NCBI RefSeq assembly: GCF_001423245.1
Contig: NZ_LMOH01000026.1
Location: 308,187 to 372,186 of the forward strand
Source: Aureimonas sp. Leaf324
Lineage (GTDB): Bacteria > Pseudomonadota > Alphaproteobacteria > Rhizobiales > Rhizobiaceae
Length of the DNA: 64,000 nucleotides
Direction: 5' to 3'
The notes under the pieces are model-generated. The model saw nothing but the letters and a program-made list of their open reading frames with translations. It was not told where the DNA came from and searched no databases. Positions 1-64,000 of the stretch are shown piece after piece. The position numbers were made by a program, and so were the translations under genes. Each line of letters opens with the position of its first letter. Within the stretch, counting starts at the first letter, position 1.

Positions 1-1008
1 TTTCCGGTGCCACCCAAAGATCACGGCGGGACGGAGAGAGTCATTCACGATCTCTCCACTGCGCTGCAGGACCTCGGAGTCGAGGTAACGCTATTGGCGC
101 CCGCGGACAGTGCGACCGATGTACCAAGGGTCGGAATCTGGCCGAGTTTGTTTAGCTTGGAAGCGAGTCACGGGACGGTCCCACCCTCGATCCCCGCCGT
201 CCTGGAAGCGGCGCGGCTGGAGGACCTGCGGACGCGCCTCGACGCCTTCGACATCGTGCATTGCCACGGCGAGTTCTTCCACGCGGCGCTCCTTGGCGAG
301 CGCCGCCGGCACAGCCTCACCACCATCCACTGGCGGGTGGACGAGCTCGACCGGGAAATCTTCTTCCGGACCTTCCCGGACCTTCCAGTCGCGGCGATCT
401 CGGGCGCGCAGGAGGCAATGCTCCCGGCCGCCAACCGCGCGGGCGTCGTTCATCACGGCATCGCCGAGGACCGCTACGCGCTGGCGGGCGGCGCGGGCGG
501 CTATCTCGCCTTCGTCGGCCGGATGACCGACCAGAAGCGGCCCGACCGGGCGATCCGGGTGGCCGACGCCGCAGGCCGCCCGATCCGCCTCGCCGGCACG
601 GTCGATGTCGGCAATCCGACCTATTTCGAGCGCGAGGTGCGCCCGCTCCTGTCGGACACGGCGACCTATGTCGGCCCGCTCGGCGACGCGGCCAAGGGCG
701 AGATGCTCGGCGGCGCCGAGGCGCTGCTCTTTCCGATCGACTGGCCGGAGCCCTTCGGCCTCGTGATGATCGAGGCGATGGCCTGTGGCACGCCGGTCGT
801 CGCCTGGGATCGGGGCTCGGTCCGCGAGATCGTCGACGAGGGCGTCACGGGCTTCGTGGTGTCGAGCGAGGCTGAAGCCGTCGAGGCCGTCGCAAAGGCT
901 CGGACGCTCGACCGCGCGGGCGTGCGCCGCCGCTTCGAGGAACGCTTCACCGCCCGCCGCATGGCCGCCGACTACCTCGCCCTCTACCGCAAGCTTCTGG
1001 ACCGCTGA
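1..1008 (+). CDS. GT4 glycosyltransferase, 5' end cut by window
   Basis: Retaining GT-B glycosyltransferase of family 4, probably cytoplasmic and adding a sugar to a surface glycan. The frame is open from the first base of the window; the in-frame GTG at 7 lies inside the usual N-terminal PPK.GGTERV motif of this family, so the true start is upstream and the gene is 5'-truncated by the window edge, not by mutation. The donor-binding C-terminal part shows EPFGLVMIE (the E-x7-E motif) followed by MACGTPVVAWDRGSVREIV, typical of GT4. It ends in TGATG, sharing one base with the next gene, so the two are probably co-translated. The exact sugar and acceptor cannot be read from sequence. Confidence 0.9.
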   Translation, partial: FPVPPKDHGGTERVIHDLSTALQDLGVEVTLLAPADSATDVPRVGIWPSLFSLEASHGTVPPSIPAVLEAARLEDLRTRLDAFDIVHCHGEFFHAALLGERRRHSLTTIHWRVDELDREIFFRTFPDLPVAAISGAQEAMLPAANRAGVVHHGIAEDRYALAGGAGGYLAFVGRMTDQKRPDRAIRVADAAGRPIRLAGTVDVGNPTYFEREVRPLLSDTATYVGPLGDAAKGEMLGGAEALLFPIDWPEPFGLVMIEAMACGTPVVAWDRGSVREIVDEGVTGFVVSSEAEAVEAVAKARTLDRAGVRRRFEERFTARRMAADYLALYRKLLDR

Positions 1009-2204
1009 TGCGCACCGCCCTGATCGCCTGGGACTATCCGCCGGCCCCGAGCGGCCTGTCGACCGCCGCGCGCGAGATCGCCGAAAGCCTCGTCGCATCG
1101 GGCGCCGACGTGACCGTGCTGACGCTCGACCGGCGCGGCGTGTCGGAGGCTGGCGGCGTGCGGATCGTCGGCGCCGAACCCGTTTCGGGCGGCGGCGTCG
1201 CGCGGCTGCGCCTCTACGGCGCGGTCGGGCATCTCGCCGCGCCGCTGGCCGTGCGCCGTGCGATCCTTGCCGAGCACGCCCGACGCCCGTTCGACGTCGT
1301 CGAGGCGACGAACTGGTACGCGCCCGCCTGCCTACTCGCCCGCCGCCCGCCCATGGCGCTCGTCACGCGCAACTCGACGCCGGCCGCCTTCTCGCGCGAG
1401 ACGGCGGACACCTTGCGCGACCGGCTCGACGGCTGGGCGGCCGACCGGCTGGAGGCGCGGCAGGCGCGCGGCAGCCACGGGCTCATCTCCAACACCGCCG
1501 ACCACGGGCGGCGCATCGCGGCCGAATACGGGCTGGTCGAGGGCGACCGGCCGCATGCCGTGATCGGCCTCAGCCTCGCGCCCGCCATGCTGGCCCGCGC
1601 GCGGGCGGCGGGTTATCCCGCCGCCGCCGACGGCGAGCCGATCCGCCTTCTTTTCGTCGGGCGGCCGGAGCACCGCAAGGGCTTCGATGCGATCCTCGGG
1701 GCGGTGGAGATCCTCGGCCGCGAGGCGGACGCCGGCGCCCTGCCCCCATTCGAGGTCCGGCTGGCCGGCGTCGACGGGGCGGCGCTCGACGGCGTGGCGG
1801 CAGGGCCCCGCGCGCGCCTCCTGCCGCTCGGCCGCCTGCACGAGGACGATCTCGCGCGCGAATACGAGGCGGCGCACGCGGTCCTCGCCCCGTCGCGCTA
1901 CGAGAGCTTCGGCCTCGTCTACCAGGAGGGCATGGCCTACGGCCGGCCGATGGTGGCCTCGATGGAGGACGCTAGCGCCCGCGAGTTCGTGGGCGCGACG
2001 GGGGCCGGCGCCATGGCGCGCGAGACGACCGGGCCCGCGCTCGCCGAGGCGCTGCGCCCGGTGATCGCCGAGCCCGGCGTGCGCGAGACCCTGCGCCAGC
2101 GTGCGCTGACGGCGGCCGGCCGCTTCACCCGCGAGACGCTGGGGCGGGAGACGCTGGCGCTCTACGAGGAGGCCGTCGCGCGCTTTCAGTCGCGAAAGGG
2201 CTGA
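1008..2204 (+). CDS. GT4 glycosyltransferase
   Basis: Second GT4-type glycosyltransferase, 398 residues, a normal length for the family. The N-terminus LIAWDYPPAPSGLSTAARE carries the glycine loop of the acceptor domain. The donor domain has LLFVGRPEHRKGFDAIL and the ESFGLVYQE form of the E-x7-E motif near residue 300. ATG at 1008 overlaps the upstream stop by one base, which fixes the start and implies coupling. The 3' end overlaps by 19 bp the convergent gene that ends at 2186. Substrate unknown. Role in the same surface-glycan pathway as its neighbours is inferred from context. Confidence 0.9.
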   Translation: MRTALIAWDYPPAPSGLSTAAREIAESLVASGADVTVLTLDRRGVSEAGGVRIVGAEPVSGGGVARLRLYGAVGHLAAPLAVRRAILAEHARRPFDVVEATNWYAPACLLARRPPMALVTRNSTPAAFSRETADTLRDRLDGWAADRLEARQARGSHGLISNTADHGRRIAAEYGLVEGDRPHAVIGLSLAPAMLARARAAGYPAAADGEPIRLLFVGRPEHRKGFDAILGAVEILGREADAGALPPFEVRLAGVDGAALDGVAAGPRARLLPLGRLHEDDLAREYEAAHAVLAPSRYESFGLVYQEGMAYGRPMVASMEDASAREFVGATGAGAMARETTGPALAEALRPVIAEPGVRETLRQRALTAAGRFTRETLGRETLALYEEAVARFQSRKG

Positions 2205-3151
2205 AGCAGCGCGTCCTCCTCCTCGAGCCGCCCGCCACCGGGTTCCATCGCCTCGTAGGCGCGCGAACGGGTCTCGACCCGCGCGAGCGACAGATGGTGG
2301 TCGATCGCCCCGTGCAGCGCGACGAGACTGCGCTGCCACGGCCGGTCCGGCCGCTCGTGGACGCGGCCGGCATAGCGGACCTCGCGTCGGTTGAGCCGGT
2401 ACTGCGTATCGGGAAAGAGGTCGGCGAGCCGGCCGTCGACGAGATTGCGCCGCGGCAGGCCGATCGACACGGCGCCGCCCGCCTCGGCCAGCCTTGCGAG
2501 CGCCGGGAGAAGCGCGGCTGTGCCCGGCGCCAGCGTCTCGTCGGTGTCGAGTTGCAGCATCCAGCGCGCGGGCGAGAGATCCTGCAGCGCGTTGCGCTGG
2601 GCGGCGAAATCACCCGCCATCGGACGGCGCGCGACGAGAATGCCGGGCTCCGGCGTGAGGGCCGGCCCCTCGCCGTCGGCAAGGATCACGATCGAGGCGC
2701 CCGTCGCCCGGTGCGGGCGGAGCATCTCCAGCGCCGCCTCCCATTCTCCGGCACGGCACATCAGCCCGATCGCGATGGGGTCTGCGCCGTTTTCATCGAG
2801 ATCGTCGAGATCGGCCTCGGCCGCAAGGCCGGCGTGTGGATGGGCCAGCGCCGCGCGCTGCGCGGCATCCGCCGGCGTTGCGGCGCGACGCCAGCGCGTG
2901 GCGGCGGTGCGAGCCGTGAAGATGTCGAGCCCGTACGGGGCGGCCCGGTCGAGTTGGAACCGTTCGGCGCCCATCGCCTCCTCCAGATGCGCCAGCGCGT
3001 CCGCCCCCTCCGCCCGATCGGTCAGGACGCCGCAGAAGCCGCAGGCGAGCGCAAAACGCCGCGTGGCACCGTCCGGCCAGAACAAGTGCCGGTCGCTCGG
3101 CGCAAGCGCCCGGCCGCCGCACAGGAAGCAGCGCGGCGCGGGTGCGCTCAC
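2186..3151 (-). CDS. GT2 glycosyltransferase with Cys-rich N-terminus
   Basis: A protein of 321 residues. The first 40 residues hold two Cys pairs, CFLCGG and CGFCG, which look like a small zinc-ribbon-type element. The rest resembles GT2 enzymes of the WaaE/lipopolysaccharide type: FAAQRNALQ, then WMLQLDTDETLAP with an Asp-x-Asp metal/nucleotide motif, then YRLNRREVRYAGRVHE. The start is a GTG at 3151 that overlaps the stop of the GT29 gene as GTGA; the frame continues open upstream, but that part is the shadow of the GT29 gene. The Cys-rich head on a GT2 enzyme is uncommon and its role is unknown. Confidence 0.8.
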   Translation of the reverse strand: MSAPAPRCFLCGGRALAPSDRHLFWPDGATRRFALACGFCGVLTDRAEGADALAHLEEAMGAERFQLDRAAPYGLDIFTARTAATRWRRAATPADAAQRAALAHPHAGLAAEADLDDLDENGADPIAIGLMCRAGEWEAALEMLRPHRATGASIVILADGEGPALTPEPGILVARRPMAGDFAAQRNALQDLSPARWMLQLDTDETLAPGTAALLPALARLAEAGGAVSIGLPRRNLVDGRLADLFPDTQYRLNRREVRYAGRVHERPDRPWQRSLVALHGAIDHHLSLARVETRSRAYEAMEPGGGRLEEEDALLQPFRD

Positions 3152-3792
3152 GCGGCGAGCGAGGCGGCGAGCGGATGGAGGCGCAGAAGGCCGCCCGCGG
3201 CCATCGCCTCGAACCAGCGCCGCTCGCGCGCCCAGTCGTGACCGTCCCAGCCCGCAAAGCCGAAGCCGTGGACGTCGATCTCCACCATGCCGCCGTAGCG
3301 GCGCAGGAGATGGAGCGATACGAGGAAGCCGGTGCTCGGCGGCGGCGTCGGGCCGCCGGGCGTGTGGATCAGCGCCGCCGCCTCGCGGTGGACGGCGACG
3401 GGCAGAAGCGTGACGGGCCGGCCGAGCGGGCGGAGCCGCGCCTCCGCCTCGTCGGTCCAGTCGCGCCCGTCCTCGTTCTCCGGGCGGGCCGAGGCCGGCT
3501 TGCGGGGAAAAGGAAACAGAAAGGTCTCGGCGGCCCGCACCGCGGGACGATCGAGGAAGCCCGGATCGTCCAGCCACTCGCGCATCTGCCCGCCGTGATT
3601 GACGAGGGCGAGATGGGTCACGCGGCGCCCCGCACGGGTCCCGAAGCCGGCGGCGTTGTTGAAGCGCACCACCCAGTCGGCGGCGTCGATCGCCGCGCCG
3701 CAATCGCCGAGTTCCGGCGCGTTGCCGACGATCGCGATGCGACGAGGGGTTCGGCGCAGGGGCGAAGGCCCGCCACGCGGCATGTCCGACAT
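3148..3792 (-). CDS. GT29 (sialyltransferase-like) glycosyltransferase
   Basis: A 214-residue protein from ATG at 3792 (a further ATG lies at 3783, and an upstream in-frame ATG at 3891 adds a poor-looking leader). It carries RRIAIVGNAPELGD...AIDAADWVVRFNNA near residues 17-48, which matches the L-sialylmotif pattern of family GT29, and a later PSTGFLVSLHLLRRYGG plus VHGFGF...H segment matching the second motif. Bacterial GT29-like proteins occur in Hyphomicrobiales polysaccharide loci, but their donor need not be CMP-sialic acid. It is translationally coupled to the following GT2 gene by a GTGA overlap. Confidence 0.78.
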   Translation of the reverse strand: MSDMPRGGPSPLRRTPRRIAIVGNAPELGDCGAAIDAADWVVRFNNAAGFGTRAGRRVTHLALVNHGGQMREWLDDPGFLDRPAVRAAETFLFPFPRKPASARPENEDGRDWTDEAEARLRPLGRPVTLLPVAVHREAAALIHTPGGPTPPPSTGFLVSLHLLRRYGGMVEIDVHGFGFAGWDGHDWARERRWFEAMAAGGLLRLHPLAASLAA

Positions 3793-3975
3793 CAGCCCGT
3801 CCTCGTTCCCGTCCGCCTCCCCGCTACATGCCCTCGTGCGGCCGGCCGGGAAGGGCCCGGCTGCGTCACTTTGCGCAGGTTGCGATGACAAATGCGAAGG
3901 GAGCCATAGATTTCTCTCCCTCGCATTCGGCCGAACGGGGGTTCGGCGCGGGAGACCCGAGGGGAACGCTCAACC

Positions 3976-5118
3976 GTGCCGAAGCCGATCACCTTCTTCG
4001 TCCATCACCAGGGCCGCGGCCACGCCAACCGCACCATGGCGCTGGTGTCCGAGTTCTCGCGCGACCGGCCGGTCTCGGTGATGACGGCGGGGCCGCACCT
4101 CTTCGACGGCTTCTCACGCGACATCGAGATCGTGCCGCTGCCCAACATGATCGGCGCGGCGGTGCCGACGCCGCGCCTTTACGCCGAGCCGACGCCGCAG
4201 GTGATGCACTGCGTGCCGCTCGGCCTTGCCGAGATGCGGCGCACGATGCGCACCATCCTCGACCATCTCGACGAGCGCGAGGTCGGGCTCTTCGTGGTGG
4301 ACGTCTCGTCCGAGATCGCGCTCCTGTCGCGCATCGCGAGCGTTCCCGCCGTCCAGATCCGCATGCACGGCGACCGCTCCGACATCGGCCACATCGGCTC
4401 CTACGAGGCCTCGGTCGGCATGCTCGCGCCCTTCGACGAGCGGCTGGAGCAGGACGACTATCCCGCGCATCTGCGCGCCAAGACCTTCTATTCCGGGGGC
4501 CTGTGCACCACGCTCGACGCGGTGCCGGAGAAGGCCGAGGCGCGTCGCCGCCTCGGGCTCGACCCGGCCCGCGAAATCATCGTGACGGTGACGGGCGGCG
4601 GCGGCAGCGGCACCCCTTACGCGCCCCTCACCGTGGCGGCCCGCGCCGCGCCCGACGCGCTCTGGCTGACGCTCGGCCCCACCCACCGCGAGGGCCACGA
4701 GACGGATTTCGCCAACCTCACCGAGCTCGGCTGGGTGCCCGGCGTGACCGACTATCTCGCGGCCGCCGACATCGTGATCGCGTCGGCCGGCGACAACACG
4801 ATCCACGAGGTCGCACGCGTCGGCGCCCGGCTCATCGTCATGCCGGAATGGCGCTATTTCGGCGAGCAGACGCGCAAGGCCGAGGCGCTGGTGAAGCTCG
4901 GCGCGGCGGTGACCGCACCGATCTGGCCGGGCGATCTCGCCGGCTGGCAGGCACTGCTGGCTGAGGCCCGTGCCCTCGACGGCGAGGCGATCCGTACGCT
5001 CCACGAGCCGGACGCCGCCCGGCGCGCCGCCGGCTGGCTGGAAGGGCTGACGGACGAGCTCTGGGAGGGCGCGAAGAGCCGGGACGAGGCGGCCCCCGCC
5101 CTCAAGGTCGTCGGATGA
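3976..5118 (+). CDS. MurG-like GT-B glycosyltransferase
   Basis: A 380-residue GT-B fold protein. Starts with FFVHHQGRGHANRTMALVSE, the glycine-rich HxxGRGHxxR-type loop of MurG/GT28-like enzymes. The C-terminal half has VTGGGGSGTPYAP, then LGWVPGVTDYLAAADIVIASAGDNTIHEVARVG, the usual donor-binding block of GT1/GT28 enzymes. GTG at 3976 is the first start in frame after the stop region and is preceded by a GAGGGGA stretch about ten bases upstream. It is followed after 7 bp by the small GT-A gene, so the two probably share a transcript. It is not the peptidoglycan MurG itself: it lacks a cell-wall context and the sequence is divergent. Confidence 0.82.
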   Translation: MPKPITFFVHHQGRGHANRTMALVSEFSRDRPVSVMTAGPHLFDGFSRDIEIVPLPNMIGAAVPTPRLYAEPTPQVMHCVPLGLAEMRRTMRTILDHLDEREVGLFVVDVSSEIALLSRIASVPAVQIRMHGDRSDIGHIGSYEASVGMLAPFDERLEQDDYPAHLRAKTFYSGGLCTTLDAVPEKAEARRRLGLDPAREIIVTVTGGGGSGTPYAPLTVAARAAPDALWLTLGPTHREGHETDFANLTELGWVPGVTDYLAAADIVIASAGDNTIHEVARVGARLIVMPEWRYFGEQTRKAEALVKLGAAVTAPIWPGDLAGWQALLAEARALDGEAIRTLHEPDAARRAAGWLEGLTDELWEGAKSRDEAAPALKVVG

Positions 5119-5125
5119 TCCCGGC

Positions 5126-5776
5126 ATGGCGACGCTTCTGACGGTGCTTCGCGGCGGTGGCCGCTACGACGCGCGCTGGGTCGAACGGCTGGCGCGCGGC
5201 ACGCGGCGCTTCGCCCCCGCCTTCACCCGCATCCTCTGCCTCACCGACATGGATCTTCGCGTCGAGGGCGTCGAGCCCGTGCCGCTTCGGCACGACTGGC
5301 CCGTCTGGTGGTCCAAGATGGAGGCCTTCCGGCCGGGCCTCGCCACCGGCACCACGGTGCTCTGCGACCTCGACACGGTGTTTGCGGGCGACGCCTCGGC
5401 GCTCGCCGAGCCGGGCCTTTGCGCGATGGAGGACTATTTCCTGAAGGGCCGCGTCTCCACCGCGCTCCTGCGCTGGGACGGCGACGAACTCAGCCCCCTC
5501 TACGAGACCTTCGCGGCCGACCCGGAGCGCTGGATGCAGCCGGGCTCCTGCGGCGCCGTGCCCAACAGCGTCCACGGCGACCAGGTCGTGGTGGATCATC
5601 TCCTGCGGCGCGAGGACCGGGTGCCGCCCTTCCTGCAGGCACGCCATCCCGGCCTTCTCGACTTCTACGATCCCACAACGGAGCGGCCCGGCCCCGTCGT
5701 GATCTTCATCGGCCAGTCCAAGCCCGACCTTGCGGGCGAGCCGATCGCCTCGCTCTGGCGGGGCGAAGCCGGCTGA
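5126..5776 (+). CDS. small GT-A type glycosyltransferase-like protein
   Basis: A 216-residue protein resembling nucleotide-diphospho-sugar transferases of the GT-A fold. It has FTRILCLTDMDL, then PVWWSKMEAFRPG, then TTVLCDLDTVFAGD, where DLD is the probable metal-binding motif, and a later VHGDQVVVDHLL segment. These features are seen in small alphaproteobacterial glycosyltransferases of GT8-like type. It begins 7 bp after the MurG-like gene and its stop abuts the stop of the convergent glutaredoxin gene with no intergenic space. Substrate unknown. Confidence 0.72.
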   Translation: MATLLTVLRGGGRYDARWVERLARGTRRFAPAFTRILCLTDMDLRVEGVEPVPLRHDWPVWWSKMEAFRPGLATGTTVLCDLDTVFAGDASALAEPGLCAMEDYFLKGRVSTALLRWDGDELSPLYETFAADPERWMQPGSCGAVPNSVHGDQVVVDHLLRREDRVPPFLQARHPGLLDFYDPTTERPGPVVIFIGQSKPDLAGEPIASLWRGEAG

Positions 5777-6544
5777 TCACAGGAACGCGTGCGCGCCCAT
5801 CCAGAGCGCCATCGCGACCATCATCACGTTCTCGGTGAGCGAAACGAAACCGAGCGGCACGTTGGACGAGCCGCCGACGCAGGCGCATTTCAGCTCGCGT
5901 TTGTCGACATAGACCGCCTTGAACACCGAGACCGCGCCCACCGTGCCGATGAAGAGGGCGACCGGCACGGACACGAACGTCAGGGCGCCCGCCAGCATCA
6001 GGATGCCCGCGAGCCCTTCGGCGAAGGGGTAGATGTAGGAATAGGGCACCCAGCGCTTGGCCAGGAGATCGTAGTTCAGGAACATCGTCGCGAAGGTCTC
6101 GACGTTCTGCAGCTTCTGGACGGCGAGAAGGCACATGGCGACCGCGATGAACCATTCCACCGTGCGCGCGGCGAACGGCGTGCCGAGGGCGGCATAGGCG
6201 ATCGCGAGCGCCATCAGCGCGCTCATGGCGAAGATCGCGATCACCGGCTTGTAGGTGGTCGCCTTGGGATCGGCGACGGGCTTGCCGAAGTAGCGGCGCG
6301 TGTCGTCGTAGCCGCCGATCCGCTCCCCGTCGATGAAGATCTGCGGCGTCGTCTTCACGCCGTGCTCGGCCTTGAACGCGTCCACCGCCTCGCGCGTGCG
6401 CAAGGGATGGTCCTCCACCTCGAAACCCTGTCGCTTCAGGAGATCGAGCGCCTTCAACCCGTAAGGACAGGTGTGCGTCTCCATCACCATGCGATGGATC
6501 GCGGCGCGGCGGGGGCTGGCGGTGGGGGAGATGGCGGCGGACAT
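5777..6544 (-). CDS. monothiol glutaredoxin fused to MauE/DoxX-like membrane domain
   Basis: A 255-residue two-part protein. The N-terminal part is glutaredoxin: ETHTCPYGLKAL supplies one active-site Cys (CPYG, so the second Cys of the usual CPYC is absent), followed by TTPQIFIDGERIGGYDD. The C-terminal part has about four hydrophobic membrane segments and a KCACVGG motif with two Cys after the third, as in MauE/DoxX-type redox membrane proteins. ATG at 6544 was chosen because the upstream in-frame ATG at 6607 lies inside the operator. The gene is transcribed from the MerR-type promoter at 6589-6620, so metal or thiol stress control is likely. The substrate and direction of electron flow are unknown. 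Confidence 0.8.
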   Translation of the reverse strand: MSAAISPTASPRRAAIHRMVMETHTCPYGLKALDLLKRQGFEVEDHPLRTREAVDAFKAEHGVKTTPQIFIDGERIGGYDDTRRYFGKPVADPKATTYKPVIAIFAMSALMALAIAYAALGTPFAARTVEWFIAVAMCLLAVQKLQNVETFATMFLNYDLLAKRWVPYSYIYPFAEGLAGILMLAGALTFVSVPVALFIGTVGAVSVFKAVYVDKRELKCACVGGSSNVPLGFVSLTENVMMVAMALWMGAHAFL

Positions 6545-6588
6545 CGGGGCGGCTTTCGCAAGGGATGGCAGGAAGGAGGGCCGCACCC

Positions 6589-6620
6589 GATATAGGGTCC
6601 GTACCATGGTACGGAGTCAA
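6589..6620 (-). promoter_or_regulatory. MerR-type promoter and operator of the glutaredoxin/MauE gene
   Basis: Reading the minus strand: a -35 TTGACT (6620-6615), a perfect 16-bp palindrome CCGTACCATGGTACGG (6614-6599), and a -10 TATATC (6594-6589). The spacer is 20 bp (19 if the -10 is read one base earlier), the stretched spacing typical of MerR-activated promoters. The TTGACTCCGTAC arm is the same as in classical mercury-resistance operators. The regulator gene lies immediately beyond on the plus strand, so the site probably controls both genes. Confidence 0.82.
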
Positions 6621-6623
6621 GCG

Positions 6624-7034
6624 ATGACGGGATGGACGATCGGGGGCCTCGCTGCGGAGGCCGGCATCGGGGTCGAGACGGTGCGCTTCTACCAGCGCCG
6701 CGGCCTCCTCGATGAGCCCGAGCGCCCCGCGGGCGGCGGGTCGGCGGGCGGGCACCGCCGCTACGGCGAGCGGGATGCCGAACGCCTGCGCTTCATCCGC
6801 GCCGCCAAGGTCGCCGGGTTCACGCTGGGCGAGATCGCCGAGCTTCTGCGGCTCGACGCGGTCCGGGACCGGCCCCGCGCGCGCGAACTCGCCGAGGCGC
6901 GGGTGCGGGCGCTGGACGAGCGCATCGGCGAGCTGACCGCCGCGCGCGACCGGCTGCAGCATCTGGCCGCCGCCTGCCGCGGGGGGACGGACGGCCCCTG
7001 CCCGATCGTCTCCTCGCTGGCCGGGGGCGGCTGA
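6624..7034 (+). CDS. MerR-family metal-responsive regulator
   Basis: A 136-residue MerR-family protein. The winged HTH begins TIGGLAAEAGIGVETVRFYQRRGLL (residues 5-29), then the wing HRRYGERDAERLRFI and a dimer helix. The C-terminal loop has Cys118 and Cys126 in a C-x7-C spacing, ending CPIVSSL. That spacing resembles CueR, while the operator resembles that of Hg-MerR; there is no Cys at the position of MerR Cys82. Metal specificity is therefore open (Cu/Ag-type, Hg or another soft metal). Start chosen at ATG 6624, because the ATG at 6606 sits inside the operator palindrome. Divergent from the glutaredoxin/MauE gene. Confidence 0.85.
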   Translation: MTGWTIGGLAAEAGIGVETVRFYQRRGLLDEPERPAGGGSAGGHRRYGERDAERLRFIRAAKVAGFTLGEIAELLRLDAVRDRPRARELAEARVRALDERIGELTAARDRLQHLAAACRGGTDGPCPIVSSLAGGG

Positions 7035-7123
7035 AGGCATCTGCCGCATTGCCGCAGCCGCGCATCGATTCCCCGGCGTCGTCGTTGCACGGCCAAGCCA
7101 ACAACCCGTCCGAGGCCAGAGCC

Positions 7124-7627
7124 ATGAGCGAGACCGCCGAGAAGATCGATCCGAAGCTTTGGGAAAGCGTGAAGACGAAGGTGACCAAGGGCGCCAAGGG
7201 CGGGAAGCCGGGGCAGTGGTCCGCCCGCAAGGCGCAGCTTGCCGTCCACGAGTACAAGGAGGAAGGCGGCGGCTACAAGGGCGAGAAGTCCGACGACAAC
7301 AGCCTGCACCAGTGGTCGCAAGAGGACTGGGGCACGAAGTCCGGCCGGACAAGCGGCCAGACCGGCGAGCGCTACCTGCCCAAGAAGGCGCGCGAGCACC
7401 TGACGAAGGAAGAGTACGAGCGCACCACCGCCAAGAAGCGCCGCGACACGAAGAAGGGCGAGCAGTTCTCGGCCCAGCCGAAGGATATCGCGAAAAAGGC
7501 CGCCCCGTTCCGCAAGCACGGCCACGAGGCGACGAAGGCCGAACTTTATGCCGAGGCGAAGAAGCGCGGCATCGACGGCCGCTCCACCATGACCAAGGCC
7601 GAGCTCGCAAAGGCGCTGGCGGCCTGA
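7124..7627 (+). CDS. DUF5872-like basic protein with C-terminal Rho-N/SAP-like helix
   Basis: A 167-residue, Lys-rich protein. The N-terminal 100 residues (WESVKTKVTKGAKGGKPGQW, then SARKAQL, QEDWGTKSG and ERYLPKKAREHL) match the small DUF5872 type found in many bacteria and viruses. The C-terminal 30 residues, ATKAELYAEAKKRGIDGRS and MTKAELAKAL, look like a Rho-N/SAP/HeH-type DNA-binding helix pair. Start ATG at 7124 follows CCGAGGCCAGAGCC. The molecular function is unknown; nucleic-acid binding is inferred from the basic composition and the C-terminal helix. Confidence 0.7.
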   Translation: MSETAEKIDPKLWESVKTKVTKGAKGGKPGQWSARKAQLAVHEYKEEGGGYKGEKSDDNSLHQWSQEDWGTKSGRTSGQTGERYLPKKAREHLTKEEYERTTAKKRRDTKKGEQFSAQPKDIAKKAAPFRKHGHEATKAELYAEAKKRGIDGRSTMTKAELAKALAA

Positions 7628-7799
7628 GAGCCCGTCCGGAACACCTCCGGCTAAAGGATCGGCGAGGGATGTTCGTCGCCCACGAGGCGCCGAACGCGGT
7701 CGATGCCGGCGGCGTCAGTGAGGATCGGCAACGAAATGGGTAGCGGAGAGCACCGCCGCGCCGACCCGGCGGACTTTTCGGGTGGGATCTGGAAGCCGC

Positions 7800-8234
7800 C
7801 TAGAAGTCGCCGAGGCTGAGTTGCGGCGACGGCGGGGCCCGGCGCCTCGCCGTTGCCGGCTTGATCGGGGGTTTCGCAGATGCCTTCGGCAGGGGCGCCG
7901 GGCGGCGCATGCGCTGGAGCGCGGCGTCGCGCGCCTTGGCTTCCGGTGCCTCCGGGTTTTCGGTCAGCCACTTGCCGCGCTTGATGACCTCGTTCACCCG
8001 GCCTTGGTTGACACCGAGCTGGAAGGCGATCTCCTGCTGGGTCTGGCCGGTGGTCTCGTGCAGATGCAGGATCTGGCGCGCGAGCTCGGGCGTCATCTTG
8101 CGCCCCGTCACCCGGCGGGCGGGATTGAGCGAGCGCTTGGCCTTGTCGCGCTTGCGCAGCAATTCCAGGACATCGAGCGCCGAGCGCAGGCCGTGCGCCT
8201 TCAGCGCGTCCTCGAACTCCTTCAGCGTCGTCAC
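7800..8234 (-). CDS. HTH-domain protein of unknown function
   Basis: A 144-residue basic protein. Residues 48-90 contain a helix-turn-helix: TPELARQILHLHETTG, then QTQQEIAFQLGVNQGRVNEV, like Sigma70-region-4 or resolvase-type HTHs that search DNA by sequence. The C-terminal 40 residues are Pro/Ala/Arg-rich and probably disordered, ending in LSLGDF. ATG at 8234 is the only good start. No enzyme domain is visible, so it may be a small DNA-binding regulator. The flanking genes are unrelated, and the family was not recognised. Confidence 0.6.
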   Translation of the reverse strand: MTTLKEFEDALKAHGLRSALDVLELLRKRDKAKRSLNPARRVTGRKMTPELARQILHLHETTGQTQQEIAFQLGVNQGRVNEVIKRGKWLTENPEAPEAKARDAALQRMRRPAPLPKASAKPPIKPATARRRAPPSPQLSLGDF

Positions 8235-8378
8235 GACCGCCTCCCACGAACCGGGGTTTCAGGAAGGAAACTGAGGCGTTTCAACCGGTTCTTCAAGGGC
8301 AAGGGTCGCGGGAGCCTTCCAGTGGCCCCAACGCTCGCGTATGCGCGGGGGAACGACACGGAGCCCGGAGACGCCACG

Positions 8379-9416
8379 GTGAACGCGCCCATCCACCTCG
8401 ACTTCGACACGCTGCGCCAGCGCATCGCGACGATCCTCCGGCGCGGCGGCCTCGCGCCGCTCCATGCAGAGGCGCTCGCGCGCGTCATCGCGGCCGGCGA
8501 GCGGGACGGGGCGAAGTCGCACGGGATCTACCGGATCGAGGGGTGCCTGCGGACCCTGAAGGCCGGCAAGGTGTCGGCGGACGCCGAGCCCGAACTCCTC
8601 GACGACGGGTCCGGCGTCATCCGGGTCGCGGCCGGCGGCGCCTTCTCGCCCGCCGCCTTTGAATGCGGCGTGCCGCGTCTCGTCGAGCGTGCGCGCGCGC
8701 TCGGTCTTGCCGCGCTCGCGATCAACGACTGCGTCCACTTCTCGGCGCTGTGGCCGGAGGTCGAGGCGCTCGCGGGGCACGGCGTCGCCGCGCTGGCGCT
8801 GTGCCCGAGCTATGCGACCGTCGCGCCCGCGGGTGGCACGCGGCCGCTGCTCGGCACCAATCCGCTCGCCTTCGCCTGGCCGAGGCCGGGCGCGGAGGCC
8901 CCGTACGTCTTCGATTTTGCGACCTCGGTCGCCGCGCGCGGCGAGATCGAGCTGCACCGCCGCGCCGGCAAGCCGCTGCCGGACGCCTGGGCGATCGATG
9001 CCGAGGGCGCGCCGACCAACGATCCGGCGGCAGCCCTCGCCGGCGCCATGCTGCCCTTCGGCGGCCACAAGGGTTCGGCGATCGCCACGATGATCGAGCT
9101 TCTGGCCGGCGCGATGATCGGCGACCTGACGAGCCGCGGCGCGCTCGACGCGCTCGGCACCACGACGCTCGCGCCCCGCCACGGCGAACTGATTCTCGCC
9201 TTCAGCCCCGAGCGCTTCGCCGCCGGGCGGCCGGGCGACCCCTTCGCGGCCGGCGAGGCGCTCTTCGCAGCGATCCTCGACCAGGGCGCGCGCCTGCCCT
9301 CGCAGCGGCGCTTTGCGGCGCGCGCCCGCGCGGCGGCGGACGGGATCGCGCTGACGCCCGACGAGGTGGCGCTTCTCGACCGGCTGGAGGCGGGCGGCCT
9401 CGACGCCGTGTCCTGA
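8379..9416 (+). CDS. Ldh2-family (malate/lactate-type) NAD(P)H oxidoreductase
   Basis: A 345-residue protein of the Ldh_2 family (malate/L-lactate/ureidoglycolate and delta-1-piperideine-2-carboxylate reductases). It has DGAKSHGIYRIEGCL near residue 45, which includes the catalytic-site Ser-His-Gly, then INDCVHFSALWPEVE, PLLGTNPLAFAWP and LPFGGHKGSAIATMIELLAG. The closest types by pattern are the cyclic-imine reductases (DpkA/LhpD), which act in lysine or hydroxyproline/proline catabolism, but substrate cannot be assigned by sight. The GTG start at 8379 has a GGAG about eight bases upstream and fits the family N-terminus; the upstream open frame is not coding. Confidence 0.8.
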   Translation: MNAPIHLDFDTLRQRIATILRRGGLAPLHAEALARVIAAGERDGAKSHGIYRIEGCLRTLKAGKVSADAEPELLDDGSGVIRVAAGGAFSPAAFECGVPRLVERARALGLAALAINDCVHFSALWPEVEALAGHGVAALALCPSYATVAPAGGTRPLLGTNPLAFAWPRPGAEAPYVFDFATSVAARGEIELHRRAGKPLPDAWAIDAEGAPTNDPAAALAGAMLPFGGHKGSAIATMIELLAGAMIGDLTSRGALDALGTTTLAPRHGELILAFSPERFAAGRPGDPFAAGEALFAAILDQGARLPSQRRFAARARAAADGIALTPDEVALLDRLEAGGLDAVS

Positions 9417-9519
9417 CGTTCGGCCTGATCGACGGATCCTTGAAAAGATCGATCGCGATGGAAACGGATCGGCGAGGAATGTGACGTAGGGTTGCATCCG
9501 AACGAATTCGGGGTCCCTC

Positions 9520-11247
9520 GTGACGAAGCCCAGACTCCAGCGCCTCATGGGTGTCGGCGTCGCCACCGCGTTGGTCGCGTGCGTGGTGACGGCGGCGCTC
9601 GTGTGCACTTGGCAGCTCGGGGTCTACGGCCGCCGGGCGCAGGCGCTTTCGCAGTTCGGGCATTTCTCGGCTTCGATCGAACTCATGGGAGCGACCTCGT
9701 CGGAACGCGGGCAATCCGTCCTCGCGATGACGCTGCGCGGCGACGACGGGAAACTGCGGTCCGAGCTCGCCGCCACGCGGACGAGGATGGACGGGCTCTG
9801 GACCGGGCTCCTCGCCCTCACCGCGCTGGAGCGACAAGAGAGCGTCGTCCTCGAGGAGGACGCCGGGACCTATCGCAAGATCCTGATGAACGCGCGCGCG
9901 CAGGTCGATGCCCTCCTGGCGGCGCCGCGGGAGACGAGATCACCGGCCGACGTCGAGCGGGCCGTACGCACGATCTATGCCGCGGCCGATCAGGCGCAGG
10001 TCCTGCGCGACGATCTCGGCGAGGTCCTGATCGGCCTGACGCCGGACCTCACACCCTTCATGACGGCGGCGATGGCCGCCAGCGACCTGCGCGAATATGC
10101 CGGGCGCATCCGCTCGCTGGTGGCGATCCGGCTGAACGCCGGCGGGAGCCCGAGCCCCGCCGCCGCGGCCGAGTTCGCCTCGATGCTCGCGCTCACCGAC
10201 ATCCTGCAGCAGCAGATCGAACATTACGCCGCGCCGTTCATCGCCGACCCCGCGGTCGACCGGGCGATGACGGCGGTCACCTTCGGCTACTTCGCCGGCG
10301 CGCGCGCCCACGCCGAAACGGTGTTTGCCGCGCCCGTCGGCGATCCCGCGTCCAGCGTCGAGGCGTTCAACAAGCGCTACAGCCCGGCGATCCGCACGAC
10401 GGAAGCGCTGCGCGACGCGATCCTCAAGGTCGGGGGCGAGCGCCTGGCGGCCGAGCGCGACCGGAGCCTGCGCCTTGCCGTCGCCAGTCTCGTTGCCGCG
10501 GTGGTCGGCACGCTGGTCGGCGTGTCCTCGCTCGTCGTCTTCGACCGCGGCGTCTTCCGCCCACTGGTCCAGGCCCGCGCCCGCATGGCCCGCATCCTCG
10601 AGGGCGACCTCGACGCGGCCGTGGGCAAGGCTTCCGCGCCGTTCCGCGAGATGACCGATCTCGACCGCGACATCGAGAAGTTGCGCCGCCAGCAGATCGA
10701 ACTCAAGCGCCTGGAGGACGAGCGCGAGGTCATGGCGCGCGAGCTTCGGCGCCTCGCCACCACCGATCCGCTCACCGGACTGATGAACCGCCGCGCCTTC
10801 GAGACCGAGGTCGCCGAGCTCTTTGCGGCACCTGCCGCCTGGGGGGCGGGCCTTGGCATCGTCATGATCGACATCGACCATTTCAAGTCGATCAACGACC
10901 GTTTCGGCCATGCGATCGGCGACGCGGTGCTGCGCGAGTTCGGCCGCTTCCTCCTCCGGGCGGCCCCCACCGGCAGCCGCGTGGCGCGGTTCGGGGGCGA
11001 GGAGTTCGTGCTGGCGCTTTCGGGCCTCGGCCGCGACGAGCTCTACGCGCGCATCGAGGGCCTGCGCCTGCGGCTCGCCGGCACGGTGCTTCTCGACGAG
11101 CCGAGCCTCTCGGTCACCGCGAGCTTCGGCGTCCACTTCGTGCCCGCCGGCCGCCGCCTTGACTGGGACGAGTTCCATCGCGTCGCCGACGCCCACCTCT
11201 ACCAGGCCAAGCGCAACGGCCGGAACCGGGTCGCCTGGAGCGCGTGA
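9520..11247 (+). CDS. membrane diguanylate cyclase (GGEEF)
   Basis: A 575-residue c-di-GMP synthase. It has an N-terminal membrane helix (residues 9-31), a periplasmic helical sensor region, a second membrane helix near residues 316-338, a HAMP-like linker and a GGDEF domain opening with ATTDPLTGLMNRRAFE. The signature is RFGGEEF at about residues 490-496, so the catalytic motif is intact. The product-inhibition motif RxxD, expected just before the signature, is PTGS here, so allosteric inhibition by c-di-GMP is probably absent. The start is a GTG at 9520. It stands alone, with no adjacent phosphodiesterase. Confidence 0.9.
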   Translation: MTKPRLQRLMGVGVATALVACVVTAALVCTWQLGVYGRRAQALSQFGHFSASIELMGATSSERGQSVLAMTLRGDDGKLRSELAATRTRMDGLWTGLLALTALERQESVVLEEDAGTYRKILMNARAQVDALLAAPRETRSPADVERAVRTIYAAADQAQVLRDDLGEVLIGLTPDLTPFMTAAMAASDLREYAGRIRSLVAIRLNAGGSPSPAAAAEFASMLALTDILQQQIEHYAAPFIADPAVDRAMTAVTFGYFAGARAHAETVFAAPVGDPASSVEAFNKRYSPAIRTTEALRDAILKVGGERLAAERDRSLRLAVASLVAAVVGTLVGVSSLVVFDRGVFRPLVQARARMARILEGDLDAAVGKASAPFREMTDLDRDIEKLRRQQIELKRLEDEREVMARELRRLATTDPLTGLMNRRAFETEVAELFAAPAAWGAGLGIVMIDIDHFKSINDRFGHAIGDAVLREFGRFLLRAAPTGSRVARFGGEEFVLALSGLGRDELYARIEGLRLRLAGTVLLDEPSLSVTASFGVHFVPAGRRLDWDEFHRVADAHLYQAKRNGRNRVAWSA

Positions 11248-11335
11248 CGGGCGACAAAGGCGCTCCGGCATCCCATATGATAGCGCGAGAGCCGGGCAAG
11301 AGCGCCCGGCGCATCCAGCCGGGAGAACCGTTGCC

Positions 11336-11800
11336 GTGAGCGTCGCCTTCGTGAAGGAGCCGAACGAGGACCAGGTCGAGGCCCTGCCCGAGCGCGACCT
11401 CGGGACCGATCCGAACTTCGTCACGCCGCGTGGCCTCTCGCTGCTCGACGAAGAGATCGCGATGAACACCGCGGCCGTCGAGCGCGCCCGCGCCGCGGGC
11501 GACAAGATCGCTGTCGCCATGCTCCACCGGGACCTGCGCTACTGGCGCGCGCGCCGCTCGACGGCGCAGGTCGTCGAGCCCGATGCCGACAGCGACACCG
11601 TGCAGTTCGGTCACGCCGTCAGTGTCAGGCGGAAGGGACGGGTGGAGACCTATCGCATCGTCGGCATCGACGAGGCCGACCCCGCGCAAGGGCTCGTGTC
11701 CTATCTGTCGCCGCTGGCCCGGCAGCTGGTCGGCAAGGAAGAGGGCGAAAGCGTGCGGATCGGGCCGGACAGTGCGGAGATCGTCGCCATCGAGCGATGA
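11336..11800 (+). CDS. GreA/GreB-family transcript elongation factor homolog
   Basis: A 154-residue homolog of GreA/GreB factors, which bind RNA polymerase and stimulate cleavage of backtracked RNA. The N-terminal coiled coil is recognisable (FVTPRGLSLLDEEI, then ARAAGDKIAVAMLHRDLRYW), followed by a C-terminal FKBP-like part: DTVQFGHAVSVRRKGR, then YRIVGIDEADPAQG and ISYLSPLARQLVG-like sequence. A GTG start at 11336 is preceded by GGGAGA and was preferred over the long upstream open frame, which overlaps the cyclase gene. Rhizobia often carry several Gre-like paralogs, so this may be an accessory copy and not the housekeeping GreA. Confidence 0.8.
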   Translation: MSVAFVKEPNEDQVEALPERDLGTDPNFVTPRGLSLLDEEIAMNTAAVERARAAGDKIAVAMLHRDLRYWRARRSTAQVVEPDADSDTVQFGHAVSVRRKGRVETYRIVGIDEADPAQGLVSYLSPLARQLVGKEEGESVRIGPDSAEIVAIER

Positions 11801-11926
11801 GGTACGGCTGCGAGCTGTGAACGGTGCGTCCGGGACGGGCGCGGGCGCGCGTGCTGTCCTCGCGCGCCCGCCCGGTCTAGAAGCGGGACGACGCGTCGAC
11901 GACGCCCGGTCCCTGGAAAGATCCCC

Positions 11927-12961
11927 ATGAGCGCATCCCTCGAACTCGGGCTCGACACGTTCGGCGACGTCACGCGCGGCGACGACGGCGCGGAGAAGTC
12001 CCACGCCGCGGTGATCCGCGACGTCGTGGAGGAAGGCGTCATGGCGGAGGAGGTCGGCCTCGACTTCTTCGGCATCGGCGAGCACCACCGCGCCGACTTC
12101 GCCGTCTCGGCACCCGAGACGGTGCTGGCGGCGCTCGCCGCGCGCACCCGCCGCATCCGCCTCGGCTCGGCCGTCACCGTCCTCTCCTCGGACGATCCGG
12201 TCCGCGTGTTCCAGCGCTTCTCGACCCTCGACGCCCTGTCGAACGGGCGCGCCGAGGTGATCCTCGGGCGCGGCTCCTTCACCGAATCCTTTCCCCTCTT
12301 CGGCCTTCCCCTCGCCGACTACGAGCGCTTGTTCGGCGAGAAGCTCGACCTCTTCGCCGCGCTCCTCAAAGGGGGACCGGTGGCGTGGCAGGGATCGGTG
12401 CGCCCGCCGCTCGACGCGCCGGGCATCTATCCGTCGGTGGAGGGCGAGGGCTTCAGGACCTGGATCGGCGTCGGCGGCAGCCCGGAATCGGTGGTGCGCG
12501 CGGCGCGCTACGGCCTGCCGATGATGCTGGCGATCATCGGCGGGGCGCCCGGCCGCTTCCGCCCCTATGCCGACCTTTATGCGCGGGCGCTGGCCGAGAT
12601 GGGCCGCGAGGCGCTGCCGCTCGGCGTCCATTCGCCGGGCTACGTCGCCGACACGGACGCGGCCGCGCGCGCCGAGTTCTTCGACGACTACCGCGCCATG
12701 CACGCGAGGATCGGGGCCGAGCGCGGCTGGCCGCCCTTGGAGCGCGCAGCCTTCGAGCGCGAGATAGAGCACGGCTCGCTCTATGTCGGTTCGCCCGAGA
12801 CCGTGGCACGCAAGATCGCCGCCACCGCTTCGGCGCTCAGCCTCACCCGTTTCGACCTGAAATACAGCGCCGGCCCGCTGCCGCACGCGCGGCTGATGCG
12901 CTGCATCGAGCTCTACGGCCGCGAGGTGGCGCCGCGCGTGCGCGAGCTCCTCGCGGCCTGA
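11927..12961 (+). CDS. LLM-class (luciferase-like) flavin oxidoreductase
   Basis: A 344-residue luciferase-like monooxygenase. Family signs are the N-terminal strand LELGLDTFGDV, GLDFFGIGEHHRADFAVS, IRLGSAVTVLSSDDPVRVFQ, NGRAEVILGRGSFTESFPLFGL and a C-terminal VGSPETVARKIA block. These proteins use reduced FMN or F420; the GEHHR pattern and length fit the FMN type common in Hyphomicrobiales. ATG at 11927 follows GAAAGATCCCC. There is no linked flavin reductase. Substrate unknown. Confidence 0.85.
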   Translation: MSASLELGLDTFGDVTRGDDGAEKSHAAVIRDVVEEGVMAEEVGLDFFGIGEHHRADFAVSAPETVLAALAARTRRIRLGSAVTVLSSDDPVRVFQRFSTLDALSNGRAEVILGRGSFTESFPLFGLPLADYERLFGEKLDLFAALLKGGPVAWQGSVRPPLDAPGIYPSVEGEGFRTWIGVGGSPESVVRAARYGLPMMLAIIGGAPGRFRPYADLYARALAEMGREALPLGVHSPGYVADTDAAARAEFFDDYRAMHARIGAERGWPPLERAAFEREIEHGSLYVGSPETVARKIAATASALSLTRFDLKYSAGPLPHARLMRCIELYGREVAPRVRELLAA

Positions 12962-12969
12962 CGATCTCG

Positions 12970-13200
12970 TCAGTCGACACCCTGCCGGCGCGCGCCCTTC
13001 AGCATCCGGCACGCGATCGCGCGTACCGCCTCGTCGTCCTTGGTGCCGTCGCGGGCGGGGTCGCCGAGGTGGTCGAGACTGCCCTCCACGAAGTCGAGGA
13101 GGCCGGGATGGCGGTCCTCGACATATTCGATCAGCTTGAACAGAACGTGTTCGACCGCGATCTCGCGGCGGCGGGCCTCAACGGCGGTGTCGTCGGTCAT
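12970..13200 (-). CDS. small hypothetical protein
   Basis: A 76-residue acidic protein starting MTDDTAVEARRREIAVEHVL and containing FKLIEYVEDRHPGLLDFVEGS. No family recognised. The composition is protein-like (balanced charges, alternating hydrophobic positions), unlike the Arg/Pro-rich shadow frames nearby, which supports it as a real gene. Its stop lies 8 bp from the stop of the convergent oxidoreductase. Predicted helical and cytoplasmic. Confidence 0.55.
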   Translation of the reverse strand: MTDDTAVEARRREIAVEHVLFKLIEYVEDRHPGLLDFVEGSLDHLGDPARDGTKDDEAVRAIACRMLKGARRQGVD

Positions 13201-13539
13201 CGGCTTCTCCTTCGAAAGCCTTCCAACGCGCCGCCGGGCGATTGGTTGACCTCCCGCGGCACGAGACCCGTGCGGCGCGCGCGTCCATCGCGGCGAGCAC
13301 CCTCGCCATCGATCGGGTGACGGCTATCTATCGGCCCGGCGTCCAAGACCGGAGGCTGACCTCGTCGCCGATTCCTGTTCGCGACGAACAATCGAAGGCA
13401 GACCGTTAGCGATGCGCAGGCCCGGCCCCGTTGGATGCGAGCTCTCCCGAGGTCCCGCAGGCGTTGCCGCCCCGAAGGGGACGGCGTACCGCCGCGACCG
13501 CCGGACGACGCCGCGCAGGTCCGGCCGGGGCGGCGCGCC
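13201..13539. other. intergenic region before the histidine kinase
   Basis: About 340 bp between the divergent small hypothetical gene and the histidine kinase. No convincing gene, repeat or terminator is visible. The plus-strand frame of the kinase is open from ATG 13435, but those 35 residues are Arg/Pro-rich and look non-coding. It must hold the promoters of the two divergent genes, yet no clear -35/-10 pair could be read in this GC-rich sequence. Confidence 0.5.
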
Positions 13540-15267
13540 GTGACGCCGGGCGCGGACGACGCACCGCCCGTATCGCCCGAGACGGCCCGGAAGCGACCCT
13601 TCACCCTTCCGATCCGCTGGCACCTCGTCCTGTTCGTGTCGCTCGTGCTGGTGCCGCAGATCGCGCTCGGCCTGTGCCTCGGCTGGTGGTACTCACAGGC
13701 CGAGCACAAGCGCCTGGAACAGGGGGCCGTGGCGGCGGCGGCGGCGGTCAGCGACCAGCTCGACCGCGAACTCGAATCGATGAAGGCGGCGCTGCTCGCG
13801 CTCGCCACCTCGCCCAATGCCACGGCCGCCGATTTTCCAGCGCTCCGCGCGCAGGCCGAGACCCTCCTGACGCCGCGCAAAGCCATGCTGGCGGTTCGCG
13901 ACCGCGACCACCGGCATCTTCTCAACACGCTCGCGCCGGAGGGGCAGCCGCTGCCCCAGAACCTCGACCCGGTCCTCGTGGCCTCGGACGAGCGCGTCTT
14001 CGCCACCGGCCGGCCGGGCGTTTCCGACCTGTTCAAGAGCCCCTTGTCCGAGGGGCTTTTCACCGCGGTGATCGTGCCGCTCGCCACGAACGGGGAGACC
14101 CGCTACGCCATGAGCATGGCGCTCCGGCCGAACGCGATCCTCGACATCCTCGTGCGCACGCGCCTTCCCAAGGACTGGGTGATCACGGTGCTCGACACCA
14201 ACGACCGCGTGGTCGCCCGCTCGCGTGAACAGACGCGCTTTCTCGGCGAGCGTCCGCCCATGCCCCTGCTGCAGGAGTTCACCGGCCGGCGGGCGGGCGT
14301 GATCCAGAGCGCGACGGGACTCGACGGAACGCGGCAGTTCATCGCCTTCAACACGCTGGATACGAGCGACTGGCGGGTCGTCGTGGGGGTGCCCGTGGCC
14401 GCGCTGAACGCCCCGTTCCGCATTCTCGTCGGCACGCTCGCCGCCATCGCGCTGCTCGCGCTGGGAAGCTCGGTGGTGCTCGCACGGCTTTATTCGATGC
14501 GCCTCGTGCGCGAGGTCACCTCGCTCCAGGCGATGGCAGCAGTCACCGGCAGCGGCGCGATGGCCGAGCGCCGTCCCGGCCGCGTCAGCGAACTCGAGGA
14601 CATCGCCGAAGCCCTGCGCGCCTCCGACGCCTCGCTGGTCGAGCGCAACCGGACGCGCGACCTTCTCCTCTCCGAGCTGAACCACCGCGTCCGCAACACG
14701 CTCACCGTGCTGCTCTCGGTGGTGAACCACACGATCCGCTCCGGCGGCGACGACGCGATGGCCGAGAAGACCTCGGGCCGCATCATGGCCCTGTCGCGCG
14801 CCCACGATCTCCTCAGCCACGCCGAATGGTCGCCTGTCAGCCTCACCGATCTCGTGCGGCGCACGAGCGAGGAGGAAGGCTTCCCCGTCGCCTTCGAGGG
14901 ACCGGACATCCGGCTCCGGGCCGAAGCGGTCGCGCCGGTGGCCCAGGTGTTGCACGAGCTGTCCGTGAACCAGTGCCGCCACGGGGGTGCGGGCGAGCGT
15001 CAGGTGGTGTTCCGGACAGCCATCGAGGACGAGGGCGTGCGTCTCGCCTGGATCGTGCGCGGGGCGCCGGGCGACCGCCTCGGTCTGCCGGGCTTCGGCC
15101 TCCGGCTGGTGCGCCTCTGCCTGGAGCGTCAACTCTTCGGCCGGATCGAGCGGCTCGACGCGGCGGGACTGGAAGCGGTCGTGCCGCACGCTTTTCTGTC
15201 GGGCGAGGGTCTGTCGAGCGAGCCGTTCTTCGCCGCCCGCTGGCGGGGCGCCGGGCCGCAGGCCTGA
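13540..15267 (+). CDS. membrane sensor histidine kinase, HisKA_2/HWE type
   Basis: A 575-residue sensor kinase. One membrane helix near residues 22-46 and another at about 290-315 flank a periplasmic dCache-like sensor. The phosphoacceptor box is LLLSELNHRVRNTLTVLLS, as in HisKA_2/HWE kinases, and the ATPase N-box is LHELSVNQCRHGG. Odd points: the W-x-E motif of HWE kinases reads WIV, losing the Glu, and the ATPase domain is compact, ending GFGLRLVRLCLERQLFG. The GTG at 13540 is the likely start; ATG 13435 is an alternative. No response regulator is adjacent, so it is an orphan. Confidence 0.85.
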   Translation: MTPGADDAPPVSPETARKRPFTLPIRWHLVLFVSLVLVPQIALGLCLGWWYSQAEHKRLEQGAVAAAAAVSDQLDRELESMKAALLALATSPNATAADFPALRAQAETLLTPRKAMLAVRDRDHRHLLNTLAPEGQPLPQNLDPVLVASDERVFATGRPGVSDLFKSPLSEGLFTAVIVPLATNGETRYAMSMALRPNAILDILVRTRLPKDWVITVLDTNDRVVARSREQTRFLGERPPMPLLQEFTGRRAGVIQSATGLDGTRQFIAFNTLDTSDWRVVVGVPVAALNAPFRILVGTLAAIALLALGSSVVLARLYSMRLVREVTSLQAMAAVTGSGAMAERRPGRVSELEDIAEALRASDASLVERNRTRDLLLSELNHRVRNTLTVLLSVVNHTIRSGGDDAMAEKTSGRIMALSRAHDLLSHAEWSPVSLTDLVRRTSEEEGFPVAFEGPDIRLRAEAVAPVAQVLHELSVNQCRHGGAGERQVVFRTAIEDEGVRLAWIVRGAPGDRLGLPGFGLRLVRLCLERQLFGRIERLDAAGLEAVVPHAFLSGEGLSSEPFFAARWRGAGPQA

Positions 15268-15271
15268 CGTT

Positions 15272-16630
15272 TCAGCGCTCGCGCAGCGACTGCTCGACGT
15301 TCTTCAGGACGGGCTCGATCAGGTATTCCAGCACCGTGCGGCCTTCGGTCGGGATCACCACCGAGGCGTCCATGCCCGCCACCAGCCGGGCGCGCACGTC
15401 GGCGGGAAGCGTGGCGTCGTCGATCTCGACCTCGGCGGCATAGGCCGGGGGCTGGCCGGGATCGCTCGCGGCGACCGTGTCGCGCGACAGGGCGACGAGC
15501 GTCCCTGAAACCTTCTCGCGCCGGAACTTCATGAGCGAACCCGGATGCACCTCGACCGTCATGCCCTCGTGCACGCGGTCGATCTCGCTCGGCGGAATGC
15601 GCACGCGCACCCGCATCTCCTCGCCCTCCGGCACGACCTCGAGGATCGTCTCGCCCGGCCGCACGATGCCGCCGACCGTGAACTGGCGCGACGCCTGAAC
15701 CGTGCCGGCGACCGGCGAGCGGATGGTGGAGCGGGCGAGCATGTCGAGCGCGACCTGCCGCTCCTGGCGCAGCGAGGCGATCTGGCGCCCCGTCTCGATG
15801 AGCTTGGCCGACGCCTCCTGCCGATAGTCCTTGCGCAGCGCCTCGCGCTTCAGGTCGATCTCGGCGAGCTTGTCGAGCCCCTTCTGCTCGTCGTTGCGGC
15901 TCTTGCGGATCGTGCCCTCGAACTGCGCCTTCTGGCGCTCCAGCGTGGTGAGACGGCTGAGCGCCACCAGGCCCTTGTCGAAGAGCGGCTTCACGCTCTT
16001 CAGCTCGCGCCCGATGCTGGCCAGCTGGTCGGAGGCGGCTTGCGCGTCGAGCTTGGTCTGGGCGATGTCGTTGCGGGCCTGCCTGCCTTGCGTGTCGAGG
16101 AGTTCCAGCGAGCCGGCGAGCACCTGCCGGCGCTCCTCGAATTCGCGGTAGTTGTCCTGCAGCTCGCCGCCGTCGAGCCCGCGCATCAGGCTCGCGGCCT
16201 CCTCGGGCAGGACCATGTAGTCGGCCATGTCGCGCTGGGCGACGAGGCGGGCCTCCGTCGCGAGCGCGCCGGCGAGCGCCTGCGCGGCCGCGGCGGCGGC
16301 CGCCTGCGAGCGCGTCGTGTCGAGCCGGAGGAGGACCTGGCCCGCCTCCACCCGGTCGCCGTCGCGCGCCAGGATCTCCTCGACGATGCCGCCCTCCAGA
16401 TGCTGGACGCTCTGGCGATGCGATTCCACCGCGAAGGTGCCGGCCGTGACGACGGCCGAGTTCACGTGGGCGAAGGCCGCCCAGCCGCCGGCGAGCCCCA
16501 CCGACAGGCCGAGCACGATCCAGCCGGTGCGCAGCGAGCCGCGCCAGTTGGTGTCGGGCGCGGGGGCCGCGACGAGCGGCGCGGCGGCGGGGGTCGTTGC
16601 GGAACCGAGGGCCGGGCCGAGCGCGCTCAT
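15272..16630 (-). CDS. HlyD-family periplasmic adaptor of type I secretion
   Basis: A 452-residue membrane fusion protein. One N-terminal membrane helix (residues 34-56) follows a short cytosolic tail, then the biotinyl-lipoyl strand SVQHLEGGIVEEILARDGDRVEAGQVLL, a long coiled-coil hairpin (residues about 100-290), and the second lipoyl half IRSPVAGTVQASRQFTVGGIV with a beta-barrel. The end, EPVLKNVEQSLRER, is typical of PrtE/HlyD adaptors. ATG at 16630 overlaps the stop of the ABC exporter gene as ATGA. No TolC-like outer-membrane gene is in the window, so that part must be encoded elsewhere. Confidence 0.93.
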   Translation of the reverse strand: MSALGPALGSATTPAAAPLVAAPAPDTNWRGSLRTGWIVLGLSVGLAGGWAAFAHVNSAVVTAGTFAVESHRQSVQHLEGGIVEEILARDGDRVEAGQVLLRLDTTRSQAAAAAAAQALAGALATEARLVAQRDMADYMVLPEEAASLMRGLDGGELQDNYREFEERRQVLAGSLELLDTQGRQARNDIAQTKLDAQAASDQLASIGRELKSVKPLFDKGLVALSRLTTLERQKAQFEGTIRKSRNDEQKGLDKLAEIDLKREALRKDYRQEASAKLIETGRQIASLRQERQVALDMLARSTIRSPVAGTVQASRQFTVGGIVRPGETILEVVPEGEEMRVRVRIPPSEIDRVHEGMTVEVHPGSLMKFRREKVSGTLVALSRDTVAASDPGQPPAYAAEVEIDDATLPADVRARLVAGMDASVVIPTEGRTVLEYLIEPVLKNVEQSLRER

Positions 16631-18360
16631 CCGCCGGTCCCGGTGCGCGGCAGGTCGAGGACGGGCGGCGCGGGCGCGTCGCGGAAGCGCGGCAGGCGGT
16701 TGAAGATTCGCTCGCGCGCGCCGATCGCCTGCACCACGCCCTCGTTGAGGACGAGGAGATCGTCGCAGAAGCCGAGAAGGCTGATGCGGTGCGAGACCAC
16801 GATAACCGCCGCGCCGTCGTCGCGCAGGCGCTGCATGGTGCGGCCGAGCACCTGCTCGGCGCCGGCGTCGAGGTTGGAGTTCGGCTCGTCCAGCACCACG
16901 AGGCGCGGGCGGCCGTAGACCGCGCGCGCCAGCGCCACGCGCTGGCGCTGGCCGCCGGACAGGACATGGCCGCCGGGGCCGCCGAGCCGCGTCGCGTAAC
17001 CGTCGGCGAGACCGCGCAGGATGTCGTGGATGCCGGCGAGCTCCACCGCCTGGAGGATCGCCTCGCTGGTGGCGTGCGGGTCGAAGCGCGCGATGTTCTC
17101 GGCGATCGTGCCCGGCAGGAACTCGACGTCCTGCGGCACGTAGCCGATATGGCGGCCGAGTTCGTCCGGGTCCCAGTGCGACAGGTCCTGCTCGCCGAAG
17201 ACGATCGTACCGCGCGCCGGCTTCCAGATGCCGGTGACGAGGCGCGACAGGCAGGACTTGCCCGCCCCGCTCGGGCCGACGACGCCGAGAATCCGGCCCG
17301 GCTCCAGCGTGAACGACACGTCGTTGATCACCGGCCGGTTCATCGAGGGCGGACCGCCGACGAGGCGCGAGACCTTCAGCGCGCCGGAGGGGCGCGGCAG
17401 CGACAGGGGATGCGGGCTCGCCTCGATGCCGCGCAGGAGCGCGTCGAGGCGGCGGGCGGCCGAGGCGAAGGACTGGATCTGGCTCCAGTTGTTGATGATG
17501 TGCTGGAGCGGCCCCTGCGCGCGCATCATCACCATCAGGACCACGAAGAGGACTGAGAGCTGGATGCGGTCCGAGAGGAACAGGAAGCCGCCGAGCCCGT
17601 AGACCACGATCATCTGGGCGTTCTGCACCATGCGCGGCACGAGGCCGATCTGGGCGGCGCGTGCCTGGGCGAGGCCCCGCCAGCCGAGCCCGTCGCGATG
17701 CAGCGCGTACCAGCGCTCGGCGAGCGCCGGCAGCATGCCCATGACGCGCAGCGCCTCGGCGTTGCGAGACACGGCGAGACCGAACTCGTTGGCCTCGAGG
17801 TCGAGCCGCTGGGCCGAGGCGAGATGCGCCGACACCCAGTAGTGCGTCGCCACCGAGGCCGCCGCCGAGAAGGCGAGGAGCCCGAGCATCAGGAAGCCGA
17901 AGGCGGCGTTGATGAAGAACATGGCCAGCACAAAGAGCGGCGACCAGAACGCGTCGATCATCGCCGACAGCGACGGCCCGCACAGGAAGCGGCGCACGGT
18001 CTGGAGGTCGGCGAGCGCCTGGGCGGCCGGTGCGCCGGCGCGCCCCTGCGCCCGGTTCACCGCGTCGAAGCAGACGCGCGTCAGGCGCTCGTCGATGACG
18101 AGGCCCATGCGCTCCAGCACCTGGCCGCGAATCTGCTCCATGATCGTGTAGGTCGCCGCGACCACGGCGGCGATCAGGAGGAGCGTAATGAGGGTCGAGG
18201 CGTTGCGGCTCGTCCCGACGCGCTCCACGATGCTCATCGGCACGACCGACATGGCCATGAACAGGAAGGGCAGGAAGAAGCCGAAGGCGAAGAGGTTGAG
18301 GTAGCCGAAGGACAGGGAGCGGACGATCGCGACGAGCGGCGAGGACAGGACGGGCTTCAA
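16627..18360 (-). CDS. type I secretion ABC exporter, PrtD-like
   Basis: A 577-residue half-transporter with an exporter membrane domain (about residues 1-320, six helices) and an ATPase domain: Walker A GPSGAGKS, signature LSGGQRQRVALARAVYG, Walker B LVVLDEPNSNLD and switch His in VVSHR. The length and the lack of a C39 peptidase match the PrtD/RTX exporters, which read a C-terminal signal of their substrate. TTG at 18360 was chosen as the start because an excellent GGGAGGGG ribosome site lies about six bases upstream; the frame stays open further up but looks non-coding. It is coupled to the HlyD gene by ATGA. Confidence 0.93.
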   Translation of the reverse strand: MKPVLSSPLVAIVRSLSFGYLNLFAFGFFLPFLFMAMSVVPMSIVERVGTSRNASTLITLLLIAAVVAATYTIMEQIRGQVLERMGLVIDERLTRVCFDAVNRAQGRAGAPAAQALADLQTVRRFLCGPSLSAMIDAFWSPLFVLAMFFINAAFGFLMLGLLAFSAAASVATHYWVSAHLASAQRLDLEANEFGLAVSRNAEALRVMGMLPALAERWYALHRDGLGWRGLAQARAAQIGLVPRMVQNAQMIVVYGLGGFLFLSDRIQLSVLFVVLMVMMRAQGPLQHIINNWSQIQSFASAARRLDALLRGIEASPHPLSLPRPSGALKVSRLVGGPPSMNRPVINDVSFTLEPGRILGVVGPSGAGKSCLSRLVTGIWKPARGTIVFGEQDLSHWDPDELGRHIGYVPQDVEFLPGTIAENIARFDPHATSEAILQAVELAGIHDILRGLADGYATRLGGPGGHVLSGGQRQRVALARAVYGRPRLVVLDEPNSNLDAGAEQVLGRTMQRLRDDGAAVIVVSHRISLLGFCDDLLVLNEGVVQAIGARERIFNRLPRFRDAPAPPVLDLPRTGTGG

Positions 18361-18601
18361 TCCGCACCCCTCCCGCCGGCAAGGCGCGGCAAGGCCTCCG
18401 GCGCGCCTGCCGCGCCGTCGCCTCCCGCCCCCTGGCGCTTCCCGGTTCTCCGGGGATCGCGCATGGCCCGTTCCTTTCCGGCCTGCCGTCGTGGCATGAC
18501 GATCGGGATCAAAGCCGCCCGCCGCCCGTTCCCTCCCGGCAGGCGCGGACGAACCGCAACGCCGGACATTCGACGAAAAATGGCACGGGGGGAGTAAAGC
18601 T

Positions 18602-19810
18602 CTGTTTAAAAAGGCAGCCACGACCCGGCGCCGCCCGTCCGGGGCCGTTCGCGGAACGCTGGCGGCCGGTCTCGTCGCGGGAGCCCTGCCCGCCGCCGGC
18701 GCAGGCGAGTTGCCGGCCCTGCGCATCACCGCCCGCCCGAGCGAGGAGCGCCTCGTCTTCGACCACGATCGCGACGCCTGCGAGACCTGGGACATCCCCG
18801 ATACGCCGACGCGCGCCTATCGCGACGCGTCGGGCACGATCCACGTTTTCCAGAGCCATCACCGGGCGCGGGCGCTCGCGGGGCCGGACTTCGCCTCGCT
18901 GCGCCATTCCTGCCGCGTCGCCTTCGAGGGCGCCGGGCGGGACGACCCCGCCTCCTTCGACAATCGCAGCTGGATCGCCAGCACCTTCACGCCGGACGGG
19001 CGCACGGTGCACGCCGTCGTCCACGACGAATACCGCGGTCACGAGACCGGCGCCTGCGAGGCGGACGAGGCCGACGCCTGCTGGTACAACACGCTGACCG
19101 CCGCGATCTCGCACGACGGCGGCGCGACCTTCCGGCCGGCCGAGCCGCGCCTCGTCGCCGCCCTGCCCCGCCGCGCCGAGGACACGCAAGGGCGCCGCGC
19201 CGGCCTCTTCGAGCCGACCAACATCGTGGCGATCACCGGGGGCTTCGCGATGATGGCGAACGTCGTCGCGCCCGCGCCCTGGCCGTCCGGCAACTGCCTC
19301 CTGCGCACCGACGACCTCGCCGACGCCACGCGCTGGCGGGGCTGGGCGGACGGCGCCTATCGCGTCCGCTTCGAGGACCCCTACCGCGCCGACGTCGATC
19401 CCGGAGCGCATCTCTGCGAGCCGATCGACCCGGCCGCCCTGCCCTGGCCGGTGACGAGCCTGACCCGCCACGAGGGCTCCGGGCTCTGGATCGCCACGAT
19501 GAAGGGCCGCCGCGCTGACCAAGCCGGCATCGAGCGCACCGGCGTGTTCTTTTCCACCAGCCCCGACCTCCTCCACTGGCAGGGCCCGGCGCTGCTCCTC
19601 AAGGCGCCGCTGATGGGCAGCGGCACCCCTTGCGCGCCCGACTGGCCGATCGGCTATCCCGCCCTCGTCGACCCGGCGAGCCCCGACCGCAACTTCACCG
19701 GCGTCGGCGACCGCGCGCTGCTGACCTTCGTGCGCGCCCGCCTCGACGGCTGCGAGGTCGGCCCCGACCGCGACATCGTGGCCGTGCCGGTGGAGATCGA
19801 GGGGCGATAG
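18602..19810 (+). CDS. secreted beta-propeller-like protein (GH43/sialidase-type fold), probable CTG start
   Basis: About 402 residues if translated from CTG at 18602. This gives a clear export signal, LFKKAATTRRRP followed by the hydrophobic LAAGLVAGALPAAGA and an A-G-A cleavage site. A strong GGGGGAG site lies seven bases before that CTG. No ATG, GTG or TTG is in frame until TTG 18710, which would drop the signal. The mature part has repeated strand motifs such as ISHDGGATF and FSTSPDLLHWQGP, typical of five-bladed propellers of glycoside-hydrolase or sialidase type, and eight or so Cys that suggest disulfides. No catalytic triad could be fixed. It is divergent from the type I exporter. Confidence 0.65.
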   Translation: MFKKAATTRRRPSGAVRGTLAAGLVAGALPAAGAGELPALRITARPSEERLVFDHDRDACETWDIPDTPTRAYRDASGTIHVFQSHHRARALAGPDFASLRHSCRVAFEGAGRDDPASFDNRSWIASTFTPDGRTVHAVVHDEYRGHETGACEADEADACWYNTLTAAISHDGGATFRPAEPRLVAALPRRAEDTQGRRAGLFEPTNIVAITGGFAMMANVVAPAPWPSGNCLLRTDDLADATRWRGWADGAYRVRFEDPYRADVDPGAHLCEPIDPAALPWPVTSLTRHEGSGLWIATMKGRRADQAGIERTGVFFSTSPDLLHWQGPALLLKAPLMGSGTPCAPDWPIGYPALVDPASPDRNFTGVGDRALLTFVRARLDGCEVGPDRDIVAVPVEIEGR

Positions 19811-19847
19811 GGCCGCCGCTTGCGACCTTGCCCCGCCAACATAAAAC

Positions 19848-19859
19848 TCGTATATACGA
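19848..19859. promoter_or_regulatory. palindromic site before brnT, probable BrnTA operator
   Basis: TCGTATATACGA is a perfect 12-bp palindrome ending four bases before the brnT start codon. The surrounding ATAAAACTCG is unusually AT-rich for this genome, so promoter elements overlap it. BrnTA modules are known to repress their own promoter through BrnA, so this is the natural candidate operator. Confidence 0.6.
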
Positions 19860-19863
19860 ACCG

Positions 19864-20124
19864 ATGCAGATCGTCTGGGACGAGCATAAGCGCGAGATCA
19901 ATCTCGCCAAACACGGTTTGGATTTCGCCGATCTCGACGTCTACTTCTTTGCTTCCGCGACGCTTCTGCCTGCTCATACCGGACGGCGGCGAGCCATAGG
20001 CTGGATGGATGGAATGCTCGTCGTATCGGTCGTCTTCCAGCCTCTGGGGAGTCAGGCGCTTTCGGTTGTCAGCCTTCGTCCCGCGTCCAAGAATGAGAGA
20101 CTGCGACATGAGCAAGGACTTTGA
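19864..20124 (+). CDS. brnT: BrnT-family ribonuclease toxin
   Basis: An 86-residue protein matching BrnT toxins, RelE-fold ribonucleases that arrest translation. The N-terminus MQIVWDEHKREINLAKHGLD is the classic BrnT opening (WD..K...N..KHG.DF), and it ends with SLRPASKNERLRHEQG, where Arg/Lys-rich residues serve catalysis in this family. ATG at 19864 fits the family start exactly. The 3' end overlaps the antitoxin gene by 17 bp, as usual for BrnTA. The long open frame upstream is not part of it. Confidence 0.92.
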   Translation: MQIVWDEHKREINLAKHGLDFADLDVYFFASATLLPAHTGRRRAIGWMDGMLVVSVVFQPLGSQALSVVSLRPASKNERLRHEQGL

Positions 20125-20458
20125 CCCCGTTCACGCCGCCGCCCATGGGTATACGCGAGCCGATTGGGACGACGTGAGTGACAACCCGGAATGGACGGAC
20201 GACGATTTCGCCCGCGCCAAGCCTTTTTCCGAAGAGATGCCCGAACTTTACGCCAGCATCGTCGAGACGCTTCGCAAGCGTGGCCCCGCGCGCACGAAGA
20301 CGCCCATCTCCATTCGTCTGGACGACGACTTGGTGGACAAGCTGCGTGCGTCCGGTCCCGGCTGGCAGAGCCGCGTCAACGATGCCTTGCGACGGTGGAT
20401 CGACGACGCGCCTTCGGCCGGCCTCACATCCGCGTCTTCACGCCGTTCTTCTCGATGA
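20108..20458 (+). CDS. brnA: BrnA-family antitoxin
   Basis: A 116-residue antitoxin. Key parts are DNPEWTDDDFARAKPF, the toxin-binding helix, and TPISIRLDDDLVDKLRASG with PGWQSRVNDALRRWI, the ribbon-helix-helix DNA-binding part, in the normal BrnA order. It starts inside the end of brnT and probably binds the palindrome at 19848-19859. The last 15 residues are a Ser/Arg-rich tail that overlaps the convergent pyruvyl-transferase gene by 35 bp; they may be a read-on after loss of the usual stop. Confidence 0.9.
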   Translation: MSKDFDPVHAAAHGYTRADWDDVSDNPEWTDDDFARAKPFSEEMPELYASIVETLRKRGPARTKTPISIRLDDDLVDKLRASGPGWQSRVNDALRRWIDDAPSAGLTSASSRRSSR

Positions 20459-21554
20459 AGGCCTTCATCCGGTCGTAGCGCTCGGGGAAAAGCTGGGAGA
20501 AGCGGGCGAAGCGCGCAGGCGCGAGCGCGTCGGCGAGCGTCTGGCGCTCGAATTCGCCGGGTGTGTAGATCGGCAGGTCAAAGGTCTCGGCGAGTTCGCG
20601 CGAGCGCGTGTCGTAGGAGAAGAGGACGCCCGGCACGCCCATCGCGACGGCCGGCAGCACCGCGTGGACGCGGTAGCCGAGCGCGGCGTCGAACTGGGGC
20701 GCGTAGACGTCGTAGTCGCCCGGCGCGCCGACATAGTAGAGGCGCTGCTCATAGAGCGCCTTGAGGCGGGCGCCGGTCACCTCGTCGAACCAGCCTTCCG
20801 CCACGAGCTTGGCGGTGGCCCGGTCCTTGTGGAGCGGCGCGCGGAAGAAGAAGGCCTTCTCCTCCGGCTCGCCGTGGCAGGAGAGGTAGAGGTCGGCGGC
20901 GAGGTCGAGCTTGGCGATGATGCGCTTCTGCGTCGCCTGGAACTCGGCCGGATCGACCGCATAGGTCGAGCCGACCTCGCGGCGCAGCGAGAAGGTCACG
21001 CGCTTCGGGCCGTCCTCGCGGTGGCGCAGCGCCATGGCGCGGTCGCGGGCTCGGAACAGGGACGGGCAGCCGATGATCTCGAGATTGTGGATGCCGTTGC
21101 GGTGGAGCGTCTCGGCCGAGAACGCGCCGCGCACCCCGATCGTCGCGCGCTCGGCGATCATCTGCCATAGGCGGCGCCCCTCCGGCGGCAGCACGACCGG
21201 CCGCTCGGTCTCGGCCTGCGCGCCGACGCCGATGCACAGGACCGGCAGGTCCAGCGCCTCCAGCCATTGCGGGAAATGGCCCCAGTCCATCGCCTCGTGG
21301 ATGTAGTTGGAGCCGCGCAGGAGGATGAAGTCGCAGCGCTCCTTGATCCGGCGCACGCCTTCCTCGGTGACCGGCTCGTCGATGTTGAGCGAGTGGCCCT
21401 CGGTATAGTCGACGAGACGCAGCGTCGAATCGTACACGCAGATGTCGCCGGTGTTGTAGTAGTCCTCCAGCGTGTTGCGGAAGGGGACGTCGAACCACAC
21501 GGCCTCGTGGTTGTTGAGCCGCCGGCCGGAATACTTCACCAGGGCTGCGCGCAT
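20424..21554 (-). CDS. polysaccharide pyruvyl transferase family protein
   Basis: A 376-residue protein of the polysaccharide pyruvyl transferase family (PS_pyruv_trans), which adds pyruvate ketals to glycan residues in surface polymers. Visible marks are DFILLRGSNYIHEAMDWG, LPVLCIGVGAQ, a conserved RDRAMALR segment, VTFSLRREVGSTY and the late AALGYRVHAVLPAVAMGVPGV block that is hallmark for the family. ATG 21554 (MRAALVKYSGRR) is the natural start. It follows the upstream GT4 gene after an 85-bp gap, so it is probably the last gene of that operon. Pyruvylated sugars anchor S-layer proteins in other bacteria. Confidence 0.85.
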   Translation of the reverse strand: MRAALVKYSGRRLNNHEAVWFDVPFRNTLEDYYNTGDICVYDSTLRLVDYTEGHSLNIDEPVTEEGVRRIKERCDFILLRGSNYIHEAMDWGHFPQWLEALDLPVLCIGVGAQAETERPVVLPPEGRRLWQMIAERATIGVRGAFSAETLHRNGIHNLEIIGCPSLFRARDRAMALRHREDGPKRVTFSLRREVGSTYAVDPAEFQATQKRIIAKLDLAADLYLSCHGEPEEKAFFFRAPLHKDRATAKLVAEGWFDEVTGARLKALYEQRLYYVGAPGDYDVYAPQFDAALGYRVHAVLPAVAMGVPGVLFSYDTRSRELAETFDLPIYTPGEFERQTLADALAPARFARFSQLFPERYDRMKAFIEKNGVKTRM

Positions 21555-21639
21555 GGGATTCAACCTTTGCTCATGGTCGTGCGGAGGACGAAAGTCGGCC
21601 GACAGCATCGTCGCAAAACCTTAAAACTCGATGGGCCGC

Positions 21640-22908
21640 TCACGCCGCGCCGAAGAGGCCGGGCTCGAAGGCGGGAGCGGCAAGGCGGGGAGCGACGGTC
21701 GGCGCGTGGATGAGGCGCATGGCCTGCGGAACGCAGACGCCGGCCATGTCGTAGCGGGTCACCACGGTGCGGCGGGCGGCGGCCCGCATCGCCTCGTAGC
21801 GCTCGGGCTCGGCCAGCACCTTCGTCACGGCGCCCGCCAGCGCCTTCGGATCGTGGAAGGGCACGAGCAGGCCGTTCCGCCCGTCGATCACCTCGCGCAC
21901 CGGCGGCGTGTCCGAAGCGATCATCGCGCAGCCCGTCGCCATCGCCTCGAGGCACGACCAGGAGAGGACGAAGGGATAGGTGAGATAGACGTGGGCGCGC
22001 GAGACCTTGAGGACGTCGAGATAGCGCGCGAAGGGCAGGTGCCCGAGGAAGTGGACGCGGTTGAGGTCGATCTCGCCGGCCACCTCGTTGAGGAAGATGC
22101 GGTGCCAGCTGTCGCCCGACGGCGGGCGCTGCCCGTAGCTCACGTCGAAGCCGCCGACGACGAGCACGCGCGCCTCCGGCCGGCGTTTCAGAATCTCCGG
22201 CAGCGCGCGGCAGAAGACGTGGTAGCCGCGGAGCGGCTCGAGGTTGCGTGCGACGAAGGTCACGGTTTCCTCGCCGGCGCGCAAGGTCGTGCCGTCGTCG
22301 AGCCGGAGCGTCGCGGCGGGGTCGGGCGCGACGAGGCGCGTGTCGACGCCTTCGTGCACGGTGCGGATCTTCGGCCGGAACTCGGCGGGGAAGGTCGAGC
22401 GCTGCCAGAGCGTCGGCGACAGGGCGATGTCGCAGTCGGCAAGCGCCAGAAGGCTCGCGGCGTTGCGCGCGTGGAGGCCGACCAGCCCGTCGAGGCCGAG
22501 TTCGGGAAACTCCGGGTCGAAGTTCACGTCGGACTCGCGCGGTCGGTAGAAGTACTCGCAATAGACCACGAGGCGCGCGTCCGGAAACACGGCGCGCAGC
22601 GGCATGGCCTCGCCCCAGCCGGAATGGGCGACGACGATGTCGGGCGTGAAGCCCGAGGCGCGCAGCATGGTGGCGACGTAGAGGGCCTGCTCGGCGCGGC
22701 GCGCCTCGCCGTCGAAGCGCCGCGCGAAGGGGTGGGTCGCGGCGAGCGAGCCGGCGGGCAGCGTGTAGCGATGGAGGGTGACGCCGGGCAGCGGGCGCGA
22801 GCCCTCGGCGCCGATCGCGCGCACCTCGTTCTTCGGGTCGGCGCCGAGATGCAGCGCGAGATGCCGGAACTGGGCCGGAAAGTTGTTATGGACGAAGAGG
22901 TACTTCAT
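21640..22908 (-). CDS. GT4 glycosyltransferase
   Basis: A 422-residue GT-B glycosyltransferase. The opening MKYLFVHNNFPAQFRHLA is diagnostic of the GT4 subgroup found in alphaproteobacterial polysaccharide loci; later it has VTFVARNLEPLRGYHVFCRA, LHFLGHLPFARYLDVLKVS and SWSCLEAMATGCAMIASDTPPVREVI. The E-x7-E motif is weak (FVLSWSCLE), as often in this subgroup. ATG 22908 overlaps the SapC stop as ATGA, so translation is coupled. It ends a run of six genes joined by 4-nt overlaps. Confidence 0.88.
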   Translation of the reverse strand: MKYLFVHNNFPAQFRHLALHLGADPKNEVRAIGAEGSRPLPGVTLHRYTLPAGSLAATHPFARRFDGEARRAEQALYVATMLRASGFTPDIVVAHSGWGEAMPLRAVFPDARLVVYCEYFYRPRESDVNFDPEFPELGLDGLVGLHARNAASLLALADCDIALSPTLWQRSTFPAEFRPKIRTVHEGVDTRLVAPDPAATLRLDDGTTLRAGEETVTFVARNLEPLRGYHVFCRALPEILKRRPEARVLVVGGFDVSYGQRPPSGDSWHRIFLNEVAGEIDLNRVHFLGHLPFARYLDVLKVSRAHVYLTYPFVLSWSCLEAMATGCAMIASDTPPVREVIDGRNGLLVPFHDPKALAGAVTKVLAEPERYEAMRAAARRTVVTRYDMAGVCVPQAMRLIHAPTVAPRLAAPAFEPGLFGAA

Positions 22909-23807
22909 GCCGCGGCCGCCGACGGGCGCCCGGCGGCCCGCTCCTCCCCGTCTTGAACCGGCGGCGGCGCTGCGAAGTCCGACAGGTCGCCGATCGCCAG
23001 GATGTCGAAGAGGTCGCTGCCGTCGAGCGCGAAGTTCATCGCCTCGAGGCTCGCCAGAACAACGTCGGCGGGCTCGGCAAGGCGCGGTCCCGCCTCGGCC
23101 GTGGGTCGGCCGGGCGCGGCGCGCTCGGGCGCCTGCGGCAGCCGCTCGGGGCGGAAGTGGCGGCGCGAGAAGACGAGAGCGCCCGCCAGATCCAGCGGCA
23201 GGAAGGAGCGCGTGGCGAGAGCCGCCGCCGCGCCGTCGTCGAGGGCGGCGAGCCGCGCGGCATCCACCGTGAGATCGGCGGCCGGCTGCCCGGCGGGATC
23301 GCGCAGCGGCACGAGGACGCCCGCGATGCGCAAGAGTTCCAGCGCCGCCGACAGCTTCACCGCCCCGGTCCGCATCGCGATGAGGGCGTTGCGGATCGCC
23401 GCCATCTCGCCGGACAGGGTGCCGGCGGCCGGGTCGGAGCAGACCGGCATGCCCCAGGGGCCGACGAGCCCGGCATCGGCGACGACGTCGATCTCGTCGA
23501 TCGGGCGCCCGCCGCGGCGGTTCGACAGCACGAAGGGATGGGTGCGCATCGCCAGCGGCCGGTAGCCGGCCTGCCACTGGCCCTGCCCGTCCACCGCCGG
23601 GCGCCGCAGGAAGGCAGGGTGGACGAGGGCGCCGAGGCGCGGCATGCCGCCGAGCATGCGCACGGCGAGCGGCAGGTGATGGGCGGTGAGATGGAACTCG
23701 GTGTCGTTGACCGGCACCCAGGCGAGCGCCGCTGCGAAGCCGAAATGCTCCGGCGGGCGGAAGCTCGCGCCTGCCATCGCGGACAGGGGGGTGAGCGTCA
23801 GCGTCAT
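22905..23807 (-). CDS. SapC-family protein
   Basis: A 300-residue protein with a SapC-like order of segments: FRPPEHFGFAAALAWVPVND, EFHLTAHHLPLAVRML, WQAGYRPLAMRTHPFVLSN and VCSDPAAGTLS. SapC lies beside the type I exporter SapDEF of Campylobacter fetus, which secretes S-layer proteins; its biochemical role is not known. Here it is one of two adjacent, clearly divergent SapC copies (the other at 23804-24526). Both ends overlap neighbours by 4 nt (ATGA). No signal peptide or membrane segment is visible. Confidence 0.72.
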   Translation of the reverse strand: MTLTLTPLSAMAGASFRPPEHFGFAAALAWVPVNDTEFHLTAHHLPLAVRMLGGMPRLGALVHPAFLRRPAVDGQGQWQAGYRPLAMRTHPFVLSNRRGGRPIDEIDVVADAGLVGPWGMPVCSDPAAGTLSGEMAAIRNALIAMRTGAVKLSAALELLRIAGVLVPLRDPAGQPAADLTVDAARLAALDDGAAAALATRSFLPLDLAGALVFSRRHFRPERLPQAPERAAPGRPTAEAGPRLAEPADVVLASLEAMNFALDGSDLFDILAIGDLSDFAAPPPVQDGEERAAGRPSAAAA

Positions 23808-24526
23808 CGCGGCGCACTCGTGCCGGCGCTCGCACGGGCGGCGGTGAGGAGGGCTGCGGCGCGAAACAGCGACAGGCGGTGCAGCGACAGGAGCCGGGCG
23901 GCCGCCATGCCGAAGCGGGCGACGACGGGTTCGAGGCGCGGCGTGTCGAAGGCGCCGGCCTGAACCACGGCAAGACCCTCGATGTCGCAGGCGCGCCCGT
24001 GGCCGAGGTCGAAGCACAGCGGCCAGGGCTCGAGGAGGCCGAGTTCGCCGAGCATCCGGCCGAGGGCGGAGGTGCGCGGGAAATCGCGCTCGAAGAGCGA
24101 CAGGGCGCGCAGGCGGAGTTCGGCGCCCTTGGTCAGGCGTCCGTCGGCCGTGGTGATCGGCGCGCCGGCATCCGTCGGCAGGTCGGCCCCGGCGACGTCG
24201 AGAAGGCGCGGATTGTCGCTCTCGCGCGGCGGGCCGGACGGGAACACGAACGGGTAGGCCTGAAGAAGCAGCGGCAGGAGCGGTAGCGCGTCGGCGGTGC
24301 CCGGCGCAAAGCCCGAGCCGTCCTCCTGGAGCGAGCGCAGGACCACGAGGCGCGGCCCCTCCTCGCCCCGCTGCCAGACCACGGGGAAGGCGGAGGCGAG
24401 GCGCTCGGCTTCCGCGGCGACGATCGGCACGAGGCCCGCCTGGCGCGGCAGCGGATAGGAGAAGGGCGAATAGATGCGCGCGACCATGCGCTCGCCGGTC
24501 AGCGGCTCGGCGCGCTCGGAGATCAT
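23804..24526 (-). CDS. SapC-family protein, second copy
   Basis: A 240-residue SapC-like protein, closer to the usual family length than its neighbour. Segments: YSPFSYPLPRQAGLVPIVAA, ERLASAFPVVWQRGEEGPR, LLLQAYPFVFPSG, then DNPRLLDVAGADLPTDAGAP and an Asp/Gly-rich DLGHGR run. The DNPRLLDV motif matches SapC proteins. It is joined to both neighbours by ATGA overlaps. Tandem SapC genes suggest either a heterodimer or two acceptor specificities; this is inference. Confidence 0.75.
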   Translation of the reverse strand: MISERAEPLTGERMVARIYSPFSYPLPRQAGLVPIVAAEAERLASAFPVVWQRGEEGPRLVVLRSLQEDGSGFAPGTADALPLLPLLLQAYPFVFPSGPPRESDNPRLLDVAGADLPTDAGAPITTADGRLTKGAELRLRALSLFERDFPRTSALGRMLGELGLLEPWPLCFDLGHGRACDIEGLAVVQAGAFDTPRLEPVVARFGMAAARLLSLHRLSLFRAAALLTAARASAGTSAPR

Positions 24527-25362
24527 CGGCGCTCCTCCGGCCGGCACGGCACGAAGGCGGTGAACGGCAGGGCGGCGTCGCCGGCGCGAAAGCCGATCGT
24601 GGCGTCGAGGTCGAGAAGAAGGAGCGTGCGCCCGCCGAACGCGTATTCGAGCCCGGCGCCCGCGCCCGCCGCCTCGCCGCCGAGATGGGAGCCCTCCACG
24701 AGGTCGATCCGGCGATCGCCGGTCGCCCAGAGGCCGATGACCGGCGGGGCATGCGGGAAGGCCTCGCGCACCGCGCTTCGCATCGCGGGAAGCTCGTGCC
24801 CTCGCACCTCGTCGCGGATCTCGCAGTCGATCGCCGTCTGGAGATAGAGTTCGAGAAGCTCGGCGGCGTGGAGGGCCACCTCGTCGCAGACGCCTCGCGC
24901 GTCGCGCCCGCGGCGCTCGACGGCGAGCGTCATGGGATGGGCGCCGAAGCGCGCAAGGCCGCGCAGCGCATCGTGCTGCGCCTGCGCCAGCCAGCCGCGC
25001 CCGAGCATCCAGGACAGGGCGGCGGGGTCGCGCCCCTGCCGGCGCCGGTCCTCGGTCAGCGCCTCGCGCGGGGCGAGCGCGGTGGAGCCCTGCTTCAGGA
25101 GCAGCGTGCCGCCGTCGAGGCGCACGTCGAGGACGCGCGGATCCTGGCCGGGCGCGAGCGCCACGGGAAAGCCGAAGCCGACGAAACCGTCGCCGAGTCC
25201 GGCATCGGCGAGATCCTGACGGAACAGATCGACCCGCCCGCCGCCGACGCACTGGTCGTCGTGGAAAGCGAGCACCGTCGCGCCGCGCAGCGCGAGCCGG
25301 TCGCAATGGATCCAGCCCTCGACGCGCGAGCGCGTGGCGAGGTCGATATGGCCGCGGATCAC
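24523..25362 (-). CDS. GW-GDG-GF domain protein
   Basis: A 279-residue protein of unknown function. Residues 1-72 hold a small beta-rich domain: RGHIDLATRSRVEGWIHCD, DQCVGGGRVDLFRQDLADAG and LGDGFVGFGFPVAL. Similar domains sit at the N-terminus of the protein at 28788-29615 and, more loosely, in the proteins at 26651 and 39527. The C-terminal part shares a PPVIGLWATG pattern with the 28788 protein, so the two are paralogs. GTG start at 25362 overlaps the upstream stop (GTGA). No signal peptide or catalytic motif is seen; it may be an accessory or carbohydrate-binding subunit of the glycan machinery. Confidence 0.6.
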   Translation of the reverse strand: MIRGHIDLATRSRVEGWIHCDRLALRGATVLAFHDDQCVGGGRVDLFRQDLADAGLGDGFVGFGFPVALAPGQDPRVLDVRLDGGTLLLKQGSTALAPREALTEDRRRQGRDPAALSWMLGRGWLAQAQHDALRGLARFGAHPMTLAVERRGRDARGVCDEVALHAAELLELYLQTAIDCEIRDEVRGHELPAMRSAVREAFPHAPPVIGLWATGDRRIDLVEGSHLGGEAAGAGAGLEYAFGGRTLLLLDLDATIGFRAGDAALPFTAFVPCRPEERR

Positions 25363-26654
25363 TCGGCCGCCTCGAGCGGCGGCAGGACGCGCTCCTCGCG
25401 CCAGCCGAAGGCCTCGCAGTAGCGCCGCGCCATCTCGGCCGCCGAGATCACCGGCGGCAGGCCGGCGCGCAGGACCGCCGCGTTGTTCGGATCGGCGGCG
25501 AGCCGCAGCGCGCGAAGGAGGTCGGCCGCGTCGCCGAGCCGGAAGTGAAGGCCGGCCACGCCGTCCGGCACCTTTTCGGCCATGCCGCCGATGCCGGTGC
25601 AGATCACCGGCGCGCCGGCGCCGAAGGCCTCCTGGATCACGACGGGCGAGTTCTCCCACCACTTCGACGGGATCACGACATAGTCGCACTCGCTCATCAG
25701 CCGGTGCACCGAGCGGTTGTCGTAGGCGCCGGCATAGGTGAGGAACGGGTGGGCCTTGAGGCTCTTCTCGAAGCGCTCGGTGAACTCGGGGCCCTGGCCG
25801 ATCAGGTTGCCGTGGATGCGAAGGCGCATCGTGCCGGCCAGCGCCTTGTCGGCGGCGATCAGGTCGGCGGCGTCGAGCAGCACGTCGACGCCCTTGAACG
25901 GGTTGATCTGGCCGAAGAAGCCGAAGGTCCAGCTCTTGTCGCGCTTGGGGTTGCGCATCGGCTCGGCGGGCGCGAGCAGGCCGTTCTCGATCACGCTCAT
26001 ACGCCCCGAATCGAGACCCCAGTCGGTGAAGCGGTCGGCGAGGAACCGGCTCGGCGAGACGAAGCCGTCGAAGTCGCCGAAGCTGTCGAGCATCGTGTCG
26101 CGGCGCATCGCGAACTGCGAGCGCAGATGCTCGGGGAAGCAGGTCGCGCAGGCCTCGTTGGACGCGCTCTCGCACAGGATGCGCGCCTGGCGCGTGATCA
26201 TCTGGCCGTGGTTCTGGCAGATCGCCAGGAACTCGTGGATCGTCAGATACGTGCGCATGCCCGGCATCGACTTGACGGCGCGCAGGGCCCCGAGGCCGAG
26301 ATGGTAGAAGTGGTGGAAGTTGACGAGCCCGACGCCCTCGCGCCCAAGAATCTCGACGAGCTGGTCGGTCACCGAACGCGGCGCGAGGTGATAGAAATGG
26401 TCGTAGCGCTCGGCGTCGTGGAAGACGGCGAACTCGTTCTCGTCGGCAAAGGCGAGGCGGTGGCGCGTCGAGGACGCGCAGGCGCCGATATAGATCGCGT
26501 CGACCCCGATCTGCCGCAGGCCCCGGAACAGCGCATAGGCCGAGATCTCGGCTCCGCCCTTCGACAGCGACGGGTGGCTGTGGGAGACGACGGCGACCCG
26601 CGGCCGGGCGGCGGCCGGGCCGGCGTGAGAGACGTTGAGATTGGCGGGGATCAT
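25359..26654 (-). CDS. GT4 glycosyltransferase
   Basis: A 431-residue GT-B glycosyltransferase. VVSHSHPSLSKGGAEISAYA is the acceptor-domain loop of GT4 enzymes, WTFGFFGQINPFKGVDVLLDA opens the donor domain, and VVIPSKWWENSPVVIQEAFG with VICTGIGGMAEKV is the donor-binding block, where the E-x7-E equivalent is ENSPVVIQE. It has a Cys-rich patch (ILCESASNEACATC). ATG 26654 overlaps the stop of the large upstream protein as ATGA. Confidence 0.9.
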   Translation of the reverse strand: MIPANLNVSHAGPAAARPRVAVVSHSHPSLSKGGAEISAYALFRGLRQIGVDAIYIGACASSTRHRLAFADENEFAVFHDAERYDHFYHLAPRSVTDQLVEILGREGVGLVNFHHFYHLGLGALRAVKSMPGMRTYLTIHEFLAICQNHGQMITRQARILCESASNEACATCFPEHLRSQFAMRRDTMLDSFGDFDGFVSPSRFLADRFTDWGLDSGRMSVIENGLLAPAEPMRNPKRDKSWTFGFFGQINPFKGVDVLLDAADLIAADKALAGTMRLRIHGNLIGQGPEFTERFEKSLKAHPFLTYAGAYDNRSVHRLMSECDYVVIPSKWWENSPVVIQEAFGAGAPVICTGIGGMAEKVPDGVAGLHFRLGDAADLLRALRLAADPNNAAVLRAGLPPVISAAEMARRYCEAFGWREERVLPPLEAAE

Positions 26655-28738
26655 GCGGCCTCGCTTCCCCGACCGGCGAGAAGGTCGGCGTCGATCATGT
26701 CGGCGAGCCGCGAGGCGGCGGTGCGCTCGATGCGCATGGCGGACGCCGGGTGGGCGCGGTCGCGCGCCGGCGAGACCGGCAGGCCGCTGTCGCCGTAGAG
26801 CCCGCGCGTCAGCGCCGGGGCGTCGGCCGCATGGGCGAGGAACGCCGCCGTGCTCCACCCGAAGCAGGCCGCGCCAAAAGCGCCGTCGACGCGGTCCGGC
26901 CGCCCGGCATCGTCGAGGACCTCGAACCGGTCGAGCCCGTGGCCGCGTCGTAGAAGGCTTGCCGCGGCGGCACGCCAGCCGGCCGCGTTGAGGACGAGCC
27001 CGCGCCCGACATGGACGAAGCGCTCCGGCGACAGCGCCTGAAGCACGAAGGGCAACTCCGACAGAATGTCGTGGCCGTGGGGCACCACGAGGAGCGACAG
27101 GGGCGCCTCGGTGCCGGCGCGAAGCTCCTCGAAGCGCATCAGCGCCTCGGCCCGGCCGCGTCCCTGGTCGGCGACGATGCAGACGCCCGCGCCGGGGCCG
27201 AGTTCGGGCAGGTGCCGGGCCAGCCGATCGTAGACGAGGTTGAGGTTCCCCACCTCGCCCGGCAAGCGCACGACGACGAGCCGCTCGCACGGGGCCGCGC
27301 GAAGCTTTGCCGGCTCACGACGCAGGTTGCCGAGGTTGCGGCGCTGCGCGGCGAGGAACGCATCCCAGAAGGGCTCGTGACGGATCGCGGGAAACAGCGT
27401 CAGGAGCTCTTCGCCATCCGCCACGGGATCGAGGCGGCGCAGGAGCTTGGGCTCGATGCGCAGGACCGCCCCCGTGCCGTCGTCGTGGACGATGCGCAGA
27501 AGCGGCGCGCCGGCGGCGTCCGGCGGCAGCGCGCCCTGGAGCACGGTCGAGAAGCCGGCGCGCGCCGTGGTGCCGCCGCCGCCGAAGACCGACGCAAGGT
27601 CGGGCCGCGGGCGAAAGCTCGTCGAGCCTTCGCCCGCGGCCAGCACGCAGTCGCCGACGCGCATCTGGAAGGTCTCGATGCGCTTGGCGGGGCTGACCGC
27701 CCAGCCGTCCGCAAAGCAGCCGAAGCCCGGCACCATCAGGAGCTTGTCGATCCCGCCCTCCGTCGCCATGCCGGCGGCACTCGCGTTGCCCGCCATCCAG
27801 TTGCCGCCGGCATGGAGGACGGCGGCCAGCGCCTCGGCATGGCCGCCGATCGACAGCGCTTGCGCCTGCGCGAAGGCAGCGGCGAAGGCGTCGGCCTTCA
27901 GGACGCGCGTATAGGCACCGTAGCGCAGGTGAAACTGGGCGCCTGCCCCGAGATAGACGAAGCCGTCGCGCAGCGTCGGCGGCGGCTGCCAGCTGGTGTC
28001 GAGAAGACCGACGACGCCGACGCAGGTGGAGTTGAGGTCGGGCCGCTCGTAGCGCAGCACCGCGCCGCCCGCGGGCAGCTTGTCGCGGTCGGCGACCACG
28101 GCGGGAAAGTCGATGTCGGCGCCGCGCTTCATCCAGCCGACGAACCAGACCTGACCATCGGTGGCCGCATGCAGGGCGTCGATCTGGCCGACCTCGTTGT
28201 CGGAGATCGGACGCAGCGGCCGGTCGCGCAGCGCCAGCGCCTCGGCGCGCAATCCGGCCAGCCGGCGCAGCATCCGGTCGCCGCGCGTCTCGCCAACGGC
28301 CCCGGCGGTGAGGCCAGCCACCAGCCCTTGGCGCCAGGCGGCGACGAGTTCGCCGACCGTCGGGTCGCGCCCGCCCGGCGGCATCAGGCGCACGTCGGTG
28401 CCCGCCACCCGCACGCCGACGCGAAGCGCGGCGCGGCGCGGCGACAGGCGCGCGAGCCGCGCGAAGACGTCGGGCCCGAAGCGGAAGGCGGCCTGCGTGG
28501 TGCGGCCGAGGCGCAGATCGCTCGGCGGATGGGCAAGGCCGGTCGCACCGAGCGCGAAGGCGTCGTCGCCGACCGTCAGCTCGAGGTCCGTCGCCGCCTC
28601 CGGCACGTCCACCGAGAGCACCCACCCCGACACGCCGTGTCCCGCCTCGAGGCGCTCGATGCGCCCGCACCAGCGCCCGGCCTCGTGGTCCACGAGATCG
28701 CTCGCCGCGTAGGCGGACAGGGGAAGGACGTGCAGCAT
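26651..28738 (-). CDS. large protein of unknown function in the glycan operon
   Basis: A 695-residue protein whose family is not recognised. Residues about 20-95 look like a divergent copy of the GW-type domain (VSGWVLSVDVPEAATDLELT, later AFRFGPDVF). The middle and C-terminal parts alternate beta-type and helix-type stretches, such as GQVWFVGWMKRGADIDFPAVV and LVVVRLPGEVGNLNLVYDRL. The latter resembles the GT2 style of the 39527 protein. No signal peptide, membrane helix or clear DXD motif is seen. Position between a GW-domain protein and a GT4 enzyme in one operon suggests a role in glycan assembly. Confidence 0.5.
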   Translation of the reverse strand: MLHVLPLSAYAASDLVDHEAGRWCGRIERLEAGHGVSGWVLSVDVPEAATDLELTVGDDAFALGATGLAHPPSDLRLGRTTQAAFRFGPDVFARLARLSPRRAALRVGVRVAGTDVRLMPPGGRDPTVGELVAAWRQGLVAGLTAGAVGETRGDRMLRRLAGLRAEALALRDRPLRPISDNEVGQIDALHAATDGQVWFVGWMKRGADIDFPAVVADRDKLPAGGAVLRYERPDLNSTCVGVVGLLDTSWQPPPTLRDGFVYLGAGAQFHLRYGAYTRVLKADAFAAAFAQAQALSIGGHAEALAAVLHAGGNWMAGNASAAGMATEGGIDKLLMVPGFGCFADGWAVSPAKRIETFQMRVGDCVLAAGEGSTSFRPRPDLASVFGGGGTTARAGFSTVLQGALPPDAAGAPLLRIVHDDGTGAVLRIEPKLLRRLDPVADGEELLTLFPAIRHEPFWDAFLAAQRRNLGNLRREPAKLRAAPCERLVVVRLPGEVGNLNLVYDRLARHLPELGPGAGVCIVADQGRGRAEALMRFEELRAGTEAPLSLLVVPHGHDILSELPFVLQALSPERFVHVGRGLVLNAAGWRAAAASLLRRGHGLDRFEVLDDAGRPDRVDGAFGAACFGWSTAAFLAHAADAPALTRGLYGDSGLPVSPARDRAHPASAMRIERTAASRLADMIDADLLAGRGSEAA

Positions 28739-28787
28739 GGGCAGGGGACGCTACTTCGTGGGCGTCGAAATCCGATCGGCCGCCGCG

Positions 28788-29615
28788 TCAGGCGACGGGT
28801 TCGGCGCGGACGATCTCGACCGAGGCGCCGTCGCCGATCTGGATCTCGGAGCGCGCCCGCGCGTCGAGGATCAGAAGCTGCTCGCCGGTCAGCGCATAGT
28901 CGGTGAAGGGCACGGCCTGCGCGCCCTCGGTGTCGGAGACATGCGTGCCTTCGGCCACGCGCACGCTGGCGCGCCCGCTGGCATGGAGGGCGACCACCGG
29001 CGGGGCGGCCGAGGCGGCGAGCGTGCGGGCGAGCGCGGCCGCGAACTCGGCCGGGGTGCGGACCGTTTCCGTGCTCGTGCGCACGTCGGTGCCGGCGTAG
29101 GATTCCAGAAGCGCGGCGGCGACGGCCGCCGGCTTTTCCGCCACCACTGCATCGTCGCCCGCCGAGCGGCGCAGGAGGCCGCGCTCGTAGACGCCGAAGG
29201 ACCAGAGGATGCGCAGGAAGTCGAAGTCGGCCTGCGAGATGCGCCCGTGCTTCAGCGCCCATTTCAGCGAGGCGAGGCGCTCGCGCACCTCGTCGCGCGA
29301 CAAGCCGGCGCGCGCCTTGGAACCGCCCGCGACATGGGCGCCGTTCTGCAGGATCACCGCGTCGCCGCCCTCGAGGCGCAGCACCACCGAGCCGACGCGC
29401 TCGGGCGCCACCGAGATCGGGAAGCTGAAGCCGAGATGGCCGTCGCCGAGCCCCGCGTCCGCGAGATCGCCGCGGAAGGTGTTGACCTTGCCGGCGCCCA
29501 CGCACTGATCCCCCTGGAAGGCGAGGAGCGTGTAATCGCGCACCCGCCCGTCGGACGTGTGGATCCAGCCTTGAATCTGGTCGGTGCTGGCGAACTCGAT
29601 GCTACCCCGGATCAT
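28788..29615 (-). CDS. GW-GDG-GF domain protein, paralog
   Basis: A 275-residue paralog of the protein at 24523-25362. The N-terminal domain is nearly collinear with it: IRGSIEFASTDQIQGWIHTS, DQCVGAGKVNTFRGDLADAG and LGDGHLGFSFPISV. The C-terminal half repeats the PPVVALHASGRASVRVAEGTH pattern and ends with strand-rich sequence, LLILDARARSEIQIGDGASV. It is the first gene of the minus-strand glycan operon and starts 49 bp before the next gene's start. Function unknown; two copies in one operon suggest either a subunit pair or duplicated substrate specificity. Confidence 0.6.
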   Translation of the reverse strand: MIRGSIEFASTDQIQGWIHTSDGRVRDYTLLAFQGDQCVGAGKVNTFRGDLADAGLGDGHLGFSFPISVAPERVGSVVLRLEGGDAVILQNGAHVAGGSKARAGLSRDEVRERLASLKWALKHGRISQADFDFLRILWSFGVYERGLLRRSAGDDAVVAEKPAAVAAALLESYAGTDVRTSTETVRTPAEFAAALARTLAASAAPPVVALHASGRASVRVAEGTHVSDTEGAQAVPFTDYALTGEQLLILDARARSEIQIGDGASVEIVRAEPVA

Positions 29616-29894
29616 CTGCGGACGGCTCCCACTCGGACAATTCTTCTAGACTATGAACGATATTCCTTACGCATCTGTAACGTGCGGTTGCGTCGATGCG
29701 TGCGGGACGCGGGCGCCTCTGCGGCGGCAAGATGGTGACCGTCGCGGAAACCTTCGGTAATTTTGCGTTGATCTTTACTCAAAGCATTCAACGACACCGT
29801 TGCAGTTCATCTGTTGTTTTCCTCATCATCAGGAACAGTCTTCGTTAACTTGAATATCGCCCGCCCTCGTCGTCTTCTGCAGGAGACGAAATGG
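29616..29894. promoter_or_regulatory. divergent promoter region of the glycan island
   Basis: About 280 bp, distinctly more AT-rich than the neighbouring DNA, between the minus-strand glycan operon and the plus-strand gene at 29895. It should contain both promoters. On the minus strand TTACAG followed by AT-rich sequence may be a -35 region; no unambiguous -10 was found. No gene is supported here. Confidence 0.45.
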
Positions 29895-30764
29895 ATGGAG
29901 CGGGCTGTGCACGGATCCGAGCGACGCGCGACATTGCGGGTGGAACGAGGACTCTCGGCCTTCTCGTACCGGACGGACGCCTTGCTGACCGGCGAGGCGC
30001 CCGAGGTCGAAATCGTCGCCGTGTCGCCCGGCATCTCGCTTCTGACCGCGCCCGGCGAGCGGCCGGGTTTCCTGTCGCGGCCGGGCCAGGTGCTCGTGGT
30101 GACCGCCGAGGAGGCGGGCGCGATCGACGTCGTGATGCGCGCGAAAGGCCCCGGCAACGCCCTGCCGGCGGGTCTCGAGCTGAAGCGCATGGGCGCGGAG
30201 TCCGAGGCGGTGCCGGAGCCGGCACTGCGTCTGCGGCCCGACCTTCCCGACGGCGGCGTCGAGTTCCTGCTTCGCGCCCACGTGTCGCTGCGCGGCGACA
30301 TCGCCGCCCCGCGCGGCCACTGGATCTGCGGCCCGGAAACGCCGGGCCGGATCGAGGGGCTGGAGATGCGCGGCGTCGCCGCCGAGCTGCCGGTCGAATA
30401 TCAGGTGGCGTCGGGCGGGCGCGGCGCGGGCTGGTCGCCCTGGACGCCGGCCGGCACCTATGCCGGCACGCGCGGCCGGGCGCTGCCGCTGATCGGCCTG
30501 CGCGTGCGCCTCCTGCCGGACACGGCGCCCGGCCTCGCGCTGAAGGCCGACGCCGTGTTCCTCGGCTCGTCGGTGTCGACCCGCCAGGGCCGCGAGATCG
30601 AGCTCGTCGGCCCGACGCCGCTCGACCCGCTCGTCGGCGTGCGCCTCGACTTTGTGGCGGCCGCACGGGTCTCCGCGCACCTGTCCCCGCCCACCCCCGT
30701 CCGCCAGCCGAGCCGCCTGCGGGTCTTCCGCCGCGCGGCCGGCCCGGTGGACGCGGCCGCCTGA
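29895..30764 (+). CDS. hypothetical protein of the glycan/secretion island
   Basis: A 289-residue protein with no recognised family. Visible features are VEIVAVSPGISLLTAPGERP, VLVVTAEEAGAIDVVMRAKG and ELPVEYQVASGGRGAGWSPW, that is many beta-type strands with Gly-rich turns, and an Arg/Ser-rich C-terminus. ATG 29895 was chosen since an AGGAGACGAA site lies just upstream; ATG 29891 leads into a different, Arg-rich frame judged a shadow. It ends 52 bp before the Asp/His/Gly-rich gene and is probably co-transcribed with it. Confidence 0.5.
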   Translation: MERAVHGSERRATLRVERGLSAFSYRTDALLTGEAPEVEIVAVSPGISLLTAPGERPGFLSRPGQVLVVTAEEAGAIDVVMRAKGPGNALPAGLELKRMGAESEAVPEPALRLRPDLPDGGVEFLLRAHVSLRGDIAAPRGHWICGPETPGRIEGLEMRGVAAELPVEYQVASGGRGAGWSPWTPAGTYAGTRGRALPLIGLRVRLLPDTAPGLALKADAVFLGSSVSTRQGREIELVGPTPLDPLVGVRLDFVAAARVSAHLSPPTPVRQPSRLRVFRRAAGPVDAAA

Positions 30765-30816
30765 TCCATCCGCCCCGGCACCGCGTCTCGGCGGCGCCGG
30801 ATCCCGAAAGCCCTGA

Positions 30817-31944
30817 ATGGCCGAGATCTACACCTATTCGGTGAACGCGAGCCAGGGACACATGTCCCCGGACACGTCCGACCACATCAACAGCGTGCTG
30901 TCCGATCTCGGATTGGGCGGCCCGTCTGCGGATTCGGCCGACGTCTCGCGCACGAGCGCCGAACCGGTGGCGAGCGACGCCTCGAGCCCCTCGCCGACCG
31001 CGACCCACACCGAGGCCGCGACGACCCCCGGTCCTGTCGACGGCGCGGCGTTCGAGCCCGACCACACCGCCTCGATCCTCGCCGGCAGCTCCGACACCAC
31101 GTTCCCGCAGACCCCCGCCGCTCCCGCGACAGAGCCCGTCGCCGACGGCGCCTCGGCCTTCCACGCCCCGCCCGCCGACACCCATGTCGCCACCGCCTAT
31201 GCGCCGCCGCCCGGCGCCGACAGCGTGCCCGGCGGCCATGCCGGCACCGGGGCGGAGACGTTCGGGGGCTTCGGCACCGACACGCTCTGGGGCAGCGACG
31301 GGGGCACGCACGGGCTCTCCACCCTGCCGCCCGCGCCCGCTGGCAGCGACACGATCCGCTCGTCCGGCGGCATGGAGACGATCTACGGCGGCAACGCCAC
31401 GATCTACGCGTCCGGCCATTCCACGACGCTCCACACCGACACCGTCCATGCCGGCAGCGAGGGGGCGACGATGGACGGCTCGGCCTCCGCGCAGGCCGTC
31501 CACACCGACGGCTCGTCGGCCTTCGCCGACCTGCCGGGCGGCTCGGGCAGCGACACGATCCTCCTGCACGACGGCGCCGGCACGATGCCGCCATCGGGTG
31601 GCGACGATGCCCACACGGCCGGCGCCTACAGCACCCACGACCCCTATGCGGCGCACGATCCGTATGCGGCCCACGATGCCAGCGTCTACGCCTACGGGTC
31701 GCCCGACAGCGTGGTCGGCGGCGACGGGTCCGACCCGTTCGCGCTTCTCGGCTATGCCGGCGGGTCCGACGGCTACGACAGCGGCCACACCGACCCGGGC
31801 ACGGCGCATCACGATCCCTACCTCACCGACGGGCACGTGACCCATACCGACACCGGCACCACCGTCTCCTACCACGACGGCTACGATCCCGGTTATTCCG
31901 GCGCCGACCAGCTGGAGTTCAGGGACACCGTGATGGCGGGCTGA
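30817..31944 (+). CDS. Asp/His/Gly/Ser/Thr-rich low-complexity protein, candidate type I secretion substrate
   Basis: A 375-residue protein of very biased composition with hardly any Lys, Arg or Cys. It has Gly-Asp-rich stretches reminiscent of degenerate RTX repeats, for example GGFGTDTLWGSDGG, GGMETIYGGNATIYASG and GSGSDTILLHDGAG, and a tandem DPYAAHDPYAAHD segment. The extreme C-terminus LEFRDTVMAG is hydrophobic and the protein has no N-terminal signal, as with type I substrates that carry an uncleaved C-terminal signal. The pairing with the exporter 12 kb away is inference. Ca2+ binding is possible but not shown by canonical GGxGxDxUx nonapeptides. Confidence 0.55.
   Translation: MAEIYTYSVNASQGHMSPDTSDHINSVLSDLGLGGPSADSADVSRTSAEPVASDASSPSPTATHTEAATTPGPVDGAAFEPDHTASILAGSSDTTFPQTPAAPATEPVADGASAFHAPPADTHVATAYAPPPGADSVPGGHAGTGAETFGGFGTDTLWGSDGGTHGLSTLPPAPAGSDTIRSSGGMETIYGGNATIYASGHSTTLHTDTVHAGSEGATMDGSASAQAVHTDGSSAFADLPGGSGSDTILLHDGAGTMPPSGGDDAHTAGAYSTHDPYAAHDPYAAHDASVYAYGSPDSVVGGDGSDPFALLGYAGGSDGYDSGHTDPGTAHHDPYLTDGHVTHTDTGTTVSYHDGYDPGYSGADQLEFRDTVMAG
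31636..31680 (+). repeat. 18-bp tandem repeat within the Asp/His-rich gene
   Basis: Two near-identical 18-bp units, CACGACCCCTATGCGGCG and CACGATCCGTATGCGGCC, followed by a partial third. They encode the repeated HDPYAA and stay in frame, so repeat number could change without breaking the gene. This is a coding tandem repeat and not a CRISPR array. Confidence 0.75.
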
Positions 31945-32081
31945 CCGCCGCCGACGGCCCCGCGAGCCGGACGCCGCCGCAAGCCGCGCGACGCGAGGCG
32001 TTTCCTGCGTAAGGGCCCGTTCAGGGTTCGCGGTGCAAGGTCGGTGCCTCCGTGCCCTTCCGCCCGACGAGCCGCCCGCCG

Positions 32082-35000
32082 ATGTCCGCCCTCCCGACCC
32101 CCAGCTTGCGCGACCTCGCGCTCGCCGCCCGCGCGGCCGGCGAGCGGACGCGCGCGCTGGCGCTGTTCCGCGAGGCGGGCGACCCGTGGAGCCGCAACGA
32201 CGAAGCGCTCGAACATCTCGCGCTCGGTGAGATCGAGGACGCCCGCCGGACGGCCGAGGCTCTCGCCGGGGAGCGGCCGGATTTCGCGCCCGCCCGCCGC
32301 ACGCTCGGGCTCGTCGCGCGCGCCGCCGGCGATGTCGATGCCGCGCTCCACCATTTTCGGGCCGCCACCGCGCGCGACCGCGCCGACCTTTGGAGCGCCT
32401 ACGACGCCGCCGAAACCTTGCGCGCGCTCGGCCGCGACGAGGAAGCCGACGCGGCGCTGCGCGCGCTCGCCAGCGGAACGCCCCTGCCCCACGCCCTTCG
32501 CGCGCTCGGCGCAGCGGCGCGCGCGCGCGGCAACGCGGAGGAGGCGCTGGCCGCCCTTCGCGTCGCGTCGGATCTCCTGCCCGCCGACCCCTGGTTCCTG
32601 CTCGACCATGCCGAGGCGCTCGTGGCGCTGGAGCGGCTGGACGAGGCGGACGTCGCGCTGCGCGCGCTCGCGCAGCGCCATCCCCGCTTTGCCGGCGCAC
32701 GCCGCGCCCTGATGCGGCTCGCCGCCCGTCGCGGTGACGCGGCGATGCGGCTCGATGAGGCCCGCGCGCTCGCCGCCCTCGACCCGGATGCCGGGGCGCT
32801 GGATCTCGCCGACGTACTTCTCGATCACAGCGAGCGCGCGGAGGCCGAGACGATCTGCGTCCGTCATCTCGTGCGGCGCGGCGCCGCGCCCCGACCGCTG
32901 CGGCAGCTCGCGCGCGCAGCGCGGCAGACCGGCGACCCGGAGCGGGCACTCGCCCATCTTCGCGCCGCGGCCCGCCTTCTTCCGGCGGACGCCACTCTGC
33001 GCGCCGAATGCGCGGGCGAGGCCCTCGCGCTTGGCCGTGTCGCGCAGGCGAAGGCCGACGCCGAGGCCGCGCTCGCGATCGACCCCACCGCCCCGCGGGC
33101 CCACCGCATCCTCGCCCTTGTCGCGCGCGCCGAGGGCCGCGAGGCGGACGCGCTCGATCGGATGCGCGCGCTCTGGGCGGACGGTGCGGGGCCGGCGCAG
33201 GCCGGCTTCGAGCTCGGCACCGACCTTCGCGCGGGCGGCGTCTTCACGGACGCCGCAACCGTCTACGAGCGCCTCGCCGGGCGCCCCGACGCCGCACCGG
33301 AGGCGCTCGTCGAACGCGCCCTCCTCGCCCGCCGCCTCGATGGCATCGACGCCGCACGCGCGCGCCTGGACGAGGCGCTGCACCTCTCGCCCGGGCATGC
33401 GCGCGCGCTCCTTTGCCTCGGCGACATCGAGCGCGAGCTCGGGCGCTTCGAGGCGGCGGCGGCAGCCTACCGCGCTGCCTTGGAAAGCCGGCCTGGCCTC
33501 GGCTGGGCCCATGTCGGCCTCGCCCTCCTCGCCGAGGCGCGGGGCGACGGAGATGAGGCGGTGTCGGCGCTCCGTGCTGCGATCGCGGCCGATCCCGGCG
33601 AAAGCCATCCGCGCATCCTCCTCGCGCAGCGGCTCGCCGAGCGCGGCGACGGCGACGGCGCCCGCGCGCTCCTTGCCGGCGTCGCGCCCGGCGATCCCCG
33701 CGCCGCAGAGGCTGCGCTCGCCCTCGCCCGCATCTGGCGTCTCGACGGCGACGGCGCCGGCGCGCTGCGGGTGCTCGAAGACGCCGCGCGGCGCTGGCCG
33801 GACCGGCCGGAGATTGCGGTCGAGACCGCCGAGGAAGCGCTGCGGCAGGGGCAGCCCGAGGCGGCGCTGGCGTGGCTGTCCGTTGGCGAGGCGCGTCACC
33901 CCGGCCATCCCGGCCATCCCGGCCTTCTCGAGGCGCGGGCCCGGCTCGCCCTGTCGCGCGACGATCTCGAAGCCGCCGTGGCTCTCTTCGACGAGGCCGC
34001 GACCGCCGATCCCGGCCGGCTCGGCCCGCCCCTGATGCTGGCGCGCCTGGCCGCGATGCGCGGCGACCCGGCGTCGGCGCTCGGTCGCTTCGAGACGATC
34101 GCGCAGCGCTTCGGCGAGCGGCCGGAACTGACGCTCGCGCGCGCCGAGACGCTGCGCCAGCTCGGCCGGATCGCGGAGGCCGAGCGCTGCTTCGACGAAA
34201 GCCTCGCGCGGGCGAGGGTTCCCGCCGTCGCGATCGCCGCCGCGCTGGCCGCGATCGAGGGCGCACGGCTGCCGCGCGCCGAGGCGCTCCTGTCGGGATT
34301 GACCACCGCGACACGGGCCGACACGGCGCGGCTGCATTTCGCCCGCGCCCAACTCGCCGCCGCCGGCTGGGACTTCGATCGTGCCATCGCGGAAGGCGAG
34401 GCGGCCGTGCGCCTGCAGCCGGCGGACGGCTGGTATCGCAACCGCCTCGCCCATGCCGCGCTTCTGGCGCTCGACCTGCCGCGCGCCGCCCGCGCGCTCC
34501 GAGAGGGCGCGGCGCTGGAGGCCGGGGCCAACGCGCTGCGCGGCAAGTCCGCCAACCCCTCGCAGAGCCACTACGGCCAGCTGCTCGACGAATTCCGCCT
34601 CGACGCCGAGGCGCTGGCGGCGCTGCAGGCGGCGCTGGCCGAGCCGCCGGCCGTGCGCCTTGCCGCGATCGCAGCGTGCCTGCGCGCCTGTCCCGACCAC
34701 ACGGCCTCGTCGGTCCTCTATTTGATCGAGGCCCGCCGGCAGGGGGCGCTCGCGACCCGCGTCGGCGTCGGCGTCGGCGGCGTGCCGCGGGCGATCCACC
34801 AGTTCTGGACCGACGACGCGGTGCCGGCCGACGTCGCCGCCTACATGGCGACCTGGCGCGACCTCAACCCCCGCTTCACGCACCGCGTCTGGAGCGAGCG
34901 CGAGGCGGCAGGCTGGCTGGCGGCGCACGCCCCGCCGGCCACCGCCGCGGCCTTCGCGCGGGCCCGCGAGCCGGCGATGAAGGCGGACCTCTTTCGCCTG

Positions 35001-35444
35001 GCGCTCCTCGCTCGCGAGGGCGGGGTCTGGGTCGATGCCGACGACCGGTGCCTCCGTCCGATCGCGCCGCTCATCGCCCGCGGCGCCGGTCTCCTCGCCT
35101 ATCAGGAGGACCTCGGCTCGGTCGGCAACAATCTCCTTGCCGCGCGCCCCGGCCATCCCCTTGTCCTCAGGGCGCTTGCTCAGGCGAGCGCGGCGGTCAA
35201 TCGCGGCGACGGCGACATCCTGTGGCTGGCGACGGGTCCCGGCCTGCTGACGCGGGTCTGGGCCGGCGCTCTCGCCCGGCCGTCATCGGGCGAGGCGGAC
35301 GACGCGCTCCTCCTCGACCGGGCGGACTGTCTCGCTCATGTCGCGATCCATTGCCTCGCCGCCTACAAGGCGAGCGAGCGGCACTGGAGCCGCACCGCCT
35401 TCGGGCGGGGTCGGCGGACCCGTCGCGTCGCGTCCCCGGTCTGA
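32082..35444 (+). CDS. TPR protein fused to GT32-like glycosyltransferase
   Basis: About 1120 residues from ATG 32082 (GTG 32052 is an alternative). Residues 1 to about 870 are repeated pairs of helices rich in Ala, Leu and Arg, with TPR-like units such as ALALFREAGDPWSRNDEALE. Residues about 900-1060 form a GT32-like enzyme: GVPRAIHQFWTDD, RFTHRVWSE, MKADLFRLALLAREGGVWVD and ADDRCL, where the WVDADD segment is the DXD nucleotide-sugar site, followed by a GVGNNLLAARPGHPL-type acceptor loop. TPR-GT32 fusions are rare; the repeats could bind a protein acceptor. It lies next to the glycan operon and the Hint gene. Confidence 0.8.
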   Translation: MSALPTPSLRDLALAARAAGERTRALALFREAGDPWSRNDEALEHLALGEIEDARRTAEALAGERPDFAPARRTLGLVARAAGDVDAALHHFRAATARDRADLWSAYDAAETLRALGRDEEADAALRALASGTPLPHALRALGAAARARGNAEEALAALRVASDLLPADPWFLLDHAEALVALERLDEADVALRALAQRHPRFAGARRALMRLAARRGDAAMRLDEARALAALDPDAGALDLADVLLDHSERAEAETICVRHLVRRGAAPRPLRQLARAARQTGDPERALAHLRAAARLLPADATLRAECAGEALALGRVAQAKADAEAALAIDPTAPRAHRILALVARAEGREADALDRMRALWADGAGPAQAGFELGTDLRAGGVFTDAATVYERLAGRPDAAPEALVERALLARRLDGIDAARARLDEALHLSPGHARALLCLGDIERELGRFEAAAAAYRAALESRPGLGWAHVGLALLAEARGDGDEAVSALRAAIAADPGESHPRILLAQRLAERGDGDGARALLAGVAPGDPRAAEAALALARIWRLDGDGAGALRVLEDAARRWPDRPEIAVETAEEALRQGQPEAALAWLSVGEARHPGHPGHPGLLEARARLALSRDDLEAAVALFDEAATADPGRLGPPLMLARLAAMRGDPASALGRFETIAQRFGERPELTLARAETLRQLGRIAEAERCFDESLARARVPAVAIAAALAAIEGARLPRAEALLSGLTTATRADTARLHFARAQLAAAGWDFDRAIAEGEAAVRLQPADGWYRNRLAHAALLALDLPRAARALREGAALEAGANALRGKSANPSQSHYGQLLDEFRLDAEALAALQAALAEPPAVRLAAIAACLRACPDHTASSVLYLIEARRQGALATRVGVGVGGVPRAIHQFWTDDAVPADVAAYMATWRDLNPRFTHRVWSEREAAGWLAAHAPPATAAAFARAREPAMKADLFRLALLAREGGVWVDADDRCLRPIAPLIARGAGLLAYQEDLGSVGNNLLAARPGHPLVLRALAQASAAVNRGDGDILWLATGPGLLTRVWAGALARPSSGEADDALLLDRADCLAHVAIHCLAAYKASERHWSRTAFGRGRRTRRVASPV

Positions 35445-35470
35445 AATGCCGCTGCGCTAAGTCCTGACCG

Positions 35471-36928
35471 TCAGGCGGCGAGCGGGTCCCGGTCCACGAA
35501 CAGCGCGGTGGCCCGCGTCTCCAGCGCCCGGCGGAGGGCTGCGGGCACCTGCCGGCGCGACTTCGCCCGCGGCAGGTCCATCTCGGCCACCGGCGCGGCG
35601 TCCGGCACGAGCGCCTCGCGCTCCTCCCAGTTGTCGAAGCCGAGTTGCTCGAGATTGTCGACGAAGCTCTCGGCCGCCAGCCCCTCGGCGAGGATCAGCG
35701 CGTGGCGCGCGAGTTCGACATGGAGATAGAGGATCGTCTCGCCGACCGGCGTTTCACGTGTGACAGCGACGCCGTCGACCAGCGCCGAGGCATGGACGAG
35801 GATGCCGCCGAGACCGACCGCATGGTCGGGCGACAGGAACAGGTCGCGGCTCGGCACGGCGTCCGCGATCGCGCCCGCCCGGATGCGGATCGGCAGGACA
35901 CGCAGCGGGTCGCTGCCGCGCACCGGGACCGTCTGGCGTCCGATCCAGCGCACCGCTTCCGCCGCGCCGTCCACGGTCAGGACGAGGTCGCCGGGTCGCA
36001 GATCCTCGATCGCCGCCGAGCCGGCCGGCGTCGCGATGCGCGTCCCCGGCCGGAAGCAGACGGGCGCGATGTCGATTGAAACGGTGGGCGTGAGGCCGCT
36101 GGTGGTACTGCCGCCGAGCGTGGTGCCGCTGTCCGCGCCGGTGGCGCCGCCGCCGGGGCCGGCCCCACTGGAGACGCCGGCACCGGACGAACCGCCGCCC
36201 GAACCACCAGCGGTCGAGCCCGACGAGCCGTGGGTGTCCGAGCCACCGGTCGCGGCGGCGGCAGCTTCGCTCGCCGCCGTGCCGCTGCTGCCGCCGGAAC
36301 TGCCGCCGCCACCGGACCCGCCGCCATCGCCGCCTGATGCGCCGCCCTCGCCTCCGCCCTCGCCGGAACCGGCCGCAGCGCCGCCATCGCCTGAACCACT
36401 GTTTTCCGTGCCGCCCCCGCCGCCAGCCTCGCCGCGCTCGGGGCCGCCGTCGCGCGCCGCGGCCGAACCGCCGCCGGCCGGCGCACCGCCGCCGTTACCG
36501 GCCGAGCCGGCGGCCGCGCCAGCCGTCGATCCGCCGAGGCTCGCTCCGCCGACACCGGCGGATGCGCCGCCCGGCCCGGCATGCGGGCCCGCCTGCCGCG
36601 CGCCGCCGGGTCCTGCGGCCATGCCGCCGCCGGCCTGCGAACCGGCACCCGTCGATCCGTCGGCCGCGCCGGTCGCGCCACCGGCCTCGGTCGTGCTCGT
36701 CGCGGCACCGGTCGGGCCCGCGCTCCCCGCACCGTCCGCGCCGCCGCGGGACCCGCCCCCACCGGCCACCGAGCCCGTGGCGCCGGCCGTCGCCGTGGCG
36801 GTGGTCGCGATGCTGCCGGACATGGCGACCGTTGCGGCCGCCGAGGCGTTCGAGCCGGACGACGACGACGAGCCGCCCGAGCGGTCGCGCGCGTCGCCCG
36901 TGTCCTTCGTGTCGTCGGTCTGGCTCAT
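35471..36928 (-). CDS. Gly/Ala/Ser-rich protein with C-terminal Hint (hedgehog/intein) domain
   Basis: A 485-residue protein. Residues about 15-285 are a Gly/Ala/Ser/Thr-rich region with no fixed repeat unit. At Cys291 begins a Hint domain of the Hint_2 type: CFRPGTRIATPAGSAAIEDL, RPGDLVLTVDG, later SPDHAVGLGGILVHASALVD and ETILYLHVELARHALILAEG, where DHAV and the His-rich strand fit the B and C blocks. Hint domains self-cleave and may attach a ligand. ATG 36928 (MSQTDDTK) was chosen. The opposite strand is open over most of the gene only because of base bias. Probably surface-exposed; exporter unknown but the type I system is a candidate. Confidence 0.78.
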   Translation of the reverse strand: MSQTDDTKDTGDARDRSGGSSSSSGSNASAAATVAMSGSIATTATATAGATGSVAGGGGSRGGADGAGSAGPTGAATSTTEAGGATGAADGSTGAGSQAGGGMAAGPGGARQAGPHAGPGGASAGVGGASLGGSTAGAAAGSAGNGGGAPAGGGSAAARDGGPERGEAGGGGGTENSGSGDGGAAAGSGEGGGEGGASGGDGGGSGGGGSSGGSSGTAASEAAAAATGGSDTHGSSGSTAGGSGGGSSGAGVSSGAGPGGGATGADSGTTLGGSTTSGLTPTVSIDIAPVCFRPGTRIATPAGSAAIEDLRPGDLVLTVDGAAEAVRWIGRQTVPVRGSDPLRVLPIRIRAGAIADAVPSRDLFLSPDHAVGLGGILVHASALVDGVAVTRETPVGETILYLHVELARHALILAEGLAAESFVDNLEQLGFDNWEEREALVPDAAPVAEMDLPRAKSRRQVPAALRRALETRATALFVDRDPLAA

Positions 36929-37113
36929 GGCTCGGGATCCCGGCTGGCGCACTGCGTCAGCCTGCAGCTTGCCACGACCGGCCGACGCCGCAAGCGGGAC
37001 CTGCGGACAGGGCAAGCAAAGGGTGAAGACGACGGCCGCCCGCGCCGCCGGTCAGGCCGCCGCCAGCCAGTTCTGCCAAGGAAGGGCGATCGATCACGGT
37101 GCTCGAAGGCGCG

Positions 37114-39585
37114 ATGGACTGGACCGACCTCCTGGCATGCGACGCGGCGCTGGCGCTGCCGGAGCGTCACGCCGAGGCGCTGACGCGTCTGGCGGCCCGG
37201 CGCTTTCGCGACGGCGCCCCGCAGGAGGCGGTGGCGCTCCTGCGCCGGCGCGTGCGGCTGGACGAGCCCGCGACGGCGGCCGAGCGCGCGCTTCTGGCGC
37301 TCGGCCTCTCGGCGGCGGGCGAGCGCGAGGCGGCCGACGCCGAGCTCTCACACGCCCTCCTCGCCGACCCGCTCGATCCCGCCGCCGCACTGATCGCGCT
37401 GCGCCTCGCCGCCGACCGCGACAGCGTGCGCCTCGCCGCCCGGCGCATCCTGTCCAATCCCGTGGCCGCCGACGACGCGCTGGCCCAGGCGCTGGCCGCG
37501 CTCTTTCGCGCCGGTGAGGACGCGGCGCTCATCGCCGATCTTGCGGACGGCCGGCTGACGGGCTGGGCGATCTGGCGCGGCGATCCCGCGCCCCGCCTCG
37601 TGCTGCCCGGCCCGGCGGGCGAGCAACGCTTCACGCTCCTGCCCCTGCCCCATCTCGGCTTCCTGCCGCCGGGCGCCTCGGGCGCACGGCTCGACGAGGG
37701 GGTGGCCGGGGCGGTGGAGGGCTGGCGGCTGGAGCGCGACGGGCGCATCGTGGCGCAAGGCCCGCTCCCTGCCCGCTCGCGCCGTCGCGAGGCGCCTCGC
37801 CTGGGCGCGCCGCCCACCGCCATCCCGGCGCGTCGTCCGGTGCGGGTGGTGATGCCCGTCTTCGGCGATCCCGACGCGACGCGCGCGGCGCTCCGCGCGG
37901 CCGTCCTCGAGGTCGCCCGCCACCCCGGCGCCCGGCTCGTCGCGGTCGACGACTGCTCGCCCTTTCCCGCCATCACCGCGCTTCTCGAGACCTTTGCCGC
38001 ACGCGGTCTCCTCGAGCTTCGCCGCACGGACGTGAACCGCGGCTTTCCCGGCGCGGTAGCGCTCGGCCTCGAGGGCGGCGAAGGCTCGGACGCGCTGGTG
38101 CTGAACGCCGATGCGATCCTGCCGGCCGGTGCCCTCCAGCGGCTGGCCGACGCAGCCTATGCCGCGCCCGACATCGGCACCGCAACACCCTTGTCGAACA
38201 ACGGCGAGTGGACGAGCTGGCCGCGCCTCGGGCAGGCGGCGCCGCTGCCGCTTGAGACCGAGGCCGCCCGGCTCGATGCCGCCGCGCGGCGCCTCGACAC
38301 CGCGCCCGTCGCGCTGCCGAACGGCATCGGCTTCGCACTGTACCTGCGCCACGACTGCCTCGCCGCCGTGGGTCCGCCGTCGGAGATCTACGAGCGCGGC
38401 TATTTCGAGGACCTCGAATGGACGCTGGCGGCGCGGCAGGCGGGGTTTCGCAACGTCGCCGCTCCCGCGCTCTTCGTGCCTCATCACGGCTCGCGCTCGT
38501 TCGGGCCGGACAAGGCCATGCTGGTGGCGCGCAACCTGCGGCGTCTTCGTCGCCGCTGTCCCGGCATCCGCGCGGAAAGCGCCGCCTTTCGCCGCGCCGA
38601 TCCGCTGCGGGCGGCACGGGCGAGGCTGGAGGAGGCCTGCCCGCCGACCGGCCGCCCGCGCCTCCTCGTCGCACCTGCGGGCAGCGCGGTACTCGTGGAA
38701 CATCTCCATCGCCTCGGCGAGGCGGCCGCCGGCGCGGTGGTGCTGACGTGGCGCCGGTCGGGCGCCGGGCTCCGGGCGGACCTCGCAAGCGTCGGCGGCG
38801 GCGCGCCGCAGTCGCTCGGGTACGACCTGGCCGCGGAGGGCGGCGCGCTGGCAGCGTGGCTCGCGGCGCTGGCGCCGGGCGAGATCGATCTCGTCGGCGC
38901 GCCTCCGCCGAGCGGCCTGCTCGACGCGATCCGGCCGCTCGGCGGCACCATGACGATCCTTGCCGGCACGCCGCAGCCGGGCGGGGCCCATCCGCTGGCC
39001 GCCGACGCGCTCGCCTGGCGCGCGGAACTCGGCGACCGCGCGGTCTCGATCCTCGCCCTCGACCGCGCCACCGAAGCCTTGCTCCGCTGGGCGCTGGAGG
39101 GCGATCCGGCGGCGGCATGGCTCCGGGGACCGCCGGAAGCCGAACCGCATCTCCCGCCCGCCGAGACGGACGGCCGGCTTGCCCTCGTCATGGGCGTCCC
39201 CGCCCCGGCCTCGCTCGCCTTCGCGCAGCGCCTCGGCGCAGCGCTCCGCGCCCGCCTGCCCGGCGCGCGGCTCGCGGTGGTCGGCGCCAGTGCAGACGAC
39301 CTCGCGCTGATCGGGCGCGGCATCGCGGCCACGGGCCGGCTCGGGCCCGGCGAGTTCGTCGCCGCCGCATCGGGCGCCGCCGCGCTGGTGCTGCCGCCCG
39401 CCGATCCCTCGCTCGCCCTCTTCGAGCGGATCATCGCCGAGACCGGCCGCCCCGGCGCGCAGGTCGACTGGAGCGACGGCGCGCTCGATCCCCTCCCCCC
39501 GTCCCTTCTTCTCGATCGGAGCCGCGATGAGCGAGACACCGTCCAGGCCATCGTCGATTGGTTCGCTGGTCGCCTCGCGGCGTAG
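37114..39585 (+). CDS. TPR-like/GT2 glycosyltransferase
   Basis: An 823-residue protein from ATG 37114 (GTG 37099 is an alternative). The first 130 residues are helical-repeat-like (EALTRLAARRFRDGAPQEAV). About residue 145 has an LTGWAIWRGDP segment like the GW domains seen in neighbours. Residues about 240-480 are a GT2 domain: RPVRVVMPVFGDPDATRAAL, VAVDDCSPFPAITALLETFA, SDALVLNADAILPAGAL with the DXD-like NADA, and GYFEDLEWTLAARQAGFRNV. The C-terminal part resembles a second, GT-B-like glycosyltransferase half. Its last 59 bp overlap the next gene, so the two are coupled. Confidence 0.75.
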   Translation: MDWTDLLACDAALALPERHAEALTRLAARRFRDGAPQEAVALLRRRVRLDEPATAAERALLALGLSAAGEREAADAELSHALLADPLDPAAALIALRLAADRDSVRLAARRILSNPVAADDALAQALAALFRAGEDAALIADLADGRLTGWAIWRGDPAPRLVLPGPAGEQRFTLLPLPHLGFLPPGASGARLDEGVAGAVEGWRLERDGRIVAQGPLPARSRRREAPRLGAPPTAIPARRPVRVVMPVFGDPDATRAALRAAVLEVARHPGARLVAVDDCSPFPAITALLETFAARGLLELRRTDVNRGFPGAVALGLEGGEGSDALVLNADAILPAGALQRLADAAYAAPDIGTATPLSNNGEWTSWPRLGQAAPLPLETEAARLDAAARRLDTAPVALPNGIGFALYLRHDCLAAVGPPSEIYERGYFEDLEWTLAARQAGFRNVAAPALFVPHHGSRSFGPDKAMLVARNLRRLRRRCPGIRAESAAFRRADPLRAARARLEEACPPTGRPRLLVAPAGSAVLVEHLHRLGEAAAGAVVLTWRRSGAGLRADLASVGGGAPQSLGYDLAAEGGALAAWLAALAPGEIDLVGAPPPSGLLDAIRPLGGTMTILAGTPQPGGAHPLAADALAWRAELGDRAVSILALDRATEALLRWALEGDPAAAWLRGPPEAEPHLPPAETDGRLALVMGVPAPASLAFAQRLGAALRARLPGARLAVVGASADDLALIGRGIAATGRLGPGEFVAAASGAAALVLPPADPSLALFERIIAETGRPGAQVDWSDGALDPLPPSLLLDRSRDERDTVQAIVDWFAGRLAA

Positions 39586-41941
39586 GCGCCTGTCCGCCGG
39601 AACGACAGACACCCCGCCCCGTCCCGCCGACGACGGCGCGATGCGCCTCGCCGTCCGCCGCACGGGCGAAACGCTGATCGAAGGCTGGGCCGCCGATCCC
39701 GCCGATCCCGAGCATCGCTTCGTCGTGGAGCTCCTGCTCGACGGCGTGCCAGTGGCGCTGGCGCGCGCCGACCTGCGGCTCGGGGCGGAGCGCGAGGGCG
39801 CCGCGGCGGTGGGCGACGGGTGCCACGGCTTCGTGTTCGCGCTCGACCCCGCGGTGCTGCCCCATGCGACGACGGCCGCGATCCGCCTCGCCAACGGCGG
39901 CGAGCCCGTGGGGCCACCGATCCCCTTGCACGCGGGCGAGCCCTTCGCGGCGCCGCTCGGCCCGGCGGGCGCGGTGCGCTGGCCGGGCGGCCTCGATCTC
40001 GAGGGCTGGGTGCATCGCCCGTCCGCGGACGGCCCGCCGCCGCGGATCGAGGCGCGCATCGACGACGCCATCGTCGCGCTCGCCTTCGCCGATCGCTGGC
40101 GCGAGGTGCGGCGCGGCGGGCACCTGCGCGCCGAGCCCGCCTTTCGCCTGCGGCTGCCGGACGAGTTCGCCGACGGTCGGCTGCACGAGGTCGAGGTTCA
40201 TGCCGACGGCCAGCCGCTGCCGGGCGGCTCTGTCGCGGTCCTCGCTTTTGCCGATACGCTCGGCGCCCTTCTCGACGAACGGGCCGAGACCGAGGGCGAG
40301 CGGTTGCGCGGCGAGCGCTTCGACCGGTGGTTTCCGCAAGCGGTGCCGTTCGCCGATGTCGCGCGGTGGGAGGCGCGGTTTCCGCTTTCCTCCCTGCCGC
40401 GTCTCGGCACCCCGCCCGTCGCGGTCGCCCTCGTCGGCGAGGACGGCGCGGAGGCGAGCCTTGCCGCGCCCGCGCTCGACGCGCTCGGCGACTGGATCGG
40501 CGTCGTCCTGCCGGCGCGCGACGGCGGCTTCGAGCCTGCCGATCTCGAAGGGTTCCTCGAGGGCGAGGCGGCCGAGTGCGAGGCGGTGCTGGTGATGCCG
40601 GCCGGAACGCTCGCCCGCCCCGGCGGGCCGGAGCGTCTGGTGGAGGCGCTCCTTTCGGAGCCCGGCGCTGCGATCGCCTTCGGCGACCGCCTCCTGATGC
40701 TGGAGGGCGGCGAGCCGGCGCCCTTCGCCGCCACCGCCTTCGACCACGAGCGCGCCCTGGAGCAGGGCTGCGCGGGCGCGCCCTTCGCGATCCGTCGCCA
40801 AGCGGCGCTCGCCGCCCTCGAGGCCGGCGTCGGCGACGCCGATCGTCTGTTCCTGCATCCGCTCGACCGGGCCCTCTCGGGCACCGCGCGCCATCTTCAC
40901 GTGCCGGGTTTCGGCTTCACCGTCCCGTCCGCTGTTCCCGGCGCGACGGATCGCCTGGCGGCGGCGGTGCGCGCGCATCTCGTCGCGCGCGGGCTTGCCG
41001 CCACGGTCGAGCCGCGCCCGCCCGCGAGCCTTCCCGCCGTGAGGGTCCGGCGCGAGCCGCTGCCCGGTGCCTGCTCGATCCTTCTCGACGCCGGCTGGCA
41101 GGACGAGGCGGCGGTCGTCGCCGCCCTGGAGGCGCTGGAGCCGACGCGCCGACGCCGCGCGGCGACGGTCCTCGTGTCCTCGCCGCGCCTCGACAGTGCG
41201 GCGCTCGCGCGCCTGCGCCTCGGCGGGGTCGAGGCGGAAGGCGCCGCACCCGGCCGCTCGCCGGCTCGCCGCTTAAGCGATGCCGCGGCGCGATTGTCCG
41301 GCGAGGCGCTCTGCCTCCTGTCGGTCGGCGTCACGCCGCTCGACGACCGCTGGCTGGACGAGCTCCTCGGCCGCCTCGCCAATCCCGCGACCGGCCTCGT
41401 GGCGCCGCTTCTCATCGGCCGCGCCGGCGATATCGTCGATGCGGGCCTCGCGCTCGACCTCGGCGCCGCGCCGCGCCCGCGCTATCGCGGCCGAGGCGCG
41501 GAGGATCCCGGTCACGGCGACGGCCTTCTCGTCGCCCATCAGGTGTCGGCCGTCAGCGGCCGCGTGTTCGCGACGCGGCGGGCGGACTTCCTGGCGCTCG
41601 GCGGGTTCGATTCCGTTCTGTTCCCGCGCCACCTCTTCTCAGCCGACTATGCTTTGAAGCTTCAGGCGCTGGGACGCCGCATCGTGGTCGCGCCGGATGC
41701 GCGTCTCGTCTGCGAGGCCCCGGCGGACGAGGCCGCCGGCGGGCTGGCCGCGCCCGCGCTGCAGCGCGAGATCGACACGCTATCAGTGCGCTGGGCAGGC
41801 GTCGCGGCCGCCGATCCGTTCACGAGCCCGCTCCTGCGGCGGGGTGGCGACGGTTTCGACGGGCTCGCCTGGCCGCCGGGCGACCTCACGCCGCGCTCGG
41901 GGCTCGTTCCCCCGCCGCGCGCGGTCGCGCCCGGCTGGTAA
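39527..41941 (+). CDS. GW-domain protein with degenerate GT2 region
   Basis: An 804-residue protein. Residues 40-112 hold a GW-type domain with GETLIEGWAADPADPEHRFV, LLLDGVPVALARADL and VGDGCHGFVFALDP; a second copy follows near residue 155 (LDLEGWVHRPSADGPPPRIE). The C-terminal third resembles GT2 enzymes of polysaccharide loci (LVAPLLIGRAGDIVDAGLAL, VSAVSGRVFATRRADFLALG, GFDSVLFPRHLFSADYALKL), but the usual DXD and acidic-aspartate sites are not obvious, and CEAPADEA stands where HHES is normal. It may have lost catalysis and act as a scaffold. Starts within the previous gene, in another frame. Confidence 0.6.
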   Translation: MSETPSRPSSIGSLVASRRRRLSAGTTDTPPRPADDGAMRLAVRRTGETLIEGWAADPADPEHRFVVELLLDGVPVALARADLRLGAEREGAAAVGDGCHGFVFALDPAVLPHATTAAIRLANGGEPVGPPIPLHAGEPFAAPLGPAGAVRWPGGLDLEGWVHRPSADGPPPRIEARIDDAIVALAFADRWREVRRGGHLRAEPAFRLRLPDEFADGRLHEVEVHADGQPLPGGSVAVLAFADTLGALLDERAETEGERLRGERFDRWFPQAVPFADVARWEARFPLSSLPRLGTPPVAVALVGEDGAEASLAAPALDALGDWIGVVLPARDGGFEPADLEGFLEGEAAECEAVLVMPAGTLARPGGPERLVEALLSEPGAAIAFGDRLLMLEGGEPAPFAATAFDHERALEQGCAGAPFAIRRQAALAALEAGVGDADRLFLHPLDRALSGTARHLHVPGFGFTVPSAVPGATDRLAAAVRAHLVARGLAATVEPRPPASLPAVRVRREPLPGACSILLDAGWQDEAAVVAALEALEPTRRRRAATVLVSSPRLDSAALARLRLGGVEAEGAAPGRSPARRLSDAAARLSGEALCLLSVGVTPLDDRWLDELLGRLANPATGLVAPLLIGRAGDIVDAGLALDLGAAPRPRYRGRGAEDPGHGDGLLVAHQVSAVSGRVFATRRADFLALGGFDSVLFPRHLFSADYALKLQALGRRIVVAPDARLVCEAPADEAAGGLAAPALQREIDTLSVRWAGVAAADPFTSPLLRRGGDGFDGLAWPPGDLTPRSGLVPPPRAVAPGW

Positions 41942-41956
41942 CGGCGCGGCCCGCCG

Positions 41957-43744
41957 TCAGAACAGGATGTCGTCGAAGTCGTCGTCGGCCGGGGCAGTAG
42001 CGGCGGGCGCAGCGGTGGCGGTGGTCTCGCCGCCCGAACCCCCGAGTGCGGCGGCAAAGACGCTGCGCTCCTCCTTCATCGTGTAGCCGGCGCACAGGAG
42101 CGCATCGAGACGCGCGGCCTCCCCGGCCGGGAGTTCGCCGGCCGCGGATGCGGCGGCGAGCGAGGCGATCGCGACGGAGAGCGCCCGCATCATCGCCGTG
42201 CCCTCCTCGTGCAGCGACATCATCTCGAGGACCGCGCGGATCTCGTCGCCCATGCCGCCGGCGGCCTCGGCGCTGGCGGCAAGCGCGCGCGCGCTTTCGG
42301 CCTCGGCGCTGGCAAGGCCGGTGCAGGCCGTGGTGAGATTGCGGTCCACCGAGGCTTCCGCCTCGGCGATCGCCGGCAGGAGGCGGTCGGCGAGGTCCTG
42401 CGTGGCGGCGGCCGCGCGCTCGGTGCCGACGCGGATCACGTCCACCTCCTCGCGCGCCTGCGAGGACTGCTCGCGGATCACGCGGGCGATATAGCCGATC
42501 GTCTCGTCGCCGCCCTCGACATGGGCGGCCTGGATCGCGGCGTTGAGGCCGGCGAGGTTGAGGTGGAACTCGAGCCCCGTCATCTGGTCGGTCATCTCGA
42601 TGAGATGGGCGGTGCGCTCGACGCTGCGCGACAGGCTGGCGGCGAGCGTCCGGCGCGCCTCGGCGCCCGATTCCATCGCGGCCCGCAGGCGCGAGGCGCC
42701 CGCCTCCAGCGCCGCCATGCCCTCAGTACCGGTGCCCGGCGCGCGCAGGCCTTCCAGAATGTCGCCGCAGTCGTCGAGCCGGTCGGCGATCGCGGCAAGG
42801 TCGAGGCCGAGCTTGTCCATCAGCGCGCCGTAGGTCGCGGCGAGATCGTCGAGTTGGGCCGTCTCGAGCCGGGCGATGCGGCGCACCGCGGCCTCCCGGT
42901 GGGCGGGCTCGAGCGGCGCCTCGCCCTCGACGAGCCACCCGTCGCGCCGCAGCGGCCCGATCCGCTCGAGGTTCTGGACGGTGTGCTCCAGCCGCTGGCG
43001 CGCCATGTCGTGGGCCTGAAGGCCCATCACGGCGCCGGCGACCGCCTGCCAGACGGCGGTGAAGGCGCGCTGCGCCTCGTCCCGGCTCTTGGCCGCCGCG
43101 CCCTGCTGTTCGGCGATCCGGTCGATCAGCGCCTGGAAGCCGCCCGCGAGCGCGCGCTCGTCGCCAGTGGTGACCGCGCGCGCGGCGATGGTGCGGCTTT
43201 CCTGAAGCGCGGCGCGGAGCGACCCCATCCGCTCGTCGATCGACTGGGCGACCGACGTGCCCGACGTGACGAGATCGTCGACGGTGCGCGAGAAGGACAC
43301 GAGGTCCACCTCGGCGCCCGCCATGCTCTCGACCTGGGCCCGTGCGATCACGACGATGTAGTCGAGGACGCGGAACACGGTCTTCAGCGAGGTGGAGGCG
43401 CTGCGGGCGCTCTCGACCGCCGCGTTCAGTTCGCCGATCCGCTCCTGCCGCTCGGCGGTCAGCTGCCACGCCGTCTCGACGCTAGCCGCGGCCTCGACGA
43501 GGGAGGCGCGCGCCTCGGCCATCACGGGCTGGGTGAAGATTTCGGTCGCGCGCGCGATGCCCTCGCGCACGCCCGCGATCCGGCCGTGCGTCGTGCGCAA
43601 CCGCTCGCCGGCGTCGAGGAAGACGCTCTCGCTCGCCGTCGTCCAGCGGACGAGCGCGGTGGCGAGCCGCTCGAAGTCGCCGGGGCCGGGTGCGGCGGCG
43701 GCGGCGGGAGCCGCGCTGGAAAGTGTGTTCGCGCGTGTCGTCAT
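41957..43744 (-). CDS. soluble degenerate MCP-like signalling protein
   Basis: A 595-residue protein of mostly long helices with no membrane segment. Near residue 430 it has [20 protein letters not shown], then [20 protein letters not shown], which aligns with the tip of an MCP hairpin ([14 protein letters not shown]...[13 protein letters not shown]) but has lost many conserved positions. It ends in an acidic DDDFDDILF tail. ATG 43744 overlaps the cheB stop as ATGA. It may be a coupling-type or phosphatase-like part of the chemotaxis operon; it is not a typical receptor. Confidence 0.7.
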
Positions 43745-44835
43745 CGCTTGGCCGCCGCTGGCTTGAAGGAGGGATCGGCCGCAAACCGGAGGATTTCGGC
43801 GGGGATTTTGTCGAGCGGCAGTTCGGCCTCCACCGCACCGACCTTCATGGCTTCCTTGGGCATGCCGTAGACGACGCAAGTTCCCTCGTCCTGGCCGAGC
43901 GTGTGGGCGCCGGTCTGGCGCAGCTCCAGCATGCCCTTGGCGCCATCGTCGCCCATGCCCGTGAGGATCACGCCGAGCGCGTTGGCGCCGGCCGCGCGCG
44001 CCGCCGAGCGGAAGAGCACGTCGACCGAGGGGCGGTGGCGCGTCACCAGCGGCCCGTCGCGCACCTCGACATGGTACTGGGCGCCCGAGCGCTGGAGGAG
44101 GAGATGGTGGTTGCCGGGCGCGATCAGCGCGAGGCCCGGCACCACGCGGTCGCCGGTCGCCGCCTCGCGTACCTCCATGCGGCAGAGGCCATCGAGGCGG
44201 CGCGCGAAGGCGCTGGTGAAGCCTGCCGGCATGTGCTGGACGATGACGATGCCGGGCGAGTTCTCGGGCAGCGCCTCGAGCAGCCGGCGCAGCGCCTCCG
44301 TGCCGCCCGTCGAGGCGCCGATCACCACGACCTTGTCGGTGGTGCGGTCGATCGGCCGGCCCGAGACCGGCGGCAGCACGGCGTCGGCGGTCAGCTTCTT
44401 CTGGACGTCGATCGTGGCGGTACGGGCGACGACGCGCGCTTTCGACGCCGCGCGCACCGCGTCGCAGATGCGCGTCTTCGCCTCCATCAGGAACTGGGGC
44501 GTTCCGACGCGCGGCTTGGTGATGATCTCGACCGCGCCCGCCTCCAGCGCCTGCAGCGCCATCTTGGAGCCGGCCTCGGCGAGCGACGAGCAGATCACGA
44601 CCGGGATCGGGCGTTGGCTCATCAGCTTCTGCACGAAGGTGATGCCGTCCATGCGCGGCATCTCGATGTCGCAGACGATGACGTCCGGCACCGCCTCGCG
44701 CATCCGCTCGGCCGCGAAATACGGGTTCGAGGCGGTGGCGATCACCTCGATGTCGGCCTCGGCGTTGAGGATCTCCGACAGGATCGTGCGCACGCTCGCC
44801 GAATCGTCGACGATGAGGACCTTGATGGACGCCAT
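43741..44835 (-). CDS. cheB: CheB chemotaxis methylesterase/glutamine deamidase
   Basis: A 364-residue response-regulator esterase. The receiver domain has [14 protein letters not shown] and the phosphorylatable Asp56 in [13 protein letters not shown], with Lys in ITKPRV. The esterase domain has [14 protein letters not shown] (Ser), [18 protein letters not shown] (His) and [12 protein letters not shown] (Asp), the full catalytic triad. CheB removes methyl groups from MCPs in adaptation. ATG 44835 is preferred; GTG 44844, which overlaps the cheR stop (GTGA), would add three residues. It is followed by the MCP-like gene. Confidence 0.97.
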
Positions 44836-44840
44836 CGCGC

Positions 44841-45722
44841 TCACTCCGTCCGCTCGTAGATGTTGCTGCGGATCAGCCGGAGCGGGAGCCGGGTGGAGCG
44901 GATGGATTCGGCATGGCCGAGAAACAGGAGGCCGCCGACGCGAAGATGGCGCAGGAGCTTGCCGACCACCTCGAGCTGGGCGTCGGGCTGGAAGTAGATG
45001 AGGACGTTGCGGCAGAAGACGACATCCATCGTCTGCCCCGGCCGGTACTCGCCGTGCATCAGGTTGATCTGGCCGAGGCGGACGTTGCGCCGAAGCTCGG
45101 GCCGCACGCTCATCGCCTGGTCGGCCGCCGTGCCGACCGGCGTCAGGTATTTCTGGCGCAGGCGCGCCGGCACGTTGCGCACGGCGTCGGCGTGGTAGAC
45201 GCCCTCGCGCACGGCGTTCAGCATGCGCACCGAGATGTCGGTCGCCGTCACCGTCCACGGGAAGAGCTGGCCGCCGTTCGAGGCGTCGTCGGCGATCATC
45301 GCGAGGCTGTAGGCCTCCTGCCCGCTCGAGGACGCGGCCGACCAGATGCGCAGCGAGCGCTCGCGCCCGCCCTCGGCGAGGCGCCGCAGTTCGTCCGGCG
45401 TCAGGTACTCGAAATGCGGCGGCTCGCGGAAGAACGAGGTCTCGTTGGTGACGACGCAGTCGGTGAAGGCCTGCAGCTCGGCGGCGCGCCCCTCGGGCGA
45501 GCGAAGGAGCGCCAGATAGGCGCGGAAGTCCTCGAGGCCCCGCGCCACGAGGCGGCGGCGCAGCCGCGTTTCCAGCATCACCCGCTTGGCGTCGCTCATC
45601 ACGATGCCGCAGCTCTCGTCCACCAGCACCGCCAGCTCGCGGAAGGTCGCCGCGTCGAGGCTCGCCGTGTGGGCGCCGGCGGACACGGGGGCGGTTTTCG
45701 GAAGGGTCGCGGCTCGCGCCAT
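44841..45722 (-). CDS. cheR: CheR chemotaxis methyltransferase
   Basis: A 293-residue AdoMet-dependent protein-glutamate methyltransferase that methylates MCPs. It has [57 protein letters not shown] and [19 protein letters not shown], the AdoMet-binding loop, then [25 protein letters not shown] and [17 protein letters not shown] 45722 was chosen; the frame extends upstream as a non-coding leader. It lies between a cheW gene and cheB in one operon. No C-terminal tail for binding receptor pentapeptides is involved on its part. Confidence 0.95.
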
Positions 45723-45796
45723 GGTCGGGTCCGGTGCTGGAAGAAGAAGGACGGCCCGCATGCGTGGGGCCGCCGGGGAGGCGGCATCGTCTCGCG

Positions 45797-46315
45797 TCAG
45801 GCGAACTCGAAGCGCTCCGCCTCGAAGAGCCGCGGCAGGTCGAGCAGCGTCAGGAAGGTCTCGCCGCGCCGGCCGAGCCCCGTCATGAAGGACGAGTTCC
45901 ACGTCTCGCCGAACTCGGGCGCCGGCTCGACGTCCTCCGCGGCGAACTCGGTCACCTCGTGCACCGTGTCGGCGATCACCGCCACCGTGCGCCGGACGCC
46001 GCCCGCCTCGAAGTCGAGGACGACGATGCGGCTGTCGCCTGTCGGCTCGCCGTCGTCGAAGCCGCGCATGCGCAGCTTCGACTTGAGGTCCACCACCGGC
46101 ACGCCGGTGCCGCGCACGTCGATCATGCCGAGGAGCATCGACGGGGCGTTGGAGATGCGCGCGATCGGCTTGTAGTCGAGCACCTCGCGCACGTGGGCGA
46201 CGCGGATGCCGAACGTCTCCGAGCCGAGGCGGAAGGTCAAGATCTCGCGCGCGATCTCCTCGTCCGGCGAATCCGTGCCGGACGCATCGTGGTCGTAGCC
46301 GGCGGCAAAGCTCAT
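45797..46315 (-). CDS. cheW: CheW adaptor protein (second copy)
   Basis: A 172-residue CheW. The SH3-like core has [40 protein letters not shown] and [20 protein letters not shown], then [20 protein letters not shown] and a closing [17 protein letters not shown]. CheW links MCPs to CheA. It is the second CheW gene here, the first lying before the MCPs at 50560. ATG 46315 overlaps the stop of the downstream MCP as ATGA. Confidence 0.95.
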
Positions 46316-48284
46316 GCGCTCATCCTTTCGAAGCCGGCATCCTGGCAGTCGCCGCCGAGATCGAGGTCGAAACCGCCCTTGGCGACCGGCCGCGCGGACG
46401 CCTTGCTCTTCGGCGCGGCCGTGGCGGCGGCGAAGCGTCCGACCTTGGCCTGGAGGGCGCGGGCGTCGCCGGCGTGCGCCGCCGAGCGGGCGGCCTGGCG
46501 CGCGTCGTCCAGCCGGAAGTAGCCGGCGCGGTCGTTGAGGCGGCCGGCCTCGGCGGACAGCTGCTCGGCGGTGGCCGACATCTCGTTGGCGGCGGCCGCG
46601 TTCTGCTGCGTCACCTGATCGAGCTGCTGGATGGCCTGGTTGATCTGCTCGGCGCCGGCGTTCTGCTCGCGGCAGGCTGCCGAGATCTCGGCCACCAGTT
46701 CCGAGGTGCGCTGGATGTCCGGCACCAGCTGCTGCAGCATGCCGCCGGCTTCCTCGGCGATCTTCAAGGTCGTGCCCGACAGCGCCCCGATTTCGGTTGC
46801 CGCGATCTGGGAGCGCTCGGCAAGCTTTCGCACCTCGGATGCCACCACCGCAAAGCCCTTGCCGTGCTGACCGGCCCGCGCCGCCTCGATCGCCGCGTTC
46901 AGCGCCAGAAGGTCGGTCTGGCGGGCGATCTCCTGCACGATCCGGATCTTGTCGGCGATGGTGCGCATTCGGTGGTCGAAGCGTTCTCCGAGTTCTGGCG
47001 GATGTTGGCCGCCATCTCCTCCATCGCCGACGAGGCCTGCTCCGTCGCCGCCGCCTGTTCGGTTGAGCCCTGGCTCAGCTGCTCGGCGGTCGCCGAGGAC
47101 TGCTGCGAGCCGGCGGCGACCTGGCTTGCCGACCCGGTCACCTCCGACACGATCCCGCGCAGGTTCTCGGTCATCGCGTTCATGGCACGGTTCAGATCGC
47201 CGATCTCGTCGTCCGAGCGTACCGCGACGGTCTGCGTCAGGTCGCCGGCGCCGATGTCCTCGGCAAGCTTCACCGAGCGCTGAAGGCCGCGAGAGATGGT
47301 CAGCGCCATCCAGGCGGCGGCCGCCGCGCCGATCGCGAGCGCGCCTGCCACGAGGGCCACGAGCATGTTGCGGGTGGAGACGTAGGTTGCCTGCGCGTCC
47401 GCCACGTACTGGTCGGCGACCTGCTGGGCGCGCGTCACCAGTTGGTCGAGGCGGGCGGAGAGCTTCGTCGCCTCGGGCACGATGGTCCCCGTCTGGTATG
47501 CGAGCGCGCGGCTGTTGATGTTGTCGACGCCCCGGTCCGCAAAGCCGATCGCGAGCTTGTTGAAGGCGGCCCAGTTCGTCTCGATCGACTGAAGTGCCGC
47601 CGGCGCGATGCCCGGAACGCGCTCCAGCCTCGCCAGTGCGGCGTCGAAGCCCTTGGCGATGTCGTCGAGCGCGGCACGCTGAGCGGCGATCGCGCCGACA
47701 TCGCTGAGATCCAGCGCGGACACCATGGCGAGCCGCGATTCGTAGATCGCCTCCTTGGCAGCCGCCATATCGGTGAGCGCGCTGACGGTTCCCCCATCCG
47801 ACAGGGCGTTCAGTTCCGCGACCAGCTTGTCGAACAGGAAACCGGTCTCGACGAGAGCGACATCGGAGAGGTCGACATTCACCTCCCGGAACATCGGGAT
47901 GCCCTTGTCCGATACCTGGCGGAGGCTGTCGATCGCCGGCTTCACATCGGCGACTTCGGACTGGCGCGACGGATCGATCGCGGAGACGAAACGCTCGAAC
48001 GAGGTTTCGATCTGCCCCCAGCGCCCCTCGTACTCGCCGGCCAGCTTCTCGAACGCGGCCGGGTCGCTTTCGAGATACATGCGGAACATCAGCCGGCGCA
48101 GGTCTACGACGCCGGTCGCGATGTCCTTGGCGTTGTTGACCTGGACGAACGGGCGCTCGGCAAAGCGCTGCATCATCGCGTTGGACGCGCTGAGGCTCGA
48201 AATGCCGAAGTAGCCGGCAGTGCCCAGAAGGGCGAGAACCGCGCCGAAGGAACCGATCAGCTTGGTCTTGATGGTGAGGCGCAC
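46312..48284 (-). pseudogene. MCP-type chemoreceptor, frameshifted (receptor B)
   Basis: A methyl-accepting chemotaxis protein broken in two frames. The N-terminal part begins at ATG 48284 with a membrane helix ([20 protein letters not shown]), a periplasmic helical sensor, a second membrane helix near residue 320 and a HAMP domain. It then enters the signalling helix, NASTTE, and at about 46970 loses frame. The rest resumes in another frame at ATG 46968 ([20 protein letters not shown]) through [14 protein letters not shown] and the rest of the hairpin to a Lys/Ala tail ending FERMSA. The segment that normally joins these parts is missing. It is a paralog of the adjacent receptor at 48360-50490 and its end overlaps cheW. 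Confidence 0.8.
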
Positions 48285-48327
48285 GGGATCTGCCTTTCAG
48301 GAATGCTGGAAGTCTCGAGGGGCTGCG

Positions 48328-48349
48328 GCCGGCCGCCGAAGCGGCCGGC
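48328..48349 (-). other. GC-rich hairpin with TTCG loop between the two MCP genes
   Basis: GCCGGCCGC and GCGGCCGGC form a nine-base-pair stem; on the transcribed minus strand the loop is TTCG, an unusually stable tetraloop. The run of T lies before the hairpin in the direction of transcription, not after it, so this is not a standard terminator. It may be an mRNA processing or stability element between receptors A and B. Confidence 0.5.
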
Positions 48350-48359
48350 AGAAAAAGCG

Positions 48360-50490
48360 TCAGGCGCTCATCTTCTCGAAGCCGTTGTCGTCGCCGTCCC
48401 CGAGGTCGAGGTCGAAGCCCTTGACCGCGGGCTTGGCCACCGGCTTGGCCGGGGACCGAGCCGGAGCGCCGGCGCGGCTCTCGGCAAAGCCCCGGACGTC
48501 GGCCTGGAGGCGGCGCACGTCGGCCTTGGCGCGCGGCGCCGGGACCTTTCGGGTGGCGGCACCGGCATCTTCGGCGAGGCGGAAGAAGGCGACGCGGTCG
48601 GTGAGGCGCGAGGCTTCCGACGAGAGCTGCTCGGCGGTGGCGGCCATCTCGTTGGCGGCCGAGGCGTTCTGCTGCGTCACCTCGTCGAGCTGGACCACGG
48701 TCTCGTTGGTCTGCTGGGTGACCTTGTCGAGCTGCTGGATGGCCTGGTTGATCTGCTCGGCGCCGGCGTTCTGCTCGCGGCAGGCCGCCGAGATCTCGGC
48801 CACCAGTTCCGACGTGCGCTGGATGTCCGGCACCAGCTGCTGCAGCATGCCGCCGGCTTCCTCGGCGATCTTCAGGGTCGTGCCCGACAGCGCCCCGATC
48901 TCGGTCGCCGCGATCTGTGAGCGCTCGGCAAGCTTTCGCACCTCGGACGCCACCACCGCAAAGCCCTTGCCGTGCTGGCCGGCCCGCGCCGCCTCGATCG
49001 CCGCGTTCAGCGCCAGAAGGTCGGTCTGGCGGGCGATCTCCTGCACGATCCGGATCTTGTCGGCGATGGTGCGCATTCCGCTCGGCGCTGGTCGAGGCTT
49101 GCGCCGCGATCTTTTCCGTCGTCGAGGCGTTCTCGGAGTTCTGGCGGATGTTGGCCGCCATCTCCTCCATCGCCGACGACGCCTGCTCCGTCGCCGCCGC
49201 CTGTTCGCCGGCGCCCTGGCCGAGGCGCTCGGTGGAGGCCGCCTGTTCGGTTGCGCCCTGGCTCAGCTGCTCGGCGGTCGCCGCCGACTGCTGGGCGCCG
49301 GCGGCGACCTGCTCGGCCGAGCGCGTCACCTCCGACACGATGGTGCGCAGGTTCTCGGTCATCGTGTTCATGGCGCGGGTCAGGTCGCCGATCTCGTCGT
49401 CCGAGCGCACCGCGACGGTCTGCGTCAGGTCGCCGGCGCCGATGTCCTCGGCGAGCTTCACCGAACGCTGCAGCCCGCGCGAAATCGACAGCGCCATGAA
49501 GGCCGCGGCGGCGGCACCGATCGCCAGCGCGCCGATCACGATCGCGATCAGCATGGTGCGGGTGCTCTCGTAGTTCGCCTGGGCGCTCGTCACCGAGGAC
49601 TGCGCGCTCTCGGACGCCTGGCGGGCGAGTTCGTCGAGGCGGTCGCTGAGGGCACCGAGGGTCGGGGCCACCTGGGTATCGAGGGCCGACTGCGCGTTGG
49701 CAAAATCGTTGCGAACGCCATAGGCCGCCGTCTGCGAAAGGACGGTGTCGGCCGCATTCCATTCGGCGCGCAGCTTCTGGATGAGGCCCGCCTGGCTGCC
49801 GGCCGCAGGGCTGGCGGCCACCGCGTCGAGCCGTGTCGCAAACTCGTTGGTCAGCGCGTCGACGCGGTCGGACGCGCCCTGGATCGCCTGCGCATCGCCG
49901 AGCACGACGGCCGAGACGGCGGCAAAGCGCGCGCGTTCCAGACCGGAGGCCATGTCGCCGGCAAGGGCCGCCTCGCTGCGCGCGCCCGATGCCTCGAAGC
50001 CGGACTTCAGCCCGGCCAGATCGGCGAGCAGCGGATCGACCGCGGCGCCGACCTCGCGGATCGCCTTGTCGCCCGCGGCATTGTCGGCGCGCTCGAGAAG
50101 GGAGAGAGCGTCGTCGACCACCGAACGGGCCTTCACCACGGCGGGCGCGAGATCGGCGGCGGCCCTGCGCCCCTCGTCGTCCAAGGTCCCGAGCATCAGC
50201 GCGCTCTGGTGCTCGATGTCCTGCCAGTTCTGCTGCACCGCTCCCTTCAGCTTCGCGATCTCGGCGGCATCGGTGGAGAGGAGGATGCCGACAAGCGCGC
50301 GGCGCGTGTCCATCATCGCGACCTTCATCTCCATGTCGCTGCCGAGTTGGCGGAAGGGGCCGGCGGCGAAGTCGGCCATCGACTGGTTGGTCTGGCCGAG
50401 GCTGGAAATGCCGAAATAGCCGGCCGTCCCCAGAAGGGCGAGAACCGCACCGAACGAACAGATCAGCTTGGTCTTGATGGTAATACGCAT
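48360..50490 (-). pseudogene. MCP-type chemoreceptor, frameshifted (receptor A)
   Basis: Paralog of the receptor at 46312-48284, broken at the same place. The N-terminal part runs from ATG 50490 (membrane helix [20 protein letters not shown], sensor, second membrane helix, HAMP) to [18 protein letters not shown]; frame is lost at about 49077. Translation could resume at ATG 49076 ([20 protein letters not shown]) to the tail GFEKMSA. It differs from receptor B by 14 extra residues in each arm of the hairpin ([14 protein letters not shown], and [14 protein letters not shown]). This two-heptad symmetry is what a functional receptor pair shows, so the lesion is recent or an assembly error. Confidence 0.8.
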
Positions 50491-50559
50491 CGGGAGGGGT
50501 CCGGGATCGGAAGGGAGCCGAAGGGTTGTGGAAGGCTGGGCGAAGGGCGGGCGGAACGT

Positions 50560-51054
50560 TCAGTTCGGCAGGGGCGCGGGATCGGCCTGCAGCACGGTCT
50601 CGAGGTCGAGAAGGACCACGAAGCCGCCGCCGTGGCGCACGACGCCGCGCAGGAAGCGCAGCGGCCAGCGCGTGCCGTTCTCGGGGACGGGCTCGACGGC
50701 CGCGCGCTCGAGCGAGACGACCTCGTGCACGGCGTCGGCCTTGATCGCGACGAAGAAGCCCTCGCCGCCCGTCTCGACGCGCGAGACGATGACGCGCGAG
50801 CTTTCGGTGTCGGCGACCGCGGGCATGGCGAAGCGGCGGCGGAGATCGATCAGCGGCATGATGTTGCCGCGCACGTTGACGAGGCCGGGCGCAAAGGCCG
50901 GCGCGTTCGGCACGGTGGTGACGGGCGGCGGGTCGAGCACCTCGTGCACCGCCTCGACGGCGAGCGCGAAGACATCCTGCCCGAGCGAGACGGTGAGGAA
51001 GTCGACGGGCGGCGCGGCGGCGAGGTCGGGCGCGGCGGCGGGGGCTTGCGTCAT
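50560..51054 (-). CDS. cheW: CheW adaptor protein (first copy)
   Basis: A 164-residue CheW. An Ala/Pro-rich head is followed by the SH3-like core: VDFLTVSLGQDVFALAVEAV, HEVLDPPPVTTVPNAPAFAP, GLVNVRGNIMPLIDLRRRF and VAIKADAVHEVVSLERAAVE, ending GGGFVVLLDLETVL. It couples receptors to CheA. It lies between cheA and receptor A, 16 bp after cheA's end, in the same operon. The two CheW copies differ enough to serve different receptor types, which is inference. Confidence 0.94.
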   Translation of the reverse strand: MTQAPAAAPDLAAAPPVDFLTVSLGQDVFALAVEAVHEVLDPPPVTTVPNAPAFAPGLVNVRGNIMPLIDLRRRFAMPAVADTESSRVIVSRVETGGEGFFVAIKADAVHEVVSLERAAVEPVPENGTRWPLRFLRGVVRHGGGFVVLLDLETVLQADPAPLPN

Positions 51055-51070
51055 CGGTTCGCGCTCCGGC

Positions 51071-53053
51071 TCAGGCGGCGAGGCGGTCGGCGCGCGCGGC
51101 GCCCGCCTGCCGGACCAGGGTGTTGATGTCGAGGATCAGCGCCACCGAGCCGTCGCCGAGGATCGTCGCGCCGGCCAGGCCCGGCGTCGCGCGGTGCAAC
51201 GGCGAGAGCGGCTTGATCACGGTCTGGTGCTGGCCGACCACTTGGTCCACCACCACGCCGACGCGGCCCGTGTCGGTGTCGGCCACCACCACGATCCCGT
51301 CCTCGGCCGAGGCGGTGCCGAAGATCGCGTCCATGTGGAAGATCGGCACGATCGTGTTGCGGATGTCGACGAAGTTGCGCCCGCTCGACGTGCGGCACTC
51401 GATCGCCGCGAGCTCGACGCATTCCTCGACATTGGCGAGCGGCAGGATGCACTTCGTCTCGCCGACGCGCACCAGGAGCCCGTCGATGATGGCGAGCGTC
51501 AGCGGCAGGCGCAGCGTGAAGCGCGTGCCCCGGCCGGGCTCGGTCGCGATCTCGATCGAGCCGTGCAGTTCGCCGATCGTGCGGCGCACGACGTCCATGC
51601 CGACGCCCCGACCCGACAGGTTCGACACGGCGGCGGCCGTCGACAGGCCGGGGTGGAAGATCAGCTCGTCGATCTCGCGGTTCGGCGGCGTCACGCCGTC
51701 GGCGACGATGCCGGCGGCGCGTGCCTTGTCGAGGATGCGCTCGCGGTTGAGGCCGGCGCCGTCGTCCTCGATCGTGATGATGACCTCGGTGCCGGACTGG
51801 CGGGCCGAAAGGCGCAGCGTGCCGCGCTTCGACTTGCCCGCGGCCAGCCGGCGGTCCTGCATCTCGATGCCGTGGTCGATCGAATTGCGGATGATGTGGA
51901 CGAGCGGATCGCCGAGGCGGTCGAGCACGGTCTTGTCGAGCTCGGTGTCCTCGCCCGAAAGGACGAGGTCGATCTCCTTGCCGAGATCGCTCGACAGGTC
52001 TCGCACCACGCGCCGGTAGCGCGAGAAGAGCGAGTCGATCGGCAGCATGCGCATGTCCATGGCGCTGTCGCGCAGGTCCGCCGAGATGCGCTCGATCTCC
52101 TCGACCACGGCGGTGAGGACGGGGTCGTGGCGCTGGTGGGTGAGAGCCGTCAGGCGCGCCTGCGCGATCACCAGCTCGCCCACCTGGTCGAGCAGCGTGT
52201 CGAGGCGCGAGGCCGACACGCGGACGCTCGCCTCCGGCTGCGCCTGGCTCTTCGCCTCGGCCCTGGCCGGCTCGGCCTTGGCGGCGGGGGGAGCCGCGAC
52301 GGCGACCGGCTCGACACTTTCCGGCGCGAGAGCGGGCGCGGCCTCGGCCGTGCCGAGCGCCTCGATCGCGACGGCGCCCGGCTCGTCGACGAAGATGAAG
52401 ACGTCCTCGATCGCGCCGAGGCCCTGATCGGTGGAAAGGGTGATGCGCCAGGCGAGATGCAGTTCGGTCGGCGCGAGGACGGTGAGCTCCGGCACCGCGT
52501 CGGTGAGCGCCTCGACCTCGGCCTCGCCCAGCGCGCGTAGCTCGTCGAGGAGGGCCAGCGGGTTGGTGCCGAAGAGGAGCGCGTTGGCAGGCAGGCGCAG
52601 CGTGATGGCAAAGCGGCTGGCGGCCGGCGCCTGCGGCATGGCGGCGGCGGCGGGCACGGCAGCCGGCGTGCCGGAGGCCTCGCCGCCGACGGCGGCCTGC
52701 AGCGCCTCGACGAGCTCGGCGCTGCGCGCGGCGAGCGCCGGCGCCGGCTCGAACAGGAGGCGGCGGATCTGGTCGGTGGCAGCCAGGAGCACGCCGACGA
52801 GGGCGGGCGTCAGCGGCGCCTCGCCCCGACGCACCCGCTCGAACGCGTCCTCCAGCTTGTGGGCGAAGGCGGCCATGTCGGGCGGGCCGAACATGCCGCC
52901 CGAGCCCTTCAGCGTGTGGAGCGCGCGGAAGGTGGTGTTGATGAGCTCGGCATCGTCGGGACGCGCCTCGAGATCGAGCAGCGCCGCTTCCAGCTGCTCC
53001 AGGAGGTCGCGGGCCTCGTTCAGGAAGATCTCGACGGCGTTCCCGCTGTTCAT
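51071..53053 (-). CDS. cheA: CheA chemotaxis histidine kinase
   Basis: A 660-residue CheA. P1 has the phosphoacceptor His46 in TFRALHTLKGSGGMFG. After an Ala/Pro linker, a middle domain (P2-like) follows at about residues 145-230. The dimer domain is RLDTLLDQVGELVIAQARLT, the ATPase N-box is HIIRNSIDHGIEMQDRRLAA with later G-boxes (DDGAGLNRERIL and LSGRGVGMDVVRRTIGELHG), and the C-terminus is a CheW-like P5 domain. All catalytic residues look present. It autophosphorylates and passes phosphate to CheY and CheB. It lies 4 bp after cheY's stop and 16 bp before cheW. Confidence 0.96.
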   Translation of the reverse strand: MNSGNAVEIFLNEARDLLEQLEAALLDLEARPDDAELINTTFRALHTLKGSGGMFGPPDMAAFAHKLEDAFERVRRGEAPLTPALVGVLLAATDQIRRLLFEPAPALAARSAELVEALQAAVGGEASGTPAAVPAAAAMPQAPAASRFAITLRLPANALLFGTNPLALLDELRALGEAEVEALTDAVPELTVLAPTELHLAWRITLSTDQGLGAIEDVFIFVDEPGAVAIEALGTAEAAPALAPESVEPVAVAAPPAAKAEPARAEAKSQAQPEASVRVSASRLDTLLDQVGELVIAQARLTALTHQRHDPVLTAVVEEIERISADLRDSAMDMRMLPIDSLFSRYRRVVRDLSSDLGKEIDLVLSGEDTELDKTVLDRLGDPLVHIIRNSIDHGIEMQDRRLAAGKSKRGTLRLSARQSGTEVIITIEDDGAGLNRERILDKARAAGIVADGVTPPNREIDELIFHPGLSTAAAVSNLSGRGVGMDVVRRTIGELHGSIEIATEPGRGTRFTLRLPLTLAIIDGLLVRVGETKCILPLANVEECVELAAIECRTSSGRNFVDIRNTIVPIFHMDAIFGTASAEDGIVVVADTDTGRVGVVVDQVVGQHQTVIKPLSPLHRATPGLAGATILGDGSVALILDINTLVRQAGAARADRLAA

Positions 53054-53057
53054 GGCA

Positions 53058-53426
53058 TCAGGCCCCGATCAGCTTGTTGACGACGGCCAGGAGACGCGTC
53101 TGGTCGAACGGCTTGACGATCCAGCCCGTGGCGCCGGCGGCCTTGCCGGCGGCCTTCTTGGCGTCGTCGGATTCGGTGGTCAGCATGACGATCGGCATGC
53201 CGGCATGCTCGGGCATGGCACGGATCTTCGAGATCATCGTGATGCCGTCCATGTTGGGCATGTTGAGATCGGTGATCACCAGCGCGAAGCGGTGGCCCGA
53301 CAGCTTGGAGAGCGCATCGACGCCGTCCTCGGCCGTGGTCGGCGAGTAGCCGGCCGATTCCAGCGTGAACGACACCATCTGACGGACGCTCGCGCTGTCG
53401 TCGACGCAGAGAACGGGCTTGCCCAT
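53058..53426 (-). CDS. cheY: CheY response regulator
   Basis: A 122-residue single receiver domain. [16 protein letters not shown] gives the acidic pair, Asp53 in VITDLNMPNMDG is the phosphorylation site, Thr83/84 lie in MLTTESDDAKK and Lys105 in GWIVKPFDQTRLL. No effector domain follows, so it is a CheY that signals to flagella or another target, or acts as a phosphate sink as CheY copies do in rhizobia. ATG 53426 is the start; the upstream frame is a shadow. It follows the STAS gene by 25 bp. Confidence 0.95.
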   Translation of the reverse strand: MGKPVLCVDDSASVRQMVSFTLESAGYSPTTAEDGVDALSKLSGHRFALVITDLNMPNMDGITMISKIRAMPEHAGMPIVMLTTESDDAKKAAGKAAGATGWIVKPFDQTRLLAVVNKLIGA

Positions 53427-53451
53427 GGGAACTGACCTTTTTTCGAAATGC

Positions 53452-53730
53452 TCAGGCGCGAAGGCTCGCGGCCCAGTCGCCGAGGCCCGCACGCGCGAGG
53501 AGCGCTGAGACCGTCGGCGAGGGTTCGAGCGTCATGGCGAGATGGCGCGAGGCGGCGGTGCGCCCGGCCGACACGAGGATCTGGACGAGGCTGATGTCGG
53601 CCTCCTCGACGGCTGAGGCGTCGACGAGAAGCCCTTCGCCCGCATGGTCGAGAAGATGCTCGCTCAGGGCGGCCTGGATGGTCTCGGCCTGCGACAGGGT
53701 GCAGGTGGACCCGAGCGAGAAAGGCGCCAT
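53452..53730 (-). CDS. STAS-domain protein heading the chemotaxis operon
   Basis: A 92-residue protein with a STAS-like pattern: FSLGSTCTLSQAETIQAALS, GEGLLVDASAVEEADISLVQ and ILVSAGRTAASRHLAMTLEP, where the DASAVEEAD helix start is the usual phosphorylation or nucleotide-binding site in anti-sigma antagonists. Proteins like this are often the first gene of alphaproteobacterial che operons. ATG 53730 fits the fold; a longer start at TTG 53781 is possible. The AT-rich sequence just upstream (53740-53810) probably holds the operon promoter. Confidence 0.75.
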   Translation of the reverse strand: MAPFSLGSTCTLSQAETIQAALSEHLLDHAGEGLLVDASAVEEADISLVQILVSAGRTAASRHLAMTLEPSPTVSALLARAGLGDWAASLRA

Positions 53731-53739
53731 CAACGTCGG

Positions 53740-53830
53740 TCCGATCGTTCGGTTGCTTGACGACCAAAAATTACCCGTCAAAAGTTAAAAGATAGGATTT
53801 GAATGAATCGCACGGGACCGTTCGGTGCCG
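53740..53830 (-). promoter_or_regulatory. AT-rich presumed promoter of the chemotaxis operon
   Basis: A clearly AT-rich stretch in otherwise GC-rich DNA, upstream of the STAS gene on the minus strand. TTGACG is present as a possible -35, but no matching -10 at standard distance is clear. It is called a promoter only from position and composition. Confidence 0.4.
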
Positions 53831-53995
53831 GCCGTCAGCCGTCGCCGGTCCGCAAATCAATCCTTTGAAAACTCTGCGTTTTCGGCCCGCGACACATGCA
53901 CCAGGCGCCAGGCACGCTGACGCTGATCCCGCCACCGGGGGTCGAGATTCACCCGCCCCGGTTGAAGTTTGCGCCGGGCGCGGACCGTCTCGGCG

Positions 53996-54904
53996 TCAGG
54001 GCGCGGACGCGGCGTCCCGCTCGACCGTCTCGCGCAGCCAGCGATGGAACTTGGCAAAGGCCGGCCGCTCGAGGCTGCGCGGAGGATGGAGAAGCGTATA
54101 GGGATCGGGCAGCGCGAGGCGGCGGGGCGACGCGAGCGTCAGGAGGCCGGCGCGAAGCTCCCGCTCCACCGCGAAATCCGGCACCAGCGCGACGCCGAGG
54201 CCCGCGACCGCGCCCTCGACCACCATCGCGAACTGCTCGAACCGGTGGCCGCGCAGGATGTCGCGCGCGTCGAGCCCGGCCTCGCGGAACCATTCGAGCC
54301 AGAGCGTCGGGCGCGTCGCCTGCTGGAGGAGCGGAAGGCCGGTGAGCGCCCCCTCCCCTCGTGCCTCGCGCCCGTCGAGAAGCTCGGGGCTGGCCACCGC
54401 GCAGAGCCGGTCGGCCAGGAGGACGAGACCGCCCCCGCTTCCCGCCGCCGCGCCCACGCGCCGAATCGCCGCGTCGAACCCGTCGCGGTCGAAGTCCACC
54501 GCGCCGAGCCGCGCACTGACGTTGAGGCTGATGCCGGGCTCGGCGCGCGAGAAGGCGACGAGGCGCGGGGCGAGCCAGCGCGCGGCGAAGGTCGGCAGGA
54601 CGGCAAGGTTCAGGATCTCGCGCCGCCCGCCGAAGGCCATGGTCTTGACGCTCGCCTCGTCGAGCCGGGCGAGGACGGCCGCCGCGTCCACCGCAAAGAG
54701 CCGCCCGGCATCGGAGGGCACGAGGCGCTTGCGCACGCGGTGGAAGAGCGGCACCCCGAGCTTGTCTTCCAGAAGCGCGAGCGAGCGGCTGACCGTGCTC
54801 TGCGTGAGGTTGAGGCTGGCCGCGGCCTCCGTCACCGACCCCTTGTCCATGCAGGCGACAAAGGCGCGCAGCTCGGCGATCGTCGGATGGTAGGCGGGTC
54901 GCAT
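53996..54904 (-). CDS. LysR-family regulator (GcvA-like), probable regulator of gcdH
   Basis: A 302-residue LTTR. The N-terminal HTH is [20 protein letters not shown], then [20 protein letters not shown], with [19 protein letters not shown]. The effector domain has [20 protein letters not shown] and [20 protein letters not shown], then AAIRRVG, the GcvA-type pattern. It is divergent from the glutaryl-CoA dehydrogenase gene, and such LysR-gcdH pairs are common. ATG 54904. It probably binds the inverted repeat at 54913-54929. Confidence 0.93.
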
Positions 54905-54912
54905 CGGCCGAC

Positions 54913-54929
54913 TTCATCGAATGCATGAA
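54913..54929. promoter_or_regulatory. LysR-type box between LysR gene and gcdH
   Basis: TTCATCGAATGCATGAA is an inverted repeat, TTCAT-N7-ATGAA, which has the T-N11-A form of LysR sites. It starts nine bases from the LysR start codon and lies about 80 bp before the gcdH start, as expected for a divergently controlled pair. Confidence 0.6.
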
Positions 54930-55007
54930 TGTTTCGATCCGATATCATCGTTTGCGCGAGCGCGCGAGCGGGCGCAGGATCGCCGGCACCAGACAGGAGA
55001 AGCGACC

Positions 55008-56239
<1,232 letters not shown>

Positions 56240-56240
<1 letters not shown>

Positions 56241-57376
56241 TGGCGGATACGCCGCTGAGGGGCCTCAAGGTCCTCGAACTCGCCCGCATCCTCGCCGGGC
56301 CCTGGATCGGCCAGACGCTGGCCGATCTCGGCGCCGAGGTGATCAAGGTCGAGGCGCCGGACGGCGACGACACCCGCCGATGGGGCCCGCCCTTCATCAC
56401 CCACGACGGCGAGCGCACGGCGGCCTATTTCCACGCCGCCAACCGGGGCAAGCGGTCGGTGGTCGCCGACTTCTCGACCGAGGACGGCCGCGCGCTGCTG
56501 CGCCGGCTGGCTGTCGAGGCCGACGTCCTCGTCGAGAACTTCAAGGTCGGGGGCCTTGCGAAATACGGCCTCGACTACGAGACGCTGGCGGCCGAGAACC
56601 CGCGCCTCGTCTACTGCTCAGTCACCGGCTTCGGGCAGGACGGCCCCTATGCGCAACGGGCCGGCTACGATTTCATGATCCAGGCGATGGGCGGGATCAT
56701 GGACCTCACCGGCGAGCCGGACGGCACGCCGCAAAAGATCGGCGTCGCGTTCGCCGACATCTTCACCGGCCTCTACGGCGTGATCGCGATCCAGGCGGCG
56801 CTGGCCCGGCGCGAGCGGACCGGGCGCGGCGACCATGTCGACATGGCGCTGATGGACTGCATGACCGGCGTGCTCGCCAACCAGGCGCTGAACTACTTCG
56901 CCAGCGGCACGGCGCCGAAGCGCCTCGGCAACGCCCATCCCAACATCGTGCCCTACCAAGGCTTTGCGGTCGCCGACGGGCATGTGGTCATCGCCTGCGG
57001 CAACGACCGGCAGTTCGCAAAACTTGCCGCCGTGATCGGCGAGCCCGACCTCGCCACCGACCCGCGCTTTGCCACCAACGAGGCCCGCGTCGCCCATCGG
57101 GCGGCGCTGGTCGCGATCATGGAGGGGCGGCTTCTCCTTGTGACGCGCGACGCGCTGCTCGCCGATCTGGAGCGCGAGGGCGTGCCCGCCGGTCCGATCA
57201 ACACACTCGCCGACGTCTTCGCCGACCCCCAAGTCCTACACCGCGGCATGCGGATCGAGCCGGACGGGGTGCCGGGCCTGCGCACGCCGATCCGCTTCCG
57301 CGACGCCGCGCTCAGCCTCGACACGCCCTCGCCGCGCCTCGGCAGCGGCGGCACTGCAGGATTTGCGAAGGGCTGA
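56240..57376 (+). CDS. CaiB/BaiF-type CoA-transferase
   Basis: A 378-residue family III CoA-transferase. Marks are [59 protein letters not shown]-like sequence, and the catalytic Asp in [12 protein letters not shown]. Its place directly behind gcdH suggests that it activates glutarate to glutaryl-CoA (glutarate CoA-transferase) for the same pathway, as in human SUGCT and several bacteria. Start ATG at 56240 overlaps the gcdH stop by one base. Confidence 0.88.
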
Positions 57377-57487
57377 AGCGTTCTCCCGGCCGGATGGGAA
57401 TGATCGGCACGGCGATGATGACGTCTCACTGCCGACGGGCAGCCGAAGGACCACGACGACGGCCGTTCGACCCGGTCGGAACGCGCT

Positions 57488-58540
57488 TCAGACCCCGCAG
57501 GCGCGGCGCAGCATCGCTCGTGCCTCACCCGCTGGCACCGCCTCGCAGCGCGCCATGGCCGAGCGGGCCTTGGCGTGGTTGCGCAGGATATAGGAGGCGT
57601 TCTCGGGATAGCGGCTGGCGCGCCATTCGCCGATCGTGATCGTCATCGCCTGCCGCACGCCGACGAGCTGCGGCAGGAGGTCGAGCTCGGCCTCCGGCAC
57701 GGGATGCACCGCATGATAGGCCGACACCAGCGCCGCGACCGGCTCGAACGGATGGCCCTCGTCGGCCACCTGATAGGCGCTGGCGATCGCGAGATCATAG
57801 ATCGCGGGCGTGCGGACGAGATCGCCGAAGTCGAGGATGCCGGTGAGACGGTCGGTCTCGGCCTCGTCCACCAGAAGGTTGAACGGGTTGAAGTCGTTGT
57901 GGACGACCTGCATCCGCAACGCGTCCTCGCGCGGCGCGATCTCGTCGCGGAAGGCTTCGAAGATCCGCGTTACGCGCGCACGCAGCGCGGGGTTGGCGAC
58001 ATGGCGCGTGTGCTGGAGAAGCCCGGGCGAGCGCCGGATGTCCCAGACGATCTCGTGCTCGGCGGCGGGGTGCGAAAAGTACGACAATCCCTTGGCGAGC
58101 CGGCCGAGCGCCGTGCCGAGGCCGCGCATCTGGGCGGGCGTGCGGACGCTCCCGAACAGCGGGCGGCCGGGCAGCCAGGTCAAGAGCCGCGTGAAATGGT
58201 GCTCAGCGTCACGCGGCGCGAAGAATTCCGGCGCGCCGTCCAGCGTGCGCACGAGGCGCGAGGCGGGCACGTCCGGCACGGCGCGGGCGAGATGCTCGAG
58301 CGCCCGGTTCTGGAACTCCGAGACGCCCGGATCCTCGGCGGCGTTGGCGATCTTGAGGACGAAGCGCGCGCCGTCCTCGGCGTCGAGGCGCACCGTCAGG
58401 TCGCGCTCGCTGGTCAGCATCGTGGCACGGGCCGAGATCCCATAGCGCTCGCGCACCATCCTCTCGATCTCGTCGAGCCCGAAGGCGGGCGCCGCCGTGG
58501 TGAAGGCCGAACGCGGCTCGGCGATCTCGGGATGGGACAT
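57488..58540 (-). CDS. APH-family phosphotransferase (hydroxylysine-kinase-like)
   Basis: A 350-residue aminoglycoside-phosphotransferase-fold kinase. The catalytic loop is MQVVHNDFNPFNLLVDEAET, with Asp in HND, and the metal-binding Asp in GILDFGDLVRTPAIYDLAIA. The N-terminal lobe has TSERDLTVRLDAEDGARFVL with KIAN as the ATP-lysine. The overall pattern resembles AGPHD1/HYKK kinases, which phosphorylate 5-hydroxylysine, and homoserine-kinase-type enzymes. It is divergent from the AGXT2L-type enzyme, its partner in hydroxylysine breakdown in animals. ATG 58540 was chosen; the frame stays open upstream into the control region. Confidence 0.75.
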   Translation of the reverse strand: MSHPEIAEPRSAFTTAAPAFGLDEIERMVRERYGISARATMLTSERDLTVRLDAEDGARFVLKIANAAEDPGVSEFQNRALEHLARAVPDVPASRLVRTLDGAPEFFAPRDAEHHFTRLLTWLPGRPLFGSVRTPAQMRGLGTALGRLAKGLSYFSHPAAEHEIVWDIRRSPGLLQHTRHVANPALRARVTRIFEAFRDEIAPREDALRMQVVHNDFNPFNLLVDEAETDRLTGILDFGDLVRTPAIYDLAIASAYQVADEGHPFEPVAALVSAYHAVHPVPEAELDLLPQLVGVRQAMTITIGEWRASRYPENASYILRNHAKARSAMARCEAVPAGEARAMLRRACGV

Positions 58541-58604
58541 GGCCGGCCTTTCGCCAGATGGCTTCGGGAAGCGGAAAGCCGACAGGCTCAGCGATCGCCA
58601 TTTG

Positions 58605-58622
58605 TGATATACCATATACGAC
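58605..58622. promoter_or_regulatory. GntR-type operator-like site 1
   Basis: TGATATACCATATACGAC; reversed it reads GTCGTATATGGTATATCA. It shares TCGTATATGaTAT with two further sites (58718 and 61044). It lies about 70 bp before the kinase start and in a divergent promoter region. FCD-type GntR proteins bind short dyads of this kind, and a GntR-FCD gene is adjacent. Confidence 0.55.
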
Positions 58623-58717
58623 AATCCAGCAAGGCGATGCGCCACTCGCCGACACTTTCGGCATGGCCGACACCCATGCCGTCACCGGCCGATCGCATCT
58701 TTGCCCGCCCCATCATC

Positions 58718-58734
58718 TGGTATATCATGTATCG
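58718..58734. promoter_or_regulatory. GntR-type operator-like site 2
   Basis: TGGTATATCATGTATCG; reversed it reads CGATACATGATATACCA, giving the same ATGATAT core as sites 1 and 3. It is about 70 bp before the aminotransferase start. The whole region 58541-58800 is otherwise free of genes. Confidence 0.55.
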
Positions 58735-58800
58735 AAATCGGCGGCCGATGCCTGGCTGCCGCGACCGATCCCGGTCGATCGACCCGCCGGAGCCCCACGC

Positions 58801-60135
58801 ATGAGCGCCACCGCCGACCTGTCCATGCCCAACGCCTTCGTGCCGGGGCGCGGCAACCTCAGCCCCGACAACGAGGCGCTGGTCGCGCGGCGCGCGCGCG
58901 TCCTCGGACCGGCCTATCGGCTGATGTACGAGACGCCGCTCCATCTCGTACGCGGGGACGGCGTCTGGCTCTATGACGACACCGGCCGCGCCTTTCTCGA
59001 CGCCTACAACAACGTCACCTCGATCGGGCATTGCCACCCGCGCGTCGTCGAGGCGATCCGCGCGCAGGTCGGCGTGCTCGCCACCAACACGCGCTACCTC
59101 CACACGGCGATCCTCGACTATGCCGAGCGTCTCGTCGCGACCTTCCCGGCCGAGCTGTCCCAGGTCATGTTCGCCTGCACCGGCAGCGAGGCCAACGACC
59201 TCGCCCTCCGGATCGCCAAGGCCCGCACCGGCGGCACCGGCATCATCGTCACCGAGAACGCCTATCACGGGATCACCGAGAGCGTCGCCGCCTTCTCGCC
59301 CTCGCTCGGGCCCTCCGTCGATCTCGGGCCCCATGTGCGCACGGTGCCCGCGCCCGACCGCTACCACATGGGCGAGCGCGACGTCGGCGCGGCGTTCCAG
59401 GCGTCCGTCGAGGCCGCGATCGCCGACCTCCGGCGTCACGGCATCCGGCCGGCGGTGCTGATCGTCGACAGCCTCTTCACCAGCGACGGCGTGCTGGCCG
59501 GGCCGACCGGCGTCCTCCGGGGCGCGGCCGAGGCGATCCGCGCGGCGGGCGGCCTCTTCATCGCCGACGAGGTGCAGCCCGGCTTCGGGCGCACCGGCGA
59601 GGCGATGTGGGGGTTCCAGCGCCACGGCGTCGTGCCCGACATGGTGACGCTCGGCAAGCCGATGGGCAACGGCCAGCCGATCTCGGCGGTCGTCATGCGC
59701 CCCGAGATCGTCGCCGACTTCGGCCGCAACGCCCGCTACTTCAACACGTTCGGCGGCAACGCGGTCTCGTGCGCGGCCGCCGCCGCCGTCCTCGACGCGA
59801 TCGAGGCCGAAGGGCTGCAGGAGAACGCGCGTCAGACCGGCCGCCATCTCCTCGAGCGCGTGCGGGCGGTCTCGGCCGACGATCCCGGCGTCGGCGACGT
59901 GCGCGGCGCCGGCCTGTTCATGGCGGTGGAGTTCGTCGCCGACCGGCAGACGCGGGCCCCCGACCGTGCGCGCGCCTCGCGCGTCGTCAACGCCATGCGC
60001 GAGCGCGGCGTCCTGATCTCGGTCTCGGGCAAGCACCACAACAGCCTGAAGATCCGTCCGCCGCTGGTCTTCGACCGCGGCAACGCCGACCTCTTCGCCG
60101 AGGTGCTCGAAGCCTCGCTCCAGGCGACGGCCTGA
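58801..60135 (+). CDS. class III PLP aminotransferase / phospho-lyase (AGXT2L-like)
   Basis: A 444-residue PLP enzyme. Marks are AFLDAYNNVTSIGHCHPRVV, LSQVMFACTGSEANDLALRI, FIADEVQPGFGRTGEAMWGF and the PLP lysine in MVTLGKPMGNGQPIS; GKPMGNG is typical of AGXT2L-type phospho-lyases, which release phosphate and ammonia from phospho-ethanolamine or 5-phosphohydroxylysine. The adjacent divergent kinase would make its phosphorylated substrate. Other class III aminotransferase roles are possible. ATG 58801 is the start. Its promoter region has GntR-type sites. Confidence 0.8.
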   Translation: MSATADLSMPNAFVPGRGNLSPDNEALVARRARVLGPAYRLMYETPLHLVRGDGVWLYDDTGRAFLDAYNNVTSIGHCHPRVVEAIRAQVGVLATNTRYLHTAILDYAERLVATFPAELSQVMFACTGSEANDLALRIAKARTGGTGIIVTENAYHGITESVAAFSPSLGPSVDLGPHVRTVPAPDRYHMGERDVGAAFQASVEAAIADLRRHGIRPAVLIVDSLFTSDGVLAGPTGVLRGAAEAIRAAGGLFIADEVQPGFGRTGEAMWGFQRHGVVPDMVTLGKPMGNGQPISAVVMRPEIVADFGRNARYFNTFGGNAVSCAAAAAVLDAIEAEGLQENARQTGRHLLERVRAVSADDPGVGDVRGAGLFMAVEFVADRQTRAPDRARASRVVNAMRERGVLISVSGKHHNSLKIRPPLVFDRGNADLFAEVLEASLQATA

Positions 60136-60329
60136 GATCGAGCGCCTCTCGGCTGGAGGGGGGATCGGCACGATGGGGAAGGTCGTTTCGCGGCAAGGCG
60201 TGACGAGGAAGCGATGCCGCCGCATCGTGACCGGCGGGCAACGCCGCCGCGGAACGAAAACGCCCCGCCGCGAAACGCTCGTCCGAACGACGACGACGAA
60301 ACTCTAACCCGGTTGGAAGGCGCTCTGCC

Positions 60330-61046
60330 TCACGCCGGCTCCGACACGCGCCGCCGCGCCCCTTCCACCGCCTCGAGGTGGGGCACGAGGAAGGTGCCGG
60401 CGACGGTGAGGTCGGCGACGATGCCGGCGCGCGCGCGCGCGCCGTCGCCTGCTTCCAGCGCGGCCAGCACGCTGCGATGCGCCTCGTTCGCCTTCGGCTC
60501 GTAGGCCGGCGCCCCGAACAGCTCCTTCATGTAGGGGCCGGTCTGGCTCCACAGGTCCTGGATCATCTCGAACAGGCGCGGCGAGGCCGCCTCGCCGTAG
60601 ACGGCGAAGTGAAAGGCCTGGTTCTGGCGGCGATAGGCGTCGTGGTCGCGCGCGGCGAGGCTCTCGTCCATGTCGTCAGTGAGCCGCGCAAGCTTGCGCA
60701 GGGTCGCCTTGCGCACGCGCGCGGCGGCGAGTTCCGCCGCCAGCCCCTCCAGCTCGCAACGGATGCGCGCGAGCTCGGCATACTTGCCCGCTTCCAGCGC
60801 CGGCACCGCGATGGAGCGGTTCGGCAGGAGCGTCAGCAGCCGCTCGGCGACCAGCCGCTGCAGCGCCTCGCGCACCGGCGTCGTCGAGATGCCGTAGCTT
60901 TCGGCCAGCGTGCGGATCACGAGGACCTGTCCGGGATGGAAGCTGCCGGCCATCAGACCCTCGCGGATGCGATCGTAGGCGAGGTCGTTGAGGGTCCGGT
61001 ATTCGATCTTCGTCACGAGGCGGGTCTCCGAGAGCCCCGCCAGCAT
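60330..61046 (-). CDS. FCD-type GntR-family regulator
   Basis: A 238-residue regulator. The N-terminal wHTH is YDRIREGLMAGSFHPGQVLV, then IRTLAESYGISTTPVREALQ and RLVAERLLTLLPNRSIAVP. The FCD effector domain has ARIRCELEGLAAELAAARV and NQAFHFAVYGEAASPRLFEM, then HRSVLAALEAGD, with metal-ligand His as usual. ATG 61046 lies inside the operator-like dyad 61044-61058, which points to autoregulation. It probably controls the kinase/phospho-lyase pair and itself. Its ligand is unknown. Confidence 0.88.
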   Translation of the reverse strand: MLAGLSETRLVTKIEYRTLNDLAYDRIREGLMAGSFHPGQVLVIRTLAESYGISTTPVREALQRLVAERLLTLLPNRSIAVPALEAGKYAELARIRCELEGLAAELAAARVRKATLRKLARLTDDMDESLAARDHDAYRRQNQAFHFAVYGEAASPRLFEMIQDLWSQTGPYMKELFGAPAYEPKANEAHRSVLAALEAGDGARARAGIVADLTVAGTFLVPHLEAVEGARRRVSEPA

Positions 61047-61058
61047 ATCATATACGAC
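61044..61058. promoter_or_regulatory. GntR-type operator-like site 3, overlapping the gntR start
   Basis: On the minus strand GTCGTATATGATATG, whose last three bases are the gntR start codon. It shares TCGTATATGATAT with the sites at 58605 and 58718. It fits autorepression by the GntR protein. Confidence 0.55.
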
Positions 61059-61117
61059 GCCCGCACCAACGCCCCGCCCGCCGCCCGCTCGTCGGCGGCG
61101 TGGGGCGCGCGCCCGGA

Positions 61118-62410
61118 TCAGCGGAAGAGGTCGGGCTTCTCCAGCCGCAGGGCGGCCGCGCGGCGATGGCCCTCGAGCCCTTCCGAAGCGCTCTGGCGCG
61201 AGGCGGGCGGCGCGACCGCGGCGACGCCCTCGTCGTCCAGCCACTGGTGCGTCGCGATCTTGACGTAGGAGCCGACCCAGAGCCCGCCGGTGTAGCGTCC
61301 GGCGCCCATCGTGGGCAGTGTGTGGTTGGTGCCGCAGCACTTGTCGGAATAGACGACGCTCGCCTTCGTGCCGATGAACAGCGAGCCGTAGCCCGTCAGC
61401 CTCGCCGCGAAGGCCTTCGGGTCGCGCGTGTGCACCTGCAGGTGCTCGGCCGCGATCCAGTCGGAATAGGCGACCATGTCGTCCTCGGAAGCACAGACCG
61501 TCACCTCGCCCTGCGCCTCCCACGAGACGCGGGCGACGTTGGCAGTCGACAGCGTCTCCAGCTGGCGCTCAACTTCCGCGATCACCGCCTCCGCCAGCGG
61601 GGCGTGCGTCGTGATCAGGCCGACGCGGGTGTGGATGTCGTGCTCGGCCTGGGCGAGGAGATCGGTCGCGATCACCTCGGCGTTGCCGGTCTCGTCGGCG
61701 AGCGTATAGATCTCGCTCGGACCCGCCAGCTGGTCGATGCCGACCGGCCCGAAGACCTGTCGCTTGGCCTCGTTCACGTAGGCGTTGCCGGGCCCGACGA
61801 TCTTGTGCACGGCCGGAATGGTCTCGGTGCCATAGGCCATCGCGGCGATCGCCTGCGCCCCGCCGATGCGGAAGATGCGGTCCGCGCCCGACAAGTGGCA
61901 GCCCGCGACCATGGCCTCCGCCGCCGTCGGCGGCAGGCAGGCGATCACCTCGGGGCAGCCGGCGACCTTGGCCGGCACGATGGTCATGATCGGCGCCGAC
62001 AGGAGCGGGTAGCGCCCGCCCGGCACATAGGCGCCGACGCGCTGGACGGGAATGACGCGGTGGCCGAGATGGAGGCCGGGCCGAAGCTCGATCTCGAGCG
62101 GCATGATGGTCTCGAGCTGCGCCTCGGCAAACGCGCGCACGTTGGCGATGGCGAATTCGGTGTCGGCGCGCGTCTGCGGGTCGAGCCGGGCCACCGCCGC
62201 CTCGCGCTCCTCGCGGCTCACCTCGACCGCCGCCGGCTCCACCTTGTCGAAGGCGGCGGAGTAGCGCTTCACCGCCGAATCGCCCTCGCTGCGCACCGCG
62301 GCAAGAATCTCCGACACCGTCCCGGCGACGCTCGCATGCGTCTCGCCTTGCGGCTTGGGAGCCTTGACGAAGCGGAGGCGGGAGCGAAGGCTGTCGATCT
62401 CGTGGGGCAT
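61118..62410 (-). CDS. histidinol dehydrogenase paralog (HisD-like)
   Basis: A 430-residue HisD-family enzyme. Key sites are retained: LLAQAEHDIHTRVGLIT (Gln and His zinc ligands), IAAEHLQVHT (Glu-His catalytic pair), VVYSDKCCGTNHTLPTM (Asp ligand) and the C-terminal EGHRRAAALRLEK (His ligand). It is not in a his operon. HisD paralogs of this type include sulfopropanediol dehydrogenase HpsN and other amino/hydroxy-acid dehydrogenases, so the true substrate may be a polar alcohol that is oxidised in two steps to an acid. ATG 62410. Divergent from the XRE-cupin regulator. Confidence 0.82.
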   Translation of the reverse strand: MPHEIDSLRSRLRFVKAPKPQGETHASVAGTVSEILAAVRSEGDSAVKRYSAAFDKVEPAAVEVSREEREAAVARLDPQTRADTEFAIANVRAFAEAQLETIMPLEIELRPGLHLGHRVIPVQRVGAYVPGGRYPLLSAPIMTIVPAKVAGCPEVIACLPPTAAEAMVAGCHLSGADRIFRIGGAQAIAAMAYGTETIPAVHKIVGPGNAYVNEAKRQVFGPVGIDQLAGPSEIYTLADETGNAEVIATDLLAQAEHDIHTRVGLITTHAPLAEAVIAEVERQLETLSTANVARVSWEAQGEVTVCASEDDMVAYSDWIAAEHLQVHTRDPKAFAARLTGYGSLFIGTKASVVYSDKCCGTNHTLPTMGAGRYTGGLWVGSYVKIATHQWLDDEGVAAVAPPASRQSASEGLEGHRRAAALRLEKPDLFR

Positions 62411-62540
62411 CGGGCGTTTCCGTGCTGGTTTTGCACGCAGGACGCTCGCAGAAGCGCCACCAGGCGGCAAGGACACCGCGCGCCCTGTTCAGTATGATGA
62501 GCACTCAACGCCGCCCGGCCGCCCGCCAGAGGAGACGACC

Positions 62541-63089
62541 ATGCCCGCCATCGGAGCCGCCATCCGCGAGATGCGCCGCCGCCGCCAGCTGTCGACCCGC
62601 GAGCTCGCGGTGCGCTCGGGCATCGCCCATTCCACCATCTCGCTTCTCGAGCGCGACCGGATGAGCCCGTCGGTGGATACGCTCCAGGCCATCCTCGAGG
62701 CGATGGGCTCGACGCTGACCGGCTTCTTCTCCGAACTCGGCGAGGCGGCGCCCCACTCGCCCTTCTACCGCGGCGGCGACCTGCCCGAGATCGGCCGCAC
62801 GACCAGCATTTCCTATCGCATGGTCGGCATCAACCATCCCGGCCGCAAGCTCCTGATGCTGCGCGAGACCTACCAGCCGGGCGCCGACACGGGCGAGGCT
62901 TTCTCACACAAGGCGCAGGAGGCGGGCATCGTCACCGCCGGCCGCGTCGAGGTCAGCGTCGGCGAACGGACGCGCGTGCTGGAGCCGGGCGACGCCTACT
63001 ACTTCGACAGCGAGACGCCGCACCGCTTCCGCAATCCCGGACCCGAGCCCGCCGAGCTGATCAGCGCCATCACCCCGCCGACCTATTGA
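62541..63089 (+). CDS. XRE-cupin regulator (PuuR-like)
   Basis: A 182-residue repressor-like protein: an XRE helix-turn-helix (IGAAIREMRRRRQLSTRELA, VRSGIAHSTISLLERDRMSP) at residues 1-55 and a C-terminal cupin (EAFSHKAQEAGIVTAGRVEV and LEPGDAYYFDSETPHRFRNP) at about 100-180. This architecture is that of PuuR-type regulators of amine, putrescine or amino-acid use. ATG 62541 follows AGAGGAGACGACC, a good ribosome site. It lies between the HisD-like gene (divergent) and the binding protein it probably controls. Confidence 0.9.
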   Translation: MPAIGAAIREMRRRRQLSTRELAVRSGIAHSTISLLERDRMSPSVDTLQAILEAMGSTLTGFFSELGEAAPHSPFYRGGDLPEIGRTTSISYRMVGINHPGRKLLMLRETYQPGADTGEAFSHKAQEAGIVTAGRVEVSVGERTRVLEPGDAYYFDSETPHRFRNPGPEPAELISAITPPTY

Positions 63090-63190
63090 GGCGATGGAAA
63101 CTATTTCGAGCGCCCGCGCGAAGGGTTTTGCGGTTTCCCCCTTTCGTGCTTGAGTTTCGAACGGTTCAACAAGCCGGGGGAAGCAACGCC

Positions 63191-64000
63191 ATGTCACGGT
63201 CCACCATTCGCACTCTCGTCGGCGGCCTTCTGGCCGCCTCGCTTCTCGCGGCGGTTCCGGCCGCCGCACGCGACCTCACCGTCGTGTCCTGGGGCGGCAA
63301 CTACCAGGACGCCCAGCGCGAGATCTACTTCAAGCCCTATGCCGCCAAGACCGGCAAGCCGGTGCTGGAGGAATCGTGGGACGGCGGCTACGGCGTCCTC
63401 TCGGCCAAGATGCAAGGGGGCACGCCGAACTGGGACGCCGTCCAGGTCGAGGCCGAGGAACTCGCGCTCGGCTGCGCCGACGGCATCTACGAGCCGGTGG
63501 ACTGGTCGAAGCTCGGCGGCGAGGACAAGTTCATCCCGTCGGCCGTCAACGAATGCGGCGTCGGCGCGATCGTCTGGACGACGGGCCTCGGCTACGACGC
63601 CGACAAGCTGAAGGAAGCACCGAAAAGCTGGGCCGACTTCTTCGACACCGCGAAGTTCCCCGGCAAGCGCGCGCTGCGCAAGGGCCCGAAATACGCGCTC
63701 GAGTTCGCCCTCATCGCCGACGGCGTCGAGCCGAAGGAGGTCTACACGGTCCTGGCGACCCCGGAAGGCGTCGACCGCGCCTTCAAGAAGCTCGACACGA
63801 TCAAGAAGGACCTCGTCTGGTGGGAGGCCGGTGCGCAGCCGATCCAGCTTCTGGCGTCCGGCGAAGTGGTGATGACCTCGGCCTATAACGGGCGTCTGGC
63901 CGGCATCAACAAGTCGGAAGGCAAGAACTTCCAGATCGTCTGGCCGGGCTCGATCTACGCGGTCGATAGTTGGGTCGTCCTCAAGGGCTCGCCCAACAAG
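63191..64000 (+). CDS. periplasmic ABC-transporter binding protein, PotD/PotF-like, 3' end cut by window
   Basis: Open to the last base of the window, 270 codons seen. A Sec signal (SRSTIRTLVGGLLAASLLAA, A-x-A near residue 25) is followed by LTVVSWGGNYQDAQREIYF, ESWDGGYGVLSAKMQGG, NWDAVQVEAEELALGCADG and WTTGLGYDADKLKEAPKSWA. The pattern is that of polyamine/iron-type binding proteins (PotD-like SBP family). ATG 63191 has GGGGGAAGCAACGCC before it. An imperfect TTGA-N12-TCAA dyad at 63150-63169 may be a regulator site. The transporter's permease and ATPase genes are expected beyond the window. Confidence 0.88.
   Translation, partial: MSRSTIRTLVGGLLAASLLAAVPAAARDLTVVSWGGNYQDAQREIYFKPYAAKTGKPVLEESWDGGYGVLSAKMQGGTPNWDAVQVEAEELALGCADGIYEPVDWSKLGGEDKFIPSAVNECGVGAIVWTTGLGYDADKLKEAPKSWADFFDTAKFPGKRALRKGPKYALEFALIADGVEPKEVYTVLATPEGVDRAFKKLDTIKKDLVWWEAGAQPIQLLASGEVVMTSAYNGRLAGINKSEGKNFQIVWPGSIYAVDSWVVLKGSPNK

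Follow-up and report, generated by a model that had tools for sequence, protein, structure and literature searches.

Draft genome assemblies built on de Bruijn graphs carry overlaps between contigs, and faulty joins at repeats. The locus described here lies in a 64,000-nucleotide stretch of DNA from Aureimonas sp. Leaf324 (hereafter the window) and resembles such assembly joins in that two tandem receptor genes share a block of 98-100 bases, equal in size to the 98-99-base overlaps found at the contig ends of the same assembly. It differs from the N-marked joins of that assembly, five of which duplicate the overlap around the N, whereas the window loses sequence and carries no N. The closest biological counterparts are the che-operon receptors of another Aureimonas genome (G008, contig C12) and of A. 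psammosilenae (locus L029), which are of the same 4HB-HAMP-MCP type and likewise stand two in a row; G008 also has relatives of both CheW genes that flank the pair, as in the window. While the copies in G008 and A. psammosilenae run uninterrupted through the site, those in the window lack 32 and 70 nt at the signalling tip. An MCP gene of Aureimonas sp. Leaf427, again of the same receptor type, contains an assembly join in the same tip segment, though there 98 bases are duplicated around one N, at positions 6429-6625 of locus L034, instead of being deleted. This duplication in the MCP gene of a public record is in-frame and probably artificial.

The locus occupies 43741-53053 on the minus strand, in the order CheA, CheW, receptor A, receptor B, CheW, CheR and CheB. 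The flanking genes, CheA and CheW upstream (50560..53053) and CheW, CheR and CheB downstream (43741..46315), are uninterrupted open reading frames assigned by Pfam profiles, and between them lie the tandem MCP genes A (50490-48360) and B (48284-46312), each of which falls into two parts. The N-terminal part of A (49078..50490) comprises the 4HB ligand-binding domain, HAMP and the start of the signalling helix, with Pfam 4HB_MCP_1 and HAMP placed on residues 1-470, and that of B (46971..48284) comprises the 4HB domain and HAMP and runs to ...NASTT, the next codon spanning the break; in the N-terminal parts of both, PF12729 and PF00672 scored above the cut-off. The rest of the MCPsignal domain is encoded in the C-terminal parts of A (48360..49076) and B (46312..46968), whose products are 82.5% identical over their full length. 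These match only profile positions 34-172 (A) and 34-168 (B) of MCPsignal, in a frame that differs from that of the N-terminal parts, and neither receptor as assembled contains a complete MCPsignal domain in one frame. Because the frame of B's C-terminal part coincides with A's first frame and no stop intervenes, 46312..50490 also reads as a single spurious open frame of 1392 aa, which a comparison of frames resolved into A's N-terminal part, out-of-frame sequence and B's C-terminal part.

Both receptors lose their frame just before the same ATG, at 49076 in A and 46968 in B, and their C-terminal parts are open in another frame from these ATGs (238 aa in A), as the first-pass annotation, which worked from the letters alone, had described with correct coordinates. 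The sequence GAATGCGCACC occurs twice on the minus strand, its first bases at 49078 and 46970, and from its start the two genes share 100 identical bases (98 counted from the ATG), in agreement with the earlier remark that about 100 bp from the breakpoint are the same in both copies. Within this run, a 99-base block with its left edge at the break spans 48979..49077 in A and 46871..46969 in B, the identity extending one base further left, to 49078 and 46970. B's own frame ends ...NASTTE, and A's first frame ends differently. A hand count on an alignment with intact relatives put the missing sequence at 32 nt in A and 70 nt in B, neither a multiple of three, which corresponds to about 11 and 23 codons; the earlier estimates of about 10 and 20 residues, and the claim that the 5' breakpoints differ, were thereby upheld. 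The two losses have different lengths and left ends but the same right end to the base, and the exact break is uncertain by at most two bases, since the GA before the ATG can be assigned to either side. No N was found at either break or elsewhere in the window, and neither break is accompanied by a duplicated overlap, unlike the five N-marked joins.

A comparison with related strains, which the first-pass annotation had proposed, yielded intact orthologs carrying the linker. In G008, both receptor genes are open through the site, in frames of 828 and 711 residues, and both receptor copies of A. psammosilenae have the linker as well. The A ortholog of G002, a MAG, also contains it and is 93% identical in nucleotides, with no gaps, over A's N-terminal part; its contig ends 100 bases after the ATG start, two bases past the shared block. 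Neither the rest of A, nor an ortholog of B or of the downstream CheW, was found in G002, so this genome informs on A's linker only. More broadly, outside the source genome the tip motif occurred 78 times in the loci listed, which include the best 80 of 546 matches; these occurrences gave 65 distinct sequences, and all 65 carry the linker in frame, a count that is based on the motif, and hence on receptors with this tip sequence, and that leaves out the other receptors of the source genome. A search of the 30 contigs of the source genome with the G008 receptor segment found no linker, in an assembly from which very short contigs were perhaps dropped.

The draft of the source genome totals 4,415,253 bases over 30 contigs, and its overlaps were surveyed in the 1000 bases at each of the 60 contig ends, requiring an exact match to another end that starts within 8 bases of the tip and taking the best match per end, a procedure by which pairs may count twice. 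Such an overlap was present at 44 of the 60 ends and absent from 16; its length was 99 bases at 23 ends and 98 at 7, with the others at 61, 95, 102, 105, 115, 121, 128 and 190. Such lengths are what one expects from a de Bruijn assembler whose overlap is about 99, SPAdes with K = 99 being, we presume, one candidate. The same contig ends contain 20 N positions, and five of these single Ns are flanked by a perfect duplication, of 99 bases in C1, in C7 and twice in C8, and of 98 bases, following one further base, in C29. At each of these five places, two contigs with the overlap in common were set one after the other. For the remaining 15 N positions in the contig ends, no such flanking duplication was seen; two of the N entries, in C23, belong to a single site that shows a 120-base repeat at a distance of 172.

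A further join without an N, likely another bad one, lies in the same assembly at the start of contig C9 (1-140). This contig starts inside a third MCP gene, which is cut near its tip and fused without an N to unrelated sequence; the contig opens with a 43-base tandem repeat, followed by 53 bases (44-96) identical to C12. Two further contig edges lie at MCP genes: C23 extends 193 bases beyond the edge of the signalling-domain match in another MCP and then ends, and the start of C14 is 96% identical to C9's MCP over 195 bases.

The right edges of the breaks in A and B fit the same overlap length. After the ATG, the first difference between A and B comes at offset 98 (48978 in A, 46870 in B), so a 99-base overlap that ends there starts one base before the ATG, at 49077 in A and 46969 in B, which is where both genes break; in each gene, the break thus stands one overlap length from the first difference between the paralogs, with an ambiguity of one to two bases. 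A toy graph of random DNA, given repeats of 99-250 bases and an overlap of 99, placed the start of the right-hand pieces 99 bases ahead of the first difference in all of 100 cases. At the local divergence of A and B (8 differences in the first 330 nt after the break), the chance of an identical run of 98-100 bases was about 0.006, a rough guide that was chosen with knowledge of the overlap length. Both window copies have an A immediately before the ATG, where nine of nine Aureimonas copies checked have G or C, which indicates that the shared block may measure 98 bases instead of 99, as would hold if this A came from the left pieces. Paralog identity of such length is not general in the genus, given that the longest identical in-register runs around the ATG measure 89 bases in G008 and 41 in A. 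psammosilenae; the receptor pair of the source genome happens to reach the critical length.

Taken with the other junctions and the intact orthologs, the overlap-length block leads us to regard the breaks in A and B as an artefact of short-read assembly, namely faulty joins at a repeat boundary, with a probability of roughly 93%. Of the options in the first-pass annotation, the one that blamed an assembler for collapsing the repeat is strongly supported as far as the assembler is concerned and needs refining as to simple collapse, because both copies of the block are present and it is the sequence to their left that is missing. In the organism, A and B would most likely be two ordinary, intact, tandem 4HB-HAMP-MCP receptors of the che operon, with a shared identical stretch at the signalling tip that roughly equals or exceeds the assembler's overlap in length (about 99 bases). 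In the de Bruijn graph, the right-hand pieces would then start one overlap length before the first differing base, here one base before the conserved ATG, and during scaffolding or gap closing the left pieces may have been trimmed, losing 32 nt (A) and 70 nt (B), before they were joined directly to the right pieces with no intervening N. The right edges of the breaks are explained quantitatively by the overlap rule. The same rule leaves the left-side loss unexplained, and this N-free loss, presumably due to trimming or bad gap closing, is the weakest step of the account.

Next in standing, and improbable by comparison, is the reading that the strain truly lost the sequence, whether by two deletions or by one that was partly spread by gene conversion, truncating both receptors. 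In its favour, the sites carry no N, and the near-identity of the copies just past the break favours recombination; we consider it a slim chance that both signalling helices lost their linker through recombination between the two tandem genes, with the shared block setting the right end. Such an event would have had to produce right ends that agree to the base and fall at the assembly's own overlap length while the left ends differ, in receptors whose linker is present in every one of the 65 distinct copies examined outside the source genome, and to leave remaining pieces without an internal stop. The suggestion in the first-pass annotation of paired deletions at one recombination site gained no positive support beyond the assembled sequence.

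Real pseudogenes were also considered and rejected: none of the four receptor pieces contains an internal stop, and for A's N-terminal part the dN/dS against G002 was 0.074 (470 codons, no indel), which implies purifying selection on this part. Against the more distant G008, dN/dS was 0.45 for A's N-terminal part, 0.16 for its C-terminal part, and 0.40 and 0.27 for the corresponding parts of B, values that are weaker evidence of constraint than the one obtained with G002. Judged from these sequence comparisons, the receptors would not be old pseudogenes, most clearly so for A, and a very recent loss would still be compatible with the values.

The remaining option of the first-pass annotation, translation of each C-terminal part as a protein of its own starting at the internal ATG, is barely credible. 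An ATG does open each C-terminal part, but the corresponding Met stands in frame behind the linker in all 65 distinct outside copies (the Met being part of the search motif, which makes its own conservation there automatic), and by eye the bases before the internal ATGs, ...GCCGAGCGGA and ...ACCACCGA, offer no clear ribosome-binding site at the usual distance. Moreover, the architecture of MCPs includes an antiparallel hairpin, of which one strand would be missing from a C-terminal part by itself, which also argues against a separate product, and nothing beyond the assembled sequence spoke for this option. A translational frameshift across each break, which the open sequence on both sides would permit, is just as implausible, as the two sites call for different shifts, the internal ATG standing 1 base out of A's frame and 2 out of B's, and the conserved linker residues would still be absent.

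Attributing the breaks to faulty joins means that they are very probably not a real feature of the living bacterium, and the finding changes nothing about its biology; its value is that of a warning. Where chemoreceptors stand in tandem, their conserved tips can be as long as a short-read assembler's overlap and yield frameshifts without an N, which databases could take up as pseudogenes or as long fused open reading frames. The 1392-aa frame is a case in point: it should not be mistaken for a protein, although annotation might list it as a giant one. A suspect break of this kind can be checked without reads, against the overlap length at the contig ends of the same assembly. Among the literature matches listed, no title dealt with this locus or with MCP tips as an assembly hazard, which is no proof that such work is absent.

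Two other contig starts of the source genome deserve mention. The start of C25 (179-536) contains eight single Ns, of which six lie three bases from a neighbour, and is 99.5% identical to the end of C26 over 209 bases; perhaps near-identical paralogs were merged there. The start of C2 (1-40) is an inverted repeat containing TCCGATCT and AGATCGGA, which resembles either adapter sequence or the end of a mobile element.
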